Positions 1-64,000 of a DNA stretch of 64,000 bases are shown here, piece by piece. The DNA lies in contig CAIOGZ010000018.1 of assembly GCA_903858015.1 (NCBI GenBank), positions 124,001 to 188,000 on the forward strand. Direction: 5' to 3'. The position numbers and the translations under genes are program-made. Numbering within the stretch: position 1 is the first letter of the stretch; each line of letters opens with the position of its first letter. The DNA comes from an uncultured cyanobacterium (GTDB lineage: Bacteria; Cyanobacteriota; Cyanobacteriia; PCC-6307; Cyanobiaceae). Below the pieces are notes generated by a model. The model had not been told where the DNA came from. It was given only the letters and a program-made list of their open reading frames with translations, and made no database searches.

Positions 1-737
1 TCGTGGTATTCCGACTGCCAACGGCCGCTGCGGCCCAGATCCTGGGGCCGGGCGTAGGTGCGGAAGTGCATGTGGGTGGTGTTGAACCACACGAAAAACG
101 GCTCGCCGGAGGCGACCGCATCGCGAATGAAGCGCTTGGCCTCGACTAAAAACTCATCATCGGCCGTTTCCATCCGTTTGCGGGTGAGGGGGCCGGTGTT
201 TTCGATGCGCTGGCTGCCATCAGCATTGGCCCAGCTATGCAGCACACCGCGGGGTGCAAAGCGCTTACGGAAATTGGGAAACTCGGGGTCGTCTGGCTTG
301 GGGTAATCGCGCTGTTCGGGTTCTTCTTCGGCGTTGAGATGGTACAAGTTGCCAAAGAATTCATCGAAGCCATGCATCGTTGGCAGGTGCTCGTCGCGGT
401 CGCCGAAGTGGTTTTTGCCGAATTGGCCGGTGCGATAGCCCAGGGGCTTGAGCAACTCGGCAATCGTGGGATCTTCATCGCGGTACCCCTGCTCCGACCC
501 GGGTAGCCCCACCTTGGAGAGGCCGGTTCGGAAAACACTCTGACCAGAGATGAAGGCAGAGCGGCCGGCGGTGCAGCTTTGCTCGGCGTAATAATGGATG
601 AACTTCGCCCCTTCCTTCGCTACCCGGTCGATGTTGGGGGTTGCGTAGCCCATCAGGCCATGGCTGTAGCAGCTGAGGTTGCTCTGGCCGATGTCATCGC
701 CCCAGAGAATCAGCATGTTGGGTTGGCCGTTAGGCAT
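1..737 (-). CDS. Arylsulfatase-family sulfatase, 3' end outside the window
   Basis: This is the N-terminal ~245 residues of an alkaline-phosphatase-superfamily sulfatase, which hydrolyses sulfate esters. After the start the protein reads MPNGQPNMLILWGDDIG, whose paired Asp residues are metal ligands. The signature CTAGR (C-x-A-x-R, in SCTAGRSAF) lies near residue 55; in this family the Cys is converted to formylglycine by a formylglycine-generating enzyme (FGE). GKNHFGDR further on fits the conserved Lys/His segment. The ATG at 735-737 gives a direct start with no signal peptide, so a cytoplasmic enzyme is likely. Substrate cannot be told. The FGE-fold proteins at 16-26 kb are noted separately and are probably not its maturase. 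Confidence 0.85.
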   Translation of the reverse strand, partial: MPNGQPNMLILWGDDIGQSNLSCYSHGLMGYATPNIDRVAKEGAKFIHYYAEQSCTAGRSAFISGQSVFRTGLSKVGLPGSEQGYRDEDPTIAELLKPLGYRTGQFGKNHFGDRDEHLPTMHGFDEFFGNLYHLNAEEEPEQRDYPKPDDPEFPNFRKRFAPRGVLHSWANADGSQRIENTGPLTRKRMETADDEFLVEAKRFIRDAVASGEPFFVWFNTTHMHFRTYARPQDLGRSGRWQSEYH

Positions 738-890
738 GGCTGAGGGTTCAAGCAGATTGGATCATGATCGATTCTACCAGAGTTGATGGGATCTAAGGTA
801 ACAATGGCTCGAACCTGCGCCATGGTGAGCCAAGCTGACTTACGCTGAACCAGGTCAAGAGCTGATGATCCGATAAGAATTGCCGACCTT

Positions 891-1166
891 TTAAAGGCCG
901 ATCTGACGTCGCCCCCAGACCATGCCGGCGGCGTAGCTGAGCATGGGCAGCAGCAGCCAGGGGCTGGTGATCGCTGAAAACAAGCCGATCAAGCCCAGCG
1001 CCCAAGGGGTGAGCAGCAACAAGGCCAGGGGCAGCTGGCTCGAGGGCTTGCGACGGATCAGGCCACCCGAGCGCTGGGCCAGCCGCGGCACACCCCGGCC
1101 GAGCCCGTAGCCCAACAGGGCGGTGAGCAGGCTGAGCAGCAGGCTTTCCACGGTCAGCTTGGGCAC
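891..1166 (-). CDS. Small hydrophobic membrane protein, unknown function
   Basis: This is a 91-residue ORF with two or three strongly hydrophobic stretches: LLLSLLTALLGYGLG near the N-terminus, then LPLALLLLTPWALGLIGLF and SPWLLLPMLSYAAGMVWG. A basic loop (RRKPS) separates them, typical of a small inner-membrane protein. No family is recognised. It stands alone between the sulfatase and a rightward gene pair. An overlapping longer ORF in another frame looks like a shadow because its composition is arginine/proline/alanine-rich and unstructured. Confidence 0.5.
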   Translation of the reverse strand: MPKLTVESLLLSLLTALLGYGLGRGVPRLAQRSGGLIRRKPSSQLPLALLLLTPWALGLIGLFSAITSPWLLLPMLSYAAGMVWGRRQIGL

Positions 1167-1359
1167 GCATCGGCACCATCTTGACGCCTAGATAGACCGC
1201 CGCCGTGAAGGGCATGGTCAACAGCGCCAACCAAGCTGCGGCAGAGTGGGCGATTGATACAGCGGACCCGAGTCAGCCATGGGCCAGATCTACAATGGCT
1301 TCCGATTTAGAGCGCCTAATTGCTTAGAAAGAGTGCGTGAAAACCTATGGGGAGGCACC

Positions 1360-1428
1360 ATGTCAGCAGGCAACACACTAGAAAATGCTATACCAAAAGA
1401 CAACGTGCTAGAAGGTAAGGTGTCATGA
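1360..1428 (+). CDS. 22-residue leader-like ORF coupled to the next gene
   Basis: The ORF has ATG at 1360 and stop TGA at 1426-1428, encoding MSAGNTLENAIPKDNVLEGKVS. A very strong Shine-Dalgarno (GGGGAGG) ends about 5 nt before the ATG. Its stop overlaps the next gene's start as ATGA at 1425-1428, the classic translational-coupling arrangement. The peptide is hydrophilic and has no recognised family. It is too short for usual gene callers; the support is the ribosome-binding site and the overlap, not similarity. Confidence 0.45.
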   Translation: MSAGNTLENAIPKDNVLEGKVS

Positions 1429-1709
1429 TATCGACCATAGGCTATTCAGCCGCAGAGATCACTCAGGCCTATGCATTCGCCGTAGTGATGTTCGTGGGCT
1501 TGCCCATCAGCTTGTTTTTGGTTATCTTTTTACCCGCTTTGATGCGAACAACGGCTGACACAATCGGTTCGGCAGCCGTAACCGTTGCCACGCGCGGCGC
1601 CGGCCCGAGCCCCGCGTCGAGCTCCGCATCGAATCCAGCGCCGGCTCCGCCGCGAACAGCAAGGTCGCGGCGGAGCCGGCGAAGCCGCACCATGGTTAAG
1701 CGGGCCTGA
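1425..1709 (+). CDS. Single-pass membrane protein with basic low-complexity tail
   Basis: This 94-residue ORF starts at the ATG that overlaps the upstream small ORF's stop. One clear transmembrane helix (AYAFAVVMFVGLPISLFLVIFLPAL, about residues 16-40) is followed by an Ala/Ser/Pro stretch and an Arg-rich C-terminus (RSRRSRRSRTMVKRA). The layout resembles small single-span subunits or accessory proteins of thylakoid complexes, but I do not recognise a specific one. The tail looks eroded, so the natural C-terminus could be shorter. Confidence 0.45.
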   Translation: MISTIGYSAAEITQAYAFAVVMFVGLPISLFLVIFLPALMRTTADTIGSAAVTVATRGAGPSPASSSASNPAPAPPRTARSRRSRRSRTMVKRA

Positions 1710-1866
1710 GTCGCTGACCGGCCTCCCCCCCGCTGCTGCGGGGGGCTTGACACTCCTATGGACTGTCAACCCCCCAGCTCACCGACGGGATCGGCTGGTG
1801 GCTGCCCGGTGCTGGAGGTGCCAGGCAGGTCAGCAAGGATGGAGCCGATGCCGCCTTGACTATTGC

Positions 1867-2514
1867 GTGGAGCCCATCACCACATCGAACCAGCTGCTCC
1901 TCTTGGAGGCCATCGATCGGGTACGAAAGGACGTGGATGCTCCACGCTTGCCGCTCGAGGAATTGACCGAGACCACGTTCACCCTGGTGGCCGAGCACTT
2001 GTCGCTGGTGCAGATCATCGATGCCGCAGAAGGCCTAATCCAGCTGGCATCCCATCCCACCAGGCCAAAAACAGCGCCGCCAATGCCAGTTGCTGAATTG
2101 GAGGCCCTGCTGGAGAAGGTCATCGCTCTCAGGGACTGGCAGGAGCTGGAGGAGCAGGACGATCGCAGCGACATCCAGAAGCTGATCGACAACGCCACCG
2201 ATGCCGATACCGTTCTGGTGCGCGATCCCATCGGCACCCCTGAGCTGCAGGAGATCGGGATCCTGGAGCTTCTGCAGCGCTATCCCTGTCGCGGCAGCGA
2301 GGCCCGCTGGAGCCCCGACGACGCGATCGCCTTCCTGGAAACAAAGACCCGCTGGCTGGATGCGGCGCTGGAGAGCTGGGATGCTGATGGCGAGGACGTC
2401 GATGCGGATTGCGATCTGATCGAGGCCAAGGCCGTCGTTCTGGTTGTGCCAGAGCAACCAGGCCAGTCGCTGCGGACCGAGCTAGTCGACGTGCTGATCC
2501 CGGTTGACAGCTGA
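1867..2514 (+). CDS. Acidic hypothetical protein
   Basis: The open frame continues to 1585 upstream, but only the part from a GTG at 1867 has normal protein composition (helical, acidic); the upstream part is Ala/Arg/Pro-rich. The resulting 215-residue protein begins VEPITTSNQLLLLEAIDRV, contains a helical ELEALLEKVIALRDWQELEEQDD segment and ends in a beta-like VVLVVPEQPGQSLRTELVDVLIPVDS. No signal peptide or membrane span is seen and no family is recognised. It lies just before an IS110 remnant, so it may belong to an accessory block. The start is uncertain. Confidence 0.5.
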   Translation: MEPITTSNQLLLLEAIDRVRKDVDAPRLPLEELTETTFTLVAEHLSLVQIIDAAEGLIQLASHPTRPKTAPPMPVAELEALLEKVIALRDWQELEEQDDRSDIQKLIDNATDADTVLVRDPIGTPELQEIGILELLQRYPCRGSEARWSPDDAIAFLETKTRWLDAALESWDADGEDVDADCDLIEAKAVVLVVPEQPGQSLRTELVDVLIPVDS

Positions 2515-2574
2515 ACCGCCGACCGCCTCTGGTTCCGCCGGGAGCCTGGGCGACTGCACTAAGCCAACTGCTGA

Positions 2575-2889
2575 TCAGCCCGCTGCCGTGCGAACGGCGG
2601 GACCACCACGCAGGGTGCCGAACAGCCCACGGGCCACGAATCGCTTCAGGTAGCGGATGATCTCCTCCACGGCGAACACCGGGTGGCTTCCGAATCCAGC
2701 AGCCCAGCGCATCAGCTCCTGGTAGCCGCTGCGTTTGGCATCCAGCTTGAGGCTCCCCAGCTCGCCGCCATTGGCGCCCAGGTCCACCGCCATGGGGGTG
2801 TGCTTGTGGGTGTGCTTGTGGGTGTCGATGCCGATCACTACATCGGGGCCAGTGCTGATCTCGGGGGTAGGTGCTGTCGCTGCATGCAT
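2575..2889 (-). pseudogene. IS110-family transposase remnant with internal deletion
   Basis: The first ~75 residues match the start of IS110-type DEDD transposases: VVIGIDTHKHTH, with the first catalytic Asp, followed by HTPMAVDLGANGG and FGSHPVFAVE. The last ~30 residues (EIIRYLKRFVARGLFGTLRG) resemble the extreme C-terminus of the same family, where a REAIRCLKRYVARE-type motif is usual. About 300 residues normally present between them, including the Ser-containing C-terminal catalytic domain, are missing. The two ends are joined in frame near residue 73, giving a 104-residue ORF. No terminal inverted repeats are evident, as expected for IS110. Confidence 0.7.
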
Positions 2890-3174
2890 CGCTGCTGGCT
2901 TTGGGAGGGGGGTGCAACCAGCCAGCCAGCCAGACGGACAGGCCCCTGACGGGACGATGAAGTCGGACCCCTATGAGGTCACGGGACTCCCCGGCTGGTT
3001 GCCCCAGCACACGGACCGACAGGTGAAGCGAAAGACACCGCTCCAGAACGGGGCGCTTCAGGCGATAGCTGGGTCAGGCCCGCGTTGGTGGGGTCCCGGA
3101 ATCATCAGTGGCAATAGCGGTTACTAGGATCGGTTCTCGGCAGCCGCAGGCGGCCCACGGGAGCGACCCAAACC

Positions 3175-3978
3175 ATGGCGACGAGTCAGTGGGACAACTT
3201 TCTGCGCAACCTCGGCGAGTGGCAAGGCAGCTTCTGCAACTTGAATGCCGATGGATTGCAACTAGAAACAACCCCATCGATCCTTACCCTGGAGCAGGAC
3301 GATACCGAGCGGCTAGTGCGATTTCGGCTGCGGCGCTACGGCGCTGGCGGCTACAGCGATGAACCAATCCGAGACTACAGCCAGGAGTACCGCAGCCTCG
3401 GCCGGCAGGTGATGTTTTTTGAAACAGGCTCATTCAGCAAGGGGTCGCTGCAGCTGGCGCCGGGTACCGCCTTCGGCGCTGAATTTGGCTTTGTGGAGGC
3501 TGATCGCCGCCACCGGTTGGTGCAGTTGTTTAGCCCAGCCGGAGCCTTTGAAAGCCTGGTGCTGATCCGCGAATCTCGGGCCGGTAGCCAGGCGCCTGAA
3601 CGGCCGCCCCTGGCCTGGGGAGATTTAGTTGGCCACTGGAGCGGCCAGGCGGCCACGCTGACGGCCGCCTGGCCGGAACCGGAGCTTGCCATTTGTGAGA
3701 TCCAGATCGAGCAAGCTGAGGCCGCCCAGATTCAGATCCGCACCCAACTCGGGGAGCTGGGCGAGGCGGGCGGGGGTGCCAACAGCAAGCTGTTGTTGCT
3801 GCCGGACAGCGGCTATAGCTTGGTGCCACCCCAGCTGAGCCACCGGCAAGCCTTTGTGGTGGAAGCTGGCTGGCTGGCCGCACCGGATCGGCTCGAACGG
3901 CTGATCCGCCGCTATGACGCCAGCGGTGCCTGGCTTTCCGCCACCCAAATCATCGCCACGCGCAGCCAAGCGCGCTAA
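3175..3978 (+). CDS. DUF3598 family protein
   Basis: This 267-residue soluble protein opens with WDNFLRNLGEWQGSF, the pattern of DUF3598 proteins found mainly in cyanobacteria and plastid lineages and proposed to have a lipocalin/chromophore-lyase-like beta-barrel. Further blocks are the repeated beta-strand segments around VMFFETGSFSKGSLQ and FGFVEADRRHRLVQLF, and a C-terminal second half (DLVGHWSGQAATLTAAWP) that repeats the architecture. Biochemical role is unknown. The gene stands alone between the IS110 remnant and the superoxide dismutase gene. Confidence 0.75.
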   Translation: MATSQWDNFLRNLGEWQGSFCNLNADGLQLETTPSILTLEQDDTERLVRFRLRRYGAGGYSDEPIRDYSQEYRSLGRQVMFFETGSFSKGSLQLAPGTAFGAEFGFVEADRRHRLVQLFSPAGAFESLVLIRESRAGSQAPERPPLAWGDLVGHWSGQAATLTAAWPEPELAICEIQIEQAEAAQIQIRTQLGELGEAGGGANSKLLLLPDSGYSLVPPQLSHRQAFVVEAGWLAAPDRLERLIRRYDASGAWLSATQIIATRSQAR

Positions 3979-4043
3979 CCAGCCGCCGAGCCGATACCCC
4001 GCATTCATCGGCCAAGCTAGACACCACTAACGTTTTCGCCCCG

Positions 4044-4745
4044 ATGCCCGCGCAGCTGATCCCCAGGTCCCTGCTGGCCTGCCTGACGGCGCTCTGCCTG
4101 CTGCTGGGCTCCGCCCTGCCGGCCGGGGCCGCCTACAGCCTGCCGCCCCTGCCCTATGGCGCCGCCGCCCTGGAGCCGGCGATCGATGCCACCACGATGA
4201 CGCTCCACCATGACCGCCACCATGGCGGCTACGTGGCCAACCTCAATGGCCTGATTGAGGCCAACCCCGGCCTGGACAAGCTCAGCCTTGAGGCCTTGCA
4301 GGCCCAGATCTCCAGCTTCCCGTTGGCGGTACGCAACAACGGCGGCGGCCACTGGAACCACAGCCAGTTTTGGGCGGTGATGGCGCCCGTGGGCGAAGGC
4401 GGTGCCCCCGGCGCTGACCTGCGGGCGGCGATCAACCGCAGCTTCGGCTCGATCGAGGCGATGCAAACCCAGTTCAACCAGGCTGCCGCCGGCCGCTTCG
4501 GCTCGGGCTGGGCCTGGCTGATCCGCAAGCAGGATGGCAGCCTGGCGATCACCAGCACCGCCAACCAGGACAACCCCTTGATGGATCTCGCCGGCATCGA
4601 GCGCGGCACCCCCTTAATAGGCCTCGACGTATGGGAGCACGCCTACTATCTCAACTATCAAAACCGCCGGGCTGATTACATCAAGGCCTGGTGGTCGCTG
4701 CTGAACTGGAACGAGGTCAACCGCCGCTACGCTGCTGCAGCCTGA
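4044..4745 (+). CDS. Superoxide dismutase, Mn-type, exported
   Basis: This enzyme dismutates superoxide to peroxide and oxygen. A cleavable signal peptide (SLLACLTALCLLLGSALPAGAA, cleavage near residue 29) directs it to the periplasm or thylakoid lumen. The mature part has metal ligands in TLHHDRHHGGYV, GGHWNHSQFW, the DVWEHAYY block and Asp of GLDVW. Metal-type markers favour manganese: Gly in GGHWNH and Gln in TANQDNPL, where Fe enzymes usually have AAQ...NH and Ala-type residues. Length (233 with leader) is normal. It is monocistronic by spacing. Confidence 0.92.
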   Translation: MPAQLIPRSLLACLTALCLLLGSALPAGAAYSLPPLPYGAAALEPAIDATTMTLHHDRHHGGYVANLNGLIEANPGLDKLSLEALQAQISSFPLAVRNNGGGHWNHSQFWAVMAPVGEGGAPGADLRAAINRSFGSIEAMQTQFNQAAAGRFGSGWAWLIRKQDGSLAITSTANQDNPLMDLAGIERGTPLIGLDVWEHAYYLNYQNRRADYIKAWWSLLNWNEVNRRYAAAA

Positions 4746-4781
4746 AGCTGCTGCAGCCTGAGCCTGTGGCAGCCTGAAGCT
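4738..4781. repeat. Three copies of a 13-bp GCAGCCTGA-type repeat
   Basis: Units at 4738, 4753 and 4769 share GCAGCCTGA(A/G)GCT or a one-base variant. They span the stop codon of the superoxide dismutase gene and its 3' side. No function is implied; slippage expansion is the simplest explanation. Confidence 0.6.
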
Positions 4782-4797
4782 CTGGCACAATCCCCCC

Positions 4798-5022
4798 ATG
4801 ACCGGCAATCTCCAGGCGATCGGCTTTTTGTTCAGCTGGGTACTGGGCTGGGGCATCGGTGGTTCCTTGATCGATGCCGGTCTGATCAAGGCCGGCCTCT
4901 ATTCCCTGGAGGGCGGCCAACTTGGCACCGCTGCCACCTTTGCGCTCTGGAGCCTGGTCTGGGGCGCCGCAGGTGTAGGGCTTTACAAGCGCTTGACGCA
5001 ACCCAACAGCTCCAAGCCCTAA
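4798..5022 (+). CDS. Small two-span membrane protein
   Basis: This 74-residue protein begins MTGNLQAIGFLFSWVLGWGIGG and has two hydrophobic helices (about residues 6-24 and 44-63) rich in Gly and Trp, with a short charged tail (LYKRLTQPNSSKP). It resembles small conserved membrane ORFs of Synechococcus, but I cannot name a function. It starts 53 bp after the superoxide dismutase stop and could be co-transcribed with it. Confidence 0.6.
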   Translation: MTGNLQAIGFLFSWVLGWGIGGSLIDAGLIKAGLYSLEGGQLGTAATFALWSLVWGAAGVGLYKRLTQPNSSKP

Positions 5023-5239
5023 GGGCATCGGAATTAATCCCGTAGCACAATTGCAATGAAGTAGCAAGATTTGAGATACTTGCGCGCCGCAGCTAAATCA
5101 TCATGTTGATCACCATGCTCTGGCGCTGCTTGCGGCTGATCTCGGCCGGCCAGATCAGCAATTCCTGTTGTGGGCGCAGCCGGCTCGACGGAAGGCCGCT
5201 GCCATCGACAGGATCGGGGCTGCCCACCCGTTCCCTCCC

Positions 5240-6043
5240 GTGCACTTGAGCCTCGGCTGCCAGCTCGAACTCCGCTGTGAGCTGCCCACGCCTGTGCTGG
5301 CGTTGGTCCATCCCCATGGCAGCCGCGTGCCGGATCTGCTCGCCCCGGAACAGGTGCAGCTGCAGCCCGATCGCGGCTACGAGGTTCTGACCGACCAATC
5401 GGGGAACCGCTGGTGCCGCTTCTTGGCGGCAGCTGGCAGCACCAGCTTGCGCTATGCCGCCACGATCGAGGGCCCGGATAGCCCCGACCTGGTGCGGCCA
5501 GCGGTGCGTCAAGGGCCCATCGAAGCCCTGCCGATCGACACCTACCGCTTTCTCAACGCCAGCACCTACTGCGATACGCCGGTTTTGATGGATCTGGCCT
5601 GGACCACCTTCGCGGGGCTGCCCAGCGGCTGGCCCCTGGTGCAGGCAATCTGCGACTGGGTGCATGGCCGCATCCGCTTTGATTACGAAGCAGTTCGGCC
5701 CCACAAGTGCGCCAGTGAAGCCCTCGCCGAGGGCGCAGGCGTCTGCCGTGATTACGCCCACCTGGCCATCACCCTCTGCCGCTGCCTGAACATCCCAGCC
5801 CGTTACTGCACCGGCTACCTGGGCAACACCGGCCTTCCGAGCGCTACCGCCCTGGTCGACTTCTCCGCTTGGTTTGAGGTGTTCCTGGCCGATCGTTGGT
5901 ACGTCTTCGATGCGAGGCATAACTTCCCCCGCTACGGCCGGGTGCTGATTGCCCGCGGTCGCGATGCCGCCGATGTGCCCTTCTTGCGTTCCTTTGGCCC
6001 GCATCAGCTCACCGGGTTTGAAGTGATCACCGAGTTGATCTGA
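5240..6043 (+). CDS. Transglutaminase-like cysteine protease family protein
   Basis: The frame is open from 5168, but the family-like N-terminus begins at a GTG at 5240 (VHLSLGCQLELRCELPTP, the beta N-domain), giving 267 residues. The core contains the nucleophile block EGAGVCRDYAHLAITLCR with the expected Cys. The second block reads DFSAWFEVFLADRWYVFDARHN, with the Asp of DARHN present. The position just before AWFEV, usually His in transglutaminase-like enzymes, is Ser here, so activity is doubtful. Members are often predicted peptidases or amidases. A 15-bp minisatellite begins immediately downstream. Confidence 0.8.
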   Translation: MHLSLGCQLELRCELPTPVLALVHPHGSRVPDLLAPEQVQLQPDRGYEVLTDQSGNRWCRFLAAAGSTSLRYAATIEGPDSPDLVRPAVRQGPIEALPIDTYRFLNASTYCDTPVLMDLAWTTFAGLPSGWPLVQAICDWVHGRIRFDYEAVRPHKCASEALAEGAGVCRDYAHLAITLCRCLNIPARYCTGYLGNTGLPSATALVDFSAWFEVFLADRWYVFDARHNFPRYGRVLIARGRDAADVPFLRSFGPHQLTGFEVITELI

Positions 6044-6050
6044 AATGGGC

Positions 6051-6170
6051 TGAGTTGCGCTGAGCAGAAATGCTCTCACCAGAAATGCTCTCACCAGAAA
6101 TGCGCTGAACAGAATTGAGCTGAACGAACTTGAGCTGAGCGAACTTGAGCTGAGCAGACCTGAGCGAGCT
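6051..6170. repeat. 15-bp tandem minisatellite, eight units
   Basis: Eight consecutive 15-bp units in constant register fit a loose consensus AGAAATGAGCTGAGC. Units 2 and 3 (6066-6095) are identical, as are units 6 and 7 (6126-6155). The array fills the gap between the transglutaminase-like gene and the first DUF3721 gene. Identical adjacent copies suggest recent slippage. Confidence 0.8.
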
Positions 6171-6239
6171 CAGGGTTGGCCACGGCTGAGCTCGGGTAGC
6201 AAAGCCTAGAGTCGCCAGGCTCCATCTTCGTGTTTCCGG

Positions 6240-6452
6240 ATGTCGCTCCAGCCGATTCATTACCTCGCCGTTCTGCTGCTGCTGGCTGCCGGCAGCGCTG
6301 GCGCCCAGGCCAACGACATGTTCCCGAACCGGCAGGGGGCCTTGTTGCGTGCCAAGCAGCTCCAGTGCAGCGGCGCCTTCGCGATGGGCGAGCAATGGAT
6401 GCCCTGCAAGGATTTCGCCTCCTATGAAAAAGCCGTAGCCAAGCAGAAGTGA
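6240..6452 (+). CDS. Exported DUF3721 protein, copy 1
   Basis: This 70-residue secreted protein has a signal peptide (LAVLLLLAAGSAGAQA, cleavage near residue 23). The small domain MFPNRQGALLRAKQLQCSGAFAMGEQWMPCKDFASYEKAV has two Cys separated by a Gly-Ala-Phe-x-Met-Gly-x-x-Trp-Met-Pro core, the DUF3721 pattern. The paired Cys and Met residues would suit a disulfide or metal (copper) binding. The next gene is a paralogue starting within 42 bp, and a copper ATPase lies downstream. Function is inferred from context only. Confidence 0.75.
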   Translation: MSLQPIHYLAVLLLLAAGSAGAQANDMFPNRQGALLRAKQLQCSGAFAMGEQWMPCKDFASYEKAVAKQK

Positions 6453-6493
6453 GTCTTAGCCTGCAAAAGCACCACCCCTCGCCTACCGAATCG

Positions 6494-6736
6494 ATGCATC
6501 GCCCCCCCACCGCTGCGACGGCTGCCGGCCTGCGACTGCTTCTGGTGGCGGTACTCGCCCTGGGCAGCTGGCTGCCTTCGAGGGCCAACGCCCACATGCA
6601 GGGGATGTACAAAACCAAAGCCGCAGCCGAGAAGCGTGCCCAGGAACTGAAGTGCGCCGGTGCGTTCCCGATGGGCGGCCTCTGGATGCCCTGCGCCAAT
6701 GAGCGGGCGCTGCATAAGGCGATCCAAACCAACTGA
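6494..6736 (+). CDS. Exported DUF3721 protein, copy 2
   Basis: This is a paralogue of the preceding gene, with core MYKTKAAAEKRAQELKCAGAFPMGGLWMPCANERALHKAI sharing LKCAGAF-MG-WMPC. A signal peptide (LLLVAVLALGSWLPSRANA) is preceded by a basic N-region, so export is expected. The frame can also start at a GTG at 6449 overlapping the upstream stop (95 residues). The ATG at 6494 gives a conventional leader of 80 residues and is preferred. It lies upstream of the small membrane protein and copper ATPase genes. Confidence 0.7.
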   Translation: MHRPPTAATAAGLRLLLVAVLALGSWLPSRANAHMQGMYKTKAAAEKRAQELKCAGAFPMGGLWMPCANERALHKAIQTN

Positions 6737-6797
6737 TTGCACGGCTGATTCCAAAGCCGATTCCCTTACTGATACCAACCCAACTGCTCTGATCAGC

Positions 6798-7103
6798 ATG
6801 CGCCAGCGCTATCTGTCCCGCCGCATCCATCGCGCCCTGGTGCCGCTGGGGGCCATCCCGCTGCTGATCACGGCCCTATCCGGCTCACTCTATGGCTTGT
6901 TATTGGCCAACAATGTGGATGTCGGTTGGCTGCTGAGGATCCATACCGGCAACTTCGGAATCCTCAATCTGCAGCCCTATTACTCCGCAATCATCGGCCT
7001 ACTCACCTTGATCATCGCCATCTCCGGCATCAGCCTGCTGCGCGGCAATCGCCCCAACGGCGCCAGCTCCGCCAAGGCCATGGCCGAAGCCAGCCGCCCA
7101 TGA
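6798..7103 (+). CDS. Small membrane protein next to the copper ATPase
   Basis: This 101-residue protein starts MRQRYLSRRIHRALVPLGAIPLLITALSG. It has two transmembrane helices, the second being YYSAIIGLLTLIIAISGISLL. The N-terminal RRIHR...PL...TALSG pattern resembles the first helix of PepSY-associated membrane proteins. No PepSY domain is present. Its stop overlaps the next gene's start (ATGA at 7100-7103), so it is translationally coupled to the copper ATPase. A role in copper or reductant handling at the membrane is inferred from this coupling. Confidence 0.65.
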   Translation: MRQRYLSRRIHRALVPLGAIPLLITALSGSLYGLLLANNVDVGWLLRIHTGNFGILNLQPYYSAIIGLLTLIIAISGISLLRGNRPNGASSAKAMAEASRP

Positions 7104-9226
7104 ACGCCCCAACGTCCAGCCCCCCCTGTTGCGGCCGCGAAGACCCCGGCGCCGTAGCCCAGGGCATGGAGCGGGAGCAAGCCCAGGAGCTCAGCCGGCT
7201 GCGGCGCCAGCTGCTGGTGGCGGCGGTGCTCACCACCCTGGTGATCCTTTCAAGCCTCGCCCCGATGCTCGGCGGCCCGCAGCTGCCCTTGCTGCCGAGC
7301 TGGTTCAGCAGCCCCTGGACCCAGCTGCTGCTCTCCACCCCGGTGCTGTTCTGGTGCGGACGTGACTTTTTCAGGGCTGCCATCGCTGCATTCCGGCAGC
7401 ATTCCGCTGACATGAACACCTTGGTGGCGGCCGGCACCGGCATCGCCTGGCTCAGCTCGCTGTTCACCACCCTGTTTCCCGAGGTGCTGCGGGCCGAAGG
7501 CCTGCCGGCCGATGTCTACTTCGAAACCGCCGCCGTGATCCTCACCCTGGTGCTGCTCGGTCGCCTGCTGGAGGCCCGGGCCCGCGGCCAAACCGCCGAG
7601 GCGATTCGGCGCCTGATCCAACTCCAGCCGCCCACGGCCCGGGTGTTGCGCCATGGTCAGCCGATTGAGATTCCGGTGTCGCTGGTGGTGGTGGGGGATG
7701 AGGTGCAGGTGCGGCCCGGCGAAAAGATCCCCCTGGATGGCGAGGTGCTCCATGGCAGCTCCTGGGTGGAGGAATCGATGCTGTCGGGGGAGCCAACGCC
7801 CGTGGCCAAAGCCCGCGGCGACACCGTGATCGGCGCCTCGATCAACCGCAGCGGCAGTTTCAGCTTCCGGGTCAACCGCATCGGCGCCGATACGGTGCTG
7901 GCCCAAATCGTGGCCTTGGTGCGCCAGGCCCAGAGCTCCCGCACCCAGGTGCAGCGCCTGGCCGATCAGGTGGTGGGCTGGTTTGTACCGGTGGTGATTG
8001 CCGTGGCGATTGCCGCCTTCGTGGGCTGGTTTTGGATCAGCGGCAATGCCGTGCTGGCCCTGCTGTTTCTGGTCAGCGTGCTGGTGATTGCCTGCCCCTG
8101 CGCCCTTGGCCTGGCTACCCCCACCTCGATCATGGTGGCGTCCGGTAAGGGGGCCGAGAACGGCCTGATCTTTCGCAGCGCCGAAGCCCTGGAAACCGCC
8201 GGCAAGCTGCGCACCGTGGTGATCGACAAGACCGGCACCCTCACCCGCGGCCAGCCCCAGGTGAGCGATTTTGAGCGGCTACCGGGGGCGGCGCTGCCGG
8301 CCCCAACCCTGCTGGCCCTGGCGGCCGCCCTGGAATCCCGCTCGGAGCATCCCCTGGCCGAAGCGATTGTGAGCTATTGCCGCCAGGCCCTGGGCCAGGG
8401 CTTGGCCCAAGCCTTGCCCCAGGCAGAAGCGCCCGAGCTGGAACGGTTCGAGGCCGTGGCTGGCCGGGGCGTGCAGGCGGTGGTCGGGGGCCAGGAGGTG
8501 CGGATCGGCACGCCTCGCTGGCTGCCGGAGCTCGGCATCGCCACGGCCAGCCTGGCGCCGCTGCTGGAGCGGCTCGAGGCCGCCGCCTGCAGCGTGGCGG
8601 TGCTGGTGGTGAATGGGCGCCTGGAGGCCTGCTTCGGCGTCGCCGACCCGCTTAAACCGAGTTCGGCGGCGGCGGTGGCTGCCCTGCAACGGCTAGGGCT
8701 GGAGCTGGTGATGCTCAGTGGCGATGCCCGCCGCACGGCGGAGGTGGTGGCAGCCCAAGTTGGCATTCAGCGGGTGATCGCCGAGGTGCGGCCGGCCGAT
8801 AAGGCCGCCGTGGTGCGCCGGCTCCAGGGGCAGGGGGAAGGTCCGGTGGCGATGGTGGGCGATGGCATCAACGACGCGCCCGCCCTGGCCCAGGCGGATG
8901 TGGGGATCGCCATGGGCAGCGGCACCGATGTGGCGATCGCCGCCAGCGACATCACCCTGATCTCCGGCAACCTGGCGGGCGTGCCGGCGGCGATCGAGCT
9001 CAGCCGGGCCACGATGGCCAATATCCGCCAAAATCTTGTCTTTGCTTTTGCCTACAACTTGGCCGGCATTCCGATTGCCGCCGGGCTGCTGTTTCCGTTC
9101 ACGGGCTGGTTGCTGAGCCCGATGCTGGCCGGCGCCGCCATGGCCTTCAGCTCCGTATCGGTGCTGAGCAATGCCCTGAGACTACGCCGATTCCGGCCCG
9201 CCCCCCTACCCATGGCAGCCGCCTGA
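7100..9226 (+). CDS. Copper-transporting P1B-type ATPase without HMA domain
   Basis: This 708-residue P-type ATPase pumps Cu(I) across the plasma or thylakoid membrane. All P-type blocks are present: LSGEPTPV (actuator), IACPCALGLATP with the CPC transport motif in the sixth core helix, IDKTGTLT with the phosphorylated Asp, SEHPLAEAI with the P1B His-Pro, and VGDGINDAPAL. YNLAG and the MAFSSVSV helix supply the other Cu(I)-type residues. The usual N-terminal metal-binding HMA domain is missing; only an SSPPCCG sequence precedes the first helix. The start ATG overlaps the upstream stop, and the stop overlaps the downstream cupredoxin ATG, so the three genes form an operon. Confidence 0.93.
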   Translation: MNAPTSSPPCCGREDPGAVAQGMEREQAQELSRLRRQLLVAAVLTTLVILSSLAPMLGGPQLPLLPSWFSSPWTQLLLSTPVLFWCGRDFFRAAIAAFRQHSADMNTLVAAGTGIAWLSSLFTTLFPEVLRAEGLPADVYFETAAVILTLVLLGRLLEARARGQTAEAIRRLIQLQPPTARVLRHGQPIEIPVSLVVVGDEVQVRPGEKIPLDGEVLHGSSWVEESMLSGEPTPVAKARGDTVIGASINRSGSFSFRVNRIGADTVLAQIVALVRQAQSSRTQVQRLADQVVGWFVPVVIAVAIAAFVGWFWISGNAVLALLFLVSVLVIACPCALGLATPTSIMVASGKGAENGLIFRSAEALETAGKLRTVVIDKTGTLTRGQPQVSDFERLPGAALPAPTLLALAAALESRSEHPLAEAIVSYCRQALGQGLAQALPQAEAPELERFEAVAGRGVQAVVGGQEVRIGTPRWLPELGIATASLAPLLERLEAAACSVAVLVVNGRLEACFGVADPLKPSSAAAVAALQRLGLELVMLSGDARRTAEVVAAQVGIQRVIAEVRPADKAAVVRRLQGQGEGPVAMVGDGINDAPALAQADVGIAMGSGTDVAIAASDITLISGNLAGVPAAIELSRATMANIRQNLVFAFAYNLAGIPIAAGLLFPFTGWLLSPMLAGAAMAFSSVSVLSNALRLRRFRPAPLPMAAA

Positions 9227-9654
9227 TGCTTTCCGACGCAGCCCAAACCTCCCTTTGGCGCACAATCGACCAACCGATAGCCTTGAAGGGGCTGGTTGTT
9301 GGAATTGGCTTGCTCTTGATCGCTGCGGAGCTGTGGTGGTTTCTGGGCCGCCATGGCGCCGGTGTGGCGGCCCGGGGTAGCGACACGGGCCTGCAGGAGA
9401 TCACGATCAGCGTCGATGGCGGCTACAAGCCAGCGCGCATCCAGGTGAAGGCAGGCAGGGCGATGCGGCTCTGCTTCCATCGCCTCGATCCCAGCGGCTG
9501 CCTGGCGCAGGTGATCTTCCCCGATTTCCAAACAAGCCTTGATCTGCGCCTCCATGCCACCACCTGTGTGGAGTTACCGGCGACGGCAGCAGGCGTTTAT
9601 CCCTTCCATTGCGGCATGAATATGGTGAGGGGCGTGCTGGAGGTGGTAGAATAA
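9226..9654 (+). CDS. Membrane-anchored cupredoxin-domain protein
   Basis: This 142-residue protein has one N-terminal anchor (LKGLVVGIGLLLIAAELWWFL) followed by a cupredoxin-like beta domain: QEITISVDGGYKPARIQVKAG, LCFHRLDPSGCLAQVIFP and the ligand-like end GVYPFHCGMNMVRGVLEV. The H-C-x-M-x-M cluster and the upstream FHR suit copper binding. The ATG overlaps the ATPase stop (TGATG), so it is co-translated with the pump. It probably buffers or hands over copper on the far side of the membrane. Confidence 0.85.
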   Translation: MLSDAAQTSLWRTIDQPIALKGLVVGIGLLLIAAELWWFLGRHGAGVAARGSDTGLQEITISVDGGYKPARIQVKAGRAMRLCFHRLDPSGCLAQVIFPDFQTSLDLRLHATTCVELPATAAGVYPFHCGMNMVRGVLEVVE

Positions 9655-9820
9655 TATTCAAAGCGCAAATAGGCCATCGCATTAGCGCCCCGGTGCGGTG
9701 GTGCACCATCGCATCGATGTAGCGCAGGTCTAGCTGGAGCCGGTTGAACCCAGATCGTGGGCGTGGGCGGCGTGGGGCTGGCCGGCGCCGCCCGGGCCGC
9801 CAGCGGAACCGACGCGGAGT

Positions 9821-10474
9821 TCAGCCAGGTGGTTTCTCGGCGATCACCGCAAAGAAGGGATCGCCCTGGCCGCCGAGCCAACCGAGGGGACCTTCGGCCC
9901 GCGTCGGTTCCGCCAGCTGCTCGGGGGCAGGCCAGCCCTGGGCCAGCAGCACCTTGGCCACCAGCGCGAGGCGATCCTGATCGCTGCTTTCGGCCCAGAT
10001 CCGCGCTGCCTTTTGGGCAAACATGCGGTTGGAGAAGGCCACGATCAGTTGGCCGCCGGGCCGCACCACCCGCAGCAATTCGGCAGCCACCGCCTCCGGT
10101 TGCTGCAGGTACTGCCAGCCGGCCACCACCAAGGCCGCATCAATGCTGTCGCTTTGCAGCGGTAAGCGCTGGTCGAGGTTGAGGTTTTGCTGCCAATGGC
10201 GATCCAGCCTCGGGTTGGCCTCCAACTCGCGGGTGTTGAGCCCGTGGCCGATCACACTGCTATAGCGAGTCGATTCAGGCAGATGGCTCACCCAGCTGCT
10301 CATCAGATCAAGCACCACAGCCCCCGCTGGGATCCGCTCGGCGTAGAGGGCCCGCAGGCGGGCGCGGAAGGCCGCATCCAGATGCTGCACAAAGCGGGGT
10401 TCGGCGTAGAAGAGGGCGTCGTCCGATCCGTCTGATTTCCAGCGCTGCTGCGCACTGAGCACCTGTACGGCCAT
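9821..10474 (-). CDS. SAM-dependent methyltransferase, type 11-like
   Basis: The start at 10474 (MAVQVLSAQQRWKSDGSDDALFY) gives 217 residues and is preferred over a 338-residue extension whose extra N-terminus is low-complexity. The methyltransferase core is visible: VVLDLMSSWVSHLP (a degenerate glycine-rich motif I), SVIGHGLNTRELEANP (acidic/nucleotide loop), DSIDAALVVAGWQYLQQPE (motif II region) and LLRVVRPGGQLIVAFSNRMF (post-II). The replacement of GxGxG by DLMSSW is common in this cyanobacterial subgroup. Substrate is unknown. Confidence 0.75.
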   Translation of the reverse strand: MAVQVLSAQQRWKSDGSDDALFYAEPRFVQHLDAAFRARLRALYAERIPAGAVVLDLMSSWVSHLPESTRYSSVIGHGLNTRELEANPRLDRHWQQNLNLDQRLPLQSDSIDAALVVAGWQYLQQPEAVAAELLRVVRPGGQLIVAFSNRMFAQKAARIWAESSDQDRLALVAKVLLAQGWPAPEQLAEPTRAEGPLGWLGGQGDPFFAVIAEKPPG

Positions 10475-10876
10475 GGCGGCGGTTGAACAAAGCAGTAACT
10501 CACTGTGCCCCGTCGGGGGCCTGGTCGCGGATTCGAGCCGCAGCAGGCGGGGGCAGACCGCAGAACTGATGCGTAGGCGGGCCCCGAGTGTTTTGGCACA
10601 GACGCAACAGGGGAACGGCAAGCAGTTCTGGATCGATCCGGATGCTGCGCGGAGTTGGTGGCCTAGCAATTGGGTGGTCGCGGCGCCCTCGCCCTGGGCA
10701 GAATAGGCCTGCGCTGTAGTTTCTCGGCCCAGGCTATGGGGCACTTGCATGGGCGTTGTTTTTGTTATGGCTACGCCTGGGCCAGCTGACTCGCCACGGA
10801 CCTGTTTGGCTACAGTCTTGGGGATGCCGGTTTCCAAGTCTCAGTTGCTAAGATCAAAAAATTTGCTGTCTGCACC
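10475..10876. other. Intergenic region without a supportable gene
   Basis: This is 402 bp between a leftward methyltransferase gene and a rightward secreted-protein gene, so it should hold both promoters. Short ORFs here are Arg/Ser-rich shadows. I see no RNA gene or strong terminator. Confidence 0.5.
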
Positions 10877-11635
10877 ATGGTCCAGAAGTACGCAAAAATT
10901 GGCTTTTGGCTGGCTTGTGCCTTCAGCGGCGCCGCGCTGATCGCCACAGGCTTGCCAGCTGCTTATGCCCAGGCTGCTGTGGGCGATCAGCCAACCTCGT
11001 CGGACAGCAAGGTAAGCGAAATCCTCAGGGAGAATCCCTTGGTACCACTAGCAGCTCAGAACTATGGCCTCTGCGCTGGCGCCGTGACCTTCAACTTTAA
11101 TGGCATCACCTATGCACGTTGCCGCTTGATGCATGGCAATAGCTTGGCTATCAAGCACACCTATTCTGGCAAGAATGCTCAGACTGTCAATCAAATTGGC
11201 AATGCACAAGGCAATGGGGCGTTTATGGTCAGCACCTACAGCCCCCCGAAGCCTTCCCAGTACGCCCTCTATTCCTGCCCAGGTCCGGGCTCATTTGCCC
11301 AGTGCAATGGTGGGATCTGTTTCACAAATACAACAGGCAAGGCCTTTCCTGGGTTGGGAAAGTTGTCCAGCAATGAGATCATCTGTTCCTGTCCGATCAC
11401 AACCACCAGGGACTACCACGTCACCGGGCCAGCCCAATGCCCGACCGCGCGCTCCCAGTACGACGCGATCTGCGGCACGTTCAGCCAGGCATCGGGGACC
11501 GCAAACGGCGCCAGCCTCTACATCGGCTCTGGTGGACCTCCTGAAGTGACCCTGGCGATGAATGCCTATTACGACAGAGTCTTCAAAACCTCCAGCGGCT
11601 CCAAGACCTGTCAACGCCCAGGAACGACCCGTTGA
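10877..11635 (+). CDS. Cys-rich secreted protein, unrecognised
   Basis: This is 252 residues with a clear signal peptide (FWLACAFSGAALIATGLPAAYAQA, cleavage near residue 32). The mature part is rich in Ser, Thr, Asn and Gly and carries ten Cys, several in close pairs (SCPGPGSFAQCNGGICF; IICSC), which suggests disulfide bonding outside the cytoplasm. No family is recognised. Codon and base use are less GC-rich than the neighbours, hinting at horizontal origin. It stands alone, with amt about 310 bp downstream. Confidence 0.65.
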   Translation: MVQKYAKIGFWLACAFSGAALIATGLPAAYAQAAVGDQPTSSDSKVSEILRENPLVPLAAQNYGLCAGAVTFNFNGITYARCRLMHGNSLAIKHTYSGKNAQTVNQIGNAQGNGAFMVSTYSPPKPSQYALYSCPGPGSFAQCNGGICFTNTTGKAFPGLGKLSSNEIICSCPITTTRDYHVTGPAQCPTARSQYDAICGTFSQASGTANGASLYIGSGGPPEVTLAMNAYYDRVFKTSSGSKTCQRPGTTR

Positions 11636-11832
11636 GTGGCAACCGAGCTTGCCTCTGCCGGATCTGTGGGTGGATGCGCTGCTGAAGCTCCTGCGGGGGG
11701 GGCATCGTCTGGAAGGCCGATCGGGCCGGGTTGGCCCCAGCCCTCGGGGTGTGGCCGCAGCAAGGGACTGGTTAGGGGTAAGCAGAATGGAGCGCCGGGA
11801 TGCCAGGAGGCGATCGATGAATCGGGGATTCA

Positions 11833-11872
11833 GTATCAAAGGCAACAAAAAACAGGCTAAATGGGCTAATTT
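11833..11872 (+). promoter_or_regulatory. Candidate NtcA-activated promoter of amt
   Basis: The sequence GTA-N8-AAC at 11833-11846 differs by one base from the NtcA consensus GTA-N8-TAC. It is followed after 20 nt by TAATTT at 11867-11872, matching the -10 form TAN3T. This is the class II spacing of NtcA promoters, upstream of an ammonium transporter gene normally under NtcA control. The single mismatch and lack of a footprint keep this tentative. Confidence 0.4.
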
Positions 11873-11945
11873 TGGCCACCCACCTTCATCTGGGGGTCGT
11901 TACATTTCTGGGCCAGTCCCCACCTGGTCCCCCAGGAATTGACCC

Positions 11946-13424
11946 ATGGCTGCTCCCCCAATGGCTTCGCCCCCCATGGCTGCGTCCCCAACCCGTCCGT
12001 TCAGGCAACGGCCCAAGCGGCTGGGGCAGGCCTCCCTGCTCGAAGCACCCTCGCTGCTATTGCGCCGCATCCGCGGCCTTTCCTCCAGGGAGGGTCTCAC
12101 CTGGCTGGCCTGTGTGCCGCTGGCGCTGTTTGGTCTGGGGGTGTTTAATCTCTCCGCCCACGCCGCCGAGCTGCCCGAGCTCACACCTACCTTCCTGGTC
12201 AACAACCTCTGGCTGGCCATTGCCGCCTTCCTGGTGATCTTCATGAACGCCGGCTTCGCCATGGTCGAAGCCGGGCTCTGCCGCCAGAAGAACGCTGTCA
12301 ACATCTTGAGCAAGAACCTGATCGTTTTCGCGCTGGCCGTGACGGCCTACTGGGTGATTGGCTATTCGCTGATGTATGGCGATTCGATCGCCGCTGGCTG
12401 GCTCCATTTCAAGGGACTGTTCTTCGATCCCACCGTCACCCCCGAGATGGTCAAAGAAGGCAAGCTGGTTCCCAGCGTTGATTTTCTCTTCCAGGCTGCC
12501 TTCGCCGGCACCGCCGCCACGATCGTGTCGGGGCTGGTGGCCGAGCGGATCAAGTTCAAGGAATTTGTTTTGTTTTCTTTAATCCTCGTCGGCATCATCT
12601 ATCCGATTGCGGGCAGCTGGAAATGGAATGCCTCCGGCTGGCTCAATCAGCTCGGCTTCATCGACTTCGCCGGATCCACCTTGGTGCACACGGTTGGCGC
12701 CTGTGCCGGGCTCGTGGGGGCGATCATCCTCGGCCCCCGCATCGGCAAGTACGTCGATGCCAAGCCCCAGGCCATCCCCGGCCACAGCGTCGCCCTGGCC
12801 ACCCTGGGCTGCCTGATCCTCTGGCTGGGCTGGTACGGCTTCAACCCCGGCTCGGTGCTGGCCATGAATGAAACCGTGCCTTACATCGCCGTGACCACCA
12901 CCCTGGGGGCGGCGGGCGGTGGCATCGCCGGCACCCTGGTCTCCCAGCTCCGCACCGGCAAACCCGACCTGACCTTCACCATCAACGGCATCCTGGCCGG
13001 TTTGGTGGGAATCACCGCCGGTTGCGATGCCATCTCGATGCCGGCGGCCTGGGTGATTGGCTTCATCGGTGGTGCCCTGGTGGTTTATGCGGTGAGCTTT
13101 GTCGATGCCCTCGGCATCGATGACCCCGTGGGCGCCTTCTCGGTGCATGGTTTCGGCGGCATCTGGGGCACCCTGGCCGTCGGCCTCTTCCACATGGACA
13201 AGGGCCTGCTCACCGGCCATGGTTTCGGCCAACTCGGCCTGCAAATCCTCGGTGTGGTGTGCTACGTGGTCTTCACCTTGGTGGTGTCGTGGATCCTCTG
13301 GAGCGTGCTCGCTGCCCTCGGTGGTGGCCTGCGGGTGGGAGAAGATGAGGAGTTGGGTGGCCTCGACCTCAGCGAGCACGGCATGGAGGCCTATCCGGAG
13401 TTCGTTTCCACCACAAACGTCTGA
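11946..13424 (+). CDS. amt: Ammonium transporter Amt
   Basis: This 492-residue polytopic permease for ammonium uptake has an Amt core from NNLWLAIAAFLVIFMNAGFAMVEAGLCR (helix 1, typical signature) through FIDFAGSTLVHTVGACAGLVG, GWYGFNPGS and DPVGAFSVHGFGGIWG. The last contains one of the twin pore His, as does STLVHTVG. About 70 N-terminal residues precede the core, including a second hydrophobic segment ending in SAHAAELP that looks like a cleavable leader; the first ~45 residues (MAAPPMASPPMAAS) may be an over-extended start. The acidic tail is short. Nitrogen control is suggested by the upstream NtcA-like site. Confidence 0.95.
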   Translation: MAAPPMASPPMAASPTRPFRQRPKRLGQASLLEAPSLLLRRIRGLSSREGLTWLACVPLALFGLGVFNLSAHAAELPELTPTFLVNNLWLAIAAFLVIFMNAGFAMVEAGLCRQKNAVNILSKNLIVFALAVTAYWVIGYSLMYGDSIAAGWLHFKGLFFDPTVTPEMVKEGKLVPSVDFLFQAAFAGTAATIVSGLVAERIKFKEFVLFSLILVGIIYPIAGSWKWNASGWLNQLGFIDFAGSTLVHTVGACAGLVGAIILGPRIGKYVDAKPQAIPGHSVALATLGCLILWLGWYGFNPGSVLAMNETVPYIAVTTTLGAAGGGIAGTLVSQLRTGKPDLTFTINGILAGLVGITAGCDAISMPAAWVIGFIGGALVVYAVSFVDALGIDDPVGAFSVHGFGGIWGTLAVGLFHMDKGLLTGHGFGQLGLQILGVVCYVVFTLVVSWILWSVLAALGGGLRVGEDEELGGLDLSEHGMEAYPEFVSTTNV

Positions 13425-13659
13425 GCCTGATCGCTCGACTGCTGGGCGGAGGTAACAGAAGCGAGCGCACTGCACCCCCTGGCCCGCGACGAAATCCTGG
13501 GCCAGGCTGTGGTGTTGTCAGCACTCCACACCGCAGCCCCCTGCGTTTTCCCGATCCAGCAAGGGCCCGATCTGTCTAAATCAACCCACCCACTTGCCTG
13601 GCCTTTGGTAGCCGTTCGCTGGCCTAGGATCAAGTGATGCAGATCGCCCCTTTGATCCG

Positions 13660-14169
13660 ATGGCCGATAGCGAGCAAGGGGAGTTGAGCCTGCTGGCGCC
13701 AGGCACTGAATCGCCAAAGCTGGCGACTGGCGCCGCCCAGGCGCCAGTGGAATGCAAGGGCATCCGCTCCACCCAGGATTTCCCCGCTGATCCGAGCGCC
13801 CTGAGCCGCGAGCAGATCGAGCACCACTACCAGGCGATGCGCAACAGCCACGCCTCGTTGACGCGCTCCCGGGGCCAGCTGCAGCGCCGTTCCAGGGAGC
13901 TCACCCTGGCGCGGGACCAGTTTTTACAAACCCTGCGCAGCTACGAGGGCCGCTTGATGGAGCTGGGGCAGGAGCGGGCGGACGCCCTGCGCATCGCCCA
14001 GGACATGCACCGGGAGCTGGAGGCCTTCGAGGAGAAGCAGCAGGCCCTTGATGGAGTGCTCAAGGAACTTGATGCCGCCAAGGAGGAGGCGGGCTACTGG
14101 AGCATCTTCAACATCACCCGGCTGGTCGAGCGCATGCGCAGCCTGCTGCGCGGGAGTAGCGAGGCCTGA
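13660..14169 (+). CDS. Coiled-coil hypothetical protein
   Basis: This 169-residue soluble protein has a disordered N-terminus followed by a long predicted coiled coil (about residues 55-145: REQIEHHYQAMRNSHASLTRSRG...ERADALRIAQDMHRELEAFEEKQQ) and an amphipathic end YWSIFNITRLVERMRSLLRG. No enzyme motif is seen. Its stop overlaps the next gene's ATG (TGATG), so the two are coupled and probably act together. Confidence 0.6.
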   Translation: MADSEQGELSLLAPGTESPKLATGAAQAPVECKGIRSTQDFPADPSALSREQIEHHYQAMRNSHASLTRSRGQLQRRSRELTLARDQFLQTLRSYEGRLMELGQERADALRIAQDMHRELEAFEEKQQALDGVLKELDAAKEEAGYWSIFNITRLVERMRSLLRGSSEA

Positions 14170-14675
14170 TGGGGGATCTGAGCGATCGCTTTGGTGCGCT
14201 GATGGCGCGCATGGCCAAGGGGGATGCGGAGCTGTTCCGCACCGTGGGCGAACAGAACGCCGCGATCCGTGGGCTGGTGGAGGAGCTGGCAGCGGAGCCG
14301 CCTGCCGAAGCCTTGGCGGCGGCGGCCCTGCAGGCAGCACCCCAATCCCTGCTGCCCCCGGAGCAGTGCCATCCCAAGGCCCTCAAGGCCCGTTTTGCTA
14401 CGGCCGCAGCCGCCCACGCCCATCTGGAATCAATCCTGGGGCCTGCTCCCACCAAAAAGAAAACCTGGGAGTACCTGGGCAGCGTGTTTGCAAGCGGCAC
14501 CTGGCCCGCACCGGCCCGAGCACTAGGGGGGTCGGCAGCTGGCCGCAGCAGCAGCGCGGGCGCTAGCGGCCCAGAGGCCCTAGCCCAGTTGGAGACGCGG
14601 CTACTGCAACGGATCGACCAGCTGGAGGATCGCCTGATCGCGGTTCTAGCCCAGGTGCTCCAGGACAAAACCTGA
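14169..14675 (+). CDS. Hypothetical partner of the upstream coiled-coil protein
   Basis: This 168-residue, mainly helical protein (LSDRFGALMARMAKGDAELF...AAIRGLVEELAAE) has a middle KARFATAAAAHAHLESILG segment, a Ser/Gly linker and a final amphipathic coil (LETRLLQRIDQLEDRLIAVLAQVL). No family is recognised. The start overlaps the upstream stop. The shared coiled-coil character suggests a hetero-oligomer, which is an inference. Confidence 0.55.
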   Translation: MGDLSDRFGALMARMAKGDAELFRTVGEQNAAIRGLVEELAAEPPAEALAAAALQAAPQSLLPPEQCHPKALKARFATAAAAHAHLESILGPAPTKKKTWEYLGSVFASGTWPAPARALGGSAAGRSSSAGASGPEALAQLETRLLQRIDQLEDRLIAVLAQVLQDKT

Positions 14676-14867
14676 GCCCCAGCAGGGCGTCCCCTGGGCG
14701 CTTCCAGCCCGCCGGCCTTTTGCTGAGGGCTGTTGCGGCATGGCCTGGCGAGCGATGGCGCCCGGCGTGGTGCCGTTGATGGCGTCAGCGGCGGCGGCTG
14801 GGGGAATGGAGCCGGGGCCTAGCCGGAGCTTTGGTTGTCGAGGCGGCAGCGGCGCGGAAGCTAAGCC

Positions 14868-15410
14868 TTACGGGGTAATGCCAGCAGCGAAAAGCTGCAA
14901 GCGCTGGCCCTCGGTTTGGGCCTCGGCCAGCAACTGGTTCCAGTCATCCGGAGGGTGGCCGTTCTCTAGCATCTTTCGGAACACCCGATAGGCATCGTCG
15001 CTGCTGCCGTAGGCGCGTTTGCTGTGGTCGTCATTAACCCAGGCGAGCACAATCAGTTTGCTGGCCGTGTGGTAGCGGAAGAAGAGCCGGTACTGCTGGA
15101 AGAACTTGGCCCGAAACCAGTGCTTGTGATCATCGCCCAAGCTGCCGCCTTGGCGATACTCAGAACGGGCTGGATCCTGCGGGATGATGTTGAAGGCTAA
15201 CTTGACGATGGCGGCCAGTCGTTTGCTGGCGTTTTTGTTCATGTAGCCACTCGGGTCCTTCTGTTTGAAGGCCTCAACCTGTTGCGCCAACGCCTCAATC
15301 TGGGCGAGGAAGAGCGGATGCGCGAAAACCGTCCAGCCGTAAACGATCAGCGGTGGGGCCATCGCTACAGCCTTGGCTGGCGTCTTGGATGGCAGCTTGG
15401 CCGCGCTCAT
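14868..15410 (-). CDS. yhaV: YhaV-type toxin of a type II toxin-antitoxin system
   Basis: This 180-residue RelE-superfamily ribonuclease toxin carries the YhaV family hallmarks in order: NGW-like start region YGWTVFAHPLFLAQIEAL, LAAIVKLAFNIIPQDPARSEYRQGGSLG, HKHWFRAKFFQQYRLFFRYH and IVLAWVNDDHSKRAYGSSDDAYRVFRKML. The last two contain the conserved Arg/Lys/His residues used for RNA cleavage. The start ATG overlaps the antitoxin stop (ATGA at 15407-15410). Toxins of this family cleave mRNA in association with ribosomes. It is intact at normal length (about 154-180). Confidence 0.88.
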   Translation of the reverse strand: MSAAKLPSKTPAKAVAMAPPLIVYGWTVFAHPLFLAQIEALAQQVEAFKQKDPSGYMNKNASKRLAAIVKLAFNIIPQDPARSEYRQGGSLGDDHKHWFRAKFFQQYRLFFRYHTASKLIVLAWVNDDHSKRAYGSSDDAYRVFRKMLENGHPPDDWNQLLAEAQTEGQRLQLFAAGITP

Positions 15411-15745
15411 TCATCATCTGCCGAGAGGGCCGCATCGAGATCAAGCTCGATGCCAGCGACCAGCGATTGGAGCCGTTCGAGCCGGGCCGCATCCACGGCC
15501 TGCAGGCGCTCGGGATGGCTGGCCATGTCGCGAGCCAGAAAGCCCAGGAACTGGCCGAGCACCGGGTCTTCAGCTTCTGGAGCATCGGGGCTTGTAGAGC
15601 GCGACAGCACTACTTCGCCGCTGGGGCGAAAGCTGTAGCGGATCTTGTCGCGCTTGCCGAGCCGAAGGGCGCGACGCACGCTTTCCGGCACGGTGGTCTG
15701 GTAGCGGTCGGTCAATGTGGATATGGCGTCGGGGCTGGCAAGCAT
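15407..15745 (-). CDS. prlF: PrlF-type antitoxin, AbrB-like DNA-binding
   Basis: This 112-residue antitoxin starts at ATG 15745 (MLASPDAISTLTDRYQTTVPESVRRAL) and shows the swapped-hairpin AbrB/SpoVT fold: STLTDRYQTTVPESVRRALRLGKRDKIRYSFRPSGEVVL. The acidic helical C-terminal half (DPVLGQFLGFLARDMASHPERLQ) would bind the toxin. It is the first gene of the pair, as expected. A palindrome 60-75 bp upstream is its likely operator for autoregulation. An in-frame ATG at 15778 would add 11 residues and place the start closer to the palindrome. Confidence 0.87.
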   Translation of the reverse strand: MLASPDAISTLTDRYQTTVPESVRRALRLGKRDKIRYSFRPSGEVVLSRSTSPDAPEAEDPVLGQFLGFLARDMASHPERLQAVDAARLERLQSLVAGIELDLDAALSADDE

Positions 15746-15778
15746 GGGGCGCTGCGGCCAAAGGGTGGATGGCTGCAT

Positions 15779-15820
15779 GGTAATGCATTTGCCTTGTCAG
15801 GGCAATGCAACTGCATTGCC
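15779..15820. promoter_or_regulatory. Palindromic operator upstream of the prlF-yhaV pair
   Basis: A perfect 20-bp palindrome, GGCAATGCA-AC-TGCATTGCC, lies at 15801-15820, with an imperfect copy of the same half-sites (GGTAATGCA/TGCATTTGCC) at 15779-15793. The pair lies directly upstream of the antitoxin gene, where AbrB-like PrlF dimers would bind to repress their own operon. Confidence 0.6.
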
Positions 15821-16045
15821 TGGCATGGCCGAGCGGCAGCCGATGGGGCAGCTCCCAGGTGGGGCAGGAAGGCACGGTGCATCAGCGACGTCCACTTCTG
15901 CCAGCCGAGCTGGTCGTTGCTGGGTGGGCGAGCTGAAGCGCAGCCTTGGGGTGATCTCGGCCGCCGCCGGCCACCTTTAGCCGCTGGGGTGGAAGTGGTG
16001 GGCATGGCGTAGTTGATGGCTCGATGGGTGGGCGAGGGAATCGGC
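15821..16045. other. Gap between TA system and VP1 terminator
   Basis: No supportable gene is seen between the toxin-antitoxin operator and the terminator of the leftward VP1 gene. The ORFs here are composition-biased shadows. Confidence 0.5.
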
Positions 16046-16070
16046 AAAAAATCGAGGCGCCTGCGGCGCC
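16046..16070 (-). terminator. Intrinsic terminator of VP1, shared VP-type
   Basis: On the minus strand two GGCGCC boxes separated by three bases form a stem followed by TCGA and a run of six T. The same element, with a different three-base loop, follows the other two FGE variable-protein genes. Confidence 0.8.
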
Positions 16071-16187
16071 ATCGGCGCTGGACGACATTCGGGATCCGCT
16101 GGCATCGCCTCGCCGCCAGCTAGTTGAAAACCAATACCAAAACCTAACAGCCAAGTGTAAAGAACTAAAGAGTTAAAGTGTAAAGAT

Positions 16188-17072
16188 TTAGCCCTGGGGG
16201 AGGCAACAGACGCGGAAACCAATGGTGAGGACGCGGAGGTCCGGGGGGTTGATGTAGCGGTAAGCCGAGCGGCAGTTCCCGGGGAAGTTGCCCCACGAGC
16301 CGCCGCGCAGCAGCCTACTTTTACGATCATTCTCTTTGGCTCCTTCTTCAATCCAGGCACGCCCATCCTCTGGTGCACCTTCATAGTTGCCATGCCAATG
16401 ATCCGCACACCATTCCCACACATTACCGTGCATGTCATGCAATCCCCAAGGGTTGGAAGGGAAGGTGCTCACATCGGTTGTTTGATGCCGAAACTCGCCC
16501 TTCTTGCTATCGCCATACACTTTTGTGCCATCATAATTGGCAAGCTTGGTGCTGATCGTAGAACCACAATGGAAGGGTGTGGTAGTGCCCGCCCGGCAGG
16601 CATATTCCCACTGGGCCTCGCTGGGCAGGGTGTAGTTGCGGCCGGTGCGCTGGCTGAGGCGATGGCAAAACTCCATTGCATCGTCCCAGCTCACCCCTTC
16701 CACCGGCCTGTGGTCGCCTTTGAAATGGGAGGGATTGGGATCAAGTTTCCGGTTCCAGGCGCGCTCGGCTCGGTTAGGACGCCACTGGGCCACCAGGCGC
16801 CACTGGGCCTGGGTGATCGGAGTTTGGGCCAAGAAAAAGCCCTGGAGCTGCACCAAATGCTGGGGGCCCTCGTTACCGCTGCGTTGCGGTTCCTCCGCTG
16901 GCGAGCCCATCAAAAAACGCCCCGGCGGAATCCAGAGCATGGTGAGGCTGGTGGAATTGTCTGCTCCGAGGGCTTCGCGGAAGCCCTGGGTGCGGCGGCG
17001 ATGGGTGAGCAGAAACCGATATGTAGGGGCTGAAGCGCCTCCAGCGGCTTGGCGGGTGGCGGAGGCGCTCAT
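16188..17072 (-). CDS. DGR variable protein 1 (VP1), FGE-sulfatase/C-type-lectin fold
   Basis: The start at ATG 17072 (MSASATRQAAGGASAPTYRF) parallels VP3; an upstream in-frame ATG would add 30 basic residues. The 294-residue protein is almost entirely one FGE-sulfatase domain: LTMLWIPPGRFLMGSP, QTPITQAQWRLVAQW, PVEGVSWDDAMEFCHRLSQRTGRNYTLPSEAQWEYACRAG, GLHDMHGNVWEWCAD. The C-terminal 40 residues are a DGR variable region (LLRGGSW to GFRVCCLPQ). In this family the lectin-like surface of the variable region binds ligands. Catalytic FGE cysteines are not both present (WGNFPGNC). It lies directly after the broken reverse transcriptase on the same strand. Confidence 0.85.
   Translation of the reverse strand: MSASATRQAAGGASAPTYRFLLTHRRRTQGFREALGADNSTSLTMLWIPPGRFLMGSPAEEPQRSGNEGPQHLVQLQGFFLAQTPITQAQWRLVAQWRPNRAERAWNRKLDPNPSHFKGDHRPVEGVSWDDAMEFCHRLSQRTGRNYTLPSEAQWEYACRAGTTTPFHCGSTISTKLANYDGTKVYGDSKKGEFRHQTTDVSTFPSNPWGLHDMHGNVWEWCADHWHGNYEGAPEDGRAWIEEGAKENDRKSRLLRGGSWGNFPGNCRSAYRYINPPDLRVLTIGFRVCCLPQG
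16191..16313 (-). repeat. DGR variable region VR1
   Basis: This is the 3'-terminal ~123 bp of VP1. The upstream flank (LLRGGSW codons) and downstream flank (FRVCCLPQ codons) are identical in VR1, VR2 and VR3. The core of about 16 variable codons is GGC AAC TTC, then GGG AAC, TAC, TAC ATC AAC, GAC CTC CGC GTC CTC ACC ATT. Relative to VR2 and VR3 nearly all differences fall at first and second positions of codons whose consensus is AAC. Confidence 0.85.
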
Positions 17073-17177
17073 GGCTGCACGCCAGGGGAGGATCGAAAAG
17101 ATCGTAAGAGCGCAGCGGAAACGGTGGGCTGTCGTGGCCGCGGAGATCGCGGCACGGCCCACCGGGCGCTGTGCGGA

Positions 17178-18005
17178 TCAGTCGGCGCCGAGGCGTTGGC
17201 TGATCACGGGAGCGGGTCTGGACCCCTCCTGTGCTCCCAGAGGATTCCCATCCCCTGGCTCTGACGTTGAAGGGTGCTGGGGGAGGCAACAGACGCGGAA
17301 ACAGACATACCGCAGGTAGGCGCCGATGCCGGGCAGGTAGGCGAGGCGGTGGTCGAGGGCATCGAGGTGCAGGTTGGCGAGGAATTGGGTGGTGAGGTTG
17401 CCGATTGGCAGGCCGCGGGGCCGCTCAAGGGGCGTCAGCAAGGTGTCGCCGGCAAAACCCTCCAGGGCCGGGCCGGGGCTGGCGCCGTTGGCGAGGATGC
17501 GATCGAGCAGCCAGAGGGTGCCGGGGCAGGCGATGCGCTCGGCCAGCTGTTGGCGCAGGATGGTGAGATCGATGCTGGGGAAATAAAAGCGGATGTCGCC
17601 GCTGAACACCCAACGATGGCGGCCGGATTCGGCCACGAAGCGGCGCAGGGCCTTGTGGCTGCCGAAGCCGAGCCGGTTGGCGTAGCTGGTGGCGATGAAA
17701 CGCTTCTGCAGGGGCGGCACGATGGCAGCGCAGAGGGCGTGGTGCACAACCCGGTCCCGGTAGGGGGCGGCGGAGATCAGGCGGCGTTTGGGTTCACGGA
17801 TTTCGAATTGGCGGTAGGGCCCGGGTTTGTAGGAAAACGTTTGCAGTTCGTGCTGCAGTTGAAAGAGATTGGCCTCCAACTGGGCATTGAAGGCGAGCAC
17901 GGCGGGCCGATAGCGCTTGCCCTTTTGGGCGCGCAGGGCGGCGGCATGGAGTGCGGCGAAGCTGGTGAAGCGGGGGTAGAGCTCCGTGAGCGGCACCTCA
18001 GGCAT
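17178..18005 (-). pseudogene. DGR reverse transcriptase, truncated at the YxDD motif
   Basis: Residues 1-234 are a normal DGR reverse-transcriptase N-terminal part: KRRLISAAPYRDRVVHHAL, ATSYANRLGFGSHKAL, motif 3 FSGDIRFYFPSID with the first catalytic Asp, and motif 4 GLPIGNLTTQFLANLHLDAL (the DGR/group-II type). At GAYLRYV, where YVDDF should follow, the frame switches to CFRVCCLPQ, the 3' flank of the variable regions, and then runs ~35 unrelated residues to a stop. Both catalytic Asp of YxDD and the thumb domain are missing, so the enzyme should be inactive. The start overlaps the avd stop by 8 nt. Confidence 0.88.
17277..17302 (-). repeat. Remnant of a DGR repeat 3' flank inside the RT ORF
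   Basis: A 26-nt block identical to the 3' flank of VR1-VR3 (minus-strand GTTTCCGCGTC...CCCCCAG) sits at the break in the reverse transcriptase. It is followed by a C instead of the G seen after all three VRs. Its place after the RT fits the 3' end of the lost template repeat, or of a deleted variable region. The adenine-rich core is absent. Confidence 0.8.
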
Positions 18006-18396
18006 GGTGAAGTTCAGCGGGGCGCTGCTGAAGTTGGTGGCTGAGCCAACCGCTGTGTTGTTTGGCGATGGCGGTGATCAACCGGCTGGCGTGTTCGTAG
18101 CGCTGCAGCTCGATCAACTGGAACGAATGCAGCAGGCGGATCTGCAGCTGGATCACCACGATGTGGGCCTTGAGGGGTTCGAGGATGGGCAGCTTGGCGC
18201 GGGCATAGCGGGCCTGCACGAGTTGTTCGAGCAGGTGATAGAGATGGCCGATCAAGCGATCACCGAGGCCGAATCTGTGCTGGCGGGGCAGGCGCTGCAA
18301 TAGGGGCACAAACCAGCGGATCAGATCAAGGCAGGCTTCGATGATCGGCAGCTCGCCGCTGCTGGTGGCTAGGTTGGGATCTGAGGGAATGGACAT
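17998..18396 (-). CDS. avd: DGR accessory variability determinant Avd
   Basis: This 132-residue, all-helical basic protein is of the Avd/four-helix-bundle type, which forms a pentameric barrel that binds the DGR reverse transcriptase and template RNA. Family-like blocks are PIIEACLDLIRWFVPLLQRLPRQHRFGLGDRL, HLYHLLEQLVQARYARAKLPILEPLKAHIV and LQRYEHASRLITAIAKQHSGWL. It looks intact. It overlaps the RT start by 8 nt, so the two would be co-translated. Unusually, the ATG lies 11 nt after the T-run of the VP2 terminator and no Shine-Dalgarno is visible. Confidence 0.82.
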   Translation of the reverse strand: MSIPSDPNLATSSGELPIIEACLDLIRWFVPLLQRLPRQHRFGLGDRLIGHLYHLLEQLVQARYARAKLPILEPLKAHIVVIQLQIRLLHSFQLIELQRYEHASRLITAIAKQHSGWLSHQLQQRPAELHHA

Positions 18397-18407
18397 GGGG
18401 CATGTAC

Positions 18408-18436
18408 AAAAAAAATCGCGAGGCGCCTACGGCGCC
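18408..18436 (-). terminator. Intrinsic terminator between VP2 and avd
   Basis: Minus strand: GGCGCC-GTA-GGCGCC, then TCGCGA and eight T. It ends 11 nt before the avd ATG, so transcripts of the TIR-MoxR-VP2 operon reach avd only by read-through unless another promoter exists. Confidence 0.8.
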
Positions 18437-18557
18437 ACAGGGAACATAATGGAGCTTCCCAGAAAGGCTGGGGCTTCTTCATAGAATCTAAGCCAATATC
18501 CACAGCCGACAATTAAAAACCAACAGACAAACAGCCAAGTGTAAAGAATTAAAGGGT

Positions 18558-21356
18558 TTAAGGGTAAAGAATTAAGTCCTGGGGGAGGCAACAGACGCGG
18601 AAACCGAAGGTGTTGACGCGGTAGACCGGGGGGAAGCCGTTGCGGGAAGCCGAGCGGCAGACCCTGGGGTTGCTGTACCACGAGCCGCCGCGCAGCAGCC
18701 TTCTATCCAGGTCATTCTTATTTCCTTTAGCTTCTTCATCAATCCAGGCACGTCCATCCTCTGGTGCCCCTTCGTAATTGTCATGCCAATGATCAGCACA
18801 CCATTCCCATACATTGCCGTGCATGTCATGCAATCCCCAGGTATTGGCGGGGAAGCTAAACACATCTGTGGTTTGCTGGCGATAGTCTCCCTTCTGGCCA
18901 TCCCCATACACGTCGTTGCCATTATAGTTTGCCAACTTCGTACTGATCGTGGCGCCACAATGAAACGGCGTGGTGGTGCCCGCCCGGCAAGCATATTCCC
19001 ACTGGGCTTCGCTGGGCAGGGTGTAGTTTTTGCAGGTGCGTAGCCGCAGCCTTTGGCAAAAAACCATCGCATCGTGCCAGCTCACATTCACCACCGGGCG
19101 CTGCTCACCTGCAAAGCGCTCAGCATCATCAAGCTTGGCCACCGGATCGGCATCCAGCGCCTCGGGCCAAAGCTCCCCATCCTCATATTCCCGCCGCTGC
19201 CATTGCGCCACCGCCCGCCACTGGGCCTGGGTGATCGGGGTTTGCGAGAGGAAGAACTCCTTGAGCTGCACTTCATGCTGGGGGCCTTCGTCGTCGTACC
19301 GGCCTGGTTCATCGGCTGGGGAGCCCATCAGGAAGCGGCCGGGGGGGAGGTGGAGCATGGGGAGAGCAATGCCCTGGGGCCTGCGTGCCCCGTTGGCAGG
19401 AATCGGCGGCTCGCTGCCCCATGAAACCGACAGCATCTCCTGATAACCCAGGCGCGACGCCTCGTGATATTCGGGTTCCGGATTGCCCGGCTCGAGGCTA
19501 GCTGTGGTGAACACGAACAACTGGGCCGGCAGTTCTTTGATTTCAGCGGTGCTAATGGGCAACTCCAGAACCCCGGGATTCCGCTGCAATTGAGCGCACT
19601 CAAAGTCGATCGGTTCGAAGTTGAACTGATTGGCGGGGAAAGGATCGGCGGGCTCCAGGCCAGACCCCTGCCGCAGCTTGACGACAAAGTCGCGGTAGAC
19701 CTTGCCTGGCAAGCGTTCCAGCCGATCGGCGGTCACGGTGGCGAAATGGCGTAATCCTTGCTCCAAATCCTTGAACTGCTCTGGCAGAGGTATGTTGGGG
19801 TCGGTGAGGATGGCCTCAAACGAGTGTCCAGTGCCGAGCTGATTCCAACGCCGCTCCAACACATCGCTAACGGCACGGATCACATCCAGCGTGTCGGCAG
19901 GGCTGAGGCGCTCGCCCAGGAGCTCGGCCACGCCGGGATCCAGCTCGAACTGCAGCGTGTGCGCCAACGTGTCCGAGTTCTGAGCGGCGCGGCAACGCAG
20001 CAGGCCACTCACCAGCACTTCCGCCATCGGCAGCGGTGTAGTGACATCTTTCACCTTCGCCTCTAGCAACAGCCGCAGGATTGGCAAGGTGAGCACCGGA
20101 GCCGCCGCCACCACCATCAGCAAGCGCTGCGCCTGGGCGGAGGCATCAGCCTGGAACTCCTGCCAGCGGCCCAGCGCCAGCTCCCGCACAGCGGCAGGGG
20201 ATGGATCCGCTGTGGCCTGGGAAGGGATCAGGAAGTGGGCCAGCAGCTGGTCGCGGCGCTCGCTGGCCTGAGGGATCAGGATGCCGGAGGTTGCCATGGT
20301 GTGATCGCCCATCACCATCGCCGCCCAAATCGCCAGCTCCTGACCCTCCAGCGTGATCACCGGCAGGGGCAAACCCGATGAATCATCCAAGGTCTGCCAG
20401 CGGCTGGGGGGCTCGACGCGATACCTCTGATTAGGGCAACCGGGCAGGGTGTTGCGAACCGAAACCGGCGGTGCAATGCCCAGGGCGGTGCGGTCCCACC
20501 AGCCGATCGGCAACATGTTGAGCAGCACCACGGGCGCCTGCTCGCCCCAAAGCTCCAGCAGGGAAAACATGCGGCCATCCCACCAGTGGGCTCCCGCCGC
20601 ATCGGAGATCAACAGCACCAGGGTTGGCTGCTCACTCCAACCCTCGCCGCCAGGTCGCTTTTGAGAGGGATCAAGGCAGCGCAGGTCCACCGAGCGGAAG
20701 GCTTGGCTGCTGGCCAGGATGGCGCGCAACTCCTCCGCCAATGGACGCCAAACCTGCATCGAAATGCCTCCATCCAGCAACACCAGCAACCGGAAGCAGG
20801 GCTCCAGCGTTGGCTTCAGTACGGGTGCCAACAGGCGCGTTTCGGCATAGGCTTCCACCGTGGCGTTTTCATCCAGCCACTGACGGTGTGGGCTGGGCAC
20901 TTGGCCCATCAAGGGCTGAAACAAGCGCAGCACCGCTAAGCGGTCCTGGAGCAATGGCGATTGCTCCAGCTGCAGCGGCAGCAGCCCCGGCAGGTCACTG
21001 CTGCTGGGCAGCAACTCCGACGGCAGCAATCGGGCCTCAGCGGCACCACGGGCTTTGACTTGTGCTGGCGGAAAGAAGGGAATCAGCGGATCTTCTTCCG
21101 GAGTCAGAGCACTGAGGGGACCTTGTCTGAGGCTAGGAAGAACAGGTTTACTTTGGTCGCTGAATTCTGGCTTCCCATATTTGGACTTTACATAGCTGGG
21201 GGCCCAAATCGATGATCTGACTGGTTGATCAGAAGCAGGCGTTAATGGTGATCGAGACAACCAAAGAATATCGGCGACTTCCCTGGGCGAAAGGGAATGG
21301 GGGGCTTCACCATTGAGGCCTTCGATCAGCGTCGCCAGGAACTCTGCTGTTGCCAA
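18558..21356 (-). CDS. DGR variable protein 2 (VP2): SAV_2336/vWA-like domain fused to FGE domain
   Basis: The TTG start at 21356 lies 5 nt after the MoxR gene and gives 932 residues. N-terminal helical segment: SLSPREVADILWLSRSP. About residues 180-340 form a vWA-like alpha/beta domain (FRLLVLLDGGISMQVWRPLAEELRAIL, TLVLLISDAAGAHWWDGRMFSLLELWGEQAPVVLLNML), with a degenerate D-x-G-x-S metal site, as in SAV_2336-type proteins encoded beside MoxR ATPases. A helical middle (residues 370-600) and a beta linker follow. From about residue 680 comes a complete FGE domain (MLHLPPGRFLMGSPADEP, LPSEAQWEYACRAG, HDMHGNVWEWCAD) ending in VR2 and a six-residue extension (DLILYP). It is likely the sensor/adaptor of the MoxR-TIR module. 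Confidence 0.83.
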   Translation of the reverse strand: MATAEFLATLIEGLNGEAPHSLSPREVADILWLSRSPLTPASDQPVRSSIWAPSYVKSKYGKPEFSDQSKPVLPSLRQGPLSALTPEEDPLIPFFPPAQVKARGAAEARLLPSELLPSSSDLPGLLPLQLEQSPLLQDRLAVLRLFQPLMGQVPSPHRQWLDENATVEAYAETRLLAPVLKPTLEPCFRLLVLLDGGISMQVWRPLAEELRAILASSQAFRSVDLRCLDPSQKRPGGEGWSEQPTLVLLISDAAGAHWWDGRMFSLLELWGEQAPVVLLNMLPIGWWDRTALGIAPPVSVRNTLPGCPNQRYRVEPPSRWQTLDDSSGLPLPVITLEGQELAIWAAMVMGDHTMATSGILIPQASERRDQLLAHFLIPSQATADPSPAAVRELALGRWQEFQADASAQAQRLLMVVAAAPVLTLPILRLLLEAKVKDVTTPLPMAEVLVSGLLRCRAAQNSDTLAHTLQFELDPGVAELLGERLSPADTLDVIRAVSDVLERRWNQLGTGHSFEAILTDPNIPLPEQFKDLEQGLRHFATVTADRLERLPGKVYRDFVVKLRQGSGLEPADPFPANQFNFEPIDFECAQLQRNPGVLELPISTAEIKELPAQLFVFTTASLEPGNPEPEYHEASRLGYQEMLSVSWGSEPPIPANGARRPQGIALPMLHLPPGRFLMGSPADEPGRYDDEGPQHEVQLKEFFLSQTPITQAQWRAVAQWQRREYEDGELWPEALDADPVAKLDDAERFAGEQRPVVNVSWHDAMVFCQRLRLRTCKNYTLPSEAQWEYACRAGTTTPFHCGATISTKLANYNGNDVYGDGQKGDYRQQTTDVFSFPANTWGLHDMHGNVWEWCADHWHDNYEGAPEDGRAWIDEEAKGNKNDLDRRLLRGGSWYSNPRVCRSASRNGFPPVYRVNTFGFRVCCLPQDLILYP
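18576..18698 (-). repeat. DGR variable region VR2
   Basis: This is the 3' part of VP2 with the same constant flanks as VR1 and VR3. Core codons are TAC AGC AAC, AGG GTC, TCC, AAC GGC TTC, GTC TAC CGC GTC AAC ACC TTC, read between fixed CCC, TGC CGC TCG GCT, CGC and CCC CCG codons. All differences from the other VRs are at positions where the reconstructed template has A. Confidence 0.85.
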
Positions 21357-21361
21357 GACCC

Positions 21362-22513
21362 TCAGCTGCCTTCCGGGCTGCCATCGCGGCCACGCAAACC
21401 CTTGTAGAGCACCGCGCGCAGCGTTTCGACCTGTTCTTTTGTCGGCCCTGCTGAGTTGGATTGTGTCAGGAGATGGAGAACATTGAGCAGTTGATCCGTG
21501 GCCCGATCTTCCTGCTTGGTTGTCTCCAGAAAAGTAACAATCTCGTCAAGCACGTTTTTCTTATCTGCCAACTTGCCGCGATTCTGCTGCTCGAAGTGTT
21601 TGCGCACGAGCGACTGGAAGGCGGCCTGATCGGTTGGCGCGGGCATGTCAACGCGGATGCAACGGCGGTGAAAGGCAGCCGGGAAATCCCGTTCGCGATT
21701 GCTGGTCATCACCACAATCGGAAATTCATGGCAGCGCACCCTGCCGGCGGGGATCTGCGCCGTAGCACCCGGATCGTGGGTGCGGACAGGGTGGGAATTC
21801 TTGTTGGCGCGCCGCTTAGCTTCTCGAATCAGCTGGGGGATCTCGTATTCTCCTTCTTCGAACAGATTGAGCAGCTCGTTGGGCAGCTGCAGATCAGATT
21901 TGTCAAGCTCATCGATCAACAACACCCTGGGCCGCTGGAAAGGAAGAAAGGCGGTGCCCACTGGCCCCAAGCTAATATAATCAGCAACGGGAAAATCATC
22001 GGGTGATCGCTTGCCCTTGTCTGCGTCCGACGTGGCGGCGAACTGGGAATCATGCAGCCGGCCCAGGGCATCGTAAAGATACAACCCATCCTCAATCAGG
22101 CGGCTACGAGGTGTGATCGGCCAATGCAACACCGGCCCTAGCCGCAACTCCCAGGCGATCGCATGGGCCAGGCTGGTTTTACCGGACCCCGGCGTGCCGG
22201 TGATGAGCAACGGCCGGCGCAAATGGATGGCCGCATTCACCGCCAGCCGCACCCGTTCTGCCGGCTCGGTGAGCTGATTTGACTCATCCCTCGGTAGCTG
22301 GAGCACTTCGCCGCGTCGGCGGGTTCTCTCCTGCTGCTCTGGCAACTTTTCGACCTGTTGCCAATACTCCTCATCCGCAGAGTTGCTCGTATCAGGCTCA
22401 TGCTCCTGGCGTTGCCAGGCACGCCAAGGCGGAGCTTCCGGCCATCGCGTGGCTGGATCTATTTGGGAACCGGAGTTGGAGAACAGATCCCAGTTGATCG
22501 GCGCGCTGGTCAT
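21362..22513 (-). CDS. MoxR-type AAA+ ATPase of a ternary conflict system
   Basis: This 383-residue AAA+ ATPase has Walker A GTPGSGKTS at about residues 105-113, Walker B VLLIDELDKSD, the sensor region IVVMTSNRERDFPAAFHRRC with an arginine-finger-like RRC, and a C-terminal helical lid (FLETTKQEDRATDQLLNVLHLL). MoxR ATPases remodel partner vWA proteins using ATP. The ATG overlaps the TIR-gene stop (ATGA at 22510-22513) and the stop is 5 nt from the VP2 start, a tight three-gene operon. It is probably the NTP-dependent switch between the VP2 sensor and the TIR effector. Confidence 0.88.
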   Translation of the reverse strand: MTSAPINWDLFSNSGSQIDPATRWPEAPPWRAWQRQEHEPDTSNSADEEYWQQVEKLPEQQERTRRRGEVLQLPRDESNQLTEPAERVRLAVNAAIHLRRPLLITGTPGSGKTSLAHAIAWELRLGPVLHWPITPRSRLIEDGLYLYDALGRLHDSQFAATSDADKGKRSPDDFPVADYISLGPVGTAFLPFQRPRVLLIDELDKSDLQLPNELLNLFEEGEYEIPQLIREAKRRANKNSHPVRTHDPGATAQIPAGRVRCHEFPIVVMTSNRERDFPAAFHRRCIRVDMPAPTDQAAFQSLVRKHFEQQNRGKLADKKNVLDEIVTFLETTKQEDRATDQLLNVLHLLTQSNSAGPTKEQVETLRAVLYKGLRGRDGSPEGS

Positions 22514-24141
22514 AACGGGGAGGGAGAGATGGCACGGGTGGCCCCGCGGGCCTGGGGGGTGATCGGAGGGATGCGTTGCCAGTGATCCAGCATCAGCACG
22601 AGATGCTTCGCGGCCCCATCTTTGAAGAGCATCTTGCGCTGCCGGACTACTTCATCGTAGCGAACACAACTAGAGCAGATGGGATCACCATGTTGATGGC
22701 CTGAAAGCATCTCGTAGCGCTGCAGATGGGCCATCCCCTTGACAGCGCTGACCTTGGCACCATGGCGATACCAAATCGCAATCGGCACCATGGATTCAAC
22801 CAACCCGTCAAACCAGCTATGACGTTTGGTTTGATCCAGCGGGAATGGCTTCAGCCGCTTGATTCCGGCATCCTGATCCTCTTCAACCAGCGAGGCGAGA
22901 AGGTGAAGGGGATCAGCGGCAAGTTTCCCGGCGCACCATTTGCCATGTCCATCGGTAAGCTTCTGGATCTTGTTTTGCAAGCGCGGACGGTTTGAATTGC
23001 AAGAACCCAGCAGGCGATCCCCCGGACGCAGGATAAAAGGAATGGATTGCAACAAGGTAATGGCTAAGTTGCCGCGTTGTTCCACCACCAGCTCTGACCA
23101 GGGTGCATCCAGTAACTCCGTGGGTGCGAAGATCTCGAGCACCGGCAGTTTTGTGTTGTGCCTGGCCCAGCTCAGCAGCGCTGTCAGGATGGTGGCGATG
23201 GCTATTTCTTTCTCAAGCGGTTCATCGAAGACCACCATATTGCGGTAGAGATCAAGATCCTCCAGGATATTGAGCTTCCGATAGGTGTTTGTATCCTCGA
23301 CCGCAACATATGCCTTCCAGGTGTAGTGGCGGGTGTTTTCTGCCCGAGAACGGGGCCTTTCCAGCACCAAGGCAATGTAAGAAATCGTATGCAATGACGT
23401 CTGAGCTGGGTAAGCGAGAGTTTTTAATTGCTGCTCCAGAGCCTGAACTAGCGTTGCTGCTGGCCTGTTGCTGTTATCAAAAAAGGCCGTCAATTGGGGC
23501 CAGCCCAGGGTCTGCAAAGTGTTCAACTGTGGGAACACCTCCTGCAGCCGAGCAGCCTCCGGGAAGCTTTCGCGCACAGCACGGCGAAAACAGGTTTCAA
23601 CGCTGTCGGCCGCCATCGCGGCGTGCTGAACAGCCAGCAGGCGAAAAGCTTCTAAGGCAGCTCTGGATTCCCTATCTTCTGGCAGCGCCAGGCTCGAATT
23701 GGGCTTCTCCCAAGCGCCTTTGATCTTACGGGCAATGTTCGCTAGAGCTTGATCTCGTTTGTGCCCTACAAGCGCGTTGAGCGGAGGCTTGGGATTGATT
23801 GGCGATTGAAATTTGCCAATTTCCGTTTCATCCCAAAGACAATCGGAAATTAAGACTGGCAAAACAGTGACTTGATCTAACCGTGCGGCTTCTAGCAAGC
23901 GCGGTAGCTCTTGGTCCCGAATAAAGTCGGAACTGAGAAAGTTGGCACTGACTAGCAGAACAGCCACCTTGGCTCTATTGAGAGAGTTGTCAATCTCGAC
24001 CGACCATTCCTGGCCTGGGATGATATCTCTGTCGCTCCAAACATCAAGCCCGTTATTTTCAAGAGGCTTAAGCTGCTTTCGCAGCATCGTGAGCCACTTC
24101 TCATCCGCATGGCTATAGCTGATAAACACACGATCTCTCAT
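22510..24141 (-). CDS. TIR-domain protein with VMAP-C-like C-terminal region
   Basis: The start at ATG 24141 (MRDRVFISYSHADEKWLTMLRKQL) gives 543 residues. The N-terminal ~140 residues are a TIR/TIR_2-type domain: VFISYSHADE, LDVWSDRDIIPGQEWSVEID, KVAVLLVSANFLSSDFIRDQELP. TIR domains of defence systems often degrade NAD. A helical linker follows. From about residue 250 the protein has the layout of vWA-MoxR-associated proteins (VMAP-C): LPVLEIFAPTELLDAPWSELVVEQ and SMVPIAIWYRHGAKVSAVKG. It heads the operon with MoxR and VP2, so it is the predicted toxic effector. The VMAP-C assignment rests on motif memory and context. Confidence 0.8.
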   Translation of the reverse strand: MRDRVFISYSHADEKWLTMLRKQLKPLENNGLDVWSDRDIIPGQEWSVEIDNSLNRAKVAVLLVSANFLSSDFIRDQELPRLLEAARLDQVTVLPVLISDCLWDETEIGKFQSPINPKPPLNALVGHKRDQALANIARKIKGAWEKPNSSLALPEDRESRAALEAFRLLAVQHAAMAADSVETCFRRAVRESFPEAARLQEVFPQLNTLQTLGWPQLTAFFDNSNRPAATLVQALEQQLKTLAYPAQTSLHTISYIALVLERPRSRAENTRHYTWKAYVAVEDTNTYRKLNILEDLDLYRNMVVFDEPLEKEIAIATILTALLSWARHNTKLPVLEIFAPTELLDAPWSELVVEQRGNLAITLLQSIPFILRPGDRLLGSCNSNRPRLQNKIQKLTDGHGKWCAGKLAADPLHLLASLVEEDQDAGIKRLKPFPLDQTKRHSWFDGLVESMVPIAIWYRHGAKVSAVKGMAHLQRYEMLSGHQHGDPICSSCVRYDEVVRQRKMLFKDGAAKHLVLMLDHWQRIPPITPQARGATRAISPSPL

Positions 24142-24604
24142 CGGCGACCAGCTCCCGCACACGCACCTTTGCTGGATGTCACTCTGGGCGGCTCGCTGGT
24201 GTATACGAGCGGGTGGTGTGAGTAAGTGGTGTTTCCAGGAGGCTGGTTCAGCTGCTCAGGCATGGGTGGGCTAGCGATTCCGGTAGCTGGTTGGCTGATC
24301 TTAAGCCCAACTGCTGTGGTATTAGCAGCTGAGCGATGCCCCGCCTCTAAGGGTGGATGCATTGAGGTCCTGCCGGCCCAGCACCTCAGCAGACTCATTC
24401 CACCCACCTGATCCAGTGCCAAGGCACGGCCAGGCGAGAGAGCCCAGTAGGGGAGGAAAGCGCACGGCTAGCTCGTAACTGAGGCGAGATCAAGCCCCCT
24501 TAGCCCTTGTTCAGGGGCCCCAAACCCCTTTACAGCAAGGACAACACCGGCGGATCTTGAAGCATGGCCTGTCGCCGTACCTGATGACGCCAGCCTAGAT
24601 GCCC
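24142..24604. other. Promoter region of the TIR-MoxR-VP2 operon
   Basis: This is 463 bp without a supportable gene, between the VP3 terminator and the TIR gene on the same strand. It must carry the operon promoter. No obvious operator palindrome or small RNA is visible. Confidence 0.5.
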
Positions 24605-24629
24605 AAAAAATCGAGGCGCCGCCGGCGCC
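24605..24629 (-). terminator. Intrinsic terminator of VP3, shared VP-type
   Basis: On the minus strand the GGCGCC-three-base loop-GGCGCC stem is followed by TCGA and six T, the same design as after VP1 and VP2. It separates VP3 from the TIR operon. Confidence 0.8.
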
Positions 24630-24717
24630 CGTGGCCAAAGCCTCTCTCTTTGCCTTCCAGGACCGGGCACAAGAGAACAACCAAGTGTAAAGATGTAAAG
24701 AGTTAAAGTGTAAAGAA

Positions 24718-25623
24718 TTAGTCCTGGGGGAGGCAACAGACGCGGAAACCGACGGGGTCGTTGAGGTAATCCGGGGGGCTGATGTAGCGGTAAGCCGAGC
24801 GGCAGTTCCTGGGGTGGCAGTTCCACGAGCCGCCGCGCAGCAGCCTTCTGTTCATGTCATTCTTGTTTTGATTGGCTTCATCATCGATCCAAGCACGCCC
24901 ATCCTCTGGCGCTCCTTCGTAGTTGTCATGCCATTGATCCGCACACCATTCCCAAACATTGCCGTGCATGTCATGCAATCCCCAGGCATTGGCGGGGAAG
25001 CTAAACACATCGGTGGTTTGCTGCCGATAGTCTCCCTTCTCGCCATCCCCATACACCTGGCGACCATGATAATTGGCCAACTTCGTGCTGATTGTGTCAC
25101 CATAATGAAATGGTGTAGTAGTACCAGCCCGGCAAGCATATTCCCACTGGGCTTCGCTAGGCAGGGTGTAGTTCTTGTCGGTGCGCAAGGCCAGCCTCCC
25201 GCAGAACGCTTTTGCTTGCATCCAGCTCACATTCACCACCGGACGCTGCTCACCCAGAAAGCGCTCAGCATAATCAAGCTTCGCCACTGGATCGGCATCC
25301 AGCGCCTCTTCGGGCCAGCGTTTCGCATCCTCATGCTCCAACCGCACCCATGCCGCCACCGCCCGCCACTGGGCCTGGGTGATCGGGGTTTGGCCCAGCA
25401 GAAATTCTCCCAGCCTGACCCGATGCACGGGCCGTTCTCGATATGAACTGCCTGCCTCCGTCTCCGGCGCACCCATCTCAAAGCTGCCGGCCGGGATGCG
25501 CAGCATGGTGAGCGCCACCCCCTGGGCCAGCGGTTCGCGGTGGGCCCAGTGGCGGCTGCGCCAGCGCAGGATCCGCCAGGCTTCGGCAGGTTGCTGGCTC
25601 TGCGTCGCGCGGGGGCTGGCCAT
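24718..25623 (-). CDS. DGR variable protein 3 (VP3), FGE-sulfatase/C-type-lectin fold
   Basis: This 301-residue single-domain protein starts MASPRATQSQQPAEAWRILRW. FGE blocks: VALTMLRIPAGSFEMGAPETE, QTPITQAQWRAVAAWVR, RPVVNVSWMQAKAFCGRLALRTDKNYTLPSEAQWEYACRAG, GLHDMHGNVWEWCADQW. It ends in VR3. Its variable core reads WNCHPRNC, so the C-H-x-x-x-C spacing of the active-site Cys pair of true FGEs is present here but not in VP1 or VP2. It lies first in the island with its own terminator, so it may be transcribed independently. It is most likely a diversified ligand-binding protein; catalytic FGE activity cannot be excluded. Confidence 0.85.
   Translation of the reverse strand: MASPRATQSQQPAEAWRILRWRSRHWAHREPLAQGVALTMLRIPAGSFEMGAPETEAGSSYRERPVHRVRLGEFLLGQTPITQAQWRAVAAWVRLEHEDAKRWPEEALDADPVAKLDYAERFLGEQRPVVNVSWMQAKAFCGRLALRTDKNYTLPSEAQWEYACRAGTTTPFHYGDTISTKLANYHGRQVYGDGEKGDYRQQTTDVFSFPANAWGLHDMHGNVWEWCADQWHDNYEGAPEDGRAWIDDEANQNKNDMNRRLLRGGSWNCHPRNCRSAYRYISPPDYLNDPVGFRVCCLPQD
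24721..24843 (-). repeat. DGR variable region VR3
   Basis: This is the 3' part of VP3 with constant flanks identical to VR1 and VR2. Core codons are AAC TGC CAC, AGG AAC, TAC, TAC ATC AGC, GAT TAC CTC AAC GAC CCC GTC. GAT is one of the few changes not explained by adenine mutagenesis (third-position C to T). Confidence 0.85.
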
Positions 25624-25758
25624 GGCAGGCGAAACAGGGCCGTTGGGGCTCAGGTTATGGCCTTGCGGCCCGAGGCATCAGTAACGGATCAGGGCTGCAG
25701 GGTTTGATTGCCGGTAGTAAGAAAATCTCCTGCAGCTTCCCTTCTCGATTGGGGCGCT

Positions 25759-26121
25759 TCAGAGCCGCAGCTGGCCGGGATCATCCTTAGCCAGCTCACC
25801 ACTGCCGCCGCCACTGCCCAGCAGGGCCGATTCCAATTCCATCCGCTGCTCCATCTGGCGCAAGAAGTAGCCGGTCATCATCGCTGAAGCGAGCAGGCCG
25901 GCGAGGTTGTCGCGGCTGGTTTGAATCTTCACTTCGAATTGTTCGCCAGGCAGCATGCCCAGCAGGCCGTGCACGTTGTGGCGAATGATGTCTTGGATGT
26001 CGCCGCTGGCCGACTTCGCCACCCGCTGCAGAAGATCCGGAGACTGCTCCTGGAGGTACTGGATCAGGGAATTGGCGCTGATCGCCTCGTTGTCGCTGGT
26101 CAGGAACTCCGGATTGAACAT
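25759..26121 (-). CDS. DUF760 family protein
   Basis: This 120-residue soluble helical protein carries the DUF760 core shared by cyanobacteria and plants: LIQYLQEQSPDLLQRVAKSAS, DIIRHNVHGLLGMLPGEQFEVKIQTSRDNLAGLLASAMMTGYFLRQMEQRMELE. The biochemical role is unknown; plant relatives are chloroplast proteins. Upstream lies lepB on the same strand with a 60-bp gap. This gene marks the return to conserved core genes after the DGR island. Confidence 0.85.
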   Translation of the reverse strand: MFNPEFLTSDNEAISANSLIQYLQEQSPDLLQRVAKSASGDIQDIIRHNVHGLLGMLPGEQFEVKIQTSRDNLAGLLASAMMTGYFLRQMEQRMELESALLGSGGGSGELAKDDPGQLRL

Positions 26122-26181
26122 TAGAACTCCCTGCGGCAGGCCATGGGCCCTAAGGCTTGTGCTGCACCTTACCGCAAACGT

Positions 26182-26823
26182 TCAAGCCCGCCCAGGCGGC
26201 GCCGAGGCGGAGAACCGAATCGGGCCAAACCGCTGCAGCGGCCAATACCGCCACAGGGCCGTGCCGATCACCTCCTGGCGCGGCAGCGGGCCCCACAAAT
26301 GGGAATCGAGGCTCGCATTGCGGTTGTCCCCCAGCACGATCAACTGCCCCGGCGGCACCGTGAACGGAGCCAGGACGTAGTCCATCGGCTGGGCAGCCCA
26401 ATCGGGCTCCACGGCCACCCCGTTGCGGCGCAGCTGGCCTTGGCGCACCTCCACCTCGTCGCCGGGGCCGGCCACCACCCGCTTGATCAGGGCGGCATCG
26501 GGGTCGTAGCCGGCCGCCACCAGGGCCGCCGGCGGGTGGAACACCACCACCGTGCCCGGCGGCAGGGGCCTGCCGAGGCGGGGCCGCAGCTTCTCCACCA
26601 GGATCCGATCCTGCAACTGCAACGTGGGCAACATCGAACCGGATGGAATCCAGCGCGGCTCCACCACCAGCCAGCGCAACAACAGGGCCACCAGCAGCCA
26701 CAACAGCAACGAAACCAGCTGCCGCTTCAGGCTTGGGGGGGCTTCCGGCGCAGGAATCGCTGCCGCCTGCGCTTCAACAGGGGGATCGGGGGGATCGGAG
26801 CTGGAGGCCAGCGGCTGGGGCAC
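26182..26823 (-). CDS. lepB: Signal peptidase I
   Basis: This membrane serine protease removes signal peptides. Of 213 residues, a Pro/Ala-rich cytosolic start is followed by one transmembrane helix (LVSLLLWLLVALLLRWLVVE). The catalytic Ser lies in IPSGSMLPTLQ and the catalytic Lys in ALIKRVVAGPGDEVEV; the conserved GDNRNASLDSHLWGPL box follows. Length and motifs are complete. It is divergent from menD, whose start is about 70 bp away. Confidence 0.93.
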   Translation of the reverse strand: MPQPLASSSDPPDPPVEAQAAAIPAPEAPPSLKRQLVSLLLWLLVALLLRWLVVEPRWIPSGSMLPTLQLQDRILVEKLRPRLGRPLPPGTVVVFHPPAALVAAGYDPDAALIKRVVAGPGDEVEVRQGQLRRNGVAVEPDWAAQPMDYVLAPFTVPPGQLIVLGDNRNASLDSHLWGPLPRQEVIGTALWRYWPLQRFGPIRFSASAPPGRA

Positions 26824-26891
26824 TTGAGGATGATCGCTGCATCCATCCTCGCTCCGGACCCTCGCTCCGAACCGCCGCGCTGCGGACCGCC

Positions 26892-28877
26892 GTGGTGGTT
26901 GTGCCCCCGGACCCCTGCTCCCCGCTTGATCCAGCCGTGCCTGCCGCCCCAGCCACCCCAGCCGCCACGGCCAGCGCCAACCTCAAGGCGGCCCTGGGGC
27001 TGTTGCTGGCCCTGCGCCGGGCCGGTTTGCGCCAGGCGGTGATTTGTCCGGGCAGCCGCTCGGCGCCCCTGGCGGTGGCGGCCGCCCTGCTGGAGCCCAC
27101 CGGCCTGGTGCTTCACACCGCCTTGGATGAACGCTCCGCCAGCTTCTTTGCCCTCGGCCTGGGCCTGGCGGCGGGCAGCCCGGCCGCCGTGATCACCACC
27201 TCCGGCTCGGCCGTGGCCCAGCTGTTGCCCGCCTGCGTCGAAGCCGACCACGGCGCCATCGCGCTGCTCTTGCTCAGCGCCGATCGGCCGCAGCGGCTCA
27301 AGGGCTGTGGCGCCAACCAGAGCGTGAACCAGGAAACCTTCCTGCGCGACAGCTGCCGCTGGTTTGGCCAGGGCGATCCTGCCGGCCTGGCCGCCATGGA
27401 CAACGCTGCGATCACCGCTCTGGCGCTACAGGGTTACGCCGCCAGCCTGGGGGTTCGGGGCGGCCTGCCAGCGGGGGCGGTGCACCTCAACCTGCCGTTT
27501 GAAGAGCCGCTCCATGCCGATGGGGCCAGCCTGGCTGCGATCGCCAAGGAGCTCGGCGCGTTGGTGGCGGAAAGGGGGGCAGGGACGGAAGGGGCGGCAG
27601 GGGTGGCTGTGGAGGAAGCCGCAGCGCTCCAGGGACGGGCAGTGAATCCGAGCCAGCTTGATCCGGGCCAGCTCGACAGCGTGCCCCGCCTCGACCCCGA
27701 TCGCCCCGGCCTGGTGGTGGCCGGCCCCTGGCGGGGCAGCCCCGCAGCCTGGCCGCAGCACCTCGATGCCCTGGTGCGCTGGCAGCGCCGCAGCGGCTGG
27801 CCCGTGCTGGCCGATGCCCTCTCCGGGCTGCGGGGCCAGGCCAACCTGGCCTGCGTGGCGGCCTACGACCTGCTGCTCGACACCGCCTCGCCCGCCCTGG
27901 CCTGCCCCCAGGTGTTGCGGCTCGGCAGCCTGCCCAGCAGCCGCCGGCTCGAGCGCTGGCTGGCCGGCCTCGGCGCCAGCCAATTGCTGGTGAGCGAGGG
28001 GGAGCCGCGCCGGCTCGATCCGCTCGGCGTGGTGGCGGCCCAGTACCCCCTGGGGCTGGCCAGCTGGCTGGCGGCCCAACCGGAGCTGGCCCTCGGCGCC
28101 CCGGCCGCGGCCAGCCTGGCCCTCGCTGGCACCTGGCGCGCTGCCGAAGCCCAGCTGCAACACCAGCTCAACCAACAGCTCAACCAGCAGCTCAACCAAC
28201 AGCTCAACCAAGAGCTCAATCAAGAGCTCGGTCAAGAGCTCAACCAACAGCCAAACCAGCAGCTCAGCGCCGCCGCCCGAAGCTGGAGTGAGCCCGCCCT
28301 GGCCCGCCAGCTCAGCCGGCTGCTGCCCGCCGGCCTGCCGCTGATGCTGGCCAACAGCTCCCCGGTGCGCGACTGGGCCTGCTTCGCCGATCCCGCCGCT
28401 CCGCCGCGGCCGATCCATGGCTTCCGCGGCGCCTCCGGCATCGATGGCACCCTCTCGGAGGCCTGCGGCCTGGCCGAAGCGCTCGGCGCCCTGGTGCTGC
28501 TCAGCGGCGACCTGGCCCTGCTGCACGATGCCAACGGCTGGCTCTGGCGCCCCCAGCTGCGGGGCCGCCTAACCGTGGTGCTGGTCGACAACCAGGGCGG
28601 CGGCATCTTTGAACAGCTGCCGATCCGGGCCGAGCCGGCCGAGCTGCTCGATTTCGAGCGCTTGTTCGCCATGCCCCAAGCCGTCGATCCGATCGCCCTG
28701 GCCGGCCTGCATGGCGTGCCGGCGCGGCGGGTGGAGCGGCCAGCCGACCTGCCAGACCTGCTGAGTTGGGCCCTGCAGCAGCCCTTCAGCCTGTTGGTGG
28801 TCAACACCGACCGCCGCCGCGATGCCCAGCTACGCCAGCGGCTGCGCACAATGGCGCCACTGGAGCCGACGCCGTGA
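26892..28877 (+). CDS. menD: SEPHCHC synthase MenD (phylloquinone pathway)
   Basis: This thiamine-diphosphate enzyme joins isochorismate and 2-oxoglutarate to give SEPHCHC for phylloquinone of photosystem I. The frame is open to 26643, but the protein should start at one of the GTG codons at 26892, 26895 or 26901. Family blocks: [78 protein letters not shown], and near the end [16 protein letters not shown] and [17 protein letters not shown] run of LNQQ/LNQE repeats (28155-28266) interrupts the region before the PP domain. The GTG of menB overlaps its stop. Confidence 0.92.
28155..28266. repeat. 12-bp in-frame tandem repeat in menD
   Basis: About nine 12-bp units encode LNQQ, LNQE or close variants ([18 protein letters not shown]). 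The period is a multiple of three, so copy-number change keeps the frame. The insert lies between the central and C-terminal ThDP domains, where a linker is tolerable. Confidence 0.8.
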
Positions 28878-29743
28878 GCAGCGCACCCACCCCCGCCAGC
28901 CCCGAGGCCCCGCTGCGCTGGGAATCGATCGGCAGCTACAGCGATATCAAGCTGCTGCGCAGCGAGGAGGGCATCGCCCGGATCAGCATCGCCAGACCCG
29001 AAAAACGCAATGCCTTCCGGCCCCGCACCGTGCAAGAGCTCTGCGATGCCTTCAGCCGCGTGCGCGACGACCCAAGCCTCGGCGTGGTGCTGTTCACCGG
29101 CGACGGCCCCGCCCCTGATGGGGTCTGGGCCTTCTGCGCCGGCGGCGACCAGAGCGTGCGGGGCGATGGCGGCTATCTCGACGAAACCGGCCTGCCCCGC
29201 CTCAACGTGCTCGATCTGCAACGGCTGATCCGCAGCCTGCCCAAGGTGGTGATCGCCCTGGTGGCGGGCTACGCCATCGGTGGCGGCCAGGTGCTGCACC
29301 TGCTCTGCGACCTCAGCCTGGCGGCCGAGAACGCCGTGTTCGGCCAGACCGGCCCGCGGGTGGGCAGCTTTGATGCCGGCTTCGGGGCGGGCTATCTGGC
29401 CCGGCTGGTGGGCCAACGCAAGGCCCGTGAGATTTGGTTTCTCTGCCGTCGTTACAGCGCCCAGGAGGCCCTGGCGATGGGGCTGGTCAATGCCGTGCTG
29501 CCGCTGGAGCAGCTGGAGGCGGAGGGGGTGGCCTGGGCCCGCGAGGTGCTGCGCCACAGCCCCACCGCAATCCGCTGCCTCAAGGCCGGCTTCAATGCCG
29601 AAACCGATGGTCTGGCCGGGCTGCAGGAGCTGGCGGGGCAAGCCACCCACCTCTTTTATCGCACCGCCGAGGGTCAGGAGGGGCGCAATGCGTTCCTGGA
29701 AAAACGCGATCCGGATTTCTCCGAGACGCCCTGGCTGCCCTGA
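28874..29743 (+). CDS. menB: 1,4-dihydroxy-2-naphthoyl-CoA synthase MenB
   Basis: This crotonase-fold ring-closing enzyme of phylloquinone synthesis starts at a GTG that overlaps the menD stop (GTGA) and has 289 residues. Blocks: [42 protein letters not shown] (oxyanion loop), [57 protein letters not shown], then [17 protein letters not shown]. The final [16 protein letters not shown] is the usual MenB tail. Confidence 0.95.
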
Positions 29744-29926
29744 GCCCCCAGCCCTGGGCTGGGGTAGCGGGGCCTGGGGATTGGCCGGCGGGGAGGTCTG
29801 CTGATTGGCCGGCAGGGCCTTGGCTTGGCCGGCGGGACGCTGAGCTGGGTAGGGTTCGAGCTGTTCAGTGCGCCGGCCAGCAGTACGGGATCGCTCAACA
29901 GTCCTTCGCTGCGCAGAAGTCCCCTG

Positions 29927-30874
29927 ATGCCCCCGATCGGAGTCGCCCGCCCCCGCTGCCGCGCTGGCCTCGCCGCTGGCCTCGCCTTAGCCGGGCTTGG
30001 GGTGGCGCTGCCGGCGTTGGTGGCCGTGATCGCGGCAGCGCCCGCTGCGGCAGGGCCGGCGGCGCCGGCAGGCACAACGGCCCCCCAAATACCCAGCAGC
30101 GCGGCCCCGCCACCGCCCGTTGGCGCGGCTGCCTTGCTGGGCCTCGAACCCCTCGCCATCGGCGCTGATCCCGCCGCTGCGGCAGCGCCGGTTTCCCCCC
30201 TGACGCCGGCGGTGTTGGGCGGCCCAGCGGCCCCGTTGCCCCAGCCGGCCCAGCCAGCACCAGCGCCCGCTTCGGCCCCGCTAGCCACCGCTCCGGCTGC
30301 GCCAACCACCGCTCCGGCTCCGCCAACCACCGCAACGGCCCAGCCGGCGCCCCTGGCAACGCCACCCGTGGCGACGCCACCTGTGGCAACGCCACCCGTG
30401 GCGACGCCACCTGTGGCAACGCCGCCAGCGGCCAATAACAATCGGGCCCTGGTGCTGGATCGCCGCAAGCGCCTACTCACCCTGCTCGAAAACGGCCAGC
30501 CGCTGCGGCGGTTTCCGGTGGCCGTCGGCATGCCGGGCTGGGAAACACCGGTGGGCAGCTTCAAGGTGCTCAACAAAACCGAAAACCCGATCTGGGAACA
30601 CCCCGAGCGGGGCACCCATACGCCTGCGGGCCCCACCAACCCGTTGGGCAGCCGCTGGATCGGCTTCCACCAAGACTGCCAAGGGCGCCGCGGCTGGGAT
30701 GGCGAGCAGATGCTCGATGTCAAGGGCTGTGTGGTGGCCGGCTTCCATGGCACCCCCCACCGCTGGACCGTGGGCCAGGCCCTCTCCCACGGCTGCGTGC
30801 GGCTCTACGACGAAGATGTACGCCAATTGTTTGAATTGGTTTCGGTGGGCACGCCGGTCACGGTGCTGCCCTGA
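29927..30874 (+). CDS. L,D-transpeptidase (YkuD domain), exported
   Basis: This enzyme cross-links peptidoglycan via L,D bonds or attaches proteins to it. The start at 29927 (MPPIGVARPRCRAGLAAGLALAGLGVALPALVAVIAA) gives a leader or anchor of 315 residues in total; the frame opens earlier at 29825. A long Ala/Pro/Thr linker includes five VATPP repeats. The YkuD domain follows: RALVLDRRKRLLTLLENGQPLRRFPVAVG, ETPVGSFKVLNK and the catalytic SHGCVRLYDED with His and Cys. It is consistent with a periplasmic enzyme on a flexible tether through the envelope. Confidence 0.88.
   Translation: MPPIGVARPRCRAGLAAGLALAGLGVALPALVAVIAAAPAAAGPAAPAGTTAPQIPSSAAPPPPVGAAALLGLEPLAIGADPAAAAAPVSPLTPAVLGGPAAPLPQPAQPAPAPASAPLATAPAAPTTAPAPPTTATAQPAPLATPPVATPPVATPPVATPPVATPPAANNNRALVLDRRKRLLTLLENGQPLRRFPVAVGMPGWETPVGSFKVLNKTENPIWEHPERGTHTPAGPTNPLGSRWIGFHQDCQGRRGWDGEQMLDVKGCVVAGFHGTPHRWTVGQALSHGCVRLYDEDVRQLFELVSVGTPVTVLP
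30355..30430. repeat. 15-bp tandem repeat encoding VATPP
   Basis: About five 15-bp units alternate GTGGCGACGCCACC- and GTGGCAACGCCACC-type sequence. They encode VATPP in the linker of the L,D-transpeptidase. Copy-number changes would alter tether length without frameshift. Confidence 0.8.
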
Positions 30875-31004
30875 CCCAGTCGCCGCTCCGCCACCAGCTG
30901 CTGCCGGGCGGCAGGCTGGCTCGGCAACCAGTGCGACTGGGCCGGCAGCCTGGGGCAGGGGCTGGGAGGGTCCGTAAAGTGGCGCCCTCTCAAGCCCAGG
31001 AAGG

Positions 31005-32507
31005 ATGCGCGTACTGTTCGCCGCCGCCGAATGCGCCCCGATGGTGAAGGTGGGGGGCATGGGGGATGTGGTCGGCTCGTTACCACCCGCCCTGGCGGCC
31101 CTGGGCCATGACGTGCGCATCATCATGCCGGGCTACGGCAAGTTGTGGAGCCGGCTGAAGATTGCCAGCGAGCCGATCTGGCGGGGCCACACGATGGGCA
31201 CCGATTTCGCCATCTTTGAAACCCGCCATCCCAGCAATGGGCTGCCCATCTATCTGGTGGGCCATCCGGTCTTCGATCCGGAGCGCATCTATGGCGGCGA
31301 AGATGAGGATTGGCGCTTTACCTTCTTCGCCAGCGCCAGCGCCGAATTCGCCTGGAATGGTGGCTGGAAGCCCCAGGTGCTGCACTGCCACGACTGGCAC
31401 ACCGGCATGATTCCTGTCTGGATGCACCAAGATCCAGAAATCAGCACGGTGTTCACGATTCACAATCTCAAGTACCAGGGGCCCTGGCGCTGGAAGCTTG
31501 ACCGCATGACCTGGTGCCCTTGGTACATGCAGGGAGACAACACGATGGCGGCGGCCTTGCTCTATGCCGATCGGGTCAATGCCGTATCGCCCACCTATGC
31601 CCACGAAATCCGCACGGCCGAATACGGCGAGAATATGGATGGGCTGCTGAACTTGATCAGCGGCAAGCTGCGCGGCATTCTCAACGGCATCGACATGGCC
31701 GATTGGGATCCGGCCAGCGACCCAGCCCTGGCCGCCAACTTCAGCTCCCGCAACCTGGCCCAGCGGCCCGCCAACAAGGCGCTGCTGCAGGAGCGGATGG
31801 GCCTCACCCCCAATCCCGACACCTACGTGATGGGCATGGTCAGCCGCCTGGTGGATCAAAAGGGTGTGGACCTGCTGCTGCAGGTGGCCGATCGGGTGCT
31901 GGCCTACACCGACAGCCAATTCGTGGTGCTGGGCACCGGCGAGCGGGGCTTCGAATCGGGTCTGTGGCAGCTGGCATCCCGCCATCCCGGCCGCTTCGCC
32001 GTCTTCCTCACCTACGACGACGCCCTGTCGCGGTTGATCTATGCCGGCAGCGACGCCTTCTTGATGCCCAGCCGCTTCGAGCCCTGCGGCATCAGCCAGT
32101 TGCTAGCCATGCGCTACGGCTCGATTCCGGTGGTGCGCAAGGTGGGGGGCCTGGTCGATACGGTGCCCCCCCATGACCCCAGCCACCACAGCGGCACCGG
32201 CTTCTGCTTTGATCGCTTCGAGCCGGTGGATTTTTACACCGCCATCGTGCGCTCCTGGGAGGCCTATCGCCATACCGACAGCTGGCGGCAACTGCAGGTT
32301 CGCGCCATGGAGCAGGACTTCAGCTGGCAGCGCTCGGCCCACGACTACGACCAGATGTATCGCGACGTCTGTGGCGTCAAGGAACCCACCCCCGCCGCCG
32401 CCGAGGTGGAGCGCATCTCCCAGGGCCAGGATGCCGATCCCAGCCTGCGCCAAGCCGCCAACGCCCTGGAGCCGGGGAGCTCGTTGCGCCGCCGCAGCGA
32501 CGATTGA
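31005..32507 (+). CDS. glgA: Glycogen synthase (ADP-glucose type)
   Basis: This 500-residue GT5 glycosyltransferase extends glycogen from ADP-glucose. It opens [30 protein letters not shown], with the KVGGMGD nucleotide-sugar loop. Further blocks are [25 protein letters not shown], the retaining-GT centre [30 protein letters not shown], and the long C-terminal tail of cyanobacterial enzymes. The ATG at 31005 has GGAAGG just upstream. It stands alone between the transpeptidase and the hypothetical-murF pair. Confidence 0.96.
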
Positions 32508-32587
32508 GATGGCCAGCGGCCTGATTCAGCCCAGTTCAGGGCCATGGGCTGGGCCCTGGGCTGGGCCCTTCGCTGGGGCCTGATCGA

Positions 32588-33568
32588 GTGCCAAAACCAG
32601 AGGCTGGGCGAGCGCCATCGCGCCCAGGCCTGCCGGCCCCCTACACCAACCCGTGGCAACTGTTGGGGCGCGATTTGGCGGCGGTGATGGCGGCCACAGG
32701 CCTGAAACTGCGCGAACTCTGGCGGCTCAATGGCGAGGGTGAGCTGCCCCGGCCGCGCTTCTGGCCAGGCCCCCTGGCCGCGGCCTTCTGGCCGCTATTG
32801 CTGGCCCTGGTCCTGGTGCTTGGGTTCGGGGGCGTTTTGCCTCGCCTGCTGGCCAACCATGCCCCGGCCAACTCTGATCCAGGACAGGTGGCCGGGGCTG
32901 GGGCAGAAGGGCTGACCGCTGCCGGCAAAACGCAACGAACTGCCGTTGCCCCCCAGGCGCCTGGAGCGGAAGGACCCGCTGCAGCAGAAAAGCCCAGTCG
33001 AGGGGAGAAAGCCACTGCAGCGGAGCAGCCCAGTGGAGTTGAACAGCCCAGTGGGGTGCGAAAGGCCAAGGGCATGCAGCAGCCAGATGGAGGGGAGAGC
33101 CCAGATGGAGTCGAAAACCAAGATCGGGGGCAGCGGCCCACGGCAGCGCCGGCAACCCCGCTAGCGCCGGAGCAAGCCGGGACCTCTGCCGCCGAATCTG
33201 GCCTCGAATCTGCCGCCGAATCTGCCGCCGCAGTAGAAGCAGCCGCCGCGCAGCGGCTGCTGGCCGATCTGGTCGGCCCGCAGCCCCCCAACTGGGTGTT
33301 GGCGTTGGAGGAGCGGCCTGCCCAGGGCTTGCTGCGGCTGCGGTTAGGGGCGGCCTTCAGCGCCCTGCCGCAGAGCGAGCGCCGCAACCTCGCCGAGGGC
33401 TGGCTGGAGCGCGGCCGCGCCCTGGGCTACGAGAACCTCGAACTGCTCGATGCCAGCAGCCGGCTGCTCGCCAGGCAGGCCCGGGTGGGGTCGGGCATGA
33501 TCCTGCTCGAGTCCGGCCAACCCTCCGATGACCCTGCCCGTGGCGCAACTGACGGCGCTCTGGGGTGA
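32588..33568 (+). CDS. Single-span protein with long low-complexity linker, overlapping murF
   Basis: A GTG start gives 326 residues. The first ~55 contain a conserved-looking NPWQLLGRDLAAVMAATGLKLRELWRLNGEGELP, then one transmembrane helix (AFWPLLLALVLVLGFGGVLPRLL). A ~140-residue Glu/Pro/Ala linker (EKPSRGEKATAAEQPSGVEQ) follows, and a folded C-terminal domain (PPNWVLALEERPAQGLLRLRLGAAFSALPQSERRNLAEGWLERG). No named family is recognised. The last 41 nt overlap murF in another frame, so the two genes are coupled and this may be an envelope-related protein. Confidence 0.7.
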   Translation: MPKPEAGRAPSRPGLPAPYTNPWQLLGRDLAAVMAATGLKLRELWRLNGEGELPRPRFWPGPLAAAFWPLLLALVLVLGFGGVLPRLLANHAPANSDPGQVAGAGAEGLTAAGKTQRTAVAPQAPGAEGPAAAEKPSRGEKATAAEQPSGVEQPSGVRKAKGMQQPDGGESPDGVENQDRGQRPTAAPATPLAPEQAGTSAAESGLESAAESAAAVEAAAAQRLLADLVGPQPPNWVLALEERPAQGLLRLRLGAAFSALPQSERRNLAEGWLERGRALGYENLELLDASSRLLARQARVGSGMILLESGQPSDDPARGATDGALG

Positions 33569-34979
33569 ACCCCTGGGCGATCCCGCCCAGCGGCCCGCCC
33601 AGCTGGCAGCCGTAAGCACCGACAGCCGAACCAACCTGGCCGGCGCCCTGTTTGTGCCCCTGGTGGGGGAGCGCTTCGATGGCCACCGCTTCCTGGCGGC
33701 GGCCCTGGCCGGCGCTGCCGCCGGCGCCGTGGCGCAACGCAACCGGCTGGAGCCCGGGGCGATCGCAAGCCTCGCCAGCGCCGGCCCACCGCTCTGGCTG
33801 GTGGACGACAGCCTCCAGGCCTATCAACAACTAGGCCGGCTCTGGCGCCGCCAGCTCGGCCTTGCGGTGGTGGCCGTCACCGGCTCGGCCGGCAAGACCA
33901 CCTGCCGCGAATTGATCCGCGCCGCCCTGGCCCCGCTCGGCTCGGTGCTGGCGAGCAGCGGCAATGAAAACAACGATGTGGGCGTGCCGCTCACCCTGCT
34001 CAAGGCCCGCAGCTCCCACGGCGCGGTGGTGGTGGAAATGGGCATGCGCGGGCTGGGCGAGATCGAACGGCTGAGCCGTTGCGCCGAACCCGACATCGCC
34101 GTGATCACCAACATCGGCACCGCCCACATCGGCCGGCTCGGCAGCCGCGAGGCGATCGCCACCGCCAAGTGCGAGATCACCGCCGCCCTGCGGCCCGATG
34201 GTCTGGTGGTGATCCCCGCCGGCGATCCACTGCTGGAGACGGCGCTGGCCGCCGTATGGACCGGGCGGGTGCGGCGGGTGGCCCTCGCCGATGAATTGCC
34301 CGGCTTCGCCGCCCATCTGCCGCCAGCCGATCGCATCGGCAGCCTGGATCCAGCCGGCCAGCAGCTACAGCTGGACTGGGCGCCTGGCCTGGCGATTCCG
34401 CTGCCCCTGGCCGGTCGCCACAACGCCCGCAACCTGCTGCTGGCCCTGGCGGTGGCCGAGCAGCTCGGGGTCGGCGCCGAGCGGGCCCTGGAGCTGCAGG
34501 TGGCGGTGCCGGGCGGCCGCAACCGGCGGCTGCGCTGCGCTGGCGTCGAGCTGCTGGATGAAACCTATAACGCCTCTCCCGAAGCGGTGCTGGCAGCCCT
34601 CGATCTGCTGGCCGCCGAGCCCCTGGGCAGCGGCGGCCGCCGCTTTGCCGTGATCGGCACCATGCTCGAGCTGGGGGAGTGCAGCCTCGACCTGCATCGC
34701 CAGGTGGCGGCGCGGGCCCTGGCGCTCGGCCTGGATGGGCTGCTGATCGTGGCCGACGGCCCGGAGGGGACCGCGATGCTGGAGGCGGCTGCGGGGCTGC
34801 CGCGGCTGCTGCAGGTGGGCGAGCCCGCTGCGGCGCTCGAGCCCCTGCTGGCTTGGCTGCGCCCCGGCGACTCCCTGCTGCTGAAGGCAAGCCGCGGTGT
34901 GGCCCTCGAACGGCTGATCCCCCTACTCCAGGAACGGCTCAGCCCGGCGCCGGATGGGGCTCAGCCGACCGGGCGGTAG
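33528..34979 (+). CDS. murF: UDP-MurNAc-tripeptide--D-Ala-D-Ala ligase MurF
   Basis: This cytoplasmic ligase adds D-Ala-D-Ala to the peptidoglycan precursor using ATP. In 483 residues: N-terminal uridyl-binding part ([29 protein letters not shown]), P-loop [64 protein letters not shown] and the C-terminal ligase domain with [18 protein letters not shown]. The ATG lies inside the preceding gene, and its 3' end overlaps the convergent glmU by 19 nt. Confidence 0.95.
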
Positions 34980-36310
34980 TTCTGCTTCACCACCTGCCGG
35001 GCGCGGCCGAAGGCCAGGGCGCCGGCCGGCACGTTCTGGGTGAGGGTCGATCCGGCCGCCACCGTTACGGCCTCGCCCAGAATGATCGGGGCCACCAGCA
35101 CGGAATTGGCGCCGGTTTTGCTATTGGCGCCGATCACGGTGCGGTGCTTGTGCACACCATCGAAGTTGGCGGTGATCGTGCCGGCTCCCACATTCACATT
35201 GGCGCCTAGATCGGCGTCGCCCAAGTAGCTGAGGTGGTTGGCCTTGACACCGGCGGCGAGCTGGCAGTTCTTCACCTCCACAAAGTTGCCGATCCGGCAG
35301 CCCGCCCCCAGGTGGGCGCCAGCCCGCAGCTGGGCAAAGGGCCCCACCACGCAGCCTGCCTCCACCGTGCTGTCCCGCACCACGGCGTGCAGCAGCTCAA
35401 CGCCGGCGGCCAGGCTGCTGTTCTCGATCAGGCAGCCAGGCCCGATCCGGCAGCCATCGCCAACCGTGGTGCTGCCCCGAAAGTGGCATTGGGGCTCGAC
35501 CAGCACATCACGGCCAAAGCGGGTGCCCTCGCTGAGGGTGCAACTGGCCGGATCGGTGAAGCTCACCCCCTCGGCCAGCCAATGGCGCCGCAGCCGCTCC
35601 TGCAGCACCGCCTCACACTGGGCCAGCTGCAGCCGGTCGTTGATGCCGTTGATCTCATCGGGGTCGGCCACCTCCAGGTGCACCGCCGGGCTGAGCATCG
35701 CCACGGTGTCGGTGAGGTAGAGCTCGCCCTGGTTGTTGTCGGTGCTGAGCTGGGGCAACACCGCCGCCAACTTGGGCCAGCTAAAGCAATAGATGCCGGC
35801 ATTGGTGAGGTTGTTGCGGCGCTGCTCCGCGTTGCAATCGCGGTGCTCCACGATGGCGCTGACGCTGCCATCGGCCGTGGCAAACACCCGGCCGTAGCCG
35901 CTGGGGTCGGCCAGGCGGGCGCTGAGCAGGGTGACGGCGGCGCCACTGCTGCGGTGCTTCTCCAGCAGCTGTTCGAGGCTGCTGGGCCGCAACAGGGGCA
36001 CATCGCCATTGAGCACAAGCAACTCGCCCTCGAAGCCGTCGAGGGGCCCGAGCAGTTGCTGCACCGCATGGCCGGTGCCGTTCTGGGGTTGCTGCAGCAC
36101 GAATTCCAAACCCGCCACCGCCGCCAGGGAGCGCTCCACCCGCTCGGCCTGGTGACCGACGATCAGCAGCTGGCGCTGCGGAGCCAGATGGCGGCAATTG
36201 GCCAGCACCCGCTCCACCAAGGTGGCGCCGGCAAGGGGCTGGAGCACCTTGGGAAGGTCGCTCTTCATGCGGGTGCCCTTCCCGGCAGCCAGAACGGCAA
36301 TCGCGAGCAT
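34961..36310 (-). CDS. glmU: Bifunctional GlmU (UDP-GlcNAc synthesis)
   Basis: GlmU acetylates glucosamine-1-phosphate and then couples it to UTP, feeding peptidoglycan and lipopolysaccharide. The start at ATG 36310 ([24 protein letters not shown]) gives 449 residues; the open frame upstream is Pro/Arg-rich noise. Uridyltransferase motifs include [18 protein letters not shown] and LNGDVPLL. The C-terminal left-handed beta-helix carries FVEVKN...[36 protein letters not shown], with the acetyltransferase His. It is complete and converges with murF. Confidence 0.96.
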
Positions 36311-36365
36311 CGGGGCGGCAACGGCTGGCGCGGAATCTACCGGGGCTTGGCGGCGCCGACAGCGC

Positions 36366-37376
36366 TCAACGGCCCAGGGCCCTGGGCCCGGGCTCCAGGC
36401 CCCAGCGGCGGCGCCAGGCGCTGCTGCTGCAGGCGGCGCTGCCGGCCTGGGCCCGGGCCCGGGCCGCATGGATGGCCGCCGCCGGGGCGGCGCCATCGGG
36501 GTCGCGATAGGGCTCGGCGGCCCGGGTGGCCAGGTGGTCGCGTTCCATCGGTGTTAGGGCCCGCAGCGGTCCGTCCAGGGGCAGGGGCGAAGGGCTGGCG
36601 GCGGTGCCAAGGCTCCAGGCTCGGCCGCTGGGATCAGCGAAGCTCGCCAACTGCAGACCCGCCGTCAGCAGGCCCTGGCGCACGGCGGCAGCGGCGCAGT
36701 AGGTGAGCAGGCGGCCCTGGGGTTGCAGCAGGGCCGCCAGGCCGGCCAGGAATTCCAGGCTCCATAGCTGCGGACAGCGCCCCGGCGAGAAGGCATCGTG
36801 CAAGATCAAATCGCAACGGCCCCCGAGCGCCATCTGAAGCTGCGGCAGCTGCTGGCGGGCATCCCCCAAGCACCAGATCCCCTCCCCGGCGGCGGGATTC
36901 GCCCACCGGCCGCCGCTGTGGAGCTCCTGGAGCAGGGTGAGGGTTTGCGGCCGCCAGAGGGCGCGGTAGTCGGGATCGGCCAGGGCCAGGCCCAGGGGCC
37001 GTGGATCCTGCTCCAGCCCCCACCACTGCAGCCGCAGCCCGCGGTCGCAGGCGGCCTCCAGCAGGGCGGCGCTGTTGTAGCCCAGCCCCACGCCCAGATC
37101 CACCACCCGCACTCTGGTGCCGGCCGCGAAGCGCTCCAACTGGGCTGGTGCCACGAACTTGGCCCGGGCTTCGGCCAGGGCACCCTGGCCGCAGTGGAAG
37201 GCCTCAGCAAATTCCTCGCTCCACAAACTGGGGCTGCCATCGGCGGTGCGGCGCCGCTCCAGGCGGCCAGCAGCGGGGCCAGCAGCGGGGCCAGCAGCGG
37301 GGCCTTCAGCGATACCGGACCCGGAATCCAGTGGGGCCACGGGCCTCAGCGGCGGAGCTGGGCCAGGTGATCCCAA
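36366..37376 (-). CDS. MnmC-like tRNA methyltransferase (MnmD/DUF752 domain)
   Basis: This 336-residue protein contains the methyltransferase half of MnmC, which makes mnm5 at wobble uridine in tRNA, without the FAD domain. Blocks: [29 protein letters not shown], motif [31 protein letters not shown] and [39 protein letters not shown]. The DAFSP motif is diagnostic. A short AAGP repeat precedes the domain, and the true start may lie downstream of 37376. It overlaps the 3' end of aroA by 31 nt on the same strand. Confidence 0.82.
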
Positions 37377-38680
37377 AAGCCTGGGTAGGACACGGCGGCG
37401 GCAGCGCTGCCGCGCAAGTGGGAATCGCTGCGAGCCACCAGGGAGGCCACGGCCAGGCTCATCGCCACCCGGTGGTCGGTTTCGCTAGCGAGCTCGGCGC
37501 CGTGCAGGCCGCCGCCCCCCTCGATCGTGAGGCCATCGGCATGCTCCTCGATGCGGGCGCCCATCGCCCCCAGTTGGCGGGCCATCACCGCCAGCCGGTC
37601 GGTTTCCTTGACCCGCAACTCCTCGGCACCGCTGATGCGGCTGACGCCCTCGGCGCAACAAGCCGCCACCGCCAGCACCGGAATCTCATCCACCAAGCGG
37701 GGGATCAGGTCGCCACCAATCGTGAAGGCCCGCAGCGGGCCATGCTCCACGACCAGATCGCCCACCGGTTCGCCGGCGACAACGCGGGGATTGACCACCG
37801 CCAGGCGCGCCCCCATCGCCTCGAGCACCTCCAAGATGCCGGTGCGGCTGGGGTTGAGGCCCACGTTCTCCACCGTGAGCGCCGCGCCGGGGGTGATGGC
37901 GCCGGCCACCAGCCAGAACGCCGCCGAGCTGATGTCGCCCGGCACCACAACGGGCTGGCCCCGCAGCCGGGCGCCGGGCCGCACCGTGACCCGGCGGGGA
38001 TCGGCGGGATCCACGACCAGATCAGCACCGAAGGCGCTCAGCATCCGTTCGCTGTGGTCGCGGGAGTGGGCCGGCTCGATCACCGTGGTCGGTCCTGAAG
38101 CCGTGAGGGCGGCCAGCAGCAGGGCGCTTTTGACTTGGGCCGAAGCCACGGGCGTGGTGATCGTGGCGCCTTCAAGGGGATGGCCGAGCACGGCCAGCGG
38201 GGCCAGATTGCCGTTGTCGCGGCCGTGGATGCGGGCCCCCATGCTGGCCAGGGGGGTGGTTACCCGCCGCATCGGCCGCCGCCGCAGCGACGCATCGCCG
38301 CTGAGCACGAAATGGCGACCGGCGCGGCCCGCCAACAAGCCGAGCATCAGCCGCATCGTGGTGCCGGAGTTGCCACAATCGATCACTGTCTCGGGTTCCT
38401 GCAGCCCATCGAGGCCCACGCCCTGCACCAGCACCGGCCGGCCGACCTCGATCGGCGAGACCTCCACCCCCATCGCCCGCAGGCAGGCGGCGGTGCTGAG
38501 CGGATCCTCGGCGGGCAGCAGGCCCTCAATCCGCGTTTCACCGCTGGCGATCGCCCCGAACAGCAGGGCGCGATGGGAGATGGATTTGTCCCCCGGCACC
38601 CGCACCACCCCGGCCAGGGAGCCGCCGCAAGGCAAGGCCAGGCGGTCGTCCGGGGATGCGATGGCGATCGGGGCGGTCAC
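37346..38680 (-). CDS. aroA: EPSP synthase
   Basis: This is the shikimate-pathway enzyme joining shikimate-3-phosphate and phosphoenolpyruvate. In 444 residues: [94 protein letters not shown] and the end [22 protein letters not shown]. The PGDKSISHR and RRRPMRRV blocks resemble class II enzymes (Agrobacterium/Bacillus type). Followed by the MnmC-like gene. Confidence 0.95.
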
Positions 38681-38708
38681 GCGGTAGGGGCTGGGGGCCA
38701 GGCCAATC

Positions 38709-39062
38709 CTATGGAGCTGCTGGCGATGATTCGCTGGCCGGCGGGCCGGCTGAACGCCGGATCGCCGCCGACAGGCCCCACACCTCCAGCACCAACTGGT
38801 GCCAGGACTGGATCAGCTTCATCTCCAGGGCCATCGGCACCGGCATGGCTCGCCGCAGGGCCCGGGCGCTGCCCAGCTCCGCCGCCGCCTGCTCAAGGCG
38901 GGCCCGCAGCCTCTGCTGCCGCTCCAGGTCCAACGCCTGGGGCGGGCAGCGCTGCAGCAGCTCGAGGCCGCGCTGAAAGGAGGCGTCGAAATCCTGCAGC
39001 AGGGGGTCGAGCACCTGGTCCAGCAGGGCCCCAGGGTCCGGCACGGGTTGCGGTTCGGTCAT
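38709..39062 (-). CDS. Conserved cyanobacterial protein, DUF2605-like
   Basis: This 117-residue helical soluble protein reads [51 protein letters not shown]...[21 protein letters not shown]. The pattern of a short acidic start, FERGLELL..CP and WH..V.EVW resembles DUF2605, but I am only moderately sure. It lies between aroA and an Rrf2 regulator, all on the minus strand. Confidence 0.6.
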
Positions 39063-39077
39063 GGCAAAAACGTAGCT

Positions 39078-39578
39078 TCAACCGAGCAGCAGGCCGCCCT
39101 CGTTGCTCAATTCCGCCCTGGCGCTGCGCAGGTCAAACAGCAGATCTTCCAAAGTCAGCCGCTCCAACTCCTGGAGCAGGGCCCGCCGCAGGCGAGCCCG
39201 CAACAGCTCCGTAACCCGATCGCTGGCGCGGCTGGCCATCGGCCCGGCCTCCTCAGCCAGCGGCTCGGGCCAGGCCATCGGGCCGGGATCGGCGCCGCTG
39301 GCGCCGGGGTCTGCGCCCGGTAGGTCTCCACTGGCGGCGCGCAACACGCCCAAGAGGGGAATCCGCATCGGCGGCTGGGCCAGGCGATAGCCACCGCGCC
39401 TGCCCCTGCGGGCCTCCACCACACCGGCGCGGCGCAGCCGCAGCATCAACTGCTCCAGCATCGGTGCCGGCAGGTCCAGGGAGCTGGCCAGGTGATTCAC
39501 GGATCGCCAGCTGGACGGTGCCTCCGCCAGGGCCAGCAGGGCCTTGATCGCCTGGGCACCACTTTTGGGAATCACCAT
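39078..39578 (-). CDS. Rrf2-family transcriptional regulator
   Basis: The start at ATG 39578 gives 166 residues; a much longer open frame upstream is only a shadow of ubiD. The N-terminal winged helix is typical of Rrf2: GAQAIKALLALAEAPSSWRSVNHLASSLDLPAPMLEQLMLRLRRAGVVEARRGRRGGYRLAQPP. No Cys of the [2Fe-2S] cluster (C-x-x-C...C) is visible in the C-terminal half, so redox sensing by the IscR route is unlikely. The 3' gene is the DUF2605-like one, 15 bp away. Confidence 0.85.
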   Translation of the reverse strand: MVIPKSGAQAIKALLALAEAPSSWRSVNHLASSLDLPAPMLEQLMLRLRRAGVVEARRGRRGGYRLAQPPMRIPLLGVLRAASGDLPGADPGASGADPGPMAWPEPLAEEAGPMASRASDRVTELLRARLRRALLQELERLTLEDLLFDLRSARAELSNEGGLLLG

Positions 39579-39630
39579 GGTGGAGCGCCCAGGGGCGGCC
39601 ACCGGGCCACCAGCCAACAGGCCACCAGAT

Positions 39631-41202
39631 TCAGGCAGTCCGGCCAGCTTGGGCCGCCAGCCGCTGCAGCAGATTTTCGAAGCTGTAGCCGAACAGGGCC
39701 GGATCGGGGTCGTGGTGCCCCAGGTCGGCCAGCCCGAGCTCGGCCCAGCGCCGGTCCACCTCGGCCTCCAGCTCCCCACCCCGGCCCAGCGGTTCGCCCC
39801 AGTCATGGCGCTTTTCGGGGCCGATCTTGGTGGTGGCGTCGATCGCCAAGCGGCCGCCGAGGCCAAGCCGCTCGCTGGCGAAATCAAGCGAATCGAAGGG
39901 GGTGTCCTCGAGCACGAACAGATCCCGCTGCGGATCCACCTGGGCGCTGATCGCCCAAACCACCTGGCGCGGATCACGGATATTGATGCTGCGATCCACC
40001 ACCACCACAAATTTGGTGTAGGTGAACTGGGGCAGGGCGCTCCAGAACGCCATGGCCGCCCGCCGAGCCTGGCCGGGGTAGGCCTTATCGATCGCAATTA
40101 CGGCCAGCTTGTAGCTGAGCGCCTCCATCGGCAGGAAGAAGTCCACGATTTCCGGAATCTGCTGGCGCAGGATCGGCGTGTAGATGCGGTTCAGGGCGAT
40201 GGCGAGCATCGCCTCCTCCTTGGGGGGGCGGCCGCTGAAGGTGGTCAGAAAAATCGGATCGCGGCGGTGGCTCACGCAGTGGAAGCGCACCAGGGGCGAG
40301 GCTTCAACGCCGCCGTAGAAGCCCATATGGTCGCCAAAGGGACCGTCGGCGAGTTCCTCCCCCGGCGTGATCGTGCCCTCCAGCACCAGCTCGCTATGGG
40401 AGGGCACCTCCAGATCCAGGGTTTTGCATCGGGCCAAGCGCACGCCCTCACCGCCATAGAGGCCGGCAAACAACCATTCACTCAGCTGCACCGGAATCGG
40501 CGTGGCGGCCGCCATCACCAGCAGGGGATGGACCCCGATCGCGACCGCGATCTCCAGTTTTTTGCCCAGGGCCGCCGCCTTGCGCAGGTGGCGGGCGCCG
40601 CCCCGCACGCTCAGCCAGTGCACCGTCATCGTGTTGATCGATTGGCGCTGCAGGCGGTAAACCCCCACGTTGGGGGTGCCGGTCTCGGGGTCCTTGGTGA
40701 TCACCAGGCCGAGGGTGATCACCCCACCGGCATCGCCGGGCCAGGGCCTCAACAGGGGCAAGTTGTTGAGATTCACGGCCCCGTCCTGGAGCACCACCTG
40801 CTGGCAAGGGGGGGCCAGGTCGCGCTGGGAACGGGCCCGCAGCAGATCCCAGGCCAGGGAGCCGTAGCGCTTCAGTTCGCCCATCCCCTTGGGGGGTCGG
40901 GGCTGCTGCAGGAGGGCCAACTTGTCGCCCAGGGCCTCCAGCTGCTCAGCCCTTTCCATGCCCATGCTCCAGAGCACCCGCTCCACCGTGCCGAGCAGGT
41001 TGACCGCCACGGGCATCGAGGAGCCCAACACGTTTTCAAACAGCAGGGCCGGGCCGCCAAGGGCCAGCACCCGGTCGGCGATGGCGGCAAGCTCCAGGTT
41101 GGGATCCACCGCGGCGCGAATGCGGCGCAGCTGGCCGCGGCGCTCGAGGAGTTGGAGGAAACCGCGCAGATCGCGGCCCTGCTGAGCCATCACACCGGCC
41201 AA
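39631..41202 (-). CDS. ubiD: UbiD-family decarboxylase
   Basis: This 523-residue prenylated-FMN-dependent decarboxylase in cyanobacteria probably acts in plastoquinone synthesis. Blocks: DLRGFLQLLERRGQLRRIRAAVDPNLELAAIADRVL, PALLFENVLGSSMPVAVNLLGT, NVGVYRLQRQSINTMTVHW, RGGARHLRKAA, ATPIPVQLSEWLFAGLYGGEGVRLARCKTLDLEVPSHSELVLEG, with the ELVLEG region. The C-terminal VVDRSINIRDPRQVVWAISAQVDP completes it. The first Met (41202) or the fourth residue-side Met could be used. Confidence 0.9.
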   Translation of the reverse strand: MAGVMAQQGRDLRGFLQLLERRGQLRRIRAAVDPNLELAAIADRVLALGGPALLFENVLGSSMPVAVNLLGTVERVLWSMGMERAEQLEALGDKLALLQQPRPPKGMGELKRYGSLAWDLLRARSQRDLAPPCQQVVLQDGAVNLNNLPLLRPWPGDAGGVITLGLVITKDPETGTPNVGVYRLQRQSINTMTVHWLSVRGGARHLRKAAALGKKLEIAVAIGVHPLLVMAAATPIPVQLSEWLFAGLYGGEGVRLARCKTLDLEVPSHSELVLEGTITPGEELADGPFGDHMGFYGGVEASPLVRFHCVSHRRDPIFLTTFSGRPPKEEAMLAIALNRIYTPILRQQIPEIVDFFLPMEALSYKLAVIAIDKAYPGQARRAAMAFWSALPQFTYTKFVVVVDRSINIRDPRQVVWAISAQVDPQRDLFVLEDTPFDSLDFASERLGLGGRLAIDATTKIGPEKRHDWGEPLGRGGELEAEVDRRWAELGLADLGHHDPDPALFGYSFENLLQRLAAQAGRTA

Positions 41203-41484
41203 GGAAAGGTTGGTAACGGGGATTTACTTTGGCGTATCAGCGGCCGCATCGGGGAGCGAAGCCCCCTGCAAGCCTTGGAGCAACAACAGGACTGGCAAAG
41301 AATAACTATTTAAATCCACAATCACATCCACAACCCACAATCACATCCACAACAGCGAAGGGGATCTGATCATTGCTCGCCTAGCCAACTTAGGCCCCTC
41401 ATCCGGTTATGTCCTCTCTACTTTGCTGGGGGGCCTGGGTGGATTGCCGTTGAAGCGGTTCAGGACAATTGCAAAATAGCCTGC
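41203..41484. other. Noncoding gap with a 19-bp direct repeat
   Basis: There is no gene here. Two adjacent copies of a 19-bp AC-rich sequence (CCACAATCACATCC-type) occupy 41316-41353. It lies between divergently placed ubiD and a convergent membrane-protein terminator. Confidence 0.5.
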
Positions 41485-41508
41485 AAAAAATCTTGCCCCC
41501 TAGGGCAA
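41485..41508 (-). terminator. Intrinsic terminator of the membrane protein at 41568
   Basis: On the minus strand TTGCCC-TAGG-GGGCAA forms a six-pair stem followed by GA and six T. It lies 60 bp downstream of the stop of the leftward gene. Confidence 0.65.
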
Positions 41509-41567
41509 TCGAGCCAACCTGACCATGCCAAAGCCTGCCCGCAGCAGTGGGAAACCAAATTGTGGCT

Positions 41568-41972
41568 TTAAGCGAGGGCGCGATGGTCTGGTTTCTCGAT
41601 TCGTTCAACCGCAGCAGCGACAGGTGAAAAGGAGATCAAAAGGCTGATTGCGGCTGCGCCAATCGCGGTCATAACCGCTTCGCCATGGCGCCAAACTAGG
41701 GAACCATAATGGGAAGGGTGGACGAAAAAGTCAGCCACCAATGTAGAAATAAACGCAACCATCGCAAAGGAGATTGATCGCCCATAACGCACAAATAGAG
41801 AGCTGAAACTGAAACCAACCCCAATCAAGCCTGCAATCACACCCGTCGTCAGCGCAATCTGCCAATGACCCAGGCTGATCGCGGCGAAATTCCCCCCCGT
41901 CAACGCCGTGATGCAGGCGATGGTTGCCTGCGACAGATGGCGCGAGAAACTAGCAAACTTGGCTTTGAACAT
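41568..41972 (-). CDS. Hypothetical integral membrane protein
   Basis: This 134-residue protein has an amphipathic start (MFKAKFASFSRHLSQA) and four hydrophobic helices: IACITALTGGNFAAISLG, ALTTGVIAGLIGVGFSFSS, SISFAMVAFISTLVADFF and AVMTAIGAAAISLLISFSPVAAAV. No family is recognised. It has its own terminator. Codon use is less extreme than in neighbours. Confidence 0.6.
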   Translation of the reverse strand: MFKAKFASFSRHLSQATIACITALTGGNFAAISLGHWQIALTTGVIAGLIGVGFSFSSLFVRYGRSISFAMVAFISTLVADFFVHPSHYGSLVWRHGEAVMTAIGAAAISLLISFSPVAAAVERIEKPDHRALA

Positions 41973-42350
41973 GGTCGTCGTGGAGTATCAAGTGAGCCCC
42001 CTAGGCGCAGCCAACGCAGCCGGCCTGGGCGCAACGCCAAGGCCATCCGCTTCGAGCTGCCCTGCATGGAAAGCATCCTCAAAGCCGACGCGTCCTGCCT
42101 GGCACCGACGCCGTACATACATCATAGTGACAGCCCATAAACAGTGGGTCAGTGGACGTGATCGCCTCCGTCCAACGGTCCACGGCAGCCGTAAGCCTGT
42201 CCCGCCCGGAAGCTGCCTGAAAAGGACTGCATCAAAGGGCTGCACCAGGGGCTGCCTCAAGGGGCGACTCAATGGGCGACTCAATGGGACAGCCACACCG
42301 GGACTGACACACTGGGGTAGTTACGGCGTTGTTCAGCCCGTTCCTGCCCG
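41973..42350. other. Noncoding region upstream of comB
   Basis: This is 378 bp between a leftward membrane-protein gene and the rightward comB gene. A run of short imperfect repeats (GGGCTGCAC/GGGGCTGCCTCAA/GGGCGACTCAAT) lies at about 42236-42290. No gene is supported. Confidence 0.5.
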
Positions 42351-43106
42351 ATGAAGCTTTCCTACTTCCACAGCTCCGAATCCGTGCCCACGCTGCTGGA
42401 ACCCGCCCAGGGCGGCCCCGATGCGGCGGTGGTGATCGACGTGCTGCGGGCTACGACCACAATCGCCTGGTCCCTGCAGAACGGCGCCGAGGCGGTCGAG
42501 GCCTTCGCCGATCTCACCGCCTTGGAGGCCGCCGCCGCCGCCTGGCCCGCCGAGCAGCGGCTGCGGGCCGGCGAGCGCGGTGGCCAGCGGCTGGAGGGCT
42601 ACGACCTCGGCAACTCCCCCCTGGCCGTGACGCCAGAGCGGGTCGGCGGCAAGCGGATCTTCATGAGCACCACCAACGGCACCCGTTCCCTGGCGGCGGT
42701 GCGGTCGGTGCCGCTGCTGCTCACCGCCTGCCTGCCCAACCGCACCGCCGTGGCCCGCCGGCTGATCGAACGCGACAGCCAGGAGGTTTGGATCGTGGGC
42801 AGCGGTTGGGAGGGCGCCTATTCCCTGGAGGACAGCCTGGCGGCTGGGGCCGTGGCCGCCGCCGCGATCGAGCTGGCGGTGGCTCCCCACCGCGGCATCG
42901 CCTGCGCCAATGACGAGATGCTGGCGGCCCTGGCCCTCTGGCACCAGTGGCGCCACGACAGCGAAACCTGCCTGCGCTCCGCCAGCCATGGCCAACGGTT
43001 GATCGGGCTGGGCAACCACGACGCCGACTTCCGCTGCTGCGCCGCCGTGGACAGCCTCACGATCGTGCCGATCCAGGCCGAACCCGGCGTGCTGCGCCCC
43101 AGCTGA
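42351..43106 (+). CDS. comB: 2-phosphosulfolactate phosphatase family protein
   Basis: This 251-residue ComB-family phosphatase is first known from coenzyme M synthesis; cyanobacterial homologues may act on other phosphosugars or sulfolactate. Family blocks: [74 protein letters not shown] and [28 protein letters not shown]. It is complete. It is followed after 39 bp by a nitrilase gene. Confidence 0.88.
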
Positions 43107-43145
43107 GGGGCCCCTTACAGTTCGCCCGACGCGATCGGAGTTTCG

Positions 43146-43964
43146 GTGAGCAGTTTCCTGGCAGCAGCCCTGCAACTCACCAGCAGTTCCGATCCCGATG
43201 CCAACCTCGCCGCCGCTGAGGAGCAGATCGAACTAGCCGCCCGTCGCGGGGCCGAATTGGTGGGCCTGCCCGAGAACTTCGCCTTCATGGGCGATGACCA
43301 GAAGCGTCTGGAGCTAGCCCCTGCCCTGGCCGAACGCTGCGGCCGCTTCCTGGTCACCATGGCGCGCCGTTATCAGGTGACCCTGCTCGGCGGCGGTTTC
43401 CCCGTGCCGGCGGGCGAGAACCTCACCTTCAACCGCTGCGAGCTGGTGGGCACCGAGGGCCAATTGTTGGCCCGCTACGACAAGATCCACCTGTTTGATG
43501 TCGACATCCCCGATGGCATCACCTACCGCGAGTCGGCCACGGTGCAGCCGGGCCAGCAACTGCCGCCGATGGTGGAGGTGCCGGGGCTCTGCAAGATCGG
43601 CCTCTCGATCTGCTACGACGTGCGCTTTCCCGAGCTCTACCGCCACCTGGCCAGCGCCGGTGCCCAGTTGTTGATGGTGCCGGCCGCCTTCACCGCCTAC
43701 ACCGGCAAGGACCACTGGCAGGTGTTGCTTCAAGCCCGGGCGATCGAAAACACCGCCTACGTGGTGGCTCCCGCCCAAACCGGCATCCACTACGGCCGCC
43801 GCCAAACCCATGGCCATGCCCTGGTGATCGATCCCTGGGGCACGGTGCTCTCCGATGCCGGCCAGGAGCCGGGACTGGCGATGGCCCCGGTCGATAGCCG
43901 CCACAGCGAAAGGGTGCGGGCCCAGATGCCGAGCCTGCAGCACCGGCACCCAACCTTGTTCTGA
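43146..43964 (+). CDS. Carbon-nitrogen hydrolase (Nit/omega-amidase type)
   Basis: The GTG start at 43146 gives 272 residues. The nitrilase-superfamily triad is seen: Glu in LVGLPENFAFMG, Lys in ARYDKIHLFDVD and Cys in IGLSICYDVRFPELYRHL. The closing GHALVIDPWGTVLSDAGQEPGLAMAPVD is typical. It resembles Nit1/Nit2 deaminated-glutathione amidases or omega-amidases. It sits between comB and the amidase gene, all rightward. Confidence 0.9.
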   Translation: MSSFLAAALQLTSSSDPDANLAAAEEQIELAARRGAELVGLPENFAFMGDDQKRLELAPALAERCGRFLVTMARRYQVTLLGGGFPVPAGENLTFNRCELVGTEGQLLARYDKIHLFDVDIPDGITYRESATVQPGQQLPPMVEVPGLCKIGLSICYDVRFPELYRHLASAGAQLLMVPAAFTAYTGKDHWQVLLQARAIENTAYVVAPAQTGIHYGRRQTHGHALVIDPWGTVLSDAGQEPGLAMAPVDSRHSERVRAQMPSLQHRHPTLF

Positions 43965-43981
43965 GCCCTCTGAGCCGCCCG

Positions 43982-45118
43982 ATGCGGATTCGGCCCGCTT
44001 GCCCAGCCGCCCAGCTGCGGGTTTCGCTGCTGGCTGGCGCGGTCGCCGCCCTGGGCGGCCTGGTTGCCCTGCCCGCCTCGGCGGCGAGCAGTCTCTCGGC
44101 TTGGCGCCTCAGCCGCGAGGGGGTGTTGGAGCTGCGCACCAGCCCGGGCATCACCGTGCAGGCCTTTTTCGAAGCAGGCAGCGCTGGCCGTGGTCCGCGG
44201 ATCTGGCTGGATCTGCCGGGGGCGCCCAGTCGGGCCCGGCAGGTCTGGCTGGGCTACAACCTGCGGGAGGTGCGGATTGGCAAGCCGGATGGGTTCACCA
44301 CCCGCCTGGTCCTCGAGTTCATGCCCGGCACCGTGCTCAATCCTGGCCAACTGAAGCTGGTGGGCACAGCGCCGGACCGCTGGCGGATGGATCTTCCGGC
44401 CACGGCCACCCGCCTCGGTGCCGCATTCGGGGAGGGGGAATTCGCCCCAACCCCCGTGCCCCCCCCCTTGGGTTCGCCCCTGGCCCGCTCCCGTCCGGCC
44501 TTTGCGGGCTGGTGGCGGCGCCCCCGGCCTGCCCCCAGCGGCGAAGGATTGCCCCTGGTGCCCCGGGGCCGCTACCGGGTGGTGATCGACCCTGGCCATG
44601 GCGGCCCCGATCCTGGTGCCGTCGGTATCGAGGGCCTACGCGAAACCGATGTGGTGCTCGATGTGGCGATCGCAGTGGCGCAGCTGCTCCAATCCCGTGG
44701 TGTGCAGGTCTTGCTGACCCGCACAACTGAGGTGGATGTGGACCTGCCGCCCCGGGTGGCCCTGGCCAATGACAGCGGCGCGGATCTGTTCGTGAGCCTG
44801 CATGCCAATGCCCTGAGCCTCGATCGCCCGGATGTGAATGGCATCGAAACGTTCTTCTACGAAGGCGGGCGGTCTTTAAAACTGGCCCGCCTGGTGCAGG
44901 AGAAATTGCTGGCGGTCTCGGCCGGCACTCCCGACCGCGGGGCCCGGCCGGGCCGCTTCTACGTGATTCGCCGCACGGTGATGCCCTCGGTGCTGGCGGA
45001 AATGGGTTTCGTCACCGGTGAGCTCGACGCCCCGCGCCTCGCCGATGCAAGCTTTCGCAAGCGCCTAGCGGAAGCCCTGTCAAGCGCGATCCTGTCCTAT
45101 CTGCAGCAAGCCTCTTGA
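43982..45118 (+). CDS. N-acetylmuramoyl-L-alanine amidase, exported (AMIN + Amidase_3)
   Basis: This 378-residue periplasmic hydrolase separates daughter cells by cutting peptide stems from glycan. A signal peptide (LLAGAVAALGGLVALPASAA) is followed by an AMIN-type beta domain for septal targeting (LELRTSPGITVQAFFEAG...FTTRLVLEFMPGT) and a linker. The Amidase_3 catalytic domain follows: YRVVIDPGHGGPDPGAVGIEGLRETDVVLDVA with Zn-binding His and Glu, LFVSLHANAL, IETFFYEGG and PSVLAEMGFVTG. The stop overlaps the murI TTG start. Confidence 0.92.
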   Translation: MRIRPACPAAQLRVSLLAGAVAALGGLVALPASAASSLSAWRLSREGVLELRTSPGITVQAFFEAGSAGRGPRIWLDLPGAPSRARQVWLGYNLREVRIGKPDGFTTRLVLEFMPGTVLNPGQLKLVGTAPDRWRMDLPATATRLGAAFGEGEFAPTPVPPPLGSPLARSRPAFAGWWRRPRPAPSGEGLPLVPRGRYRVVIDPGHGGPDPGAVGIEGLRETDVVLDVAIAVAQLLQSRGVQVLLTRTTEVDVDLPPRVALANDSGADLFVSLHANALSLDRPDVNGIETFFYEGGRSLKLARLVQEKLLAVSAGTPDRGARPGRFYVIRRTVMPSVLAEMGFVTGELDAPRLADASFRKRLAEALSSAILSYLQQAS

Positions 45119-45939
45119 GTCTTCTTGTTGGTCTGTTCGACAGCGGCCTCGGCGGCCTCACGGTGCTGCGCCAGGTGCAGACCCTCTACCCCCAGGTCGA
45201 TTGCCTCTACCTAGGTGATACGGCTCGGGTGCCCTACGGCCAGCGCTCCCGCGAGGAGATCCGCAGCATCGCCGCCGAAGTGGTGCATTGGCTGCGGGGC
45301 CAGGGGGTAGGGGTCTTGCTGATGGCCTGCAACACCTCCAATGCCCTGGCTTTGGATGTGGCCCAAGCCGCGGCCGGCGTGCCGGTGCTGGGGCTGATCG
45401 ACAGTGTGGCCGCCGACATCAGCAGCGATCGGGTCGGGATCCTGGCCACGCCAGCCACCGCCAGCAGCGGCGCCTACCGCCGGGCGATCCAGGCCTGCCG
45501 TCCCGCCGCCCAGGTGTTGGAGGTGGGCTGTCCGGCCTTTGTACCGCTGATCGAAGCTGGCAAGCTGGAGGCACCGGAGCTGCGGCAGGCCGCCCAGGGC
45601 TACCTCGCCCCCCTGATCGCGGCCGGCGTCGACACGATCGTGCTGGGCTGCACCCACTACCCGCTGCTGGTGCCGCTGCTCACCTCCCTGCTGCCCGCCA
45701 CGGTGAGGCTGGTGGATCCGGCCGTCGCCACGGTGCTGCGCCTTGGTCCCCTGTTGGCCGAGCACGGCGGCGCCGCCGGGCTGGCGGCAGCGGCGCCGCC
45801 GCTGCCGCCCAGCGGCGATCGCACCCGCTACTGCGTGACCGGATCAGCCCAGGCCTTTGCCCTGGCCGCCACCCCCTGGTTAGGAGGGACGCCAGCGGTG
45901 CAGAGCGTCTGCCTGCAGTCGCAGGCTCGCATCCCATGA
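45115..45939 (+). CDS. murI: Glutamate racemase
   Basis: This enzyme converts L- to D-glutamate for peptidoglycan. The TTG start overlaps the amidase stop (TTGA) and the protein has 274 residues. Catalytic Cys lie in LMACNTSNALA and LGCTHYPLLV; LFDSGLGGLTVL and GDTARVPYGQRS are the N-terminal hallmarks. The coupling to a cell-wall amidase makes a wall operon. Confidence 0.94.
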   Translation: MSLLVGLFDSGLGGLTVLRQVQTLYPQVDCLYLGDTARVPYGQRSREEIRSIAAEVVHWLRGQGVGVLLMACNTSNALALDVAQAAAGVPVLGLIDSVAADISSDRVGILATPATASSGAYRRAIQACRPAAQVLEVGCPAFVPLIEAGKLEAPELRQAAQGYLAPLIAAGVDTIVLGCTHYPLLVPLLTSLLPATVRLVDPAVATVLRLGPLLAEHGGAAGLAAAAPPLPPSGDRTRYCVTGSAQAFALAATPWLGGTPAVQSVCLQSQARIP

Positions 45940-45976
45940 GTAGGGCCTTCTAGGATCGGTCCAACGCGGAGGTGCT

Positions 45977-46948
45977 GTGGCAACCGTTGCAGAGCTACTT
46001 CAGCCGGTCGAAGCCGACTTGGATGTTCTGCTGGCGGATTTGCGCGCCTTGATCGGGGCGGGGCATCCAATCCTGCAAGCGGCGGCGGAACATCTGTTTG
46101 CCGCTGGCGGCAAGCGCCTCCGTCCCGGCATCGTGTTGCTGATCTCCCGCGCCATCTCAGCCGATGGGGGCTTGAGCACCCGCCATCGCCGGCTGGCGGA
46201 GATCACCGAAATGATTCATACCGCTTCGCTCGTGCACGACGACGTTGTCGACGAAGCCGCCACCCGCCGCGGGGTGGCCACGGTGCATAGCCGCTTCAAC
46301 CACCGTGTTGCCGTCCTGGCTGGCGATTTCCTCTTTGCCCAAGCCAGCTGGCACCTCGCCAACCTCGATGACCTCGACGTGGTGAAACTGCTGTCGCGGG
46401 TGATCATGGACCTAGCCGAGGGCGAAGTGCGCCAGGGTCTGTACCGCTACGACACCGGCCAGACCTTCGAAACCTATTTGGGCAAGAGTTACTGCAAAAC
46501 CGCCTCGCTGATTGCCAACAGCTCCCGCGCCGCAGGCGTTCTCTCCGGCCTCAGCGACGACCGGCTCGACGATCTGCACCGCTTCGGCCGTCAGCTCGGA
46601 TTGGCCTTCCAGGTGGTGGATGACATCCTCGATTTCACCGGCAACGACCAACAACTCGGCAAACCCGCCGCCAGCGACCTGGCCTCCGGTTACCTCACGG
46701 CCCCCGTGCTCTATGCCCTCGAGGAACGGCCAGCCCTCGCCCGGCTGATCGAACGGGAATTCAGCCAGGAGGGTGATCTGGAGCAGGCCCTCGACCTGGT
46801 GCGTGGTTGTGAGGCGATTCCCCGCTCCCGCTGCCTCGCCGAGGGCTTCACCCGCGAAGCCCATGCCGCCCTCGACTGGCTAGTGCCCTCCGAACCCCGC
46901 AGTGCCCTGCGGGCCCTGCCGGAATTCGTGTTGAGCCGCCTCTATTAG
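45977..46948 (+). CDS. sds: Solanesyl diphosphate synthase
   Basis: This 323-residue trans-prenyltransferase makes the C45 side chain of plastoquinone. The GTG start at 45977 begins VATVAELLQPVEADLDVLLADLR. Aspartate-rich motifs are HDDVVDEA (first) and VDDILDFTG (second); GKRLRPGIVLLISRA and GKSYCKTASLIANSSRAAG are conserved. The plastoquinone role links it with the ubiD gene upstream. Confidence 0.93.
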   Translation: MATVAELLQPVEADLDVLLADLRALIGAGHPILQAAAEHLFAAGGKRLRPGIVLLISRAISADGGLSTRHRRLAEITEMIHTASLVHDDVVDEAATRRGVATVHSRFNHRVAVLAGDFLFAQASWHLANLDDLDVVKLLSRVIMDLAEGEVRQGLYRYDTGQTFETYLGKSYCKTASLIANSSRAAGVLSGLSDDRLDDLHRFGRQLGLAFQVVDDILDFTGNDQQLGKPAASDLASGYLTAPVLYALEERPALARLIEREFSQEGDLEQALDLVRGCEAIPRSRCLAEGFTREAHAALDWLVPSEPRSALRALPEFVLSRLY

Positions 46949-47013
46949 GCCCCCTCTGCTAGGCCCGCTCAGCTAGCCCCCCTCCTCAAGCCAGTTCCCT
47001 CTGCTAACTCAGC

Positions 47014-47673
47014 TCAGCCGGCGTCAAGTTGCACCTGCTGCAGCGAATCCAGCAGCATCGCGCCGGCCGGGAAGGAAGCCGAATTGGTGGCATCGCTGCG
47101 CAGCACAAACACGCGGCAGCCTGCTGCCGCCGCTGCCTGGGCCCCTGCTGGCGAATCCTCGAAAGCCCAGCAGCAGCGGGGATCCACCCCGAGCCGTTCA
47201 GCCGCGAGCAGAAACACATCGGGGGCGGGTTTACCGGCCCGCAAGCCGGGATCATCGCCGTGGACCCGGGTACCAATCAAGGCCAACCAAGGGTGGGGGG
47301 CCAGTTTGAGCTCAACGGCAGAGCGGCTACTGCTGGTGGCCAGGGCCATCGGCACGGCCAGCGCCTGGCAGCGCCGCACCAGGGTTTCGGCCCCTGGCAT
47401 CGGGGCAGCCAAGGGCAGATAGCGCTCGGCGATCGGCTGGCGCACCGCCAACAGCTCCTCCCTGCTGGAGCAGTGGCGGCCATCGGCGCGGATCCAGGCG
47501 AGCACCTGATCGGCGCAGTCGTGGCGGCGGCGGCCGCGCAGCTGCAACAACTGCCGCTCCTGCAGCTGGGTACCAAACGCTTGCGCCGCCTGGCGCCAGG
47601 CCTGGGCATGCAGCGGTTCGGTGTCGAGCAGCAGACCGTCGAGGTCGAACAGACAGGCGGCAGGGGGGGGCAT
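47014..47673 (-). CDS. HAD-family phosphatase, beta-phosphoglucomutase-like
   Basis: This 219-residue haloacid dehalogenase hydrolase has the nucleophile motif FDLDGLLLDTEPLHAQAW, a helical cap (RQAAQAFGTQLQERQLLQLRGRRRHD), motif II ALATSSSRSA, and motifs III/IV in RAGKPAPDVFLLAAERLG and WAFEDSPAGAQAAAAAGCRV. The substrate is probably a small sugar phosphate; not specified by sequence. Confidence 0.88.
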   Translation of the reverse strand: MPPPAACLFDLDGLLLDTEPLHAQAWRQAAQAFGTQLQERQLLQLRGRRRHDCADQVLAWIRADGRHCSSREELLAVRQPIAERYLPLAAPMPGAETLVRRCQALAVPMALATSSSRSAVELKLAPHPWLALIGTRVHGDDPGLRAGKPAPDVFLLAAERLGVDPRCCWAFEDSPAGAQAAAAAGCRVFVLRSDATNSASFPAGAMLLDSLQQVQLDAG

Positions 47674-47727
47674 TCGCCCAGCATGCCTGGTGATCTGGCC
47701 GGGCCCAAGGCCCCGCTGCCGCCGGCC

Positions 47728-48036
47728 TCAGTCGAGCTCCGGATAGGTTTGTTCCAGGTTGGTCTCCAGGCTGGTGAGCAACAGCACCAGGGCGGCCCGG
47801 GCATCAAGCTCGGGGCTATGCACCGCCGAGATCCACTGGTGGCAGAGCGCCTCAATCTGCTGGAGGAGGGTTTTGCCAAGTTGCAGATCAGCTAAGACCC
47901 GCTCCATCTCAGCCGCTTCGCTATCCGGAGGCAGGCCCACCACATAGCGGCGGCCATCGTCACCGCTGTAGGTGAGTTGACCAGCCGGATCGAGGCTGGG
48001 TGCGGCGTGGGGGGTGATCGGTTGCTCCTCGGCCAT
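47728..48036 (-). CDS. Conserved hypothetical protein
   Basis: The start at ATG 48036 (MAEEQPITPHAAPSLDPAGQL) gives 102 residues. It has a short beta segment (LTYSGDDGRRYVVGLPPDSE) followed by helical VLADLQLGKTLLQQIEALCHQWISAV and ALVLLLTSLETNLEQTYPELD. Neither signal nor membrane span is seen. It resembles small cyanobacterial ORFs of unknown function and lies upstream of the HAD phosphatase on the same strand. Confidence 0.6.
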   Translation of the reverse strand: MAEEQPITPHAAPSLDPAGQLTYSGDDGRRYVVGLPPDSEAAEMERVLADLQLGKTLLQQIEALCHQWISAVHSPELDARAALVLLLTSLETNLEQTYPELD

Positions 48037-48157
48037 CGCGTTGGCAGCTCGGTAACTCAACCCTCATAACCACAACGACGCCCGCTGCCAAGTAGCGATC
48101 AGCAGGGCTAATCGAAGCCGCGCTTGGACGGGGGAGCTAGCCCCTAGGCGGTGGCGC

Positions 48158-48604
48158 TCAGCGGTTGAGTTGTTGCATGCGCCAGGTCACGAAGGTGCCC
48201 ACGGGGCTCCAGAGCAGGTACGGCACCAGCAGAAGGGCGGCCCGGCCGGACAAACTCGCCACCACCACCGCCAGGGCCACCCCCCACACCCAGCCGGCAA
48301 AGCCCACCAGGGTGCCGCTGGACAGCTGGCGGCTGCGGCAGATCACCAGGGTGTAACTCTGCACGAGCAGTAACAGCCCCAGGTAGCCAACCATCGGCAG
48401 CCAGCGGCCGCCGGCATGCCAGCACAGCAGGGCAGAGGCGTAAAAACAGATGTAGATGGCAGCCCAAATCAGGGGAATCCAGCGCTCAAAGCTGAGCCAG
48501 CGGGGGCGCCGCAAGCGCAGAAACCAGGCGAAATCCTGGCGGGAGGGATTGAGCAGCAGGGCGACCAGGAGCATCACGGCGGCGATCGCCAGCCAGGCGG
48601 GCAT
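48158..48604 (-). CDS. TspO/MBR family membrane protein
   Basis: This 148-residue protein has five hydrophobic helices of the TspO (tryptophan-rich sensory/peripheral benzodiazepine receptor) family, which binds porphyrins. Typical features are WFLRLRRPRWLSFERWIPLIWAAIYICFYASAL (the PxW/W pair), QSYTLVICRSRQL and a final PYLLWSPVGTFVTWRMQQLN. Role in tetrapyrrole or stress signalling is inferred from the family. Confidence 0.82.
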   Translation of the reverse strand: MPAWLAIAAVMLLVALLLNPSRQDFAWFLRLRRPRWLSFERWIPLIWAAIYICFYASALLCWHAGGRWLPMVGYLGLLLLVQSYTLVICRSRQLSSGTLVGFAGWVWGVALAVVVASLSGRAALLLVPYLLWSPVGTFVTWRMQQLNR

Positions 48605-48812
48605 GGTGGGCTCGGCAACAATGAGTGCTCCCAGCCTGGCGCCTCACCCCCCTCCGCTGGCTGGCTGCCAGCGGCGCCCCTGCTGCCACCAGCTTGCAGC
48701 TGGCTGGATTGGCCAGGTTGCAGCTGGCTGGATTGCTTGGTCGGGCGGCGCTCCCGGGGTTTGAATGCCCTTAGCAACAACCCCTTGGCGGCCCGCCGCG
48801 CCCGTGCTTCCG

Positions 48813-50795
48813 ATGTCCCAGGCCCCCGACTCTGGCCCCACGATCGAATCGGTGCTGCAAGAGGTTCGCAGCTTCGCTCCGCCGCCGCAGCTGGCGGCCC
48901 GGGCCCGGATCGGTTCGATGGCGGCCTACCAGGAGCTGGCGGCCCAGGCCGAGGCCGATCCCGAGGGCTTCTGGGCCGATCATGCCCGCCGCGAACTGCA
49001 TTGGTTCGAGCCCTTTGACACCGTGCTCGATTGGAGCGATCCGCCCTTTGCCCGCTGGTTTGAAGGCGGCCGCACCAACCTTGCCTACAACTGCCTCGAT
49101 CGCCACCTGGCGGGTCCCCGCGCCGATAAAACCGCCCTGATCTGGGAGGGTGAGCCGGGCGACAGCCGCAGCTTCAGCTATCGCCAGCTCCATGCCGAAG
49201 TGGCCAAGGCGGCCAATGGCCTCAAGGCCCTCGGGATCGGCAAGGGAGACCTGGTGGCCCTCTACATGCCGATGCTGCCGGAGGCCGCGATCGCGATGCT
49301 GGCCTGCGCCCGCATCGGTGCACCGCATTCGGTTGTGTTCGGTGGATTTTCAGCCGAAGCCCTGCGGGACCGCCTGATCGATGGCGAAGCCAAGCTGGTG
49401 ATCACCGCCGATGGAGGCTTCCGCAAGGACAAAGCGGTGGCCCTCAAACCGGCGGTGGATGCGGCCCTGGCCGCGGGCGCCTGCCCCACGGTGGAGCATG
49501 TGCTGGTGGTGCAGCGCATCCACCAACCCACCGCCATGGCCCCGGAGCGGGACCTGTGGTGGCATGAGCTCGTCGAGAACCAGAGCGCCGATTGCCCGGC
49601 CGAGCCCATGGCCAGCGAAGACCGGCTGTTTGTGCTCTACACCTCCGGTTCCACCGGCAAGCCCAAGGGGGTGGTGCACACCACCGCCGGTTACAACCTC
49701 TGGGCCCACCTCACCTTCCAGTGGATCTTCGACATCCGTGACGACGACATCCATTGGTGCACCGCCGATGTGGGCTGGATCACCGGCCATAGCTACATCG
49801 TCTACGGACCGCTCTCAAACGGCGCCACCACGGTGATGTACGAGGGGGCGCCCAGGCCCTCCAAGCCCGGCGCCTTCTGGGAGGTGATCGAAAAGCACCG
49901 CTGCACGATTTTCTACACCGCCCCCACGGCGATTCGGGCCTTCATGAAGGGCGGCCGCAGCGTGCCAGACCAGTACGACATGGGCTCCCTGCGGATCCTG
50001 GGTACGGTGGGCGAACCGATCAATCCCGAGGCTTGGATGTGGTATCGGGAGGTGATCGGCGGCAACCGCTGCCCGGTGGTTGATACCTGGTGGCAAACGG
50101 AAACCGGCGGCGTGATGATCAGCCCCCTGCCCGGCGCCACCCCCACCAAGCCGGGATCGGCCACCCTGCCCCTTCCGGGCATCAGCGCCGACATCGTGGA
50201 CCATGACGGCAATTCCCAGGCCGCCGACCAAGGCGGATACCTGGTGATCCGCCGGCCCTGGCCCGGGATGATGCGCACGGTGCAGGGCGATCCGGAGCGC
50301 TTCCGCAAGAGCTACTGGGAGGAGATTCGCCCCGCCGATGGCAGCTGGCTCTACTTCGCCGGCGACGGCGCCCGCCGCGATGCCGATGGCTACTTCTGGG
50401 TGATGGGTCGGGTCGACGATGTGATCAATGTGTCGGGGCACCGGCTCGGCACGATGGAAATTGAAAGTGCCCTAGTGAGCCATCCGGCCGTGGCCGAAGC
50501 CGCCGTAGTGGGCCGCCCCGATGAGCTCAAAGGCGAAGCGATCGTGGCCTTCGTGAGCCTCGAAGCCGGCCGCAGCGGCGACGACGCCCTGATCAACGAG
50601 TTGAGGAACCACGTGGGCCGGGAGATCGGCCCGATCGCCCGGCCCGACCTGATCAAGTTCAGCGATGCCCTGCCCAAGACCCGCAGCGGCAAGATCATGC
50701 GCCGCATCCTGCGGGCCCTGGCGGCCGGCCAGGAGGTGAGCGGCGACACCAGCACCCTGGAAGACCGCAGTGTGCTGGATGCGCTACGCGTTTAA
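48813..50795 (+). CDS. acs: Acetyl-CoA synthetase
   Basis: This AMP-forming ligase converts acetate to acetyl-CoA. The start at ATG 48813 ([21 protein letters not shown]) is preferred over 48765; length 660. Blocks: [22 protein letters not shown]-like start, [93 protein letters not shown], and the acetylatable Lys in [12 protein letters not shown]. It ends over the convergent DUF805 gene by 12 nt. Confidence 0.95.
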
Positions 50796-51188
50796 GGCCG
50801 ATGGTTGGCTGAGTAGGCAGGCGAGCCAGCCCGCTCCAAACAGGGGGATGAGGCTGATCAAGATCCAGGCCCAATGCCTGCCGCTATCTCGGATGCGACG
50901 CACGGTAAGGGAAAGATGGGGCAGGGTTTGGGCGATCAGATAGAGGTTGGCCAATAGGGCGATGAACGGTACAAAGCTGCCGAGCAGGTTGAGCAGAAAT
51001 AGAACGATAAAGCTGGCCAGCACAAACCACCAGTAATCGCCTCGTTTGGAGCGGCCGTTGTAATCGAAGCTGCGTTGCCAGGCGGCAACGAAGGCGGTGA
51101 TCAGGGGTTCCACAGTTGCGGCAGCGAAAGGGTTTGGAGTCGTTTCAAGAGTGCCGCTCGCCAGCTTCGTGTCAATGGCAGGTTGCAC
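50784..51188 (-). CDS. DUF805 membrane protein
   Basis: This 134-residue protein has a soluble start ([35 protein letters not shown]), with the RxxYW pattern of DUF805. Hydrophobic helices [31 protein letters not shown] and [21 protein letters not shown] follow, along with the conserved [13 protein letters not shown]. Function is unknown. It converges with acs. Confidence 0.85.
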
Positions 51189-51281
51189 AATGCTTGCAGT
51201 GGCCAGCTAGCCGGGTAGGGCCGTTGCCTCGATTGGCCAGCTGGCTGGGGCGGCAAGCCAAGTAGATCGGGCTGCTAGCGC

Positions 51282-52061
51282 TCAAGCCTGGTCCATGGCC
51301 CAAGCGGAGATCGTGGCAGCCAAGCGATCAAAACGGCGTTGGCGGGCCGGATCGTCGGCCCAATCGCCCAGCAAATTGCGGCGCAGGCCGGCGCTGGCTG
51401 GGGTGAGGTGGTCGCCGGGCAGCTCGATCAGTTCACTGGCGTCGTCTGGCCGCTGACGCAGGGCCTCGAGCAGGCGGGCGCTTTGGTCGAGCTGATCCCG
51501 GCGGAAGCGCACCAGCAGGTTGCGGTTCTGGAGGTAGCTGCTGCTCACCAGCTGGAGGGTTTGCTGCGGTGATGGGCTGAACTCACTGCGAAAGCCGAAC
51601 TGCTGGCCCATCTCCGCCAACAAGGGCACGGAGCGTTCGGCTGAGAAGTTGTTGAAGCTCAGGGCTACCAAGCCCAAGCAACGCCGACCCCCATCCGGGG
51701 CGAGTAAGTGGAGCTTGCAGCCGAGGCTATGGCCAAGCCGCAGCAGCCGCTCTCCGGCTGGCAATTCGAAGCCTCCCTGGGATCGGGCGCTGCCTTCGCG
51801 CTCGGCGCGGAAGGCCCGCCAGGCCTGGTTGGCCTGCTGCTGGTGATCAAAGCCGGGCACATAGGTCAAGGCCCGCACGCTCCAACCGAGGCCAGCCAGG
51901 GCTTCGAGCAGGCGGCGGTAGCTGATCTGGGGGGTGGCGGCCAGGTAGCTGCCACCGATGAATTCAAGCCGCCCGCCGGGGTTGGGGTTGGCCCCCTGCC
52001 CGGATCGGGGCGGGTCGAGGCACCAAACGGGGCCACTCTGGCGCCACACCGCTTCAGCCAC
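51282..52061 (-). CDS. DUF1350 alpha/beta-hydrolase-like protein
   Basis: The start is the GTG at 52061, which overlaps the bcp stop by 8 nt (259 residues); the longer frame to 52151 begins inside bcp and is Arg-rich. Blocks: RLEFIGGSYLAATPQISYRRLLEALAGLGWSVRALTYVPGFDHQQQANQAW, LLRLGHSLGCKLHLLAP (nucleophile elbow GHSLG) and LVALSFNNFSAERSVP. It belongs to the cyanobacteria/plastid DUF1350 family with unknown substrate. Confidence 0.85.
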   Translation of the reverse strand: MAEAVWRQSGPVWCLDPPRSGQGANPNPGGRLEFIGGSYLAATPQISYRRLLEALAGLGWSVRALTYVPGFDHQQQANQAWRAFRAEREGSARSQGGFELPAGERLLRLGHSLGCKLHLLAPDGGRRCLGLVALSFNNFSAERSVPLLAEMGQQFGFRSEFSPSPQQTLQLVSSSYLQNRNLLVRFRRDQLDQSARLLEALRQRPDDASELIELPGDHLTPASAGLRRNLLGDWADDPARQRRFDRLAATISAWAMDQA

Positions 52062-52557
52062 CTGCCGCTTCCGAACCCGGCGCTGCGCTGGCCGTGGCCG
52101 CCTGGAGGCGTTGGAGGGCGGCGATCGCCTCGCGGCGGTGGGCCGCTCCATCCAGCAGGTTGTTGAACAGGTGACGGATCACACCTTGACCGTCGATCAG
52201 GTAGGTCACCCGCCCGGGCAGCAGGCCGAGCACGCTGGGCACCCCAAAGGCCTTGCGCAGGGCATTGCCCTGATCCACCAGCAATGGGAAAGGGAGGCGG
52301 TGGCGGGCGGCGAAACGGCGGTGACTGGCGGCGTCATCGCCACTGACCCCCCATACCTGGGCGCCGAGGGCCTGGAGATCGGCGTAGCTGTCGCGGAAAG
52401 CGCAGACCTCAGCGGTGCAGCCGGGGGTGTCGTCCTTGGGGTAGAAAAACAGCACCAGCGGAGCGCCGGCCAGTTGGTCGCTGCGGTGTTCCACCCCTTC
52501 CGCATCCAAAAGGGCGATCTGGGGAGCGGGGTCACCGGCTCCAAGCGCGGGGGCCAT
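52054..52557 (-). CDS. bcp: Peroxiredoxin Bcp/PrxQ
   Basis: This enzyme reduces peroxides using thioredoxin. The start at ATG 52557 (MAPALGAGDPAPQIALLDAEG) gives 167 residues. The active site is FFYPKDDTPGCTAEVCAFRDSY, with peroxidatic Cys and the resolving Cys five residues on, as in atypical PrxQ. FGVPSVLGLLPGRVTYLIDGQGVIRH is typical. A C-terminal Ala/Gly extension (ATASAAPGSEAAGG) is unusual. The DUF1350 gene follows in coupled fashion. Confidence 0.92.
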   Translation of the reverse strand: MAPALGAGDPAPQIALLDAEGVEHRSDQLAGAPLVLFFYPKDDTPGCTAEVCAFRDSYADLQALGAQVWGVSGDDAASHRRFAARHRLPFPLLVDQGNALRKAFGVPSVLGLLPGRVTYLIDGQGVIRHLFNNLLDGAAHRREAIAALQRLQAATASAAPGSEAAGG

Positions 52558-52678
52558 GGTTGGGTTGAGGGTCCACGGCAGCCTAGGCAGGGCAGGGCCA
52601 TGATCCCTGGGGGGCAATCCCGATCGCGGCAGCCGCCCTTGCGGCATCTGGGAAGATGGGAAAAGGAATTTGAAGCCA

Positions 52679-53893
52679 ATGGCGGAACAGGGCGGCCGCT
52701 GGGAACAAAACGATCTATTGGCGTTGCTGGCCCTCCCCCGGGTTGCTGCGGCCAGCCTTGAAGCGAGCGAAGCGGCAAGGCCAGCCCTGGTTCACGAGCT
52801 GGCAGAAGGGGCTGATCCGGCTGCTGCAGCTGAACGGGCTGCTCCAGCTGATCGGGCTGATCCAGCTGAATCGGCTGACCCAATCGAAACCGTTCCCAGC
52901 GCGGTGCCATCGCCTGTCGCCAACGCGGCGGCGGCCGCGGTGGCGATTGCCGCGCGGACGTTGATCGCACCGCCCAGCGGCGGTGAAGGGAGCCCGCTGC
53001 TGCCTGGCATCACCCCAACGACAACCGGGGTTGGGCCGGGCAACAGCGAACCTGGGGCCGCCAGCTCCGGGGTTGGGGCCGGCAACGCCGAAGCGGCGTC
53101 CGCCAGCACGCCAGCGCCGACGCAGCCCCAGCCGATCGCCCTGCCTAGCCTCAGCCCGCGCCGCGCCACGGCTGACGCACCGGAGCGGATCTTGATTCTT
53201 GATACCGAAACCACCGCCCTCAACCCCCTGCAGGGCGAGTGCATCGAAGTGGGGGCGGTGCTGTTTCACGTGCCCAGCCGCTCGGTGCTGCAGCAGCTCT
53301 CCTTTCTGTTGCCCTGCAGCGCCAATCCGGCCGAAGCGATCAACGGCATCCCGGCGTCGGTCACCCGCCTGGGCCAGCCCCTGGCAGCGGCGATGGCTTG
53401 TTTTGAGGCCCTAGTGGCGGCCGCCGATGCGGTGTTGGCCCACAACGCCGCCTTTGATCGCCAGTGGTTTGGCCAGGGCCCCCTGCCAGCCCTCAACCGC
53501 CCCTGGATCTGCTCCATGGAGGACATCCGCTGGCCCGCCGAGCGCCAGCTGCGGCCCAACCCCTCGCTGCGGGACCTAGCGCTGGCCTATGGCGTACCCG
53601 TATGGGCCGCCCATCGGGCCCTCACCGACTGCCAGTATCTCGTGCACGTGATGGAGCGCTGCGGCGATCTGGAGGCCCTACTGGTGGCGGCCCTGGAGCC
53701 CCGCCAGCTCTACCGGGCCCGCTTGTCCTACGCGGAACGTCACCGGGCTAGGGAAGCCGGTTTCCGCTGGAATGAACCGGTGAGCGGCGCCTGGAGCCGG
53801 CGGTTGAGCCAGCGGGAGGCGGAGGCGCTCTCCTTCCCGGTCCTGCCGGTGGAGATGGAAGCGATGGCGTTCAGCTTGCCCCAGATCGCTTGA
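52679..53893 (+). CDS. DEDDh 3'-5' exonuclease (DnaQ-like)
   Basis: The start at ATG 52679 (MAEQGGRWEQNDLLALLALPRVAAA) gives 404 residues. About 170 N-terminal residues are low-complexity Ala/Gly/Pro-rich sequence. The exonuclease core is complete: ILILDTETTALNPLQGECIEVGAVLF (Asp-Glu), INGIPASVTRLG, VLAHNAAFDRQWFG (Asp) and AHRALTDCQYLVHVM (His/Asp). A C-terminal ~90-residue region follows (LYRARLSYAERHRAREAGFRWNEPVSGAWSRRLSQREAEAL), also seen in cyanobacterial homologues. Likely single-strand DNA/RNA trimming. Confidence 0.85.
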   Translation: MAEQGGRWEQNDLLALLALPRVAAASLEASEAARPALVHELAEGADPAAAAERAAPADRADPAESADPIETVPSAVPSPVANAAAAAVAIAARTLIAPPSGGEGSPLLPGITPTTTGVGPGNSEPGAASSGVGAGNAEAASASTPAPTQPQPIALPSLSPRRATADAPERILILDTETTALNPLQGECIEVGAVLFHVPSRSVLQQLSFLLPCSANPAEAINGIPASVTRLGQPLAAAMACFEALVAAADAVLAHNAAFDRQWFGQGPLPALNRPWICSMEDIRWPAERQLRPNPSLRDLALAYGVPVWAAHRALTDCQYLVHVMERCGDLEALLVAALEPRQLYRARLSYAERHRAREAGFRWNEPVSGAWSRRLSQREAEALSFPVLPVEMEAMAFSLPQIA

Positions 53894-54386
53894 GCAGGGA
53901 GATCGAGACAAAAAGGTTCTGAGCCAAAGCTGCTTAGAAGTAGGCAGAAAAAAAACATCTCGCACCCCTGCTTTTCTATAGCTACAACTGATTTCTCCCT
54001 GATTACGATTGATCGGCAGCTTACACCAAAACAGAGCGATTGGTTCCAGTTTTTTTATGAATTGCCCTTTTGCGTGCTTGCCCCCTTGGGCAACATCTGG
54101 CCAATAGGCTGTTCATGCCGTCTCCGGGGCGGGCTACTGCTGGTCAGAAGGCTGCGCCAAGAGCAGCTTGCCCAGGCGGATCGGGACGAGCAGGAGCTTT
54201 GAAGCACCTAATCTGATGGAATACCAGCTAGTGGCAAGCGTCAAAGGCGCGAACTAATGATTGCCGGCCAAGCCATGCAACACGGGTATGCACTAACTCC
54301 AACCCCATACAGCGCAGCCTGATCAGATTGCCCGACTACGTTTAGATCCAATCATGCTACTCCTTCCCCGCAGCCCAGGCTAACCA
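53894..54386. other. AT-richer noncoding region between exonuclease and tRNA-Pro
   Basis: This is about 490 bp without a supportable ORF. It contains a TTGCCC-CCTT-GGGCAA hairpin at 54079-54095 without a T-run on either strand. Base composition is less GC-rich than around. No second tRNA is found. Confidence 0.5.
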
Positions 54387-54413
54387 TAAAAAACCGCCCT
54401 TTTCGAGGGCGGC
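54387..54413 (-). terminator. Intrinsic terminator of tRNA-Pro
   Basis: On the minus strand a GCCGCCC-TCGAAAA-GGGCGGT-type stem is followed by six T. It begins 27 bp after the 3' end of the tRNA. Confidence 0.8.
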
Positions 54414-54439
54414 CAGGTTGCGATTCAAGCCGGTGAAAT

Positions 54440-54512
54440 CGGAGCGACAGGATTTGAACCTGCGACCCCCACTACCCCAAAGTGGTGCGCTACCAAGCTG
54501 CGCTACGCCCCG
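54440..54512 (-). tRNA. tRNA-Pro (anticodon UGG)
   Basis: This is a 73-nt cloverleaf on the minus strand. The acceptor arm is CGGGGCG paired with CGCTCCG (one G-U pair), the D arm GCGC/GCGC, the anticodon stem CCACT/AGTGG with loop TTGGGGT (anticodon TGG), and the T arm GCAGG/CCTGT with TTCAAAT. CCA is not encoded. A terminator follows. Confidence 0.95.
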
Positions 54513-54526
54513 GCTTAAGGAAGCTA

Positions 54527-54889
54527 TCACAGAGGCAGCCGCCTTCCTGGCCTGCCCTTCTGGCGCTTGCGCAGCCGCCGCAGCAACCGCGCCGTCAGCC
54601 GTTCCCGGCCCAGGCCGGCGTAGCCGACAAGCCGCTCGCTGCGGGCCAGCCGCCGCAGCTCCGCCAGATTCATGGTGGCCAGCCGCAACTCCGGCAACCG
54701 GCTCCAGGCCCCGGAGGGGAGGGGCAACTCGGAGCCTTGCCGCGCCTCGCGGAAACCAAACAGCGCCCCACCGGCCATCCATTCCGGCACCAGCACAAAC
54801 AACACCGCCAGCAGCCCGTAGAGCTCCACCAGCCCCCTGGGGAGGGGATGGAGCTGGCGTTGGTCATGCTGGGCGGGGTCGTCGGCCAT
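54527..54889 (-). CDS. Membrane protein with Rho_N/SAP-like tail
   Basis: This 120-residue protein has one hydrophobic helix (LVELYGLLAVLFVLVPEWMAGGALF) and a basic C-terminus whose MNLAELRRLARSERLVGYAGLGRERLTARLLRRL matches the helix-extended-loop-helix pattern of Rho_N/SAP nucleic-acid-binding motifs. Last gene of a leftward set beginning with msrA. No named family is recognised. Confidence 0.6.
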   Translation of the reverse strand: MADDPAQHDQRQLHPLPRGLVELYGLLAVLFVLVPEWMAGGALFGFREARQGSELPLPSGAWSRLPELRLATMNLAELRRLARSERLVGYAGLGRERLTARLLRRLRKRQKGRPGRRLPL

Positions 54890-54898
54890 CAGTCACGG

Positions 54899-55075
54899 TC
54901 AGATCAGGGGTTGGGCTGGCCGGGCGGCGGGGCTCTGGCGCCATTGCAGCGGTTGCTGGGCTGGCGAAGGGTTCAGCCGCACGAACCAAAACACCAGGGC
55001 AAAACACAGCATCACCGTGGCCACCAGCGTCAGCAGCACAACGCGGTCGGGCAGGGGGTCGGGAAAGGGGCTCAT
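54899..55075 (-). CDS. 58-residue single-span membrane protein
   Basis: The ATG at 55073-55075 overlaps the stop of the upstream gene (ATGA) and the TGA is at 54899-54901, 9 nt before the next start. The protein MSPFPDPLPDRVVLLTLVATV continues into a helix MLCFALVFWFVRLNP and a short Pro/Ala tail. Gene-tight packing on both sides is the main support. Too short for a usual ORF scan; family unknown. Confidence 0.6.
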   Translation of the reverse strand: MSPFPDPLPDRVVLLTLVATVMLCFALVFWFVRLNPSPAQQPLQWRQSPAARPAQPLI

Positions 55076-55506
55076 CCTTCTTGGCTGCGAAGACAGGTGA
55101 TCCGCTGCGGGAATTGCTCAAGGGTGAGCTCATCACCGCGGAGGCTCAACCGAAAGTTGTCATTGCGGAAGGTCAGATCGTTGCTGTTGTCAGCTTCGCG
55201 AAACAAGGTGGAGCTGAAACCACCACCTTGAATCGAGGCCTGGCTGGCGTTGCGCTCCAGCACCAGCGTGCGGCCCCCGGGGCAGAGAAAGCTCTGCTTC
55301 AGGTCGTAGTTCTCCCACCAGGGGGAAGCGTTTGCAGCCGCTGCAGCCGCCAAGGCCAACGCTCCGCCGCTAGCCGCCAGGAGGGCGGCGCCGGCTGCCG
55401 CCCTGCCGCACCGCCTCGGCTGGCCATGGCTGGCGCCCCAGCTGGAGCGGGCCGGGCTTGTGCGGCGGGGGTGAGCGCAGCGCTGCGGCTGCAGCGAGGG
55501 CCTCAT
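55072..55506 (-). CDS. Exported small protein, MliC-like
   Basis: The start ATG overlaps the msrA stop (ATGA at 55503-55506), giving 144 residues. A basic N-terminus and hydrophobic stretch (AAAGAALLAASGGALALAAAAAANA) form a signal peptide. The mature ~85 residues have a beta pattern with two Cys (SFLCPGGRTLVLERN...ITCLRSQ) that resembles lysozyme-inhibitor MliC-type folds. That assignment is tentative. Confidence 0.55.
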   Translation of the reverse strand: MRPSLQPQRCAHPRRTSPARSSWGASHGQPRRCGRAAAGAALLAASGGALALAAAAAANASPWWENYDLKQSFLCPGGRTLVLERNASQASIQGGGFSSTLFREADNSNDLTFRNDNFRLSLRGDELTLEQFPQRITCLRSQEG

Positions 55507-56342
55507 GGCACCAGGATGGGACTGTTCTCCCCCCGCAGCACGCAGTGGGAGATCGACCAGTCGTAGGCCCGCCAGAGCTGGGCCGGCAGCAGGTAATGGG
55601 ATCCAGGAAAAGCCCCAAGCAACACACCGCTCGGCTCGGCGGAGCAATAGGGCCGGCTGCCCGGCTTGGCGAGATACTGCTGGTGATAAGCCTCGGCGTA
55701 GAAAAATGAGGGCTGCCTGGCGATTTCGGTGCTGATTGCTCCATAGCCCGCCCCAGCAAGCTGGGCCCCATAGGCCTGGCCACTGGCCTTGGCCAGCTCC
55801 AGCAGCGCCGGATCGTCCACAAAGATCGCCGAGCGGTACTGGCTGCCGCGGTCGTTGCCCTGCCGGTTCCCCTGGGTTGGGTCGTGGCATTCCCAGAACA
55901 GCTTGAGCAGGTCGCTGAAATCAATCCGATCCTGGCGCCACACCACCCGAACCACTTCGGCATGACCGGTGCGGCCGCTGCACACCTGCTCATAGCTGGG
56001 ATTGGGCGCCGTACCACCGGCGTAGCCCACGGCCGTGGTGACCACCCCAGGCAGCCGCCAGAACCCCTTCTCCGCCCCCCAGAAACAGCCGCAACCAAAC
56101 AGGGCTTCAGCTTCGCCTGCTTGAACAGCAGCCCCGATCGGCGTGCCCAGGATCACGTGGGCTTGATCGAGCAGGGATTGGCCCCCTGCAGCGGCGGATC
56201 CGATCGGATCCGCGCTGGCAAGGAGGTTGCTAAACAGATTGGAGAACACGGAACCAGAATGGGTGCAGAAGGGAGGCAGAACGGGCGCTAAGGCGCGGGG
56301 ACCGGCAGCAGCCAGACGAGCCGTGCGGGCCCCCATCCTCAC
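55503..56342 (-). CDS. msrA: Peptide-methionine (S)-S-oxide reductase MsrA
   Basis: This enzyme repairs oxidised methionine. The active site GCGCFWGAEKGFWRLPGVVTTAVGYAGG contains the catalytic Cys. NPSYEQVCSGRTGHAEVVRVVW, HDPTQGNRQGNDRGSQYRSAIF and YHQQYLAKPG follow. The open frame has an N-terminal ~65-residue extension that may include a leader or a late start. The C-terminus carries ~33 residues beyond the usual end (LLPAQLWRAYDWSISHCVLRG). It heads the coupled set that runs to 54527. Confidence 0.9.
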   Translation of the reverse strand: MRMGARTARLAAAGPRALAPVLPPFCTHSGSVFSNLFSNLLASADPIGSAAAGGQSLLDQAHVILGTPIGAAVQAGEAEALFGCGCFWGAEKGFWRLPGVVTTAVGYAGGTAPNPSYEQVCSGRTGHAEVVRVVWRQDRIDFSDLLKLFWECHDPTQGNRQGNDRGSQYRSAIFVDDPALLELAKASGQAYGAQLAGAGYGAISTEIARQPSFFYAEAYHQQYLAKPGSRPYCSAEPSGVLLGAFPGSHYLLPAQLWRAYDWSISHCVLRGENSPILVP

Positions 56343-56360
56343 CGAAGCCTAGGGGCAGTT

Positions 56361-56627
56361 TCAGGCTTCCCGCTCCGGCTCTAGGGCGATGTGGTTCAGC
56401 AAGGTGGTGGTGAAGGCAAAGAGCAGGAAGGGAAGCGAGAGCACCAGAATCACCCCAACGCCCACCAGTGCGAAAATCGGCTTCGAGGCTCCCATCAGGG
56501 CCAGGCCGGCGGCCAGGCTCACGAAGATCACCGCCATCCAGATCAGGATCTGGGCGTAGATGTCGCCGAAGGTGAGCGTGCAGCGCAGGTTGTAAGCCTT
56601 ACTGCCGAGACCTGGGGTGGATGCCAT
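56361..56627 (-). CDS. Small two-span membrane protein
   Basis: The start at ATG 56627 (MASTPGLGSKAYNLRCTLTFGDIYAQ) gives 88 residues. Two helices (ILIWMAVIFVSLAAGLALMG and FALVGVGVILVLSLPFLLFAFTTTLL) and a short charged tail are seen. It resembles a conserved cyanobacterial ORF of unknown function, downstream of the ABC exporter on the same strand. Confidence 0.6.
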   Translation of the reverse strand: MASTPGLGSKAYNLRCTLTFGDIYAQILIWMAVIFVSLAAGLALMGASKPIFALVGVGVILVLSLPFLLFAFTTTLLNHIALEPEREA

Positions 56628-56799
56628 GGGGGAGGGGCCAAGGGGGACCGAGAAAGCACGGGCGGCGCTGGGCCGCACGACGCGGTGGATCCAGTGAAGC
56701 GAGCTTGGGCCGATCTGCAGGGTTGAGGCAACATCTATTGAGCTATGCAGCGGCGCAATTGTTCAGCAGCTCAGCTGCGGCTCAGCTCTTGAGCTGGGC

Positions 56800-58545
56800 T
56801 CAGGCGGCCTGCAGGCGTTGGGCTTGCTCCCGGTCCCACAGTCGCCGGTAGGGGCCCGGCTCGCTGACCAGGCGGCTGTGGTGACCCTCCTGCACCAGCC
56901 GACCATCCTCCAGCACCAGGATGCGGTCGCAGGCCGCCGCCGCCGACAGCTGGTGGCTGATCATCAACACCGTCCGGTTGCGTTGGCGCCGCACCTCCGC
57001 CAAAATTCCAGCGGCGGTGGTGTTGTCCACACTGGCCAAGGCGTCATCGAGCACCAGCAGGGGGGCCTCCACCAGCAGGGCCCGCCCTAGGGCGGTGCGT
57101 TGGCGCTGGCCGCCGCTCAAGGTGATCCCCCGCTCCCCCACCAGGGTGGCGTAGCCATCAGGGAACCCCTTCACATCCGCTTCCAGCCTGGCCTGGCGAC
57201 AGGCCTCCTCCACCTTGGCCATCGCCGCCTCCGGCTCGCCGTAGCGAAGGTTGTCGGCCAGGCTGGCGGTGAACAGGTAGCCCTCCTGGGGCACCAGGGC
57301 CACCTGGCGGCGCAGCTCCTCCAGGGCCAGCCGCGTGATGTCAACCCCGTCGAAAAACAGCTGGCCGGGATCCACCGTCACCATCCGCCCCAGGGCCCGG
57401 GCCAGGGTGGTCTTGCCGCAGCCCACCGGACCCACCACCGCCACCAGTTCGCCAGCCCCGAGCCGGAAGCTCAAGCGATCGAGGCTGGGGCGGCTCGCCT
57501 CGGGGTAGCGCACCGTGAGCGCTCGGGCCTCGACCACACCCCGGGCGGGCCGGGCCGGCGGCAATGGATCGGCTGGAGACAGCACCAGAGGCTTGCGATC
57601 CAGCAGCGCCTCGATCCGATCGAGGCTCACCTGGCCGGTCTGAAAGGAGTTGAGCGTGAAACCCAGCAGGGCGGTGGGGAACACCAGCCGCTCCACGAAG
57701 AGGATCAGGGCGACAAGATCGCCGATGCTGAGGCGGCCGCTCTCCAGCTGGCCGCTGCCGATCGCCAGCAGCAATAGCAAGCTGATCGAGGCGATGCCCT
57801 CCAGCAGCGGGAACAACGTGCTGCGGGTGCGGCCCAGGCCCAGGGCGGCATCGCGGTAGACGCGGTTGCGGCCCTCGAAGGCTTGCTGCTCCGCCGCCTC
57901 CTGGCCATAGATCTTGATCGCGCCGATGCCGGAGAGATCTTCCTGGATCAGGTCGCTGAGCTGGGCCAGGGCCTCCTGCTGGCGGCGCTGTTGCTTCATC
58001 ATTCGGCCGCCGAACAGGCGCACCGTGAACAACATCAAGGGATACAAACCCACCGCCGCCAGGGTGAGCAGCGGATCGATCGCCAGCATCGCCGGCAGGG
58101 TAAGGGCATAGGCCAGGGCCGTGTTGGTGAGACTGAGCACGGCGAAGCCCAGCAAGCGGCGCACATTTTCCACATCACTGGTGGCCCGGCTGATCACCTC
58201 GCCGCTACCGGTGCTCTGCACCCAGCCGGGCTCCTGGCGCAGCAGGTGATCAAAAATGCGCTGCTTCAGATCAGCCTCAACCTCGCGGCCGACGCCAAAC
58301 ACCAACATCCGCGACCACAGCCGCACCAGGGCCATCGCGGTGGCCAGGCCGATGATCAAACCCGCCTTGCCCAGCACCTCGCCGAGGGCAAAGCCGCCGT
58401 GCAGCTCGTCGACCGCATTTCGCACCAGCAACGGCAGGCTCACCCCCAGCAGGTTCACCACCACCAAGGCAGCGGCCCCAAGCGCCACCTCCCTGCGGTG
58501 CGGGCGCAGGTAGGTGAGGAGCCGTTGCAGCCGGGGCCCGACCAT
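56800..58545 (-). CDS. ABC exporter, fused permease-ATPase
   Basis: ATG 58545 (MVGPRLQRLLTYLRPHRREV) gives 581 residues; a GTG 12 nt upstream is possible. Six transmembrane helices lie in the first ~320 residues. The nucleotide-binding domain follows with Walker A VVGPVGCGKTTLARAL, Q-loop VPQEGYLF, signature LSGGQRQRTALGRALL, Walker B LLVLDDALASVD and the switch ISHQLS. It belongs to the MsbA/multidrug type. The substrate could be lipid or drug and cannot be told. Confidence 0.92.
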   Translation of the reverse strand: MVGPRLQRLLTYLRPHRREVALGAAALVVVNLLGVSLPLLVRNAVDELHGGFALGEVLGKAGLIIGLATAMALVRLWSRMLVFGVGREVEADLKQRIFDHLLRQEPGWVQSTGSGEVISRATSDVENVRRLLGFAVLSLTNTALAYALTLPAMLAIDPLLTLAAVGLYPLMLFTVRLFGGRMMKQQRRQQEALAQLSDLIQEDLSGIGAIKIYGQEAAEQQAFEGRNRVYRDAALGLGRTRSTLFPLLEGIASISLLLLLAIGSGQLESGRLSIGDLVALILFVERLVFPTALLGFTLNSFQTGQVSLDRIEALLDRKPLVLSPADPLPPARPARGVVEARALTVRYPEASRPSLDRLSFRLGAGELVAVVGPVGCGKTTLARALGRMVTVDPGQLFFDGVDITRLALEELRRQVALVPQEGYLFTASLADNLRYGEPEAAMAKVEEACRQARLEADVKGFPDGYATLVGERGITLSGGQRQRTALGRALLVEAPLLVLDDALASVDNTTAAGILAEVRRQRNRTVLMISHQLSAAAACDRILVLEDGRLVQEGHHSRLVSEPGPYRRLWDREQAQRLQAA

Positions 58546-58598
58546 GCAATCCGTCACGAGGTGGCGCCGCCTAACCTAGGCAGCCCCTGTCGCCAGCG

Positions 58599-58910
58599 AT
58601 GAACCCGCAGGAGCAAAGCCACCCCCTCCATGCCATCGACCGGCAGGTGATCGATGGCTTGCTGGCGGTGCAAACCCCGGCCGAAGCCCACCTGGTCGAT
58701 GCGGCCCGGTTGCTGCTCCGCTACGAAGGCTTTCCCGGCGCCACCGACCTGCGCGACGACCTGGAGCGGGTGCTGCGGCTGTGGGGACTGGAGCGCAGCA
58801 GCCTGCAGGCCCGTACCCGCGCCATCTGGGCGGGGGGCTACCGCCCGGGGCCCGCGCCGGTTGGCGAGGCGGTGGGATCCGGATTTGACACCGCCGATCA
58901 GGCGCCCTGA
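58599..58910 (+). CDS. DUF3288 family protein
   Basis: This 103-residue soluble protein has the cyanobacterial DUF3288 pattern: QSHPLHAIDRQVIDGLLA, PAEAHLVDAARLLLRYEGFPGATDLRDDLERVLRLWGL, LQARTRAIWAGGYRPG and VGSGFDTAD. The function is unknown. It precedes trpD, as in related Synechococcus genomes. Confidence 0.85.
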   Translation: MNPQEQSHPLHAIDRQVIDGLLAVQTPAEAHLVDAARLLLRYEGFPGATDLRDDLERVLRLWGLERSSLQARTRAIWAGGYRPGPAPVGEAVGSGFDTADQAP

Positions 58911-59090
58911 TCTCCTGCGCCTGGGCGGTAGTCAGAGCGATAGTCAGAATCGGGCAGCGCGGGTGATAGTGGAGCTGTCCCCATCACCCGGCCCGGTGTG
59001 CCTGCACCCGGGCCTTTTTTCTGGCCGTTGATCCAAAACCGGCTGCCGCAGCTCCTTGGCCCTCCCCGGTCCGTCGCGGCTGCGGCCCCC

Positions 59091-60170
59091 ATGGCCGGTT
59101 CCCCGTCACCCGTTCCACCCAGCCCCGATGATCCACCCCCCCCCTGGCCCCGGCTGCTCGATCGGCTGCTGCAGGGCCACGACCTGGAGCCCGAGCAGGC
59201 CAGCGCCCTGATGGGCGGCTGGCTGGCCGGGGAGATCGAGCCGGTGCTCACCGGTGCCCTGGTGGCGGCACTGCGGGCCAAGGGGGTCAGCGGCAGGGAA
59301 CTGGCGGCGCTGGCCGAGGTGCTGCGGCAGGCCTCACCCCAACCCCCCGGTCGGCCCGCCACGCCGCTAGTGGATACCTGCGGCACCGGCGGCTCCGGGC
59401 TGGACAGCTTCAACATCTCCACCGCCGTGGCCTTCACCGCCGCCGCCTGCGGCGCCAGCGTGGCCAAGCACGGCAGCCGCAGCGCCAGTGGTCGGGTGGG
59501 ATCCGCCGACGTGCTGGAGGCCCTTGGCCTCGACCTCGCCGCCCCCGCCGAGCAGGTGCTGGCAGCCCTACCGCTGGCTGGGGTCACCTTTCTGTTCGCC
59601 CCCGGCTGGCATCCGGCCCTGGCGGGGCTCGCCCCCCTGCGCCGCAGCCTGGGGGTACGCACGGTGTTCAACCAACTCGGTCCCCTGGTCAATCCCCTCC
59701 GCCCCGAGGCCCAGGTGCTGGGGGTGGCCCGGCCCGATCAGCTGCAGCCGATGGCGGAGGCCCTGCGGCTGCTGGGTCAGGAGCGGGCGGTGGTGGTGCA
59801 TGGCCACGGCGGCCTGGATGAGGCCAGCCTCTGCGGCCCCAATGCGCTGCTGCTGCTGGAGAACGGTGCCTTGCGGGCGGAAAGCCTGGAGGCGACGGCG
59901 CTGGGTCTGGAAGCCGCTCCCCTGGAGGCGCTGCTGGGGGGCGACCTCGCCACCAACCGGGCCATCCTCGAAGCGGTGCTGCAGGGGGGGGGCAGCCGGG
60001 CCCAGCGGGAGGTGGTTGCCCTCAATACCGCCCTGGTGCTCTGGGCCGCAGGGCTGGCGCCAACCGTGGCCGCAGCGGTGGCCCCGGCGCTGGCAGCCCT
60101 GGCCAGCGGTGCCCCCTGGCGGCGGCTGCAGCGCCTGCGGCAAGCCCTGCAGGCCCCCGCTGGACGATGA
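59091..60170 (+). CDS. trpD: Anthranilate phosphoribosyltransferase
   Basis: This enzyme is the second step of tryptophan synthesis. ATG 59091 ([48 protein letters not shown]) is chosen; length 359. Substrate-binding [86 protein letters not shown] and [10 protein letters not shown] are all present. It overlaps the open frame of carA. Confidence 0.95.
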
Positions 60171-60283
60171 TCGCTGCCGGGCTGCCCAACCTCGCGGCTG
60201 ACCTAATTTGGAGCTGTGAAAATTTCCGCCTGACATCGTTTCCGGGCCCGCTCACCCTGTTGCCTTCCCGCCCCTTCCCGGCC

Positions 60284-61483
60284 ATGGTCCTTGCCTCTGC
60301 CCCGGCCGATCCTGCGGCCCCAGCCCCGGGCCCGGATACCCCGTCCCCGCCAGCGCCTGGCGCCGAGCCAGCCCTGCTGGTGCTGGCCGACGGCACGGTG
60401 TTGCGGGGGGTGGCCTTCGGTGCCAGGGGCACGGTGGTTGGCGAGGTGGTGTTCAACACCGGCATGACCGGGTATCAGGAGGTGATGACCGACCCCAGCT
60501 ACGCCGGCCAACTGGTCACCTTCACCTATCCCGAGCTGGGCAACACCGGCGTCAACAGCGAAGATGAGGAGGCCGATCACCCCCATGTGCGCGGCGTGAT
60601 TGCCCGCCAGCTGGCTGCCCTGCCCAGCAGCTGGCGCAGCCGGGAGGATCTCCAGGGCTGGCTAACCCGCCATGGGGTGGTGGGGATCCGCGGCGTCGAC
60701 ACCCGGGCCCTGGTGCGCCACCTGCGCGATGGTGGCGCGATCAACGGGGCGATTAGCAGCGATGGCACCGCCGCCGCCGCCCTATTGGAGCAGGTGCGTA
60801 GCGCCCCGGCGATGGATGGCCTCAACCTGGCCGCCACCGTCTCCACCCCAAAGCCCTATAGCTGGAATCAGCTTTGCAAGGCCGCGTTCGACACCCGGGT
60901 CCAGGCCGCCCCAGGGCGCCCTTACCGGGTGGTGGCGATCGATTTCGGCATCAAACGGGCGATCCTCGAACGGCTGGTGGCCCATGGCTGCAGTGTCACG
61001 GTTTTGCCGGCCGATGCCAGCGCCGAGCAGGTGCTGGCCCTGGAGCCTGAGGGGGTGTTCCTCTCCAATGGTCCCGGCGATCCGGCGGCGGTGACAGGCG
61101 GAATTGCCCTGGCCCGGGAGCTGCTCAGCCATCCGGAGCTTCCCCTGTTCGGCATCTGCCTGGGCCACCAGATCCTTGGCTTGGCGCTGGGGGGGCGCAC
61201 CTTCAAGCTGGGCTATGGCCACCGCGGCCTCAACCACCCTTGCGGCTCGCCCGGGTCGGTGGAGATCACCAGCCAGAACCATGGTTTTGCGATCGATGCC
61301 GCCTCACTGCCGGCCGAGGTGATCGTGACCCACCACAACCTCAACGACCGCACCGTCGCTGCCCTGGCCCTGCGCCAGCAGCCGGTGCTGGGGGTGCAGT
61401 ATCACCCGGAAGCCAGCCCCGGTCCCCATGATGCCGACCACCATTTCGGTCGATTCGTGGAGTTGATGGCCCATCGCCGCTGA
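60284..61483 (+). CDS. carA: Carbamoyl-phosphate synthase small subunit
   Basis: This is the glutaminase subunit for pyrimidines and arginine. ATG 60284 ([21 protein letters not shown]) gives 399 residues; the frame is also open from an ATG at 60167 that overlaps trpD. Blocks: [52 protein letters not shown], catalytic Cys in [17 protein letters not shown] and the His/Glu in [14 protein letters not shown]. It is normal apart from a Pro-rich N-terminus. Confidence 0.95.
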
Positions 61484-61507
61484 GCTTGCGCCCACGTTTC
61501 GTTGCGC

Positions 61508-61538
61508 TTGACCCAGATCCAACTCCACTCCCTACACT
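61508..61538 (+). promoter_or_regulatory. Possible sigma-70-type promoter of the STAS gene
   Basis: TTGACC (61508-61513) and TACACT (61533-61538) are separated by 19 bp, upstream of the likely start of the STAS protein and inside the region otherwise read as its N-terminus. The long spacer weakens the case. Confidence 0.35.
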
Positions 61539-61569
61539 TCCGGCGAACGGTTCCGCGAGGGCTGGAGCA

Positions 61570-61938
61570 ATTAACGATCTGCAGCGACTGACGGTTTCCC
61601 TCCGGGGTGGCTATGAAAGCCAGCCCGGCTGTGTGCTGTTCCACTTCACCGGCCAGCTCGACGCCTATTCCGACAAGCAATTCACTGATTTCGTCGCGGC
61701 CCAGATCAGTCCCAACAAGCTGCCGCTGCTGATCGATCTAAGCCGGATCGATTTCATCGATTCCTCCGGCCTGGGAGCCTTGGTGCAGTTGGCGAAGCAG
61801 TGCAATGACGCCGGTTTGAAGTTCGTGGTGGTCGGCAATGCCCGCGTCGTGCAAACGGTGAAACTGGTGCGCTTGGAAGGCTTTCTGCATCTGCAGCCCG
61901 ACCTGGAGACTGCCCTTGGCCAGCTCGACGCCGCCTGA
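61570..61938 (+). CDS. STAS-domain anti-sigma-factor antagonist-like protein
   Basis: This is a 122-residue STAS protein. The conserved domain starts INDLQRLTVSLRGGYESQPGCVLFHFTGQLDAYSDKQ and includes the phosphorylation-loop block LIDLSRIDFIDSSGLGALVQLAKQ (DSSGLG). Its role is probably partner switching with an anti-sigma factor or a photosynthesis-related regulator. The start is uncertain: the frame can open with a TTG at 61486, but the domain begins at an ATT at 61570 that has GAGGG 8 nt upstream; there is no ATG or GTG. It overlaps the mini-III gene. Confidence 0.8.
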   Translation: MNDLQRLTVSLRGGYESQPGCVLFHFTGQLDAYSDKQFTDFVAAQISPNKLPLLIDLSRIDFIDSSGLGALVQLAKQCNDAGLKFVVVGNARVVQTVKLVRLEGFLHLQPDLETALGQLDAA

Positions 61939-62404
61939 GGCGCCGTCCGCCGCCGCCGATCCCAGCCGCTCCACCGACTGGCTCCGGGCCCTGCCGAGCC
62001 TGGATAGCGGCGCCGATCTGGGGCCCGTTCAGCTCGCCTGGCTGGGGGATGCGGTTTGGGAACTGCACCAGCGCCTGGGCCATTGCCGCAGCGCCAGCCG
62101 CATGGCCAGCGCCCACCAGGCGGTGGTGGCGGCGGTGCGGGCGGAAGCCCAGGTGATCGCCCTGCGGCGGCTCGAACCTTGGCTGGGGGAAGCGGAGCGT
62201 GAATGGGTGCGCCGGGGCCGTAACCGGGCCGGGCGGGGACCGCGCCGGGCGGATCCCGCCACCTATGGGCAGGCCACGGGATTTGAGACGATGTTGGGAT
62301 GGCTCTTTCTGCGGAACCCACGGCGGCTGGCCGAGCTGCTGGACCACCTCGCGAAGACCGATCCACCCAACCCGTCGCCCCGTACCCATGAGCCAGTCCT
62401 CTGA
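61916..62404 (+). CDS. mrnC: Mini-ribonuclease III
   Basis: This is an RNase III catalytic domain without dsRBD that matures 23S rRNA. The TTG start at 61916 overlaps the STAS stop (162 residues). The RNase III block reads LGPVQLAWLGDAVWELHQRL, with Asp and Glu. The second block RGRNRAGRGPRRADPATYGQATGFETMLGWLFL holds the catalytic Glu. It overlaps rlmB by 17 nt. The pair is commonly linked in cyanobacteria. Confidence 0.85.
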   Translation: MASSTPPEAPSAAADPSRSTDWLRALPSLDSGADLGPVQLAWLGDAVWELHQRLGHCRSASRMASAHQAVVAAVRAEAQVIALRRLEPWLGEAEREWVRRGRNRAGRGPRRADPATYGQATGFETMLGWLFLRNPRRLAELLDHLAKTDPPNPSPRTHEPVL

Positions 62405-64000
62405 TCGCCGTCCCGGCGCCCGTCCCCAGCGCCGTTTCGACGGGCCCAACGAGCGGGGCCCCCGGCGCGGAGCCGGTGGCGCCCCGCCGAACCGCCCCTT
62501 CAGCCGACCCGGTGGACGTCCCCCCCGCCCCGGTGTGGCCCGTTTCGAGCCAGGGCGCGAGCGCGATGCTGACCGCTACGGTTCCGACGCTGGTGGTGGC
62601 GGCCGTTCCGAGCGGAGCGGCGGTGGCGAACGCCGCTTTCCTGAAGCTCGGGAGGGTCAGCGGTTCGAGCGGCGCGGTGATCGTCCCGCCTATGGGGCCA
62701 GGGGTACTGAGGGGCGCGGTGCTGAGGGGCGTGGTGGTGAAGGGCGCGGTGCTGAGGGCCGCGGTCCCCAGGCTCGCCCCAGCGACCGCCGCCCCCGCCG
62801 CAGCGATGCCCGGCCGGCCTTCCAGGGTCGAGGTGGCGGGCCTGAGCGGTTTGGGGCCGAGCGCAGCACCCCCCGCTTCGGGTCCGACCGCAGCAGCGCC
62901 CCCCGCTTCCGGGATGGCCAACGCCGGGCGCCCTTTGGGGCAGCGCCGCTGCGCTCAGTCCGGCCCGGCCCTGCCAGGTTGGGCCGGGGTGATGGGGGCG
63001 GCCCACTCGGTTCCGGTTTGATCGGTTCGGGCCCTGGCGGTTCCAGCCTGGCTGGTTCCGGCCTTGCCGTTTCCGGTACGGAGGCTCAAGAGCGGGGTGA
63101 GGTTGGGAATTTTGCGGGAGCCGCCCCCTCCGATCTGATCTGGGGACGCCACACCGCCCAGGCGGTGTTGGAGAGCGGCCGGCCGATTCATCGAGTCTGG
63201 TGTACACCAGAAATGCGCTTTAGCCCCCGTTTCCTGCAGTTGCTGCGGGAGGCCAAGGCGTCTGGGGTGCTGGTGGAAGAGGTCACCTGGGCCCGGTTGG
63301 GCCAGATCAGCGGCGGGGCGGTGCATCAAGGGATCGTGCTGCAGCCAGCGGCGGCCGACACCCTGGACCTGGCCAGCCTGATCGAGGGTTGCAGCACCCT
63401 TGGTGAGGCACCGTTGCTGCTGGCCGTGGATGGCCTCACCGATCCGCAGAATCTGGGGGCGATCGTGCGCAGCGCCGAAGCCCTCGGCGCCCATGGACTG
63501 GTCCTGCCCCAGCGCCGCAATGCCGGCCTCACCGGTTCGGTGGCCAAGGTGGCGGCTGGCGCCCTCGAACACCTGCCGATCGCGCGGGTGGTGAACCTGA
63601 ACCGTTCGCTCGACACCCTCAAGCAGGAGGGCTACCGGGTGATTGGCCTTGCCGGTGAGGGCAATGTGAGTCTGGAGGAGGCCGATTTGCAAGGCCCCCT
63701 GGTGATTGTGACCGGATCGGAGGGCGATGGCCTCTCGCTGCTCACCCGCCGTAATTGCGACCAGTTGGTGCGGATTCCCCTACGGGGTGCCACCCCAAGC
63801 CTGAATGCATCGGTGGCAACCGCCCTGCTGCTGTACGAAGTCGCGCGGCGCAGCTGGATGAAGGGGCTAACCGGCTCCTCACCGGCGCCGCGGATCGTGC
63901 GGCCGGCGCTGCCCAGTCCGGCGGCGCGCGGGCCGCTGGCGCTCGAGGGCGAGCCTGTCGCCGAGCTGGACCCCAGCAGTGGCGAGGATCCCTCCCCTGC
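62388..64000 (+). CDS. rlmB: SpoU/TrmH-type 23S rRNA 2'-O-methyltransferase (RlmB-like), 3' end outside the window
   Basis: The ATG at 62388 opens a frame that stays open to the edge. About 240 N-terminal residues are disordered and rich in Arg-Gly and Gly-Ser, with GRGAEGRGGEGRGAEGRG repeats. An RNA-binding substrate domain follows (IWGRHTAQAVLESGRPIHRVWCTPEM) and then the SpoU knot: VDGLTDPQNLGAIVRSAEALGAHGLVLP, VAAGALEHLPI, IVTGSEGDGLSLLTRRNCDQLVRIPLRGATPSLNASVATALLLYEVARR. A Pro/Ala-rich tail continues beyond the usual end. Target is most likely G2251 of 23S rRNA. Confidence 0.92.
   Translation, partial: MSQSSDRRPGARPQRRFDGPNERGPRRGAGGAPPNRPFSRPGGRPPRPGVARFEPGRERDADRYGSDAGGGGRSERSGGGERRFPEAREGQRFERRGDRPAYGARGTEGRGAEGRGGEGRGAEGRGPQARPSDRRPRRSDARPAFQGRGGGPERFGAERSTPRFGSDRSSAPRFRDGQRRAPFGAAPLRSVRPGPARLGRGDGGGPLGSGLIGSGPGGSSLAGSGLAVSGTEAQERGEVGNFAGAAPSDLIWGRHTAQAVLESGRPIHRVWCTPEMRFSPRFLQLLREAKASGVLVEEVTWARLGQISGGAVHQGIVLQPAAADTLDLASLIEGCSTLGEAPLLLAVDGLTDPQNLGAIVRSAEALGAHGLVLPQRRNAGLTGSVAKVAAGALEHLPIARVVNLNRSLDTLKQEGYRVIGLAGEGNVSLEEADLQGPLVIVTGSEGDGLSLLTRRNCDQLVRIPLRGATPSLNASVATALLLYEVARRSWMKGLTGSSPAPRIVRPALPSPAARGPLALEGEPVAELDPSSGEDPSP

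Follow-up and report, generated by a model that had tools for sequence, protein, structure and literature searches.

The window (the whole 64,000-nucleotide stretch of DNA that was analysed, part of contig C18 of genome G000, from an uncultured cyanobacterium) contains a locus at which an avd gene, part of a reverse transcriptase (RT) gene and three variable proteins, each with a variable region (VR), are found together with an AAA ATPase and a TIR-domain protein (Table 1). The locus is recognizable as a diversity-generating retroelement (DGR), in which the Avd is identified by its match to PF22296 and the VRs lie at the 3′ end of CLec/FGE targets, differing mainly at adenines from a template repeat (TR), for which we used the TR of the related genome G250 since the locus has lost its own. 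The RT ends at RYV and lacks the catalytic YxDD, and the adenine-rich TR is missing in cis, with just its 26-nt 3′ end left. Elsewhere in the window, at 14868-15778, is a YhaV-like toxin gene (PF11663), with a small open reading frame upstream that perhaps encodes an antitoxin.

Table 1. Features of the DGR locus, with coordinates in the window.
Feature	Coordinates	Strand	Remarks
Truncated RT open reading frame	17178-18005	minus	275 aa
RT N-terminal part, up to RYV of the YxDD box	17304..18005	minus	87% identity to G250 RT; PF00078
RT open reading frame, C-terminal extension	17178..17303	minus	encoded by TR 3′ end and its downstream flank
TR 3′-end remnant, 26 nt	17277..17302	minus	identical in 5/6 VRs of the genome, 24/26 nt in the sixth
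TR 3′ structured RNA element (model R1)	17202..17283	minus	103.8 bits at C18:141202-141283, by construction, as this copy belonged to the R1 training alignment
avd, open reading frame	17998..18396	minus	PF22296 bAvd E 8.8e-15; 85% identical to L042 avd over 127 aa
Variable protein 1, FGE-sulfatase fold	16188..17162	minus	PF03781 E 1.7e-53
VR of variable protein 1	16194..16314	minus	C18:140194-140314
Variable protein 2, C-terminal FGE-sulfatase fold	18558..21356	minus	PF03781 E 1.5e-52
VR of variable protein 2	18579..18699	minus	C18:142579-142699
AAA ATPase adjoining variable protein 2	21362..22513	minus	PF00004, PF07728
TIR-domain protein adjoining AAA ATPase	22510..24162	minus	PF13676 E 2.4e-17
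Variable protein 3, open frame ending GFRVCCLPQD	24718..25623	minus	open reading frame; Pfam scan covered variable proteins 1 and 2
VR of variable protein 3	24724..24844	minus	C18:148724-148844

A preliminary description had proposed that a normal RT switches abruptly to a 26-nt block shared with the VRs, and this is what we find, with the RT part at 17304-18005 and the block at 17277-17302. The frame is that of a DGR RT up to RYV, its match to PF00078 (RVT_1) being confined to profile positions 8-142 of 205, yet it is not quite as normal through GLPIGNLTTQF as had been thought, since region 4 reads IGNLTTQF in the window vs IGNLTSQF in intact relatives (loci L042-L047). After GAYLRYV, the frame enters the block GTTTCCGCGTCTGTTGCCTCCCCCAG, and the base at 17303 fits neither the RT nor the TR side of the fusion. 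A search of G000 for a 21-nt part of GTTTCCGCGTCTGTTGCCTCCCCCAG, with two mismatches permitted, found seven sites, all exact, and the reversed pattern used as control gave 0 hits. These sites are the fusion and six VRs (hereafter family A), three of them in the window and one each on contigs C6, C88 and C95; the full 26-nt block is present in five of the six, and the C88 VR carries its first 24 nt. The claimed identity with VR 3′ sequence holds, but the block belongs to the TR/VR repeat itself, as its 3′ end, and not to a flank, as it had been labeled. Past the block, the fusion continues with CACCCTTCAACGTCAGAGCC, which is the TR 3′ flank of G250, and the six VRs continue differently. Because the fusion matches this flank and none of the VR continuations, the block derives from a TR, and a derivation from a VR was rejected.

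Close strains had been suggested as a place to look for an undeleted locus, and a related genome has one. Among genomes that keep the copy intact, G250 (contig C157, CAIZQU010000157.1; locus L042) is the nearest, with an RT 87% identical to that of the window, an intact YVDD and the gene order avd-RT-TR, as at the window locus. The alignment between the two stops at L042:1496, in the YVDD codons, and resumes at L042:1991, in the last TR bases, so that ~495 bp are missing from the window; past the join, the window is collinear with the G250 TR 3′ flank and, beyond it, with the target gene that follows. YVDD and the thumb are retained throughout L042-L047, with a TR after the RT in each (shortened at its 5′ end in L047). 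Comparison with L042, and with L042-L047 together, bears out the proposed loss of both YxDD aspartates and the thumb, and of the adenine-rich core of the TR, and the G250 copy supports the further proposal of a single deletion between the RT and the adjacent TR. Such a deletion would have run from just before the RT catalytic aspartates to the last bases of the TR. Both YxDD aspartates would have gone with it, as would the thumb and the adenine-rich template; avd, the RT fingers, the target genes and the RNA element that lies 3′ of the TR would have stayed. As judged from the TR ends of relatives, the two sides of the join have ~3 nt in common (TCG) and the join is one base off a simple 3-nt overlap join; the deletion probably arose by illegitimate recombination.

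The same join might stem from faulty assembly, or from a structural variant carried by part of the population, with an intact RT and TR in the other cells. Mixtures of this kind are on record: in Thiohalocapsa PB-PSB1, according to the text available, degraded copies of DGR loci are found together with intact variants of the same loci (PMC10907252). The G000 assembly consists of 100 contigs and could lack a TR or an undeleted variant of the locus. We nevertheless regard this explanation as unlikely: the two ends share so little sequence, the join lies ~141 kb into a 252,694-bp contig with flanks collinear with G250, and no other piece of the RT C terminus or of a family A TR is found among the assembly matches read. 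Querying G000 with the L042 RT C terminus (E up to 1) gave matches on C1 and C26 and a weak one on C66, none of them near C18, and a location of the RT remainder on another contig was rejected. A single genuine deletion is thus the reading that we retain.

The age of this deletion can be gauged from the RT remnant, which has accumulated 12 non-synonymous and 33 synonymous private changes (vs G250 and G280), against a random expectation of 2.9 non-synonymous to 1 synonymous; the branch of the intact G250 RT has 18 and 26, respectively. By this measure, the remnant still shows purifying selection, which acted over most of its separate history, so that the RT was lost recently. Selection of this kind, together with the lack of an internal stop in the fragment, is also what one might see if the truncated RT had been kept as a working protein, e.g., as a partner of Avd or a regulator. 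We find this scarcely credible, since a very recent loss predicts the same selection signal and the tail of the fragment is encoded by the TR flank, which is outside the RT gene in intact relatives. What happened at the locus looks like one recent deletion by which a system that hypermutates the cell's own sensor genes lost its template together with the half of its copying enzyme that is active.

Whether the variable proteins are now frozen depends on what the rest of the genome can supply, and the preliminary description had made its verdict subject to an intact RT acting in trans. G000 has one intact DGR RT, on contig C26, within a cassette of avd, full RT with YVDD, TR and VR, in which the VR differs from the TR at 13/24 adenines and 0/100 other sites. 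The enzyme half of that proviso is accordingly borne out, but its template half is not, as no matching TR for family A is found in the assembly. No family A TR other than a 29-nt remnant in the window was seen among the matches read from a query of G000 with the L042 TR (E up to 1, 24 matches), a reading that covered all but the three weakest, on C71, C47 and C32, and no TR bearing the family A 3′ end was found elsewhere in the assembly at up to two mismatches. An RT acting in trans would therefore have no template for the six VRs.

The VRs themselves were compared with the TR of the closest intact relative. Relative to the G250 TR, 9-17 of 25-27 adenines are changed in the six family A VRs (15/27, 16/27 and 11/27 in the three in the window). 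Not counting the flank base, the window VRs have 3, 2 and 3 non-adenine differences, with 2, 2 and 1 of these falling at positions 31/94; when these two positions, which must have been A in the lost TR of G000, are set aside, a hand count gives 2, 0, 1, 3, 0 and 5 for the six VRs, the C6 and C95 VRs having 3-nt indels besides. With just 0-5 such differences per VR, decay is not visible and was not accepted as proof of freezing. The six target genes are long open frames of 319-1459 codons from stop to stop, which would fit continued diversification of family A by the C26 RT with an unassembled or diverged TR, as would the intact RT and Avd on C26 and the RT-less TR cassettes of relatives (see below), which look as if they were served by an RT in trans. 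Besides the missing family A 3′ end, however, TR-B, the best other TR of G000, differs from the six VRs at 15-20 non-adenine positions, and we judge diversification in trans very improbable. Since the template went along with the enzyme, the six VRs are most likely frozen despite the intact RT-Avd pair on C26. Our preferred reading is that the window locus is very probably a DGR killed recently by one ~0.5-kb deletion, from which we infer that mutagenic homing has ceased at this locus.

A further outcome concerns the sequence left behind 3′ of the lost TR. Searched with one mismatch permitted, a pattern based on the TR 3′ flank has 16 sites in 7/300 Cyanobiaceae genomes and 0 control hits, and the flank is predicted to fold with 22 pairs, six of which show compensatory changes among 15 sequences. 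A covariance model built from it (R1) finds 22 elements in 9/42 genomes of the genus; one of the 22, in G307 (32.7 bits), has no TR before it and was judged probably spurious. Rfam has no family at the gathering threshold in window positions 16000-19000, and the C26 element matches no Rfam family even at E up to 1. A DGR in which an RNA adjoining the TR recruits the RT and Avd is reportedly that of a Bordetella phage. In the available text on that RNA, such recruitment is accompanied by priming of cDNA synthesis (PMC12875486), and by analogy the conserved RNA 3′ of the TR in cyanobacteria is likely its counterpart. As a common handle, this RNA could allow one RT-Avd pair to serve several TRs; the RT of an extra cassette would then be dispensable, and its loss tolerated for as long as the TR stays. 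At the window locus, the deletion took the TR too, and family A most likely has stopped.

The genome as a whole has six R1 elements, with a full RT beside one, and, beyond what the preliminary description could see in the window, other cassettes of G000 have also lost their RT. Contig C1 (L145:6740-7450) carries a second broken DGR, in which the start of avd is joined to pieces of an RT, which lack the residues from about 48 to 253 (L045 numbering) and are followed by TR-B. Flank base aside, six of the seven VR-B depart from TR-B only at adenines, and the seventh has eight other changes. Family B was not accepted as proof of action in trans: the RT-B remnant, with 6 non-synonymous/12 synonymous, 5/7 or 5/4 changes by comparison set, has so few neutral changes that the death of RT-B, too, may postdate the last homing. 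On C48 there is a decayed TR, and C95 has a TR without avd or RT (TR-D, C95:10998-11125) plus a second, mostly lost TR (C95:9375).

TR-D is informative because it recurs, without avd or RT, in 6/42 genomes of the genus (G000, G243, G250, G300, G301 and G306). The stretch from the end of the family D VR to the start of the TR, 191-249 nt with no avd or RT in between, can be aligned in six species at 72-97% pairwise identity, so this RT-less layout was probably inherited. A full DGR RT is present in 8/42 genomes, and all six TR-D genomes are among these eight, for which the random chance is 28 in 5,245,786 by our own arithmetic, which ignores kinship. VR-D, which was not found in G000, differs from its own TR at 12/21 adenines and 0/103 other sites in G250, at 5/24 and 1/100 in G306, and at 13/23 and 19/23 adenines in two G300 copies that have the same 2/101 other changes; the corresponding values are 9/23 and 7/101 in G243, and 11/22 and 9/102 in G301. 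We also compared each VR-D with the TR-D of other species, among five species, G000 being left out for want of a VR-D. Against foreign TRs, G250 VR-D has 5-15 non-adenine mismatches and G306 VR-D has 4-19; the G300 VRs fit the G306 TR as well as their own (two non-adenine differences) and the remaining TRs less well (8-17), and the VRs of G243 and G301 are closer to the TR of another species (three and five) than to their own. TR-D itself differs at 12/124 sites between G250 and G243. Homing that stopped when the RT was lost predicts like drift in VR and TR, so that homing in G250, G300 and G306 looks later than the species splits. The way VR-D departs from its TR almost only at adenines in these three species suggests that an RT may have acted in trans; the non-adenine differences of the G243 and G301 VRs, and the lack of a VR-D in G000, speak against continued use of family D there. 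A GTC triplet in G250 TR and VR (CAC in other TR-D) was considered as proof of homing after the split and was weakened by the finding that the G301 VR also has GTC. In G300 and G306, the RT-less TR-D lies ~4-5 kb from an intact RT on the same contig, and at these RT loci (L230, G300:C111; L234, G306:C83) the RT and avd are intact beside an adjoining TR that has no 5′ half. The target beside the intact RT of G300 carries a D-type VR, and in G306 (83% complete) the RNA element behind the RT's own TR is gone and TR-D, ~4 kb away, has the sole R1 element found.

Similar cassettes occur across the class, where R1 has matches in 80/388 genomes. Outside G000 and G048, 113 R1 elements were listed, 60 with a DGR RT match within 3.5 kb (counting partial matches and either strand) and 53 without. 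The 53 RT-less regions were examined together with flanks of at most 4 kb in either direction, eight of them having <2 kb of upstream sequence. An RT profile made from 40 named RTs detected no full RT in these regions, DGR RT fragments in nine, an RT-like match on the other strand in one (L276) and nothing in 43; avd was detected in 5/53 at E below 1e-7, two weaker matches not being counted. At named RT loci, the RT profile recovered 30/30 and the Avd profile 29/30, both control sets including training sequences. An adenine-biased VR (at most two non-adenine and at least five adenine differences) is paired with the TR in 19/53 RT-less regions and 24/29 named RT loci, and reversed TRs gave 0 pairs in either set. 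VR and TR are 280-570 nt apart in 15 of the 19 RT-less regions, as against 1.6-2.8 kb in 20 of the 24 RT loci. No RT fragment is present in 15 of the 19 either, of which ten have zero non-adenine differences and one (L309) has avd. For six RT-less pairs in five genomes, picked because the RT locus of the genome was at hand (an RT fragment lies near two of them), the VR departs from its own TR at 0, 0, 0, 1, 0 and 1 non-adenine sites, whereas the TR of the RT locus in the same genome differs from the best sites at these pairs at 22, 13, 27, 23, 13 and 18. Seven of the 15 fragment-free pairs are in genomes in which no RT was detected among the best candidates scored (at most five per genome, E up to 1e-40); the absence of an RT from these genomes is therefore uncertain, and the seven are unexplained by action in trans unless an RT was missed. 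Genomes that combine RT-less cassettes and adenine-only VRs with no RT hit are G570, G399, G392, G378 and G578.

The related genomes suggest that cyanobacteria commonly have template-only versions of DGRs that rely on an enzyme encoded at another site. We lean modestly toward the view that cassettes consisting of a target with its VR, a TR and a 3′ RNA element are a stable and widespread non-autonomous form of cyanobacterial DGR, in which a shared RT-Avd would recognize the RNA in trans, several template RNAs would program one enzyme and cassette RTs would decay as in the window. Were this true, several diversification programs of a cyanobacterium could run on one enzyme acting on separate template RNAs, and a cassette that lost its RT, as the window locus did, could go on diversifying its targets as long as its template was not lost too. 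The window, as a clean case of RT and TR lost together, separates the two requirements.

The window locus alone is one more broken DGR. Earlier reports cover DGR RTs that are truncated, strains that have only the targets, incomplete DGRs active in trans and one RT-less TR-VR remnant in Nostoc. DiGReF, in the text available, reports DGR RT genes truncated by mutation beside VR/TR pairs and judges them very recent inactivations, as we do for the window; those cases involve nonsense mutations, frameshifts or an insertion element with VR/TR intact, whereas one deletion took both the catalytic half and the TR here (PMC3521204). Thiohalocapsa PB-PSB1 likewise has several DGRs per genome, some without RT or TR, with a MoxR ATPase and FGE/CLec targets, and its activity in trans was deduced from VRs matching a TR at all non-adenine sites. 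As far as the accessible part of that report goes, however, transposon and MITE-like sequence had replaced or interrupted its RT or TR, and its trans targets used the TR of another locus, unlike the RT-less cassettes here, which have their own TR and a matching VR (PMC10907252). Isolates of Treponema denticola with 0 TR, 0 RT and 2-6 target genes appear in the portion available of another report; there, TR and RT are both absent, whereas the window retains avd, part of the RT and the TR 3′ RNA element (PMC4891356). A cyanobacterial parallel is all3226 of Nostoc sp. PCC 7120, with TR-VR homology and, according to the text at hand, no RT gene or pseudogene nearby; it was described as a remnant, whereas the RT-less pairs reported here recur across cyanobacteria and share a structured RNA (PMC7517822). 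In a literature in which subscription papers were thinly covered, so that novelty is unproven, we found no description of a recurrent RT-less TR-VR class or of the R1 element, and these cassettes seem under-described. Because a survey such as DiGReF starts, in its available description, from RT sequences, RT-less cassettes would be missed by it; they can be found directly through the structured RNA immediately 3′ of the TR.

Two further RTs are broken near the same point. In Trichormus sp. NMC-1 (L059), the RT open reading frame ends shortly after YVDD, and no thumb or R1 was found downstream; in G573 (L261, contig C122), the RT is cut shortly after YVDD and fused to the 5′ part of a TR. With the window, this makes three cases of RT breakpoints near YxDD, which may be a hot spot for such breaks. 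At two other loci, L281 (G489) and L171 (G048:C14:42937), a TR-like repeat ends the target gene and the RNA element lies directly behind it, a layout that looks as if VR-TR recombination had removed avd and the RT.
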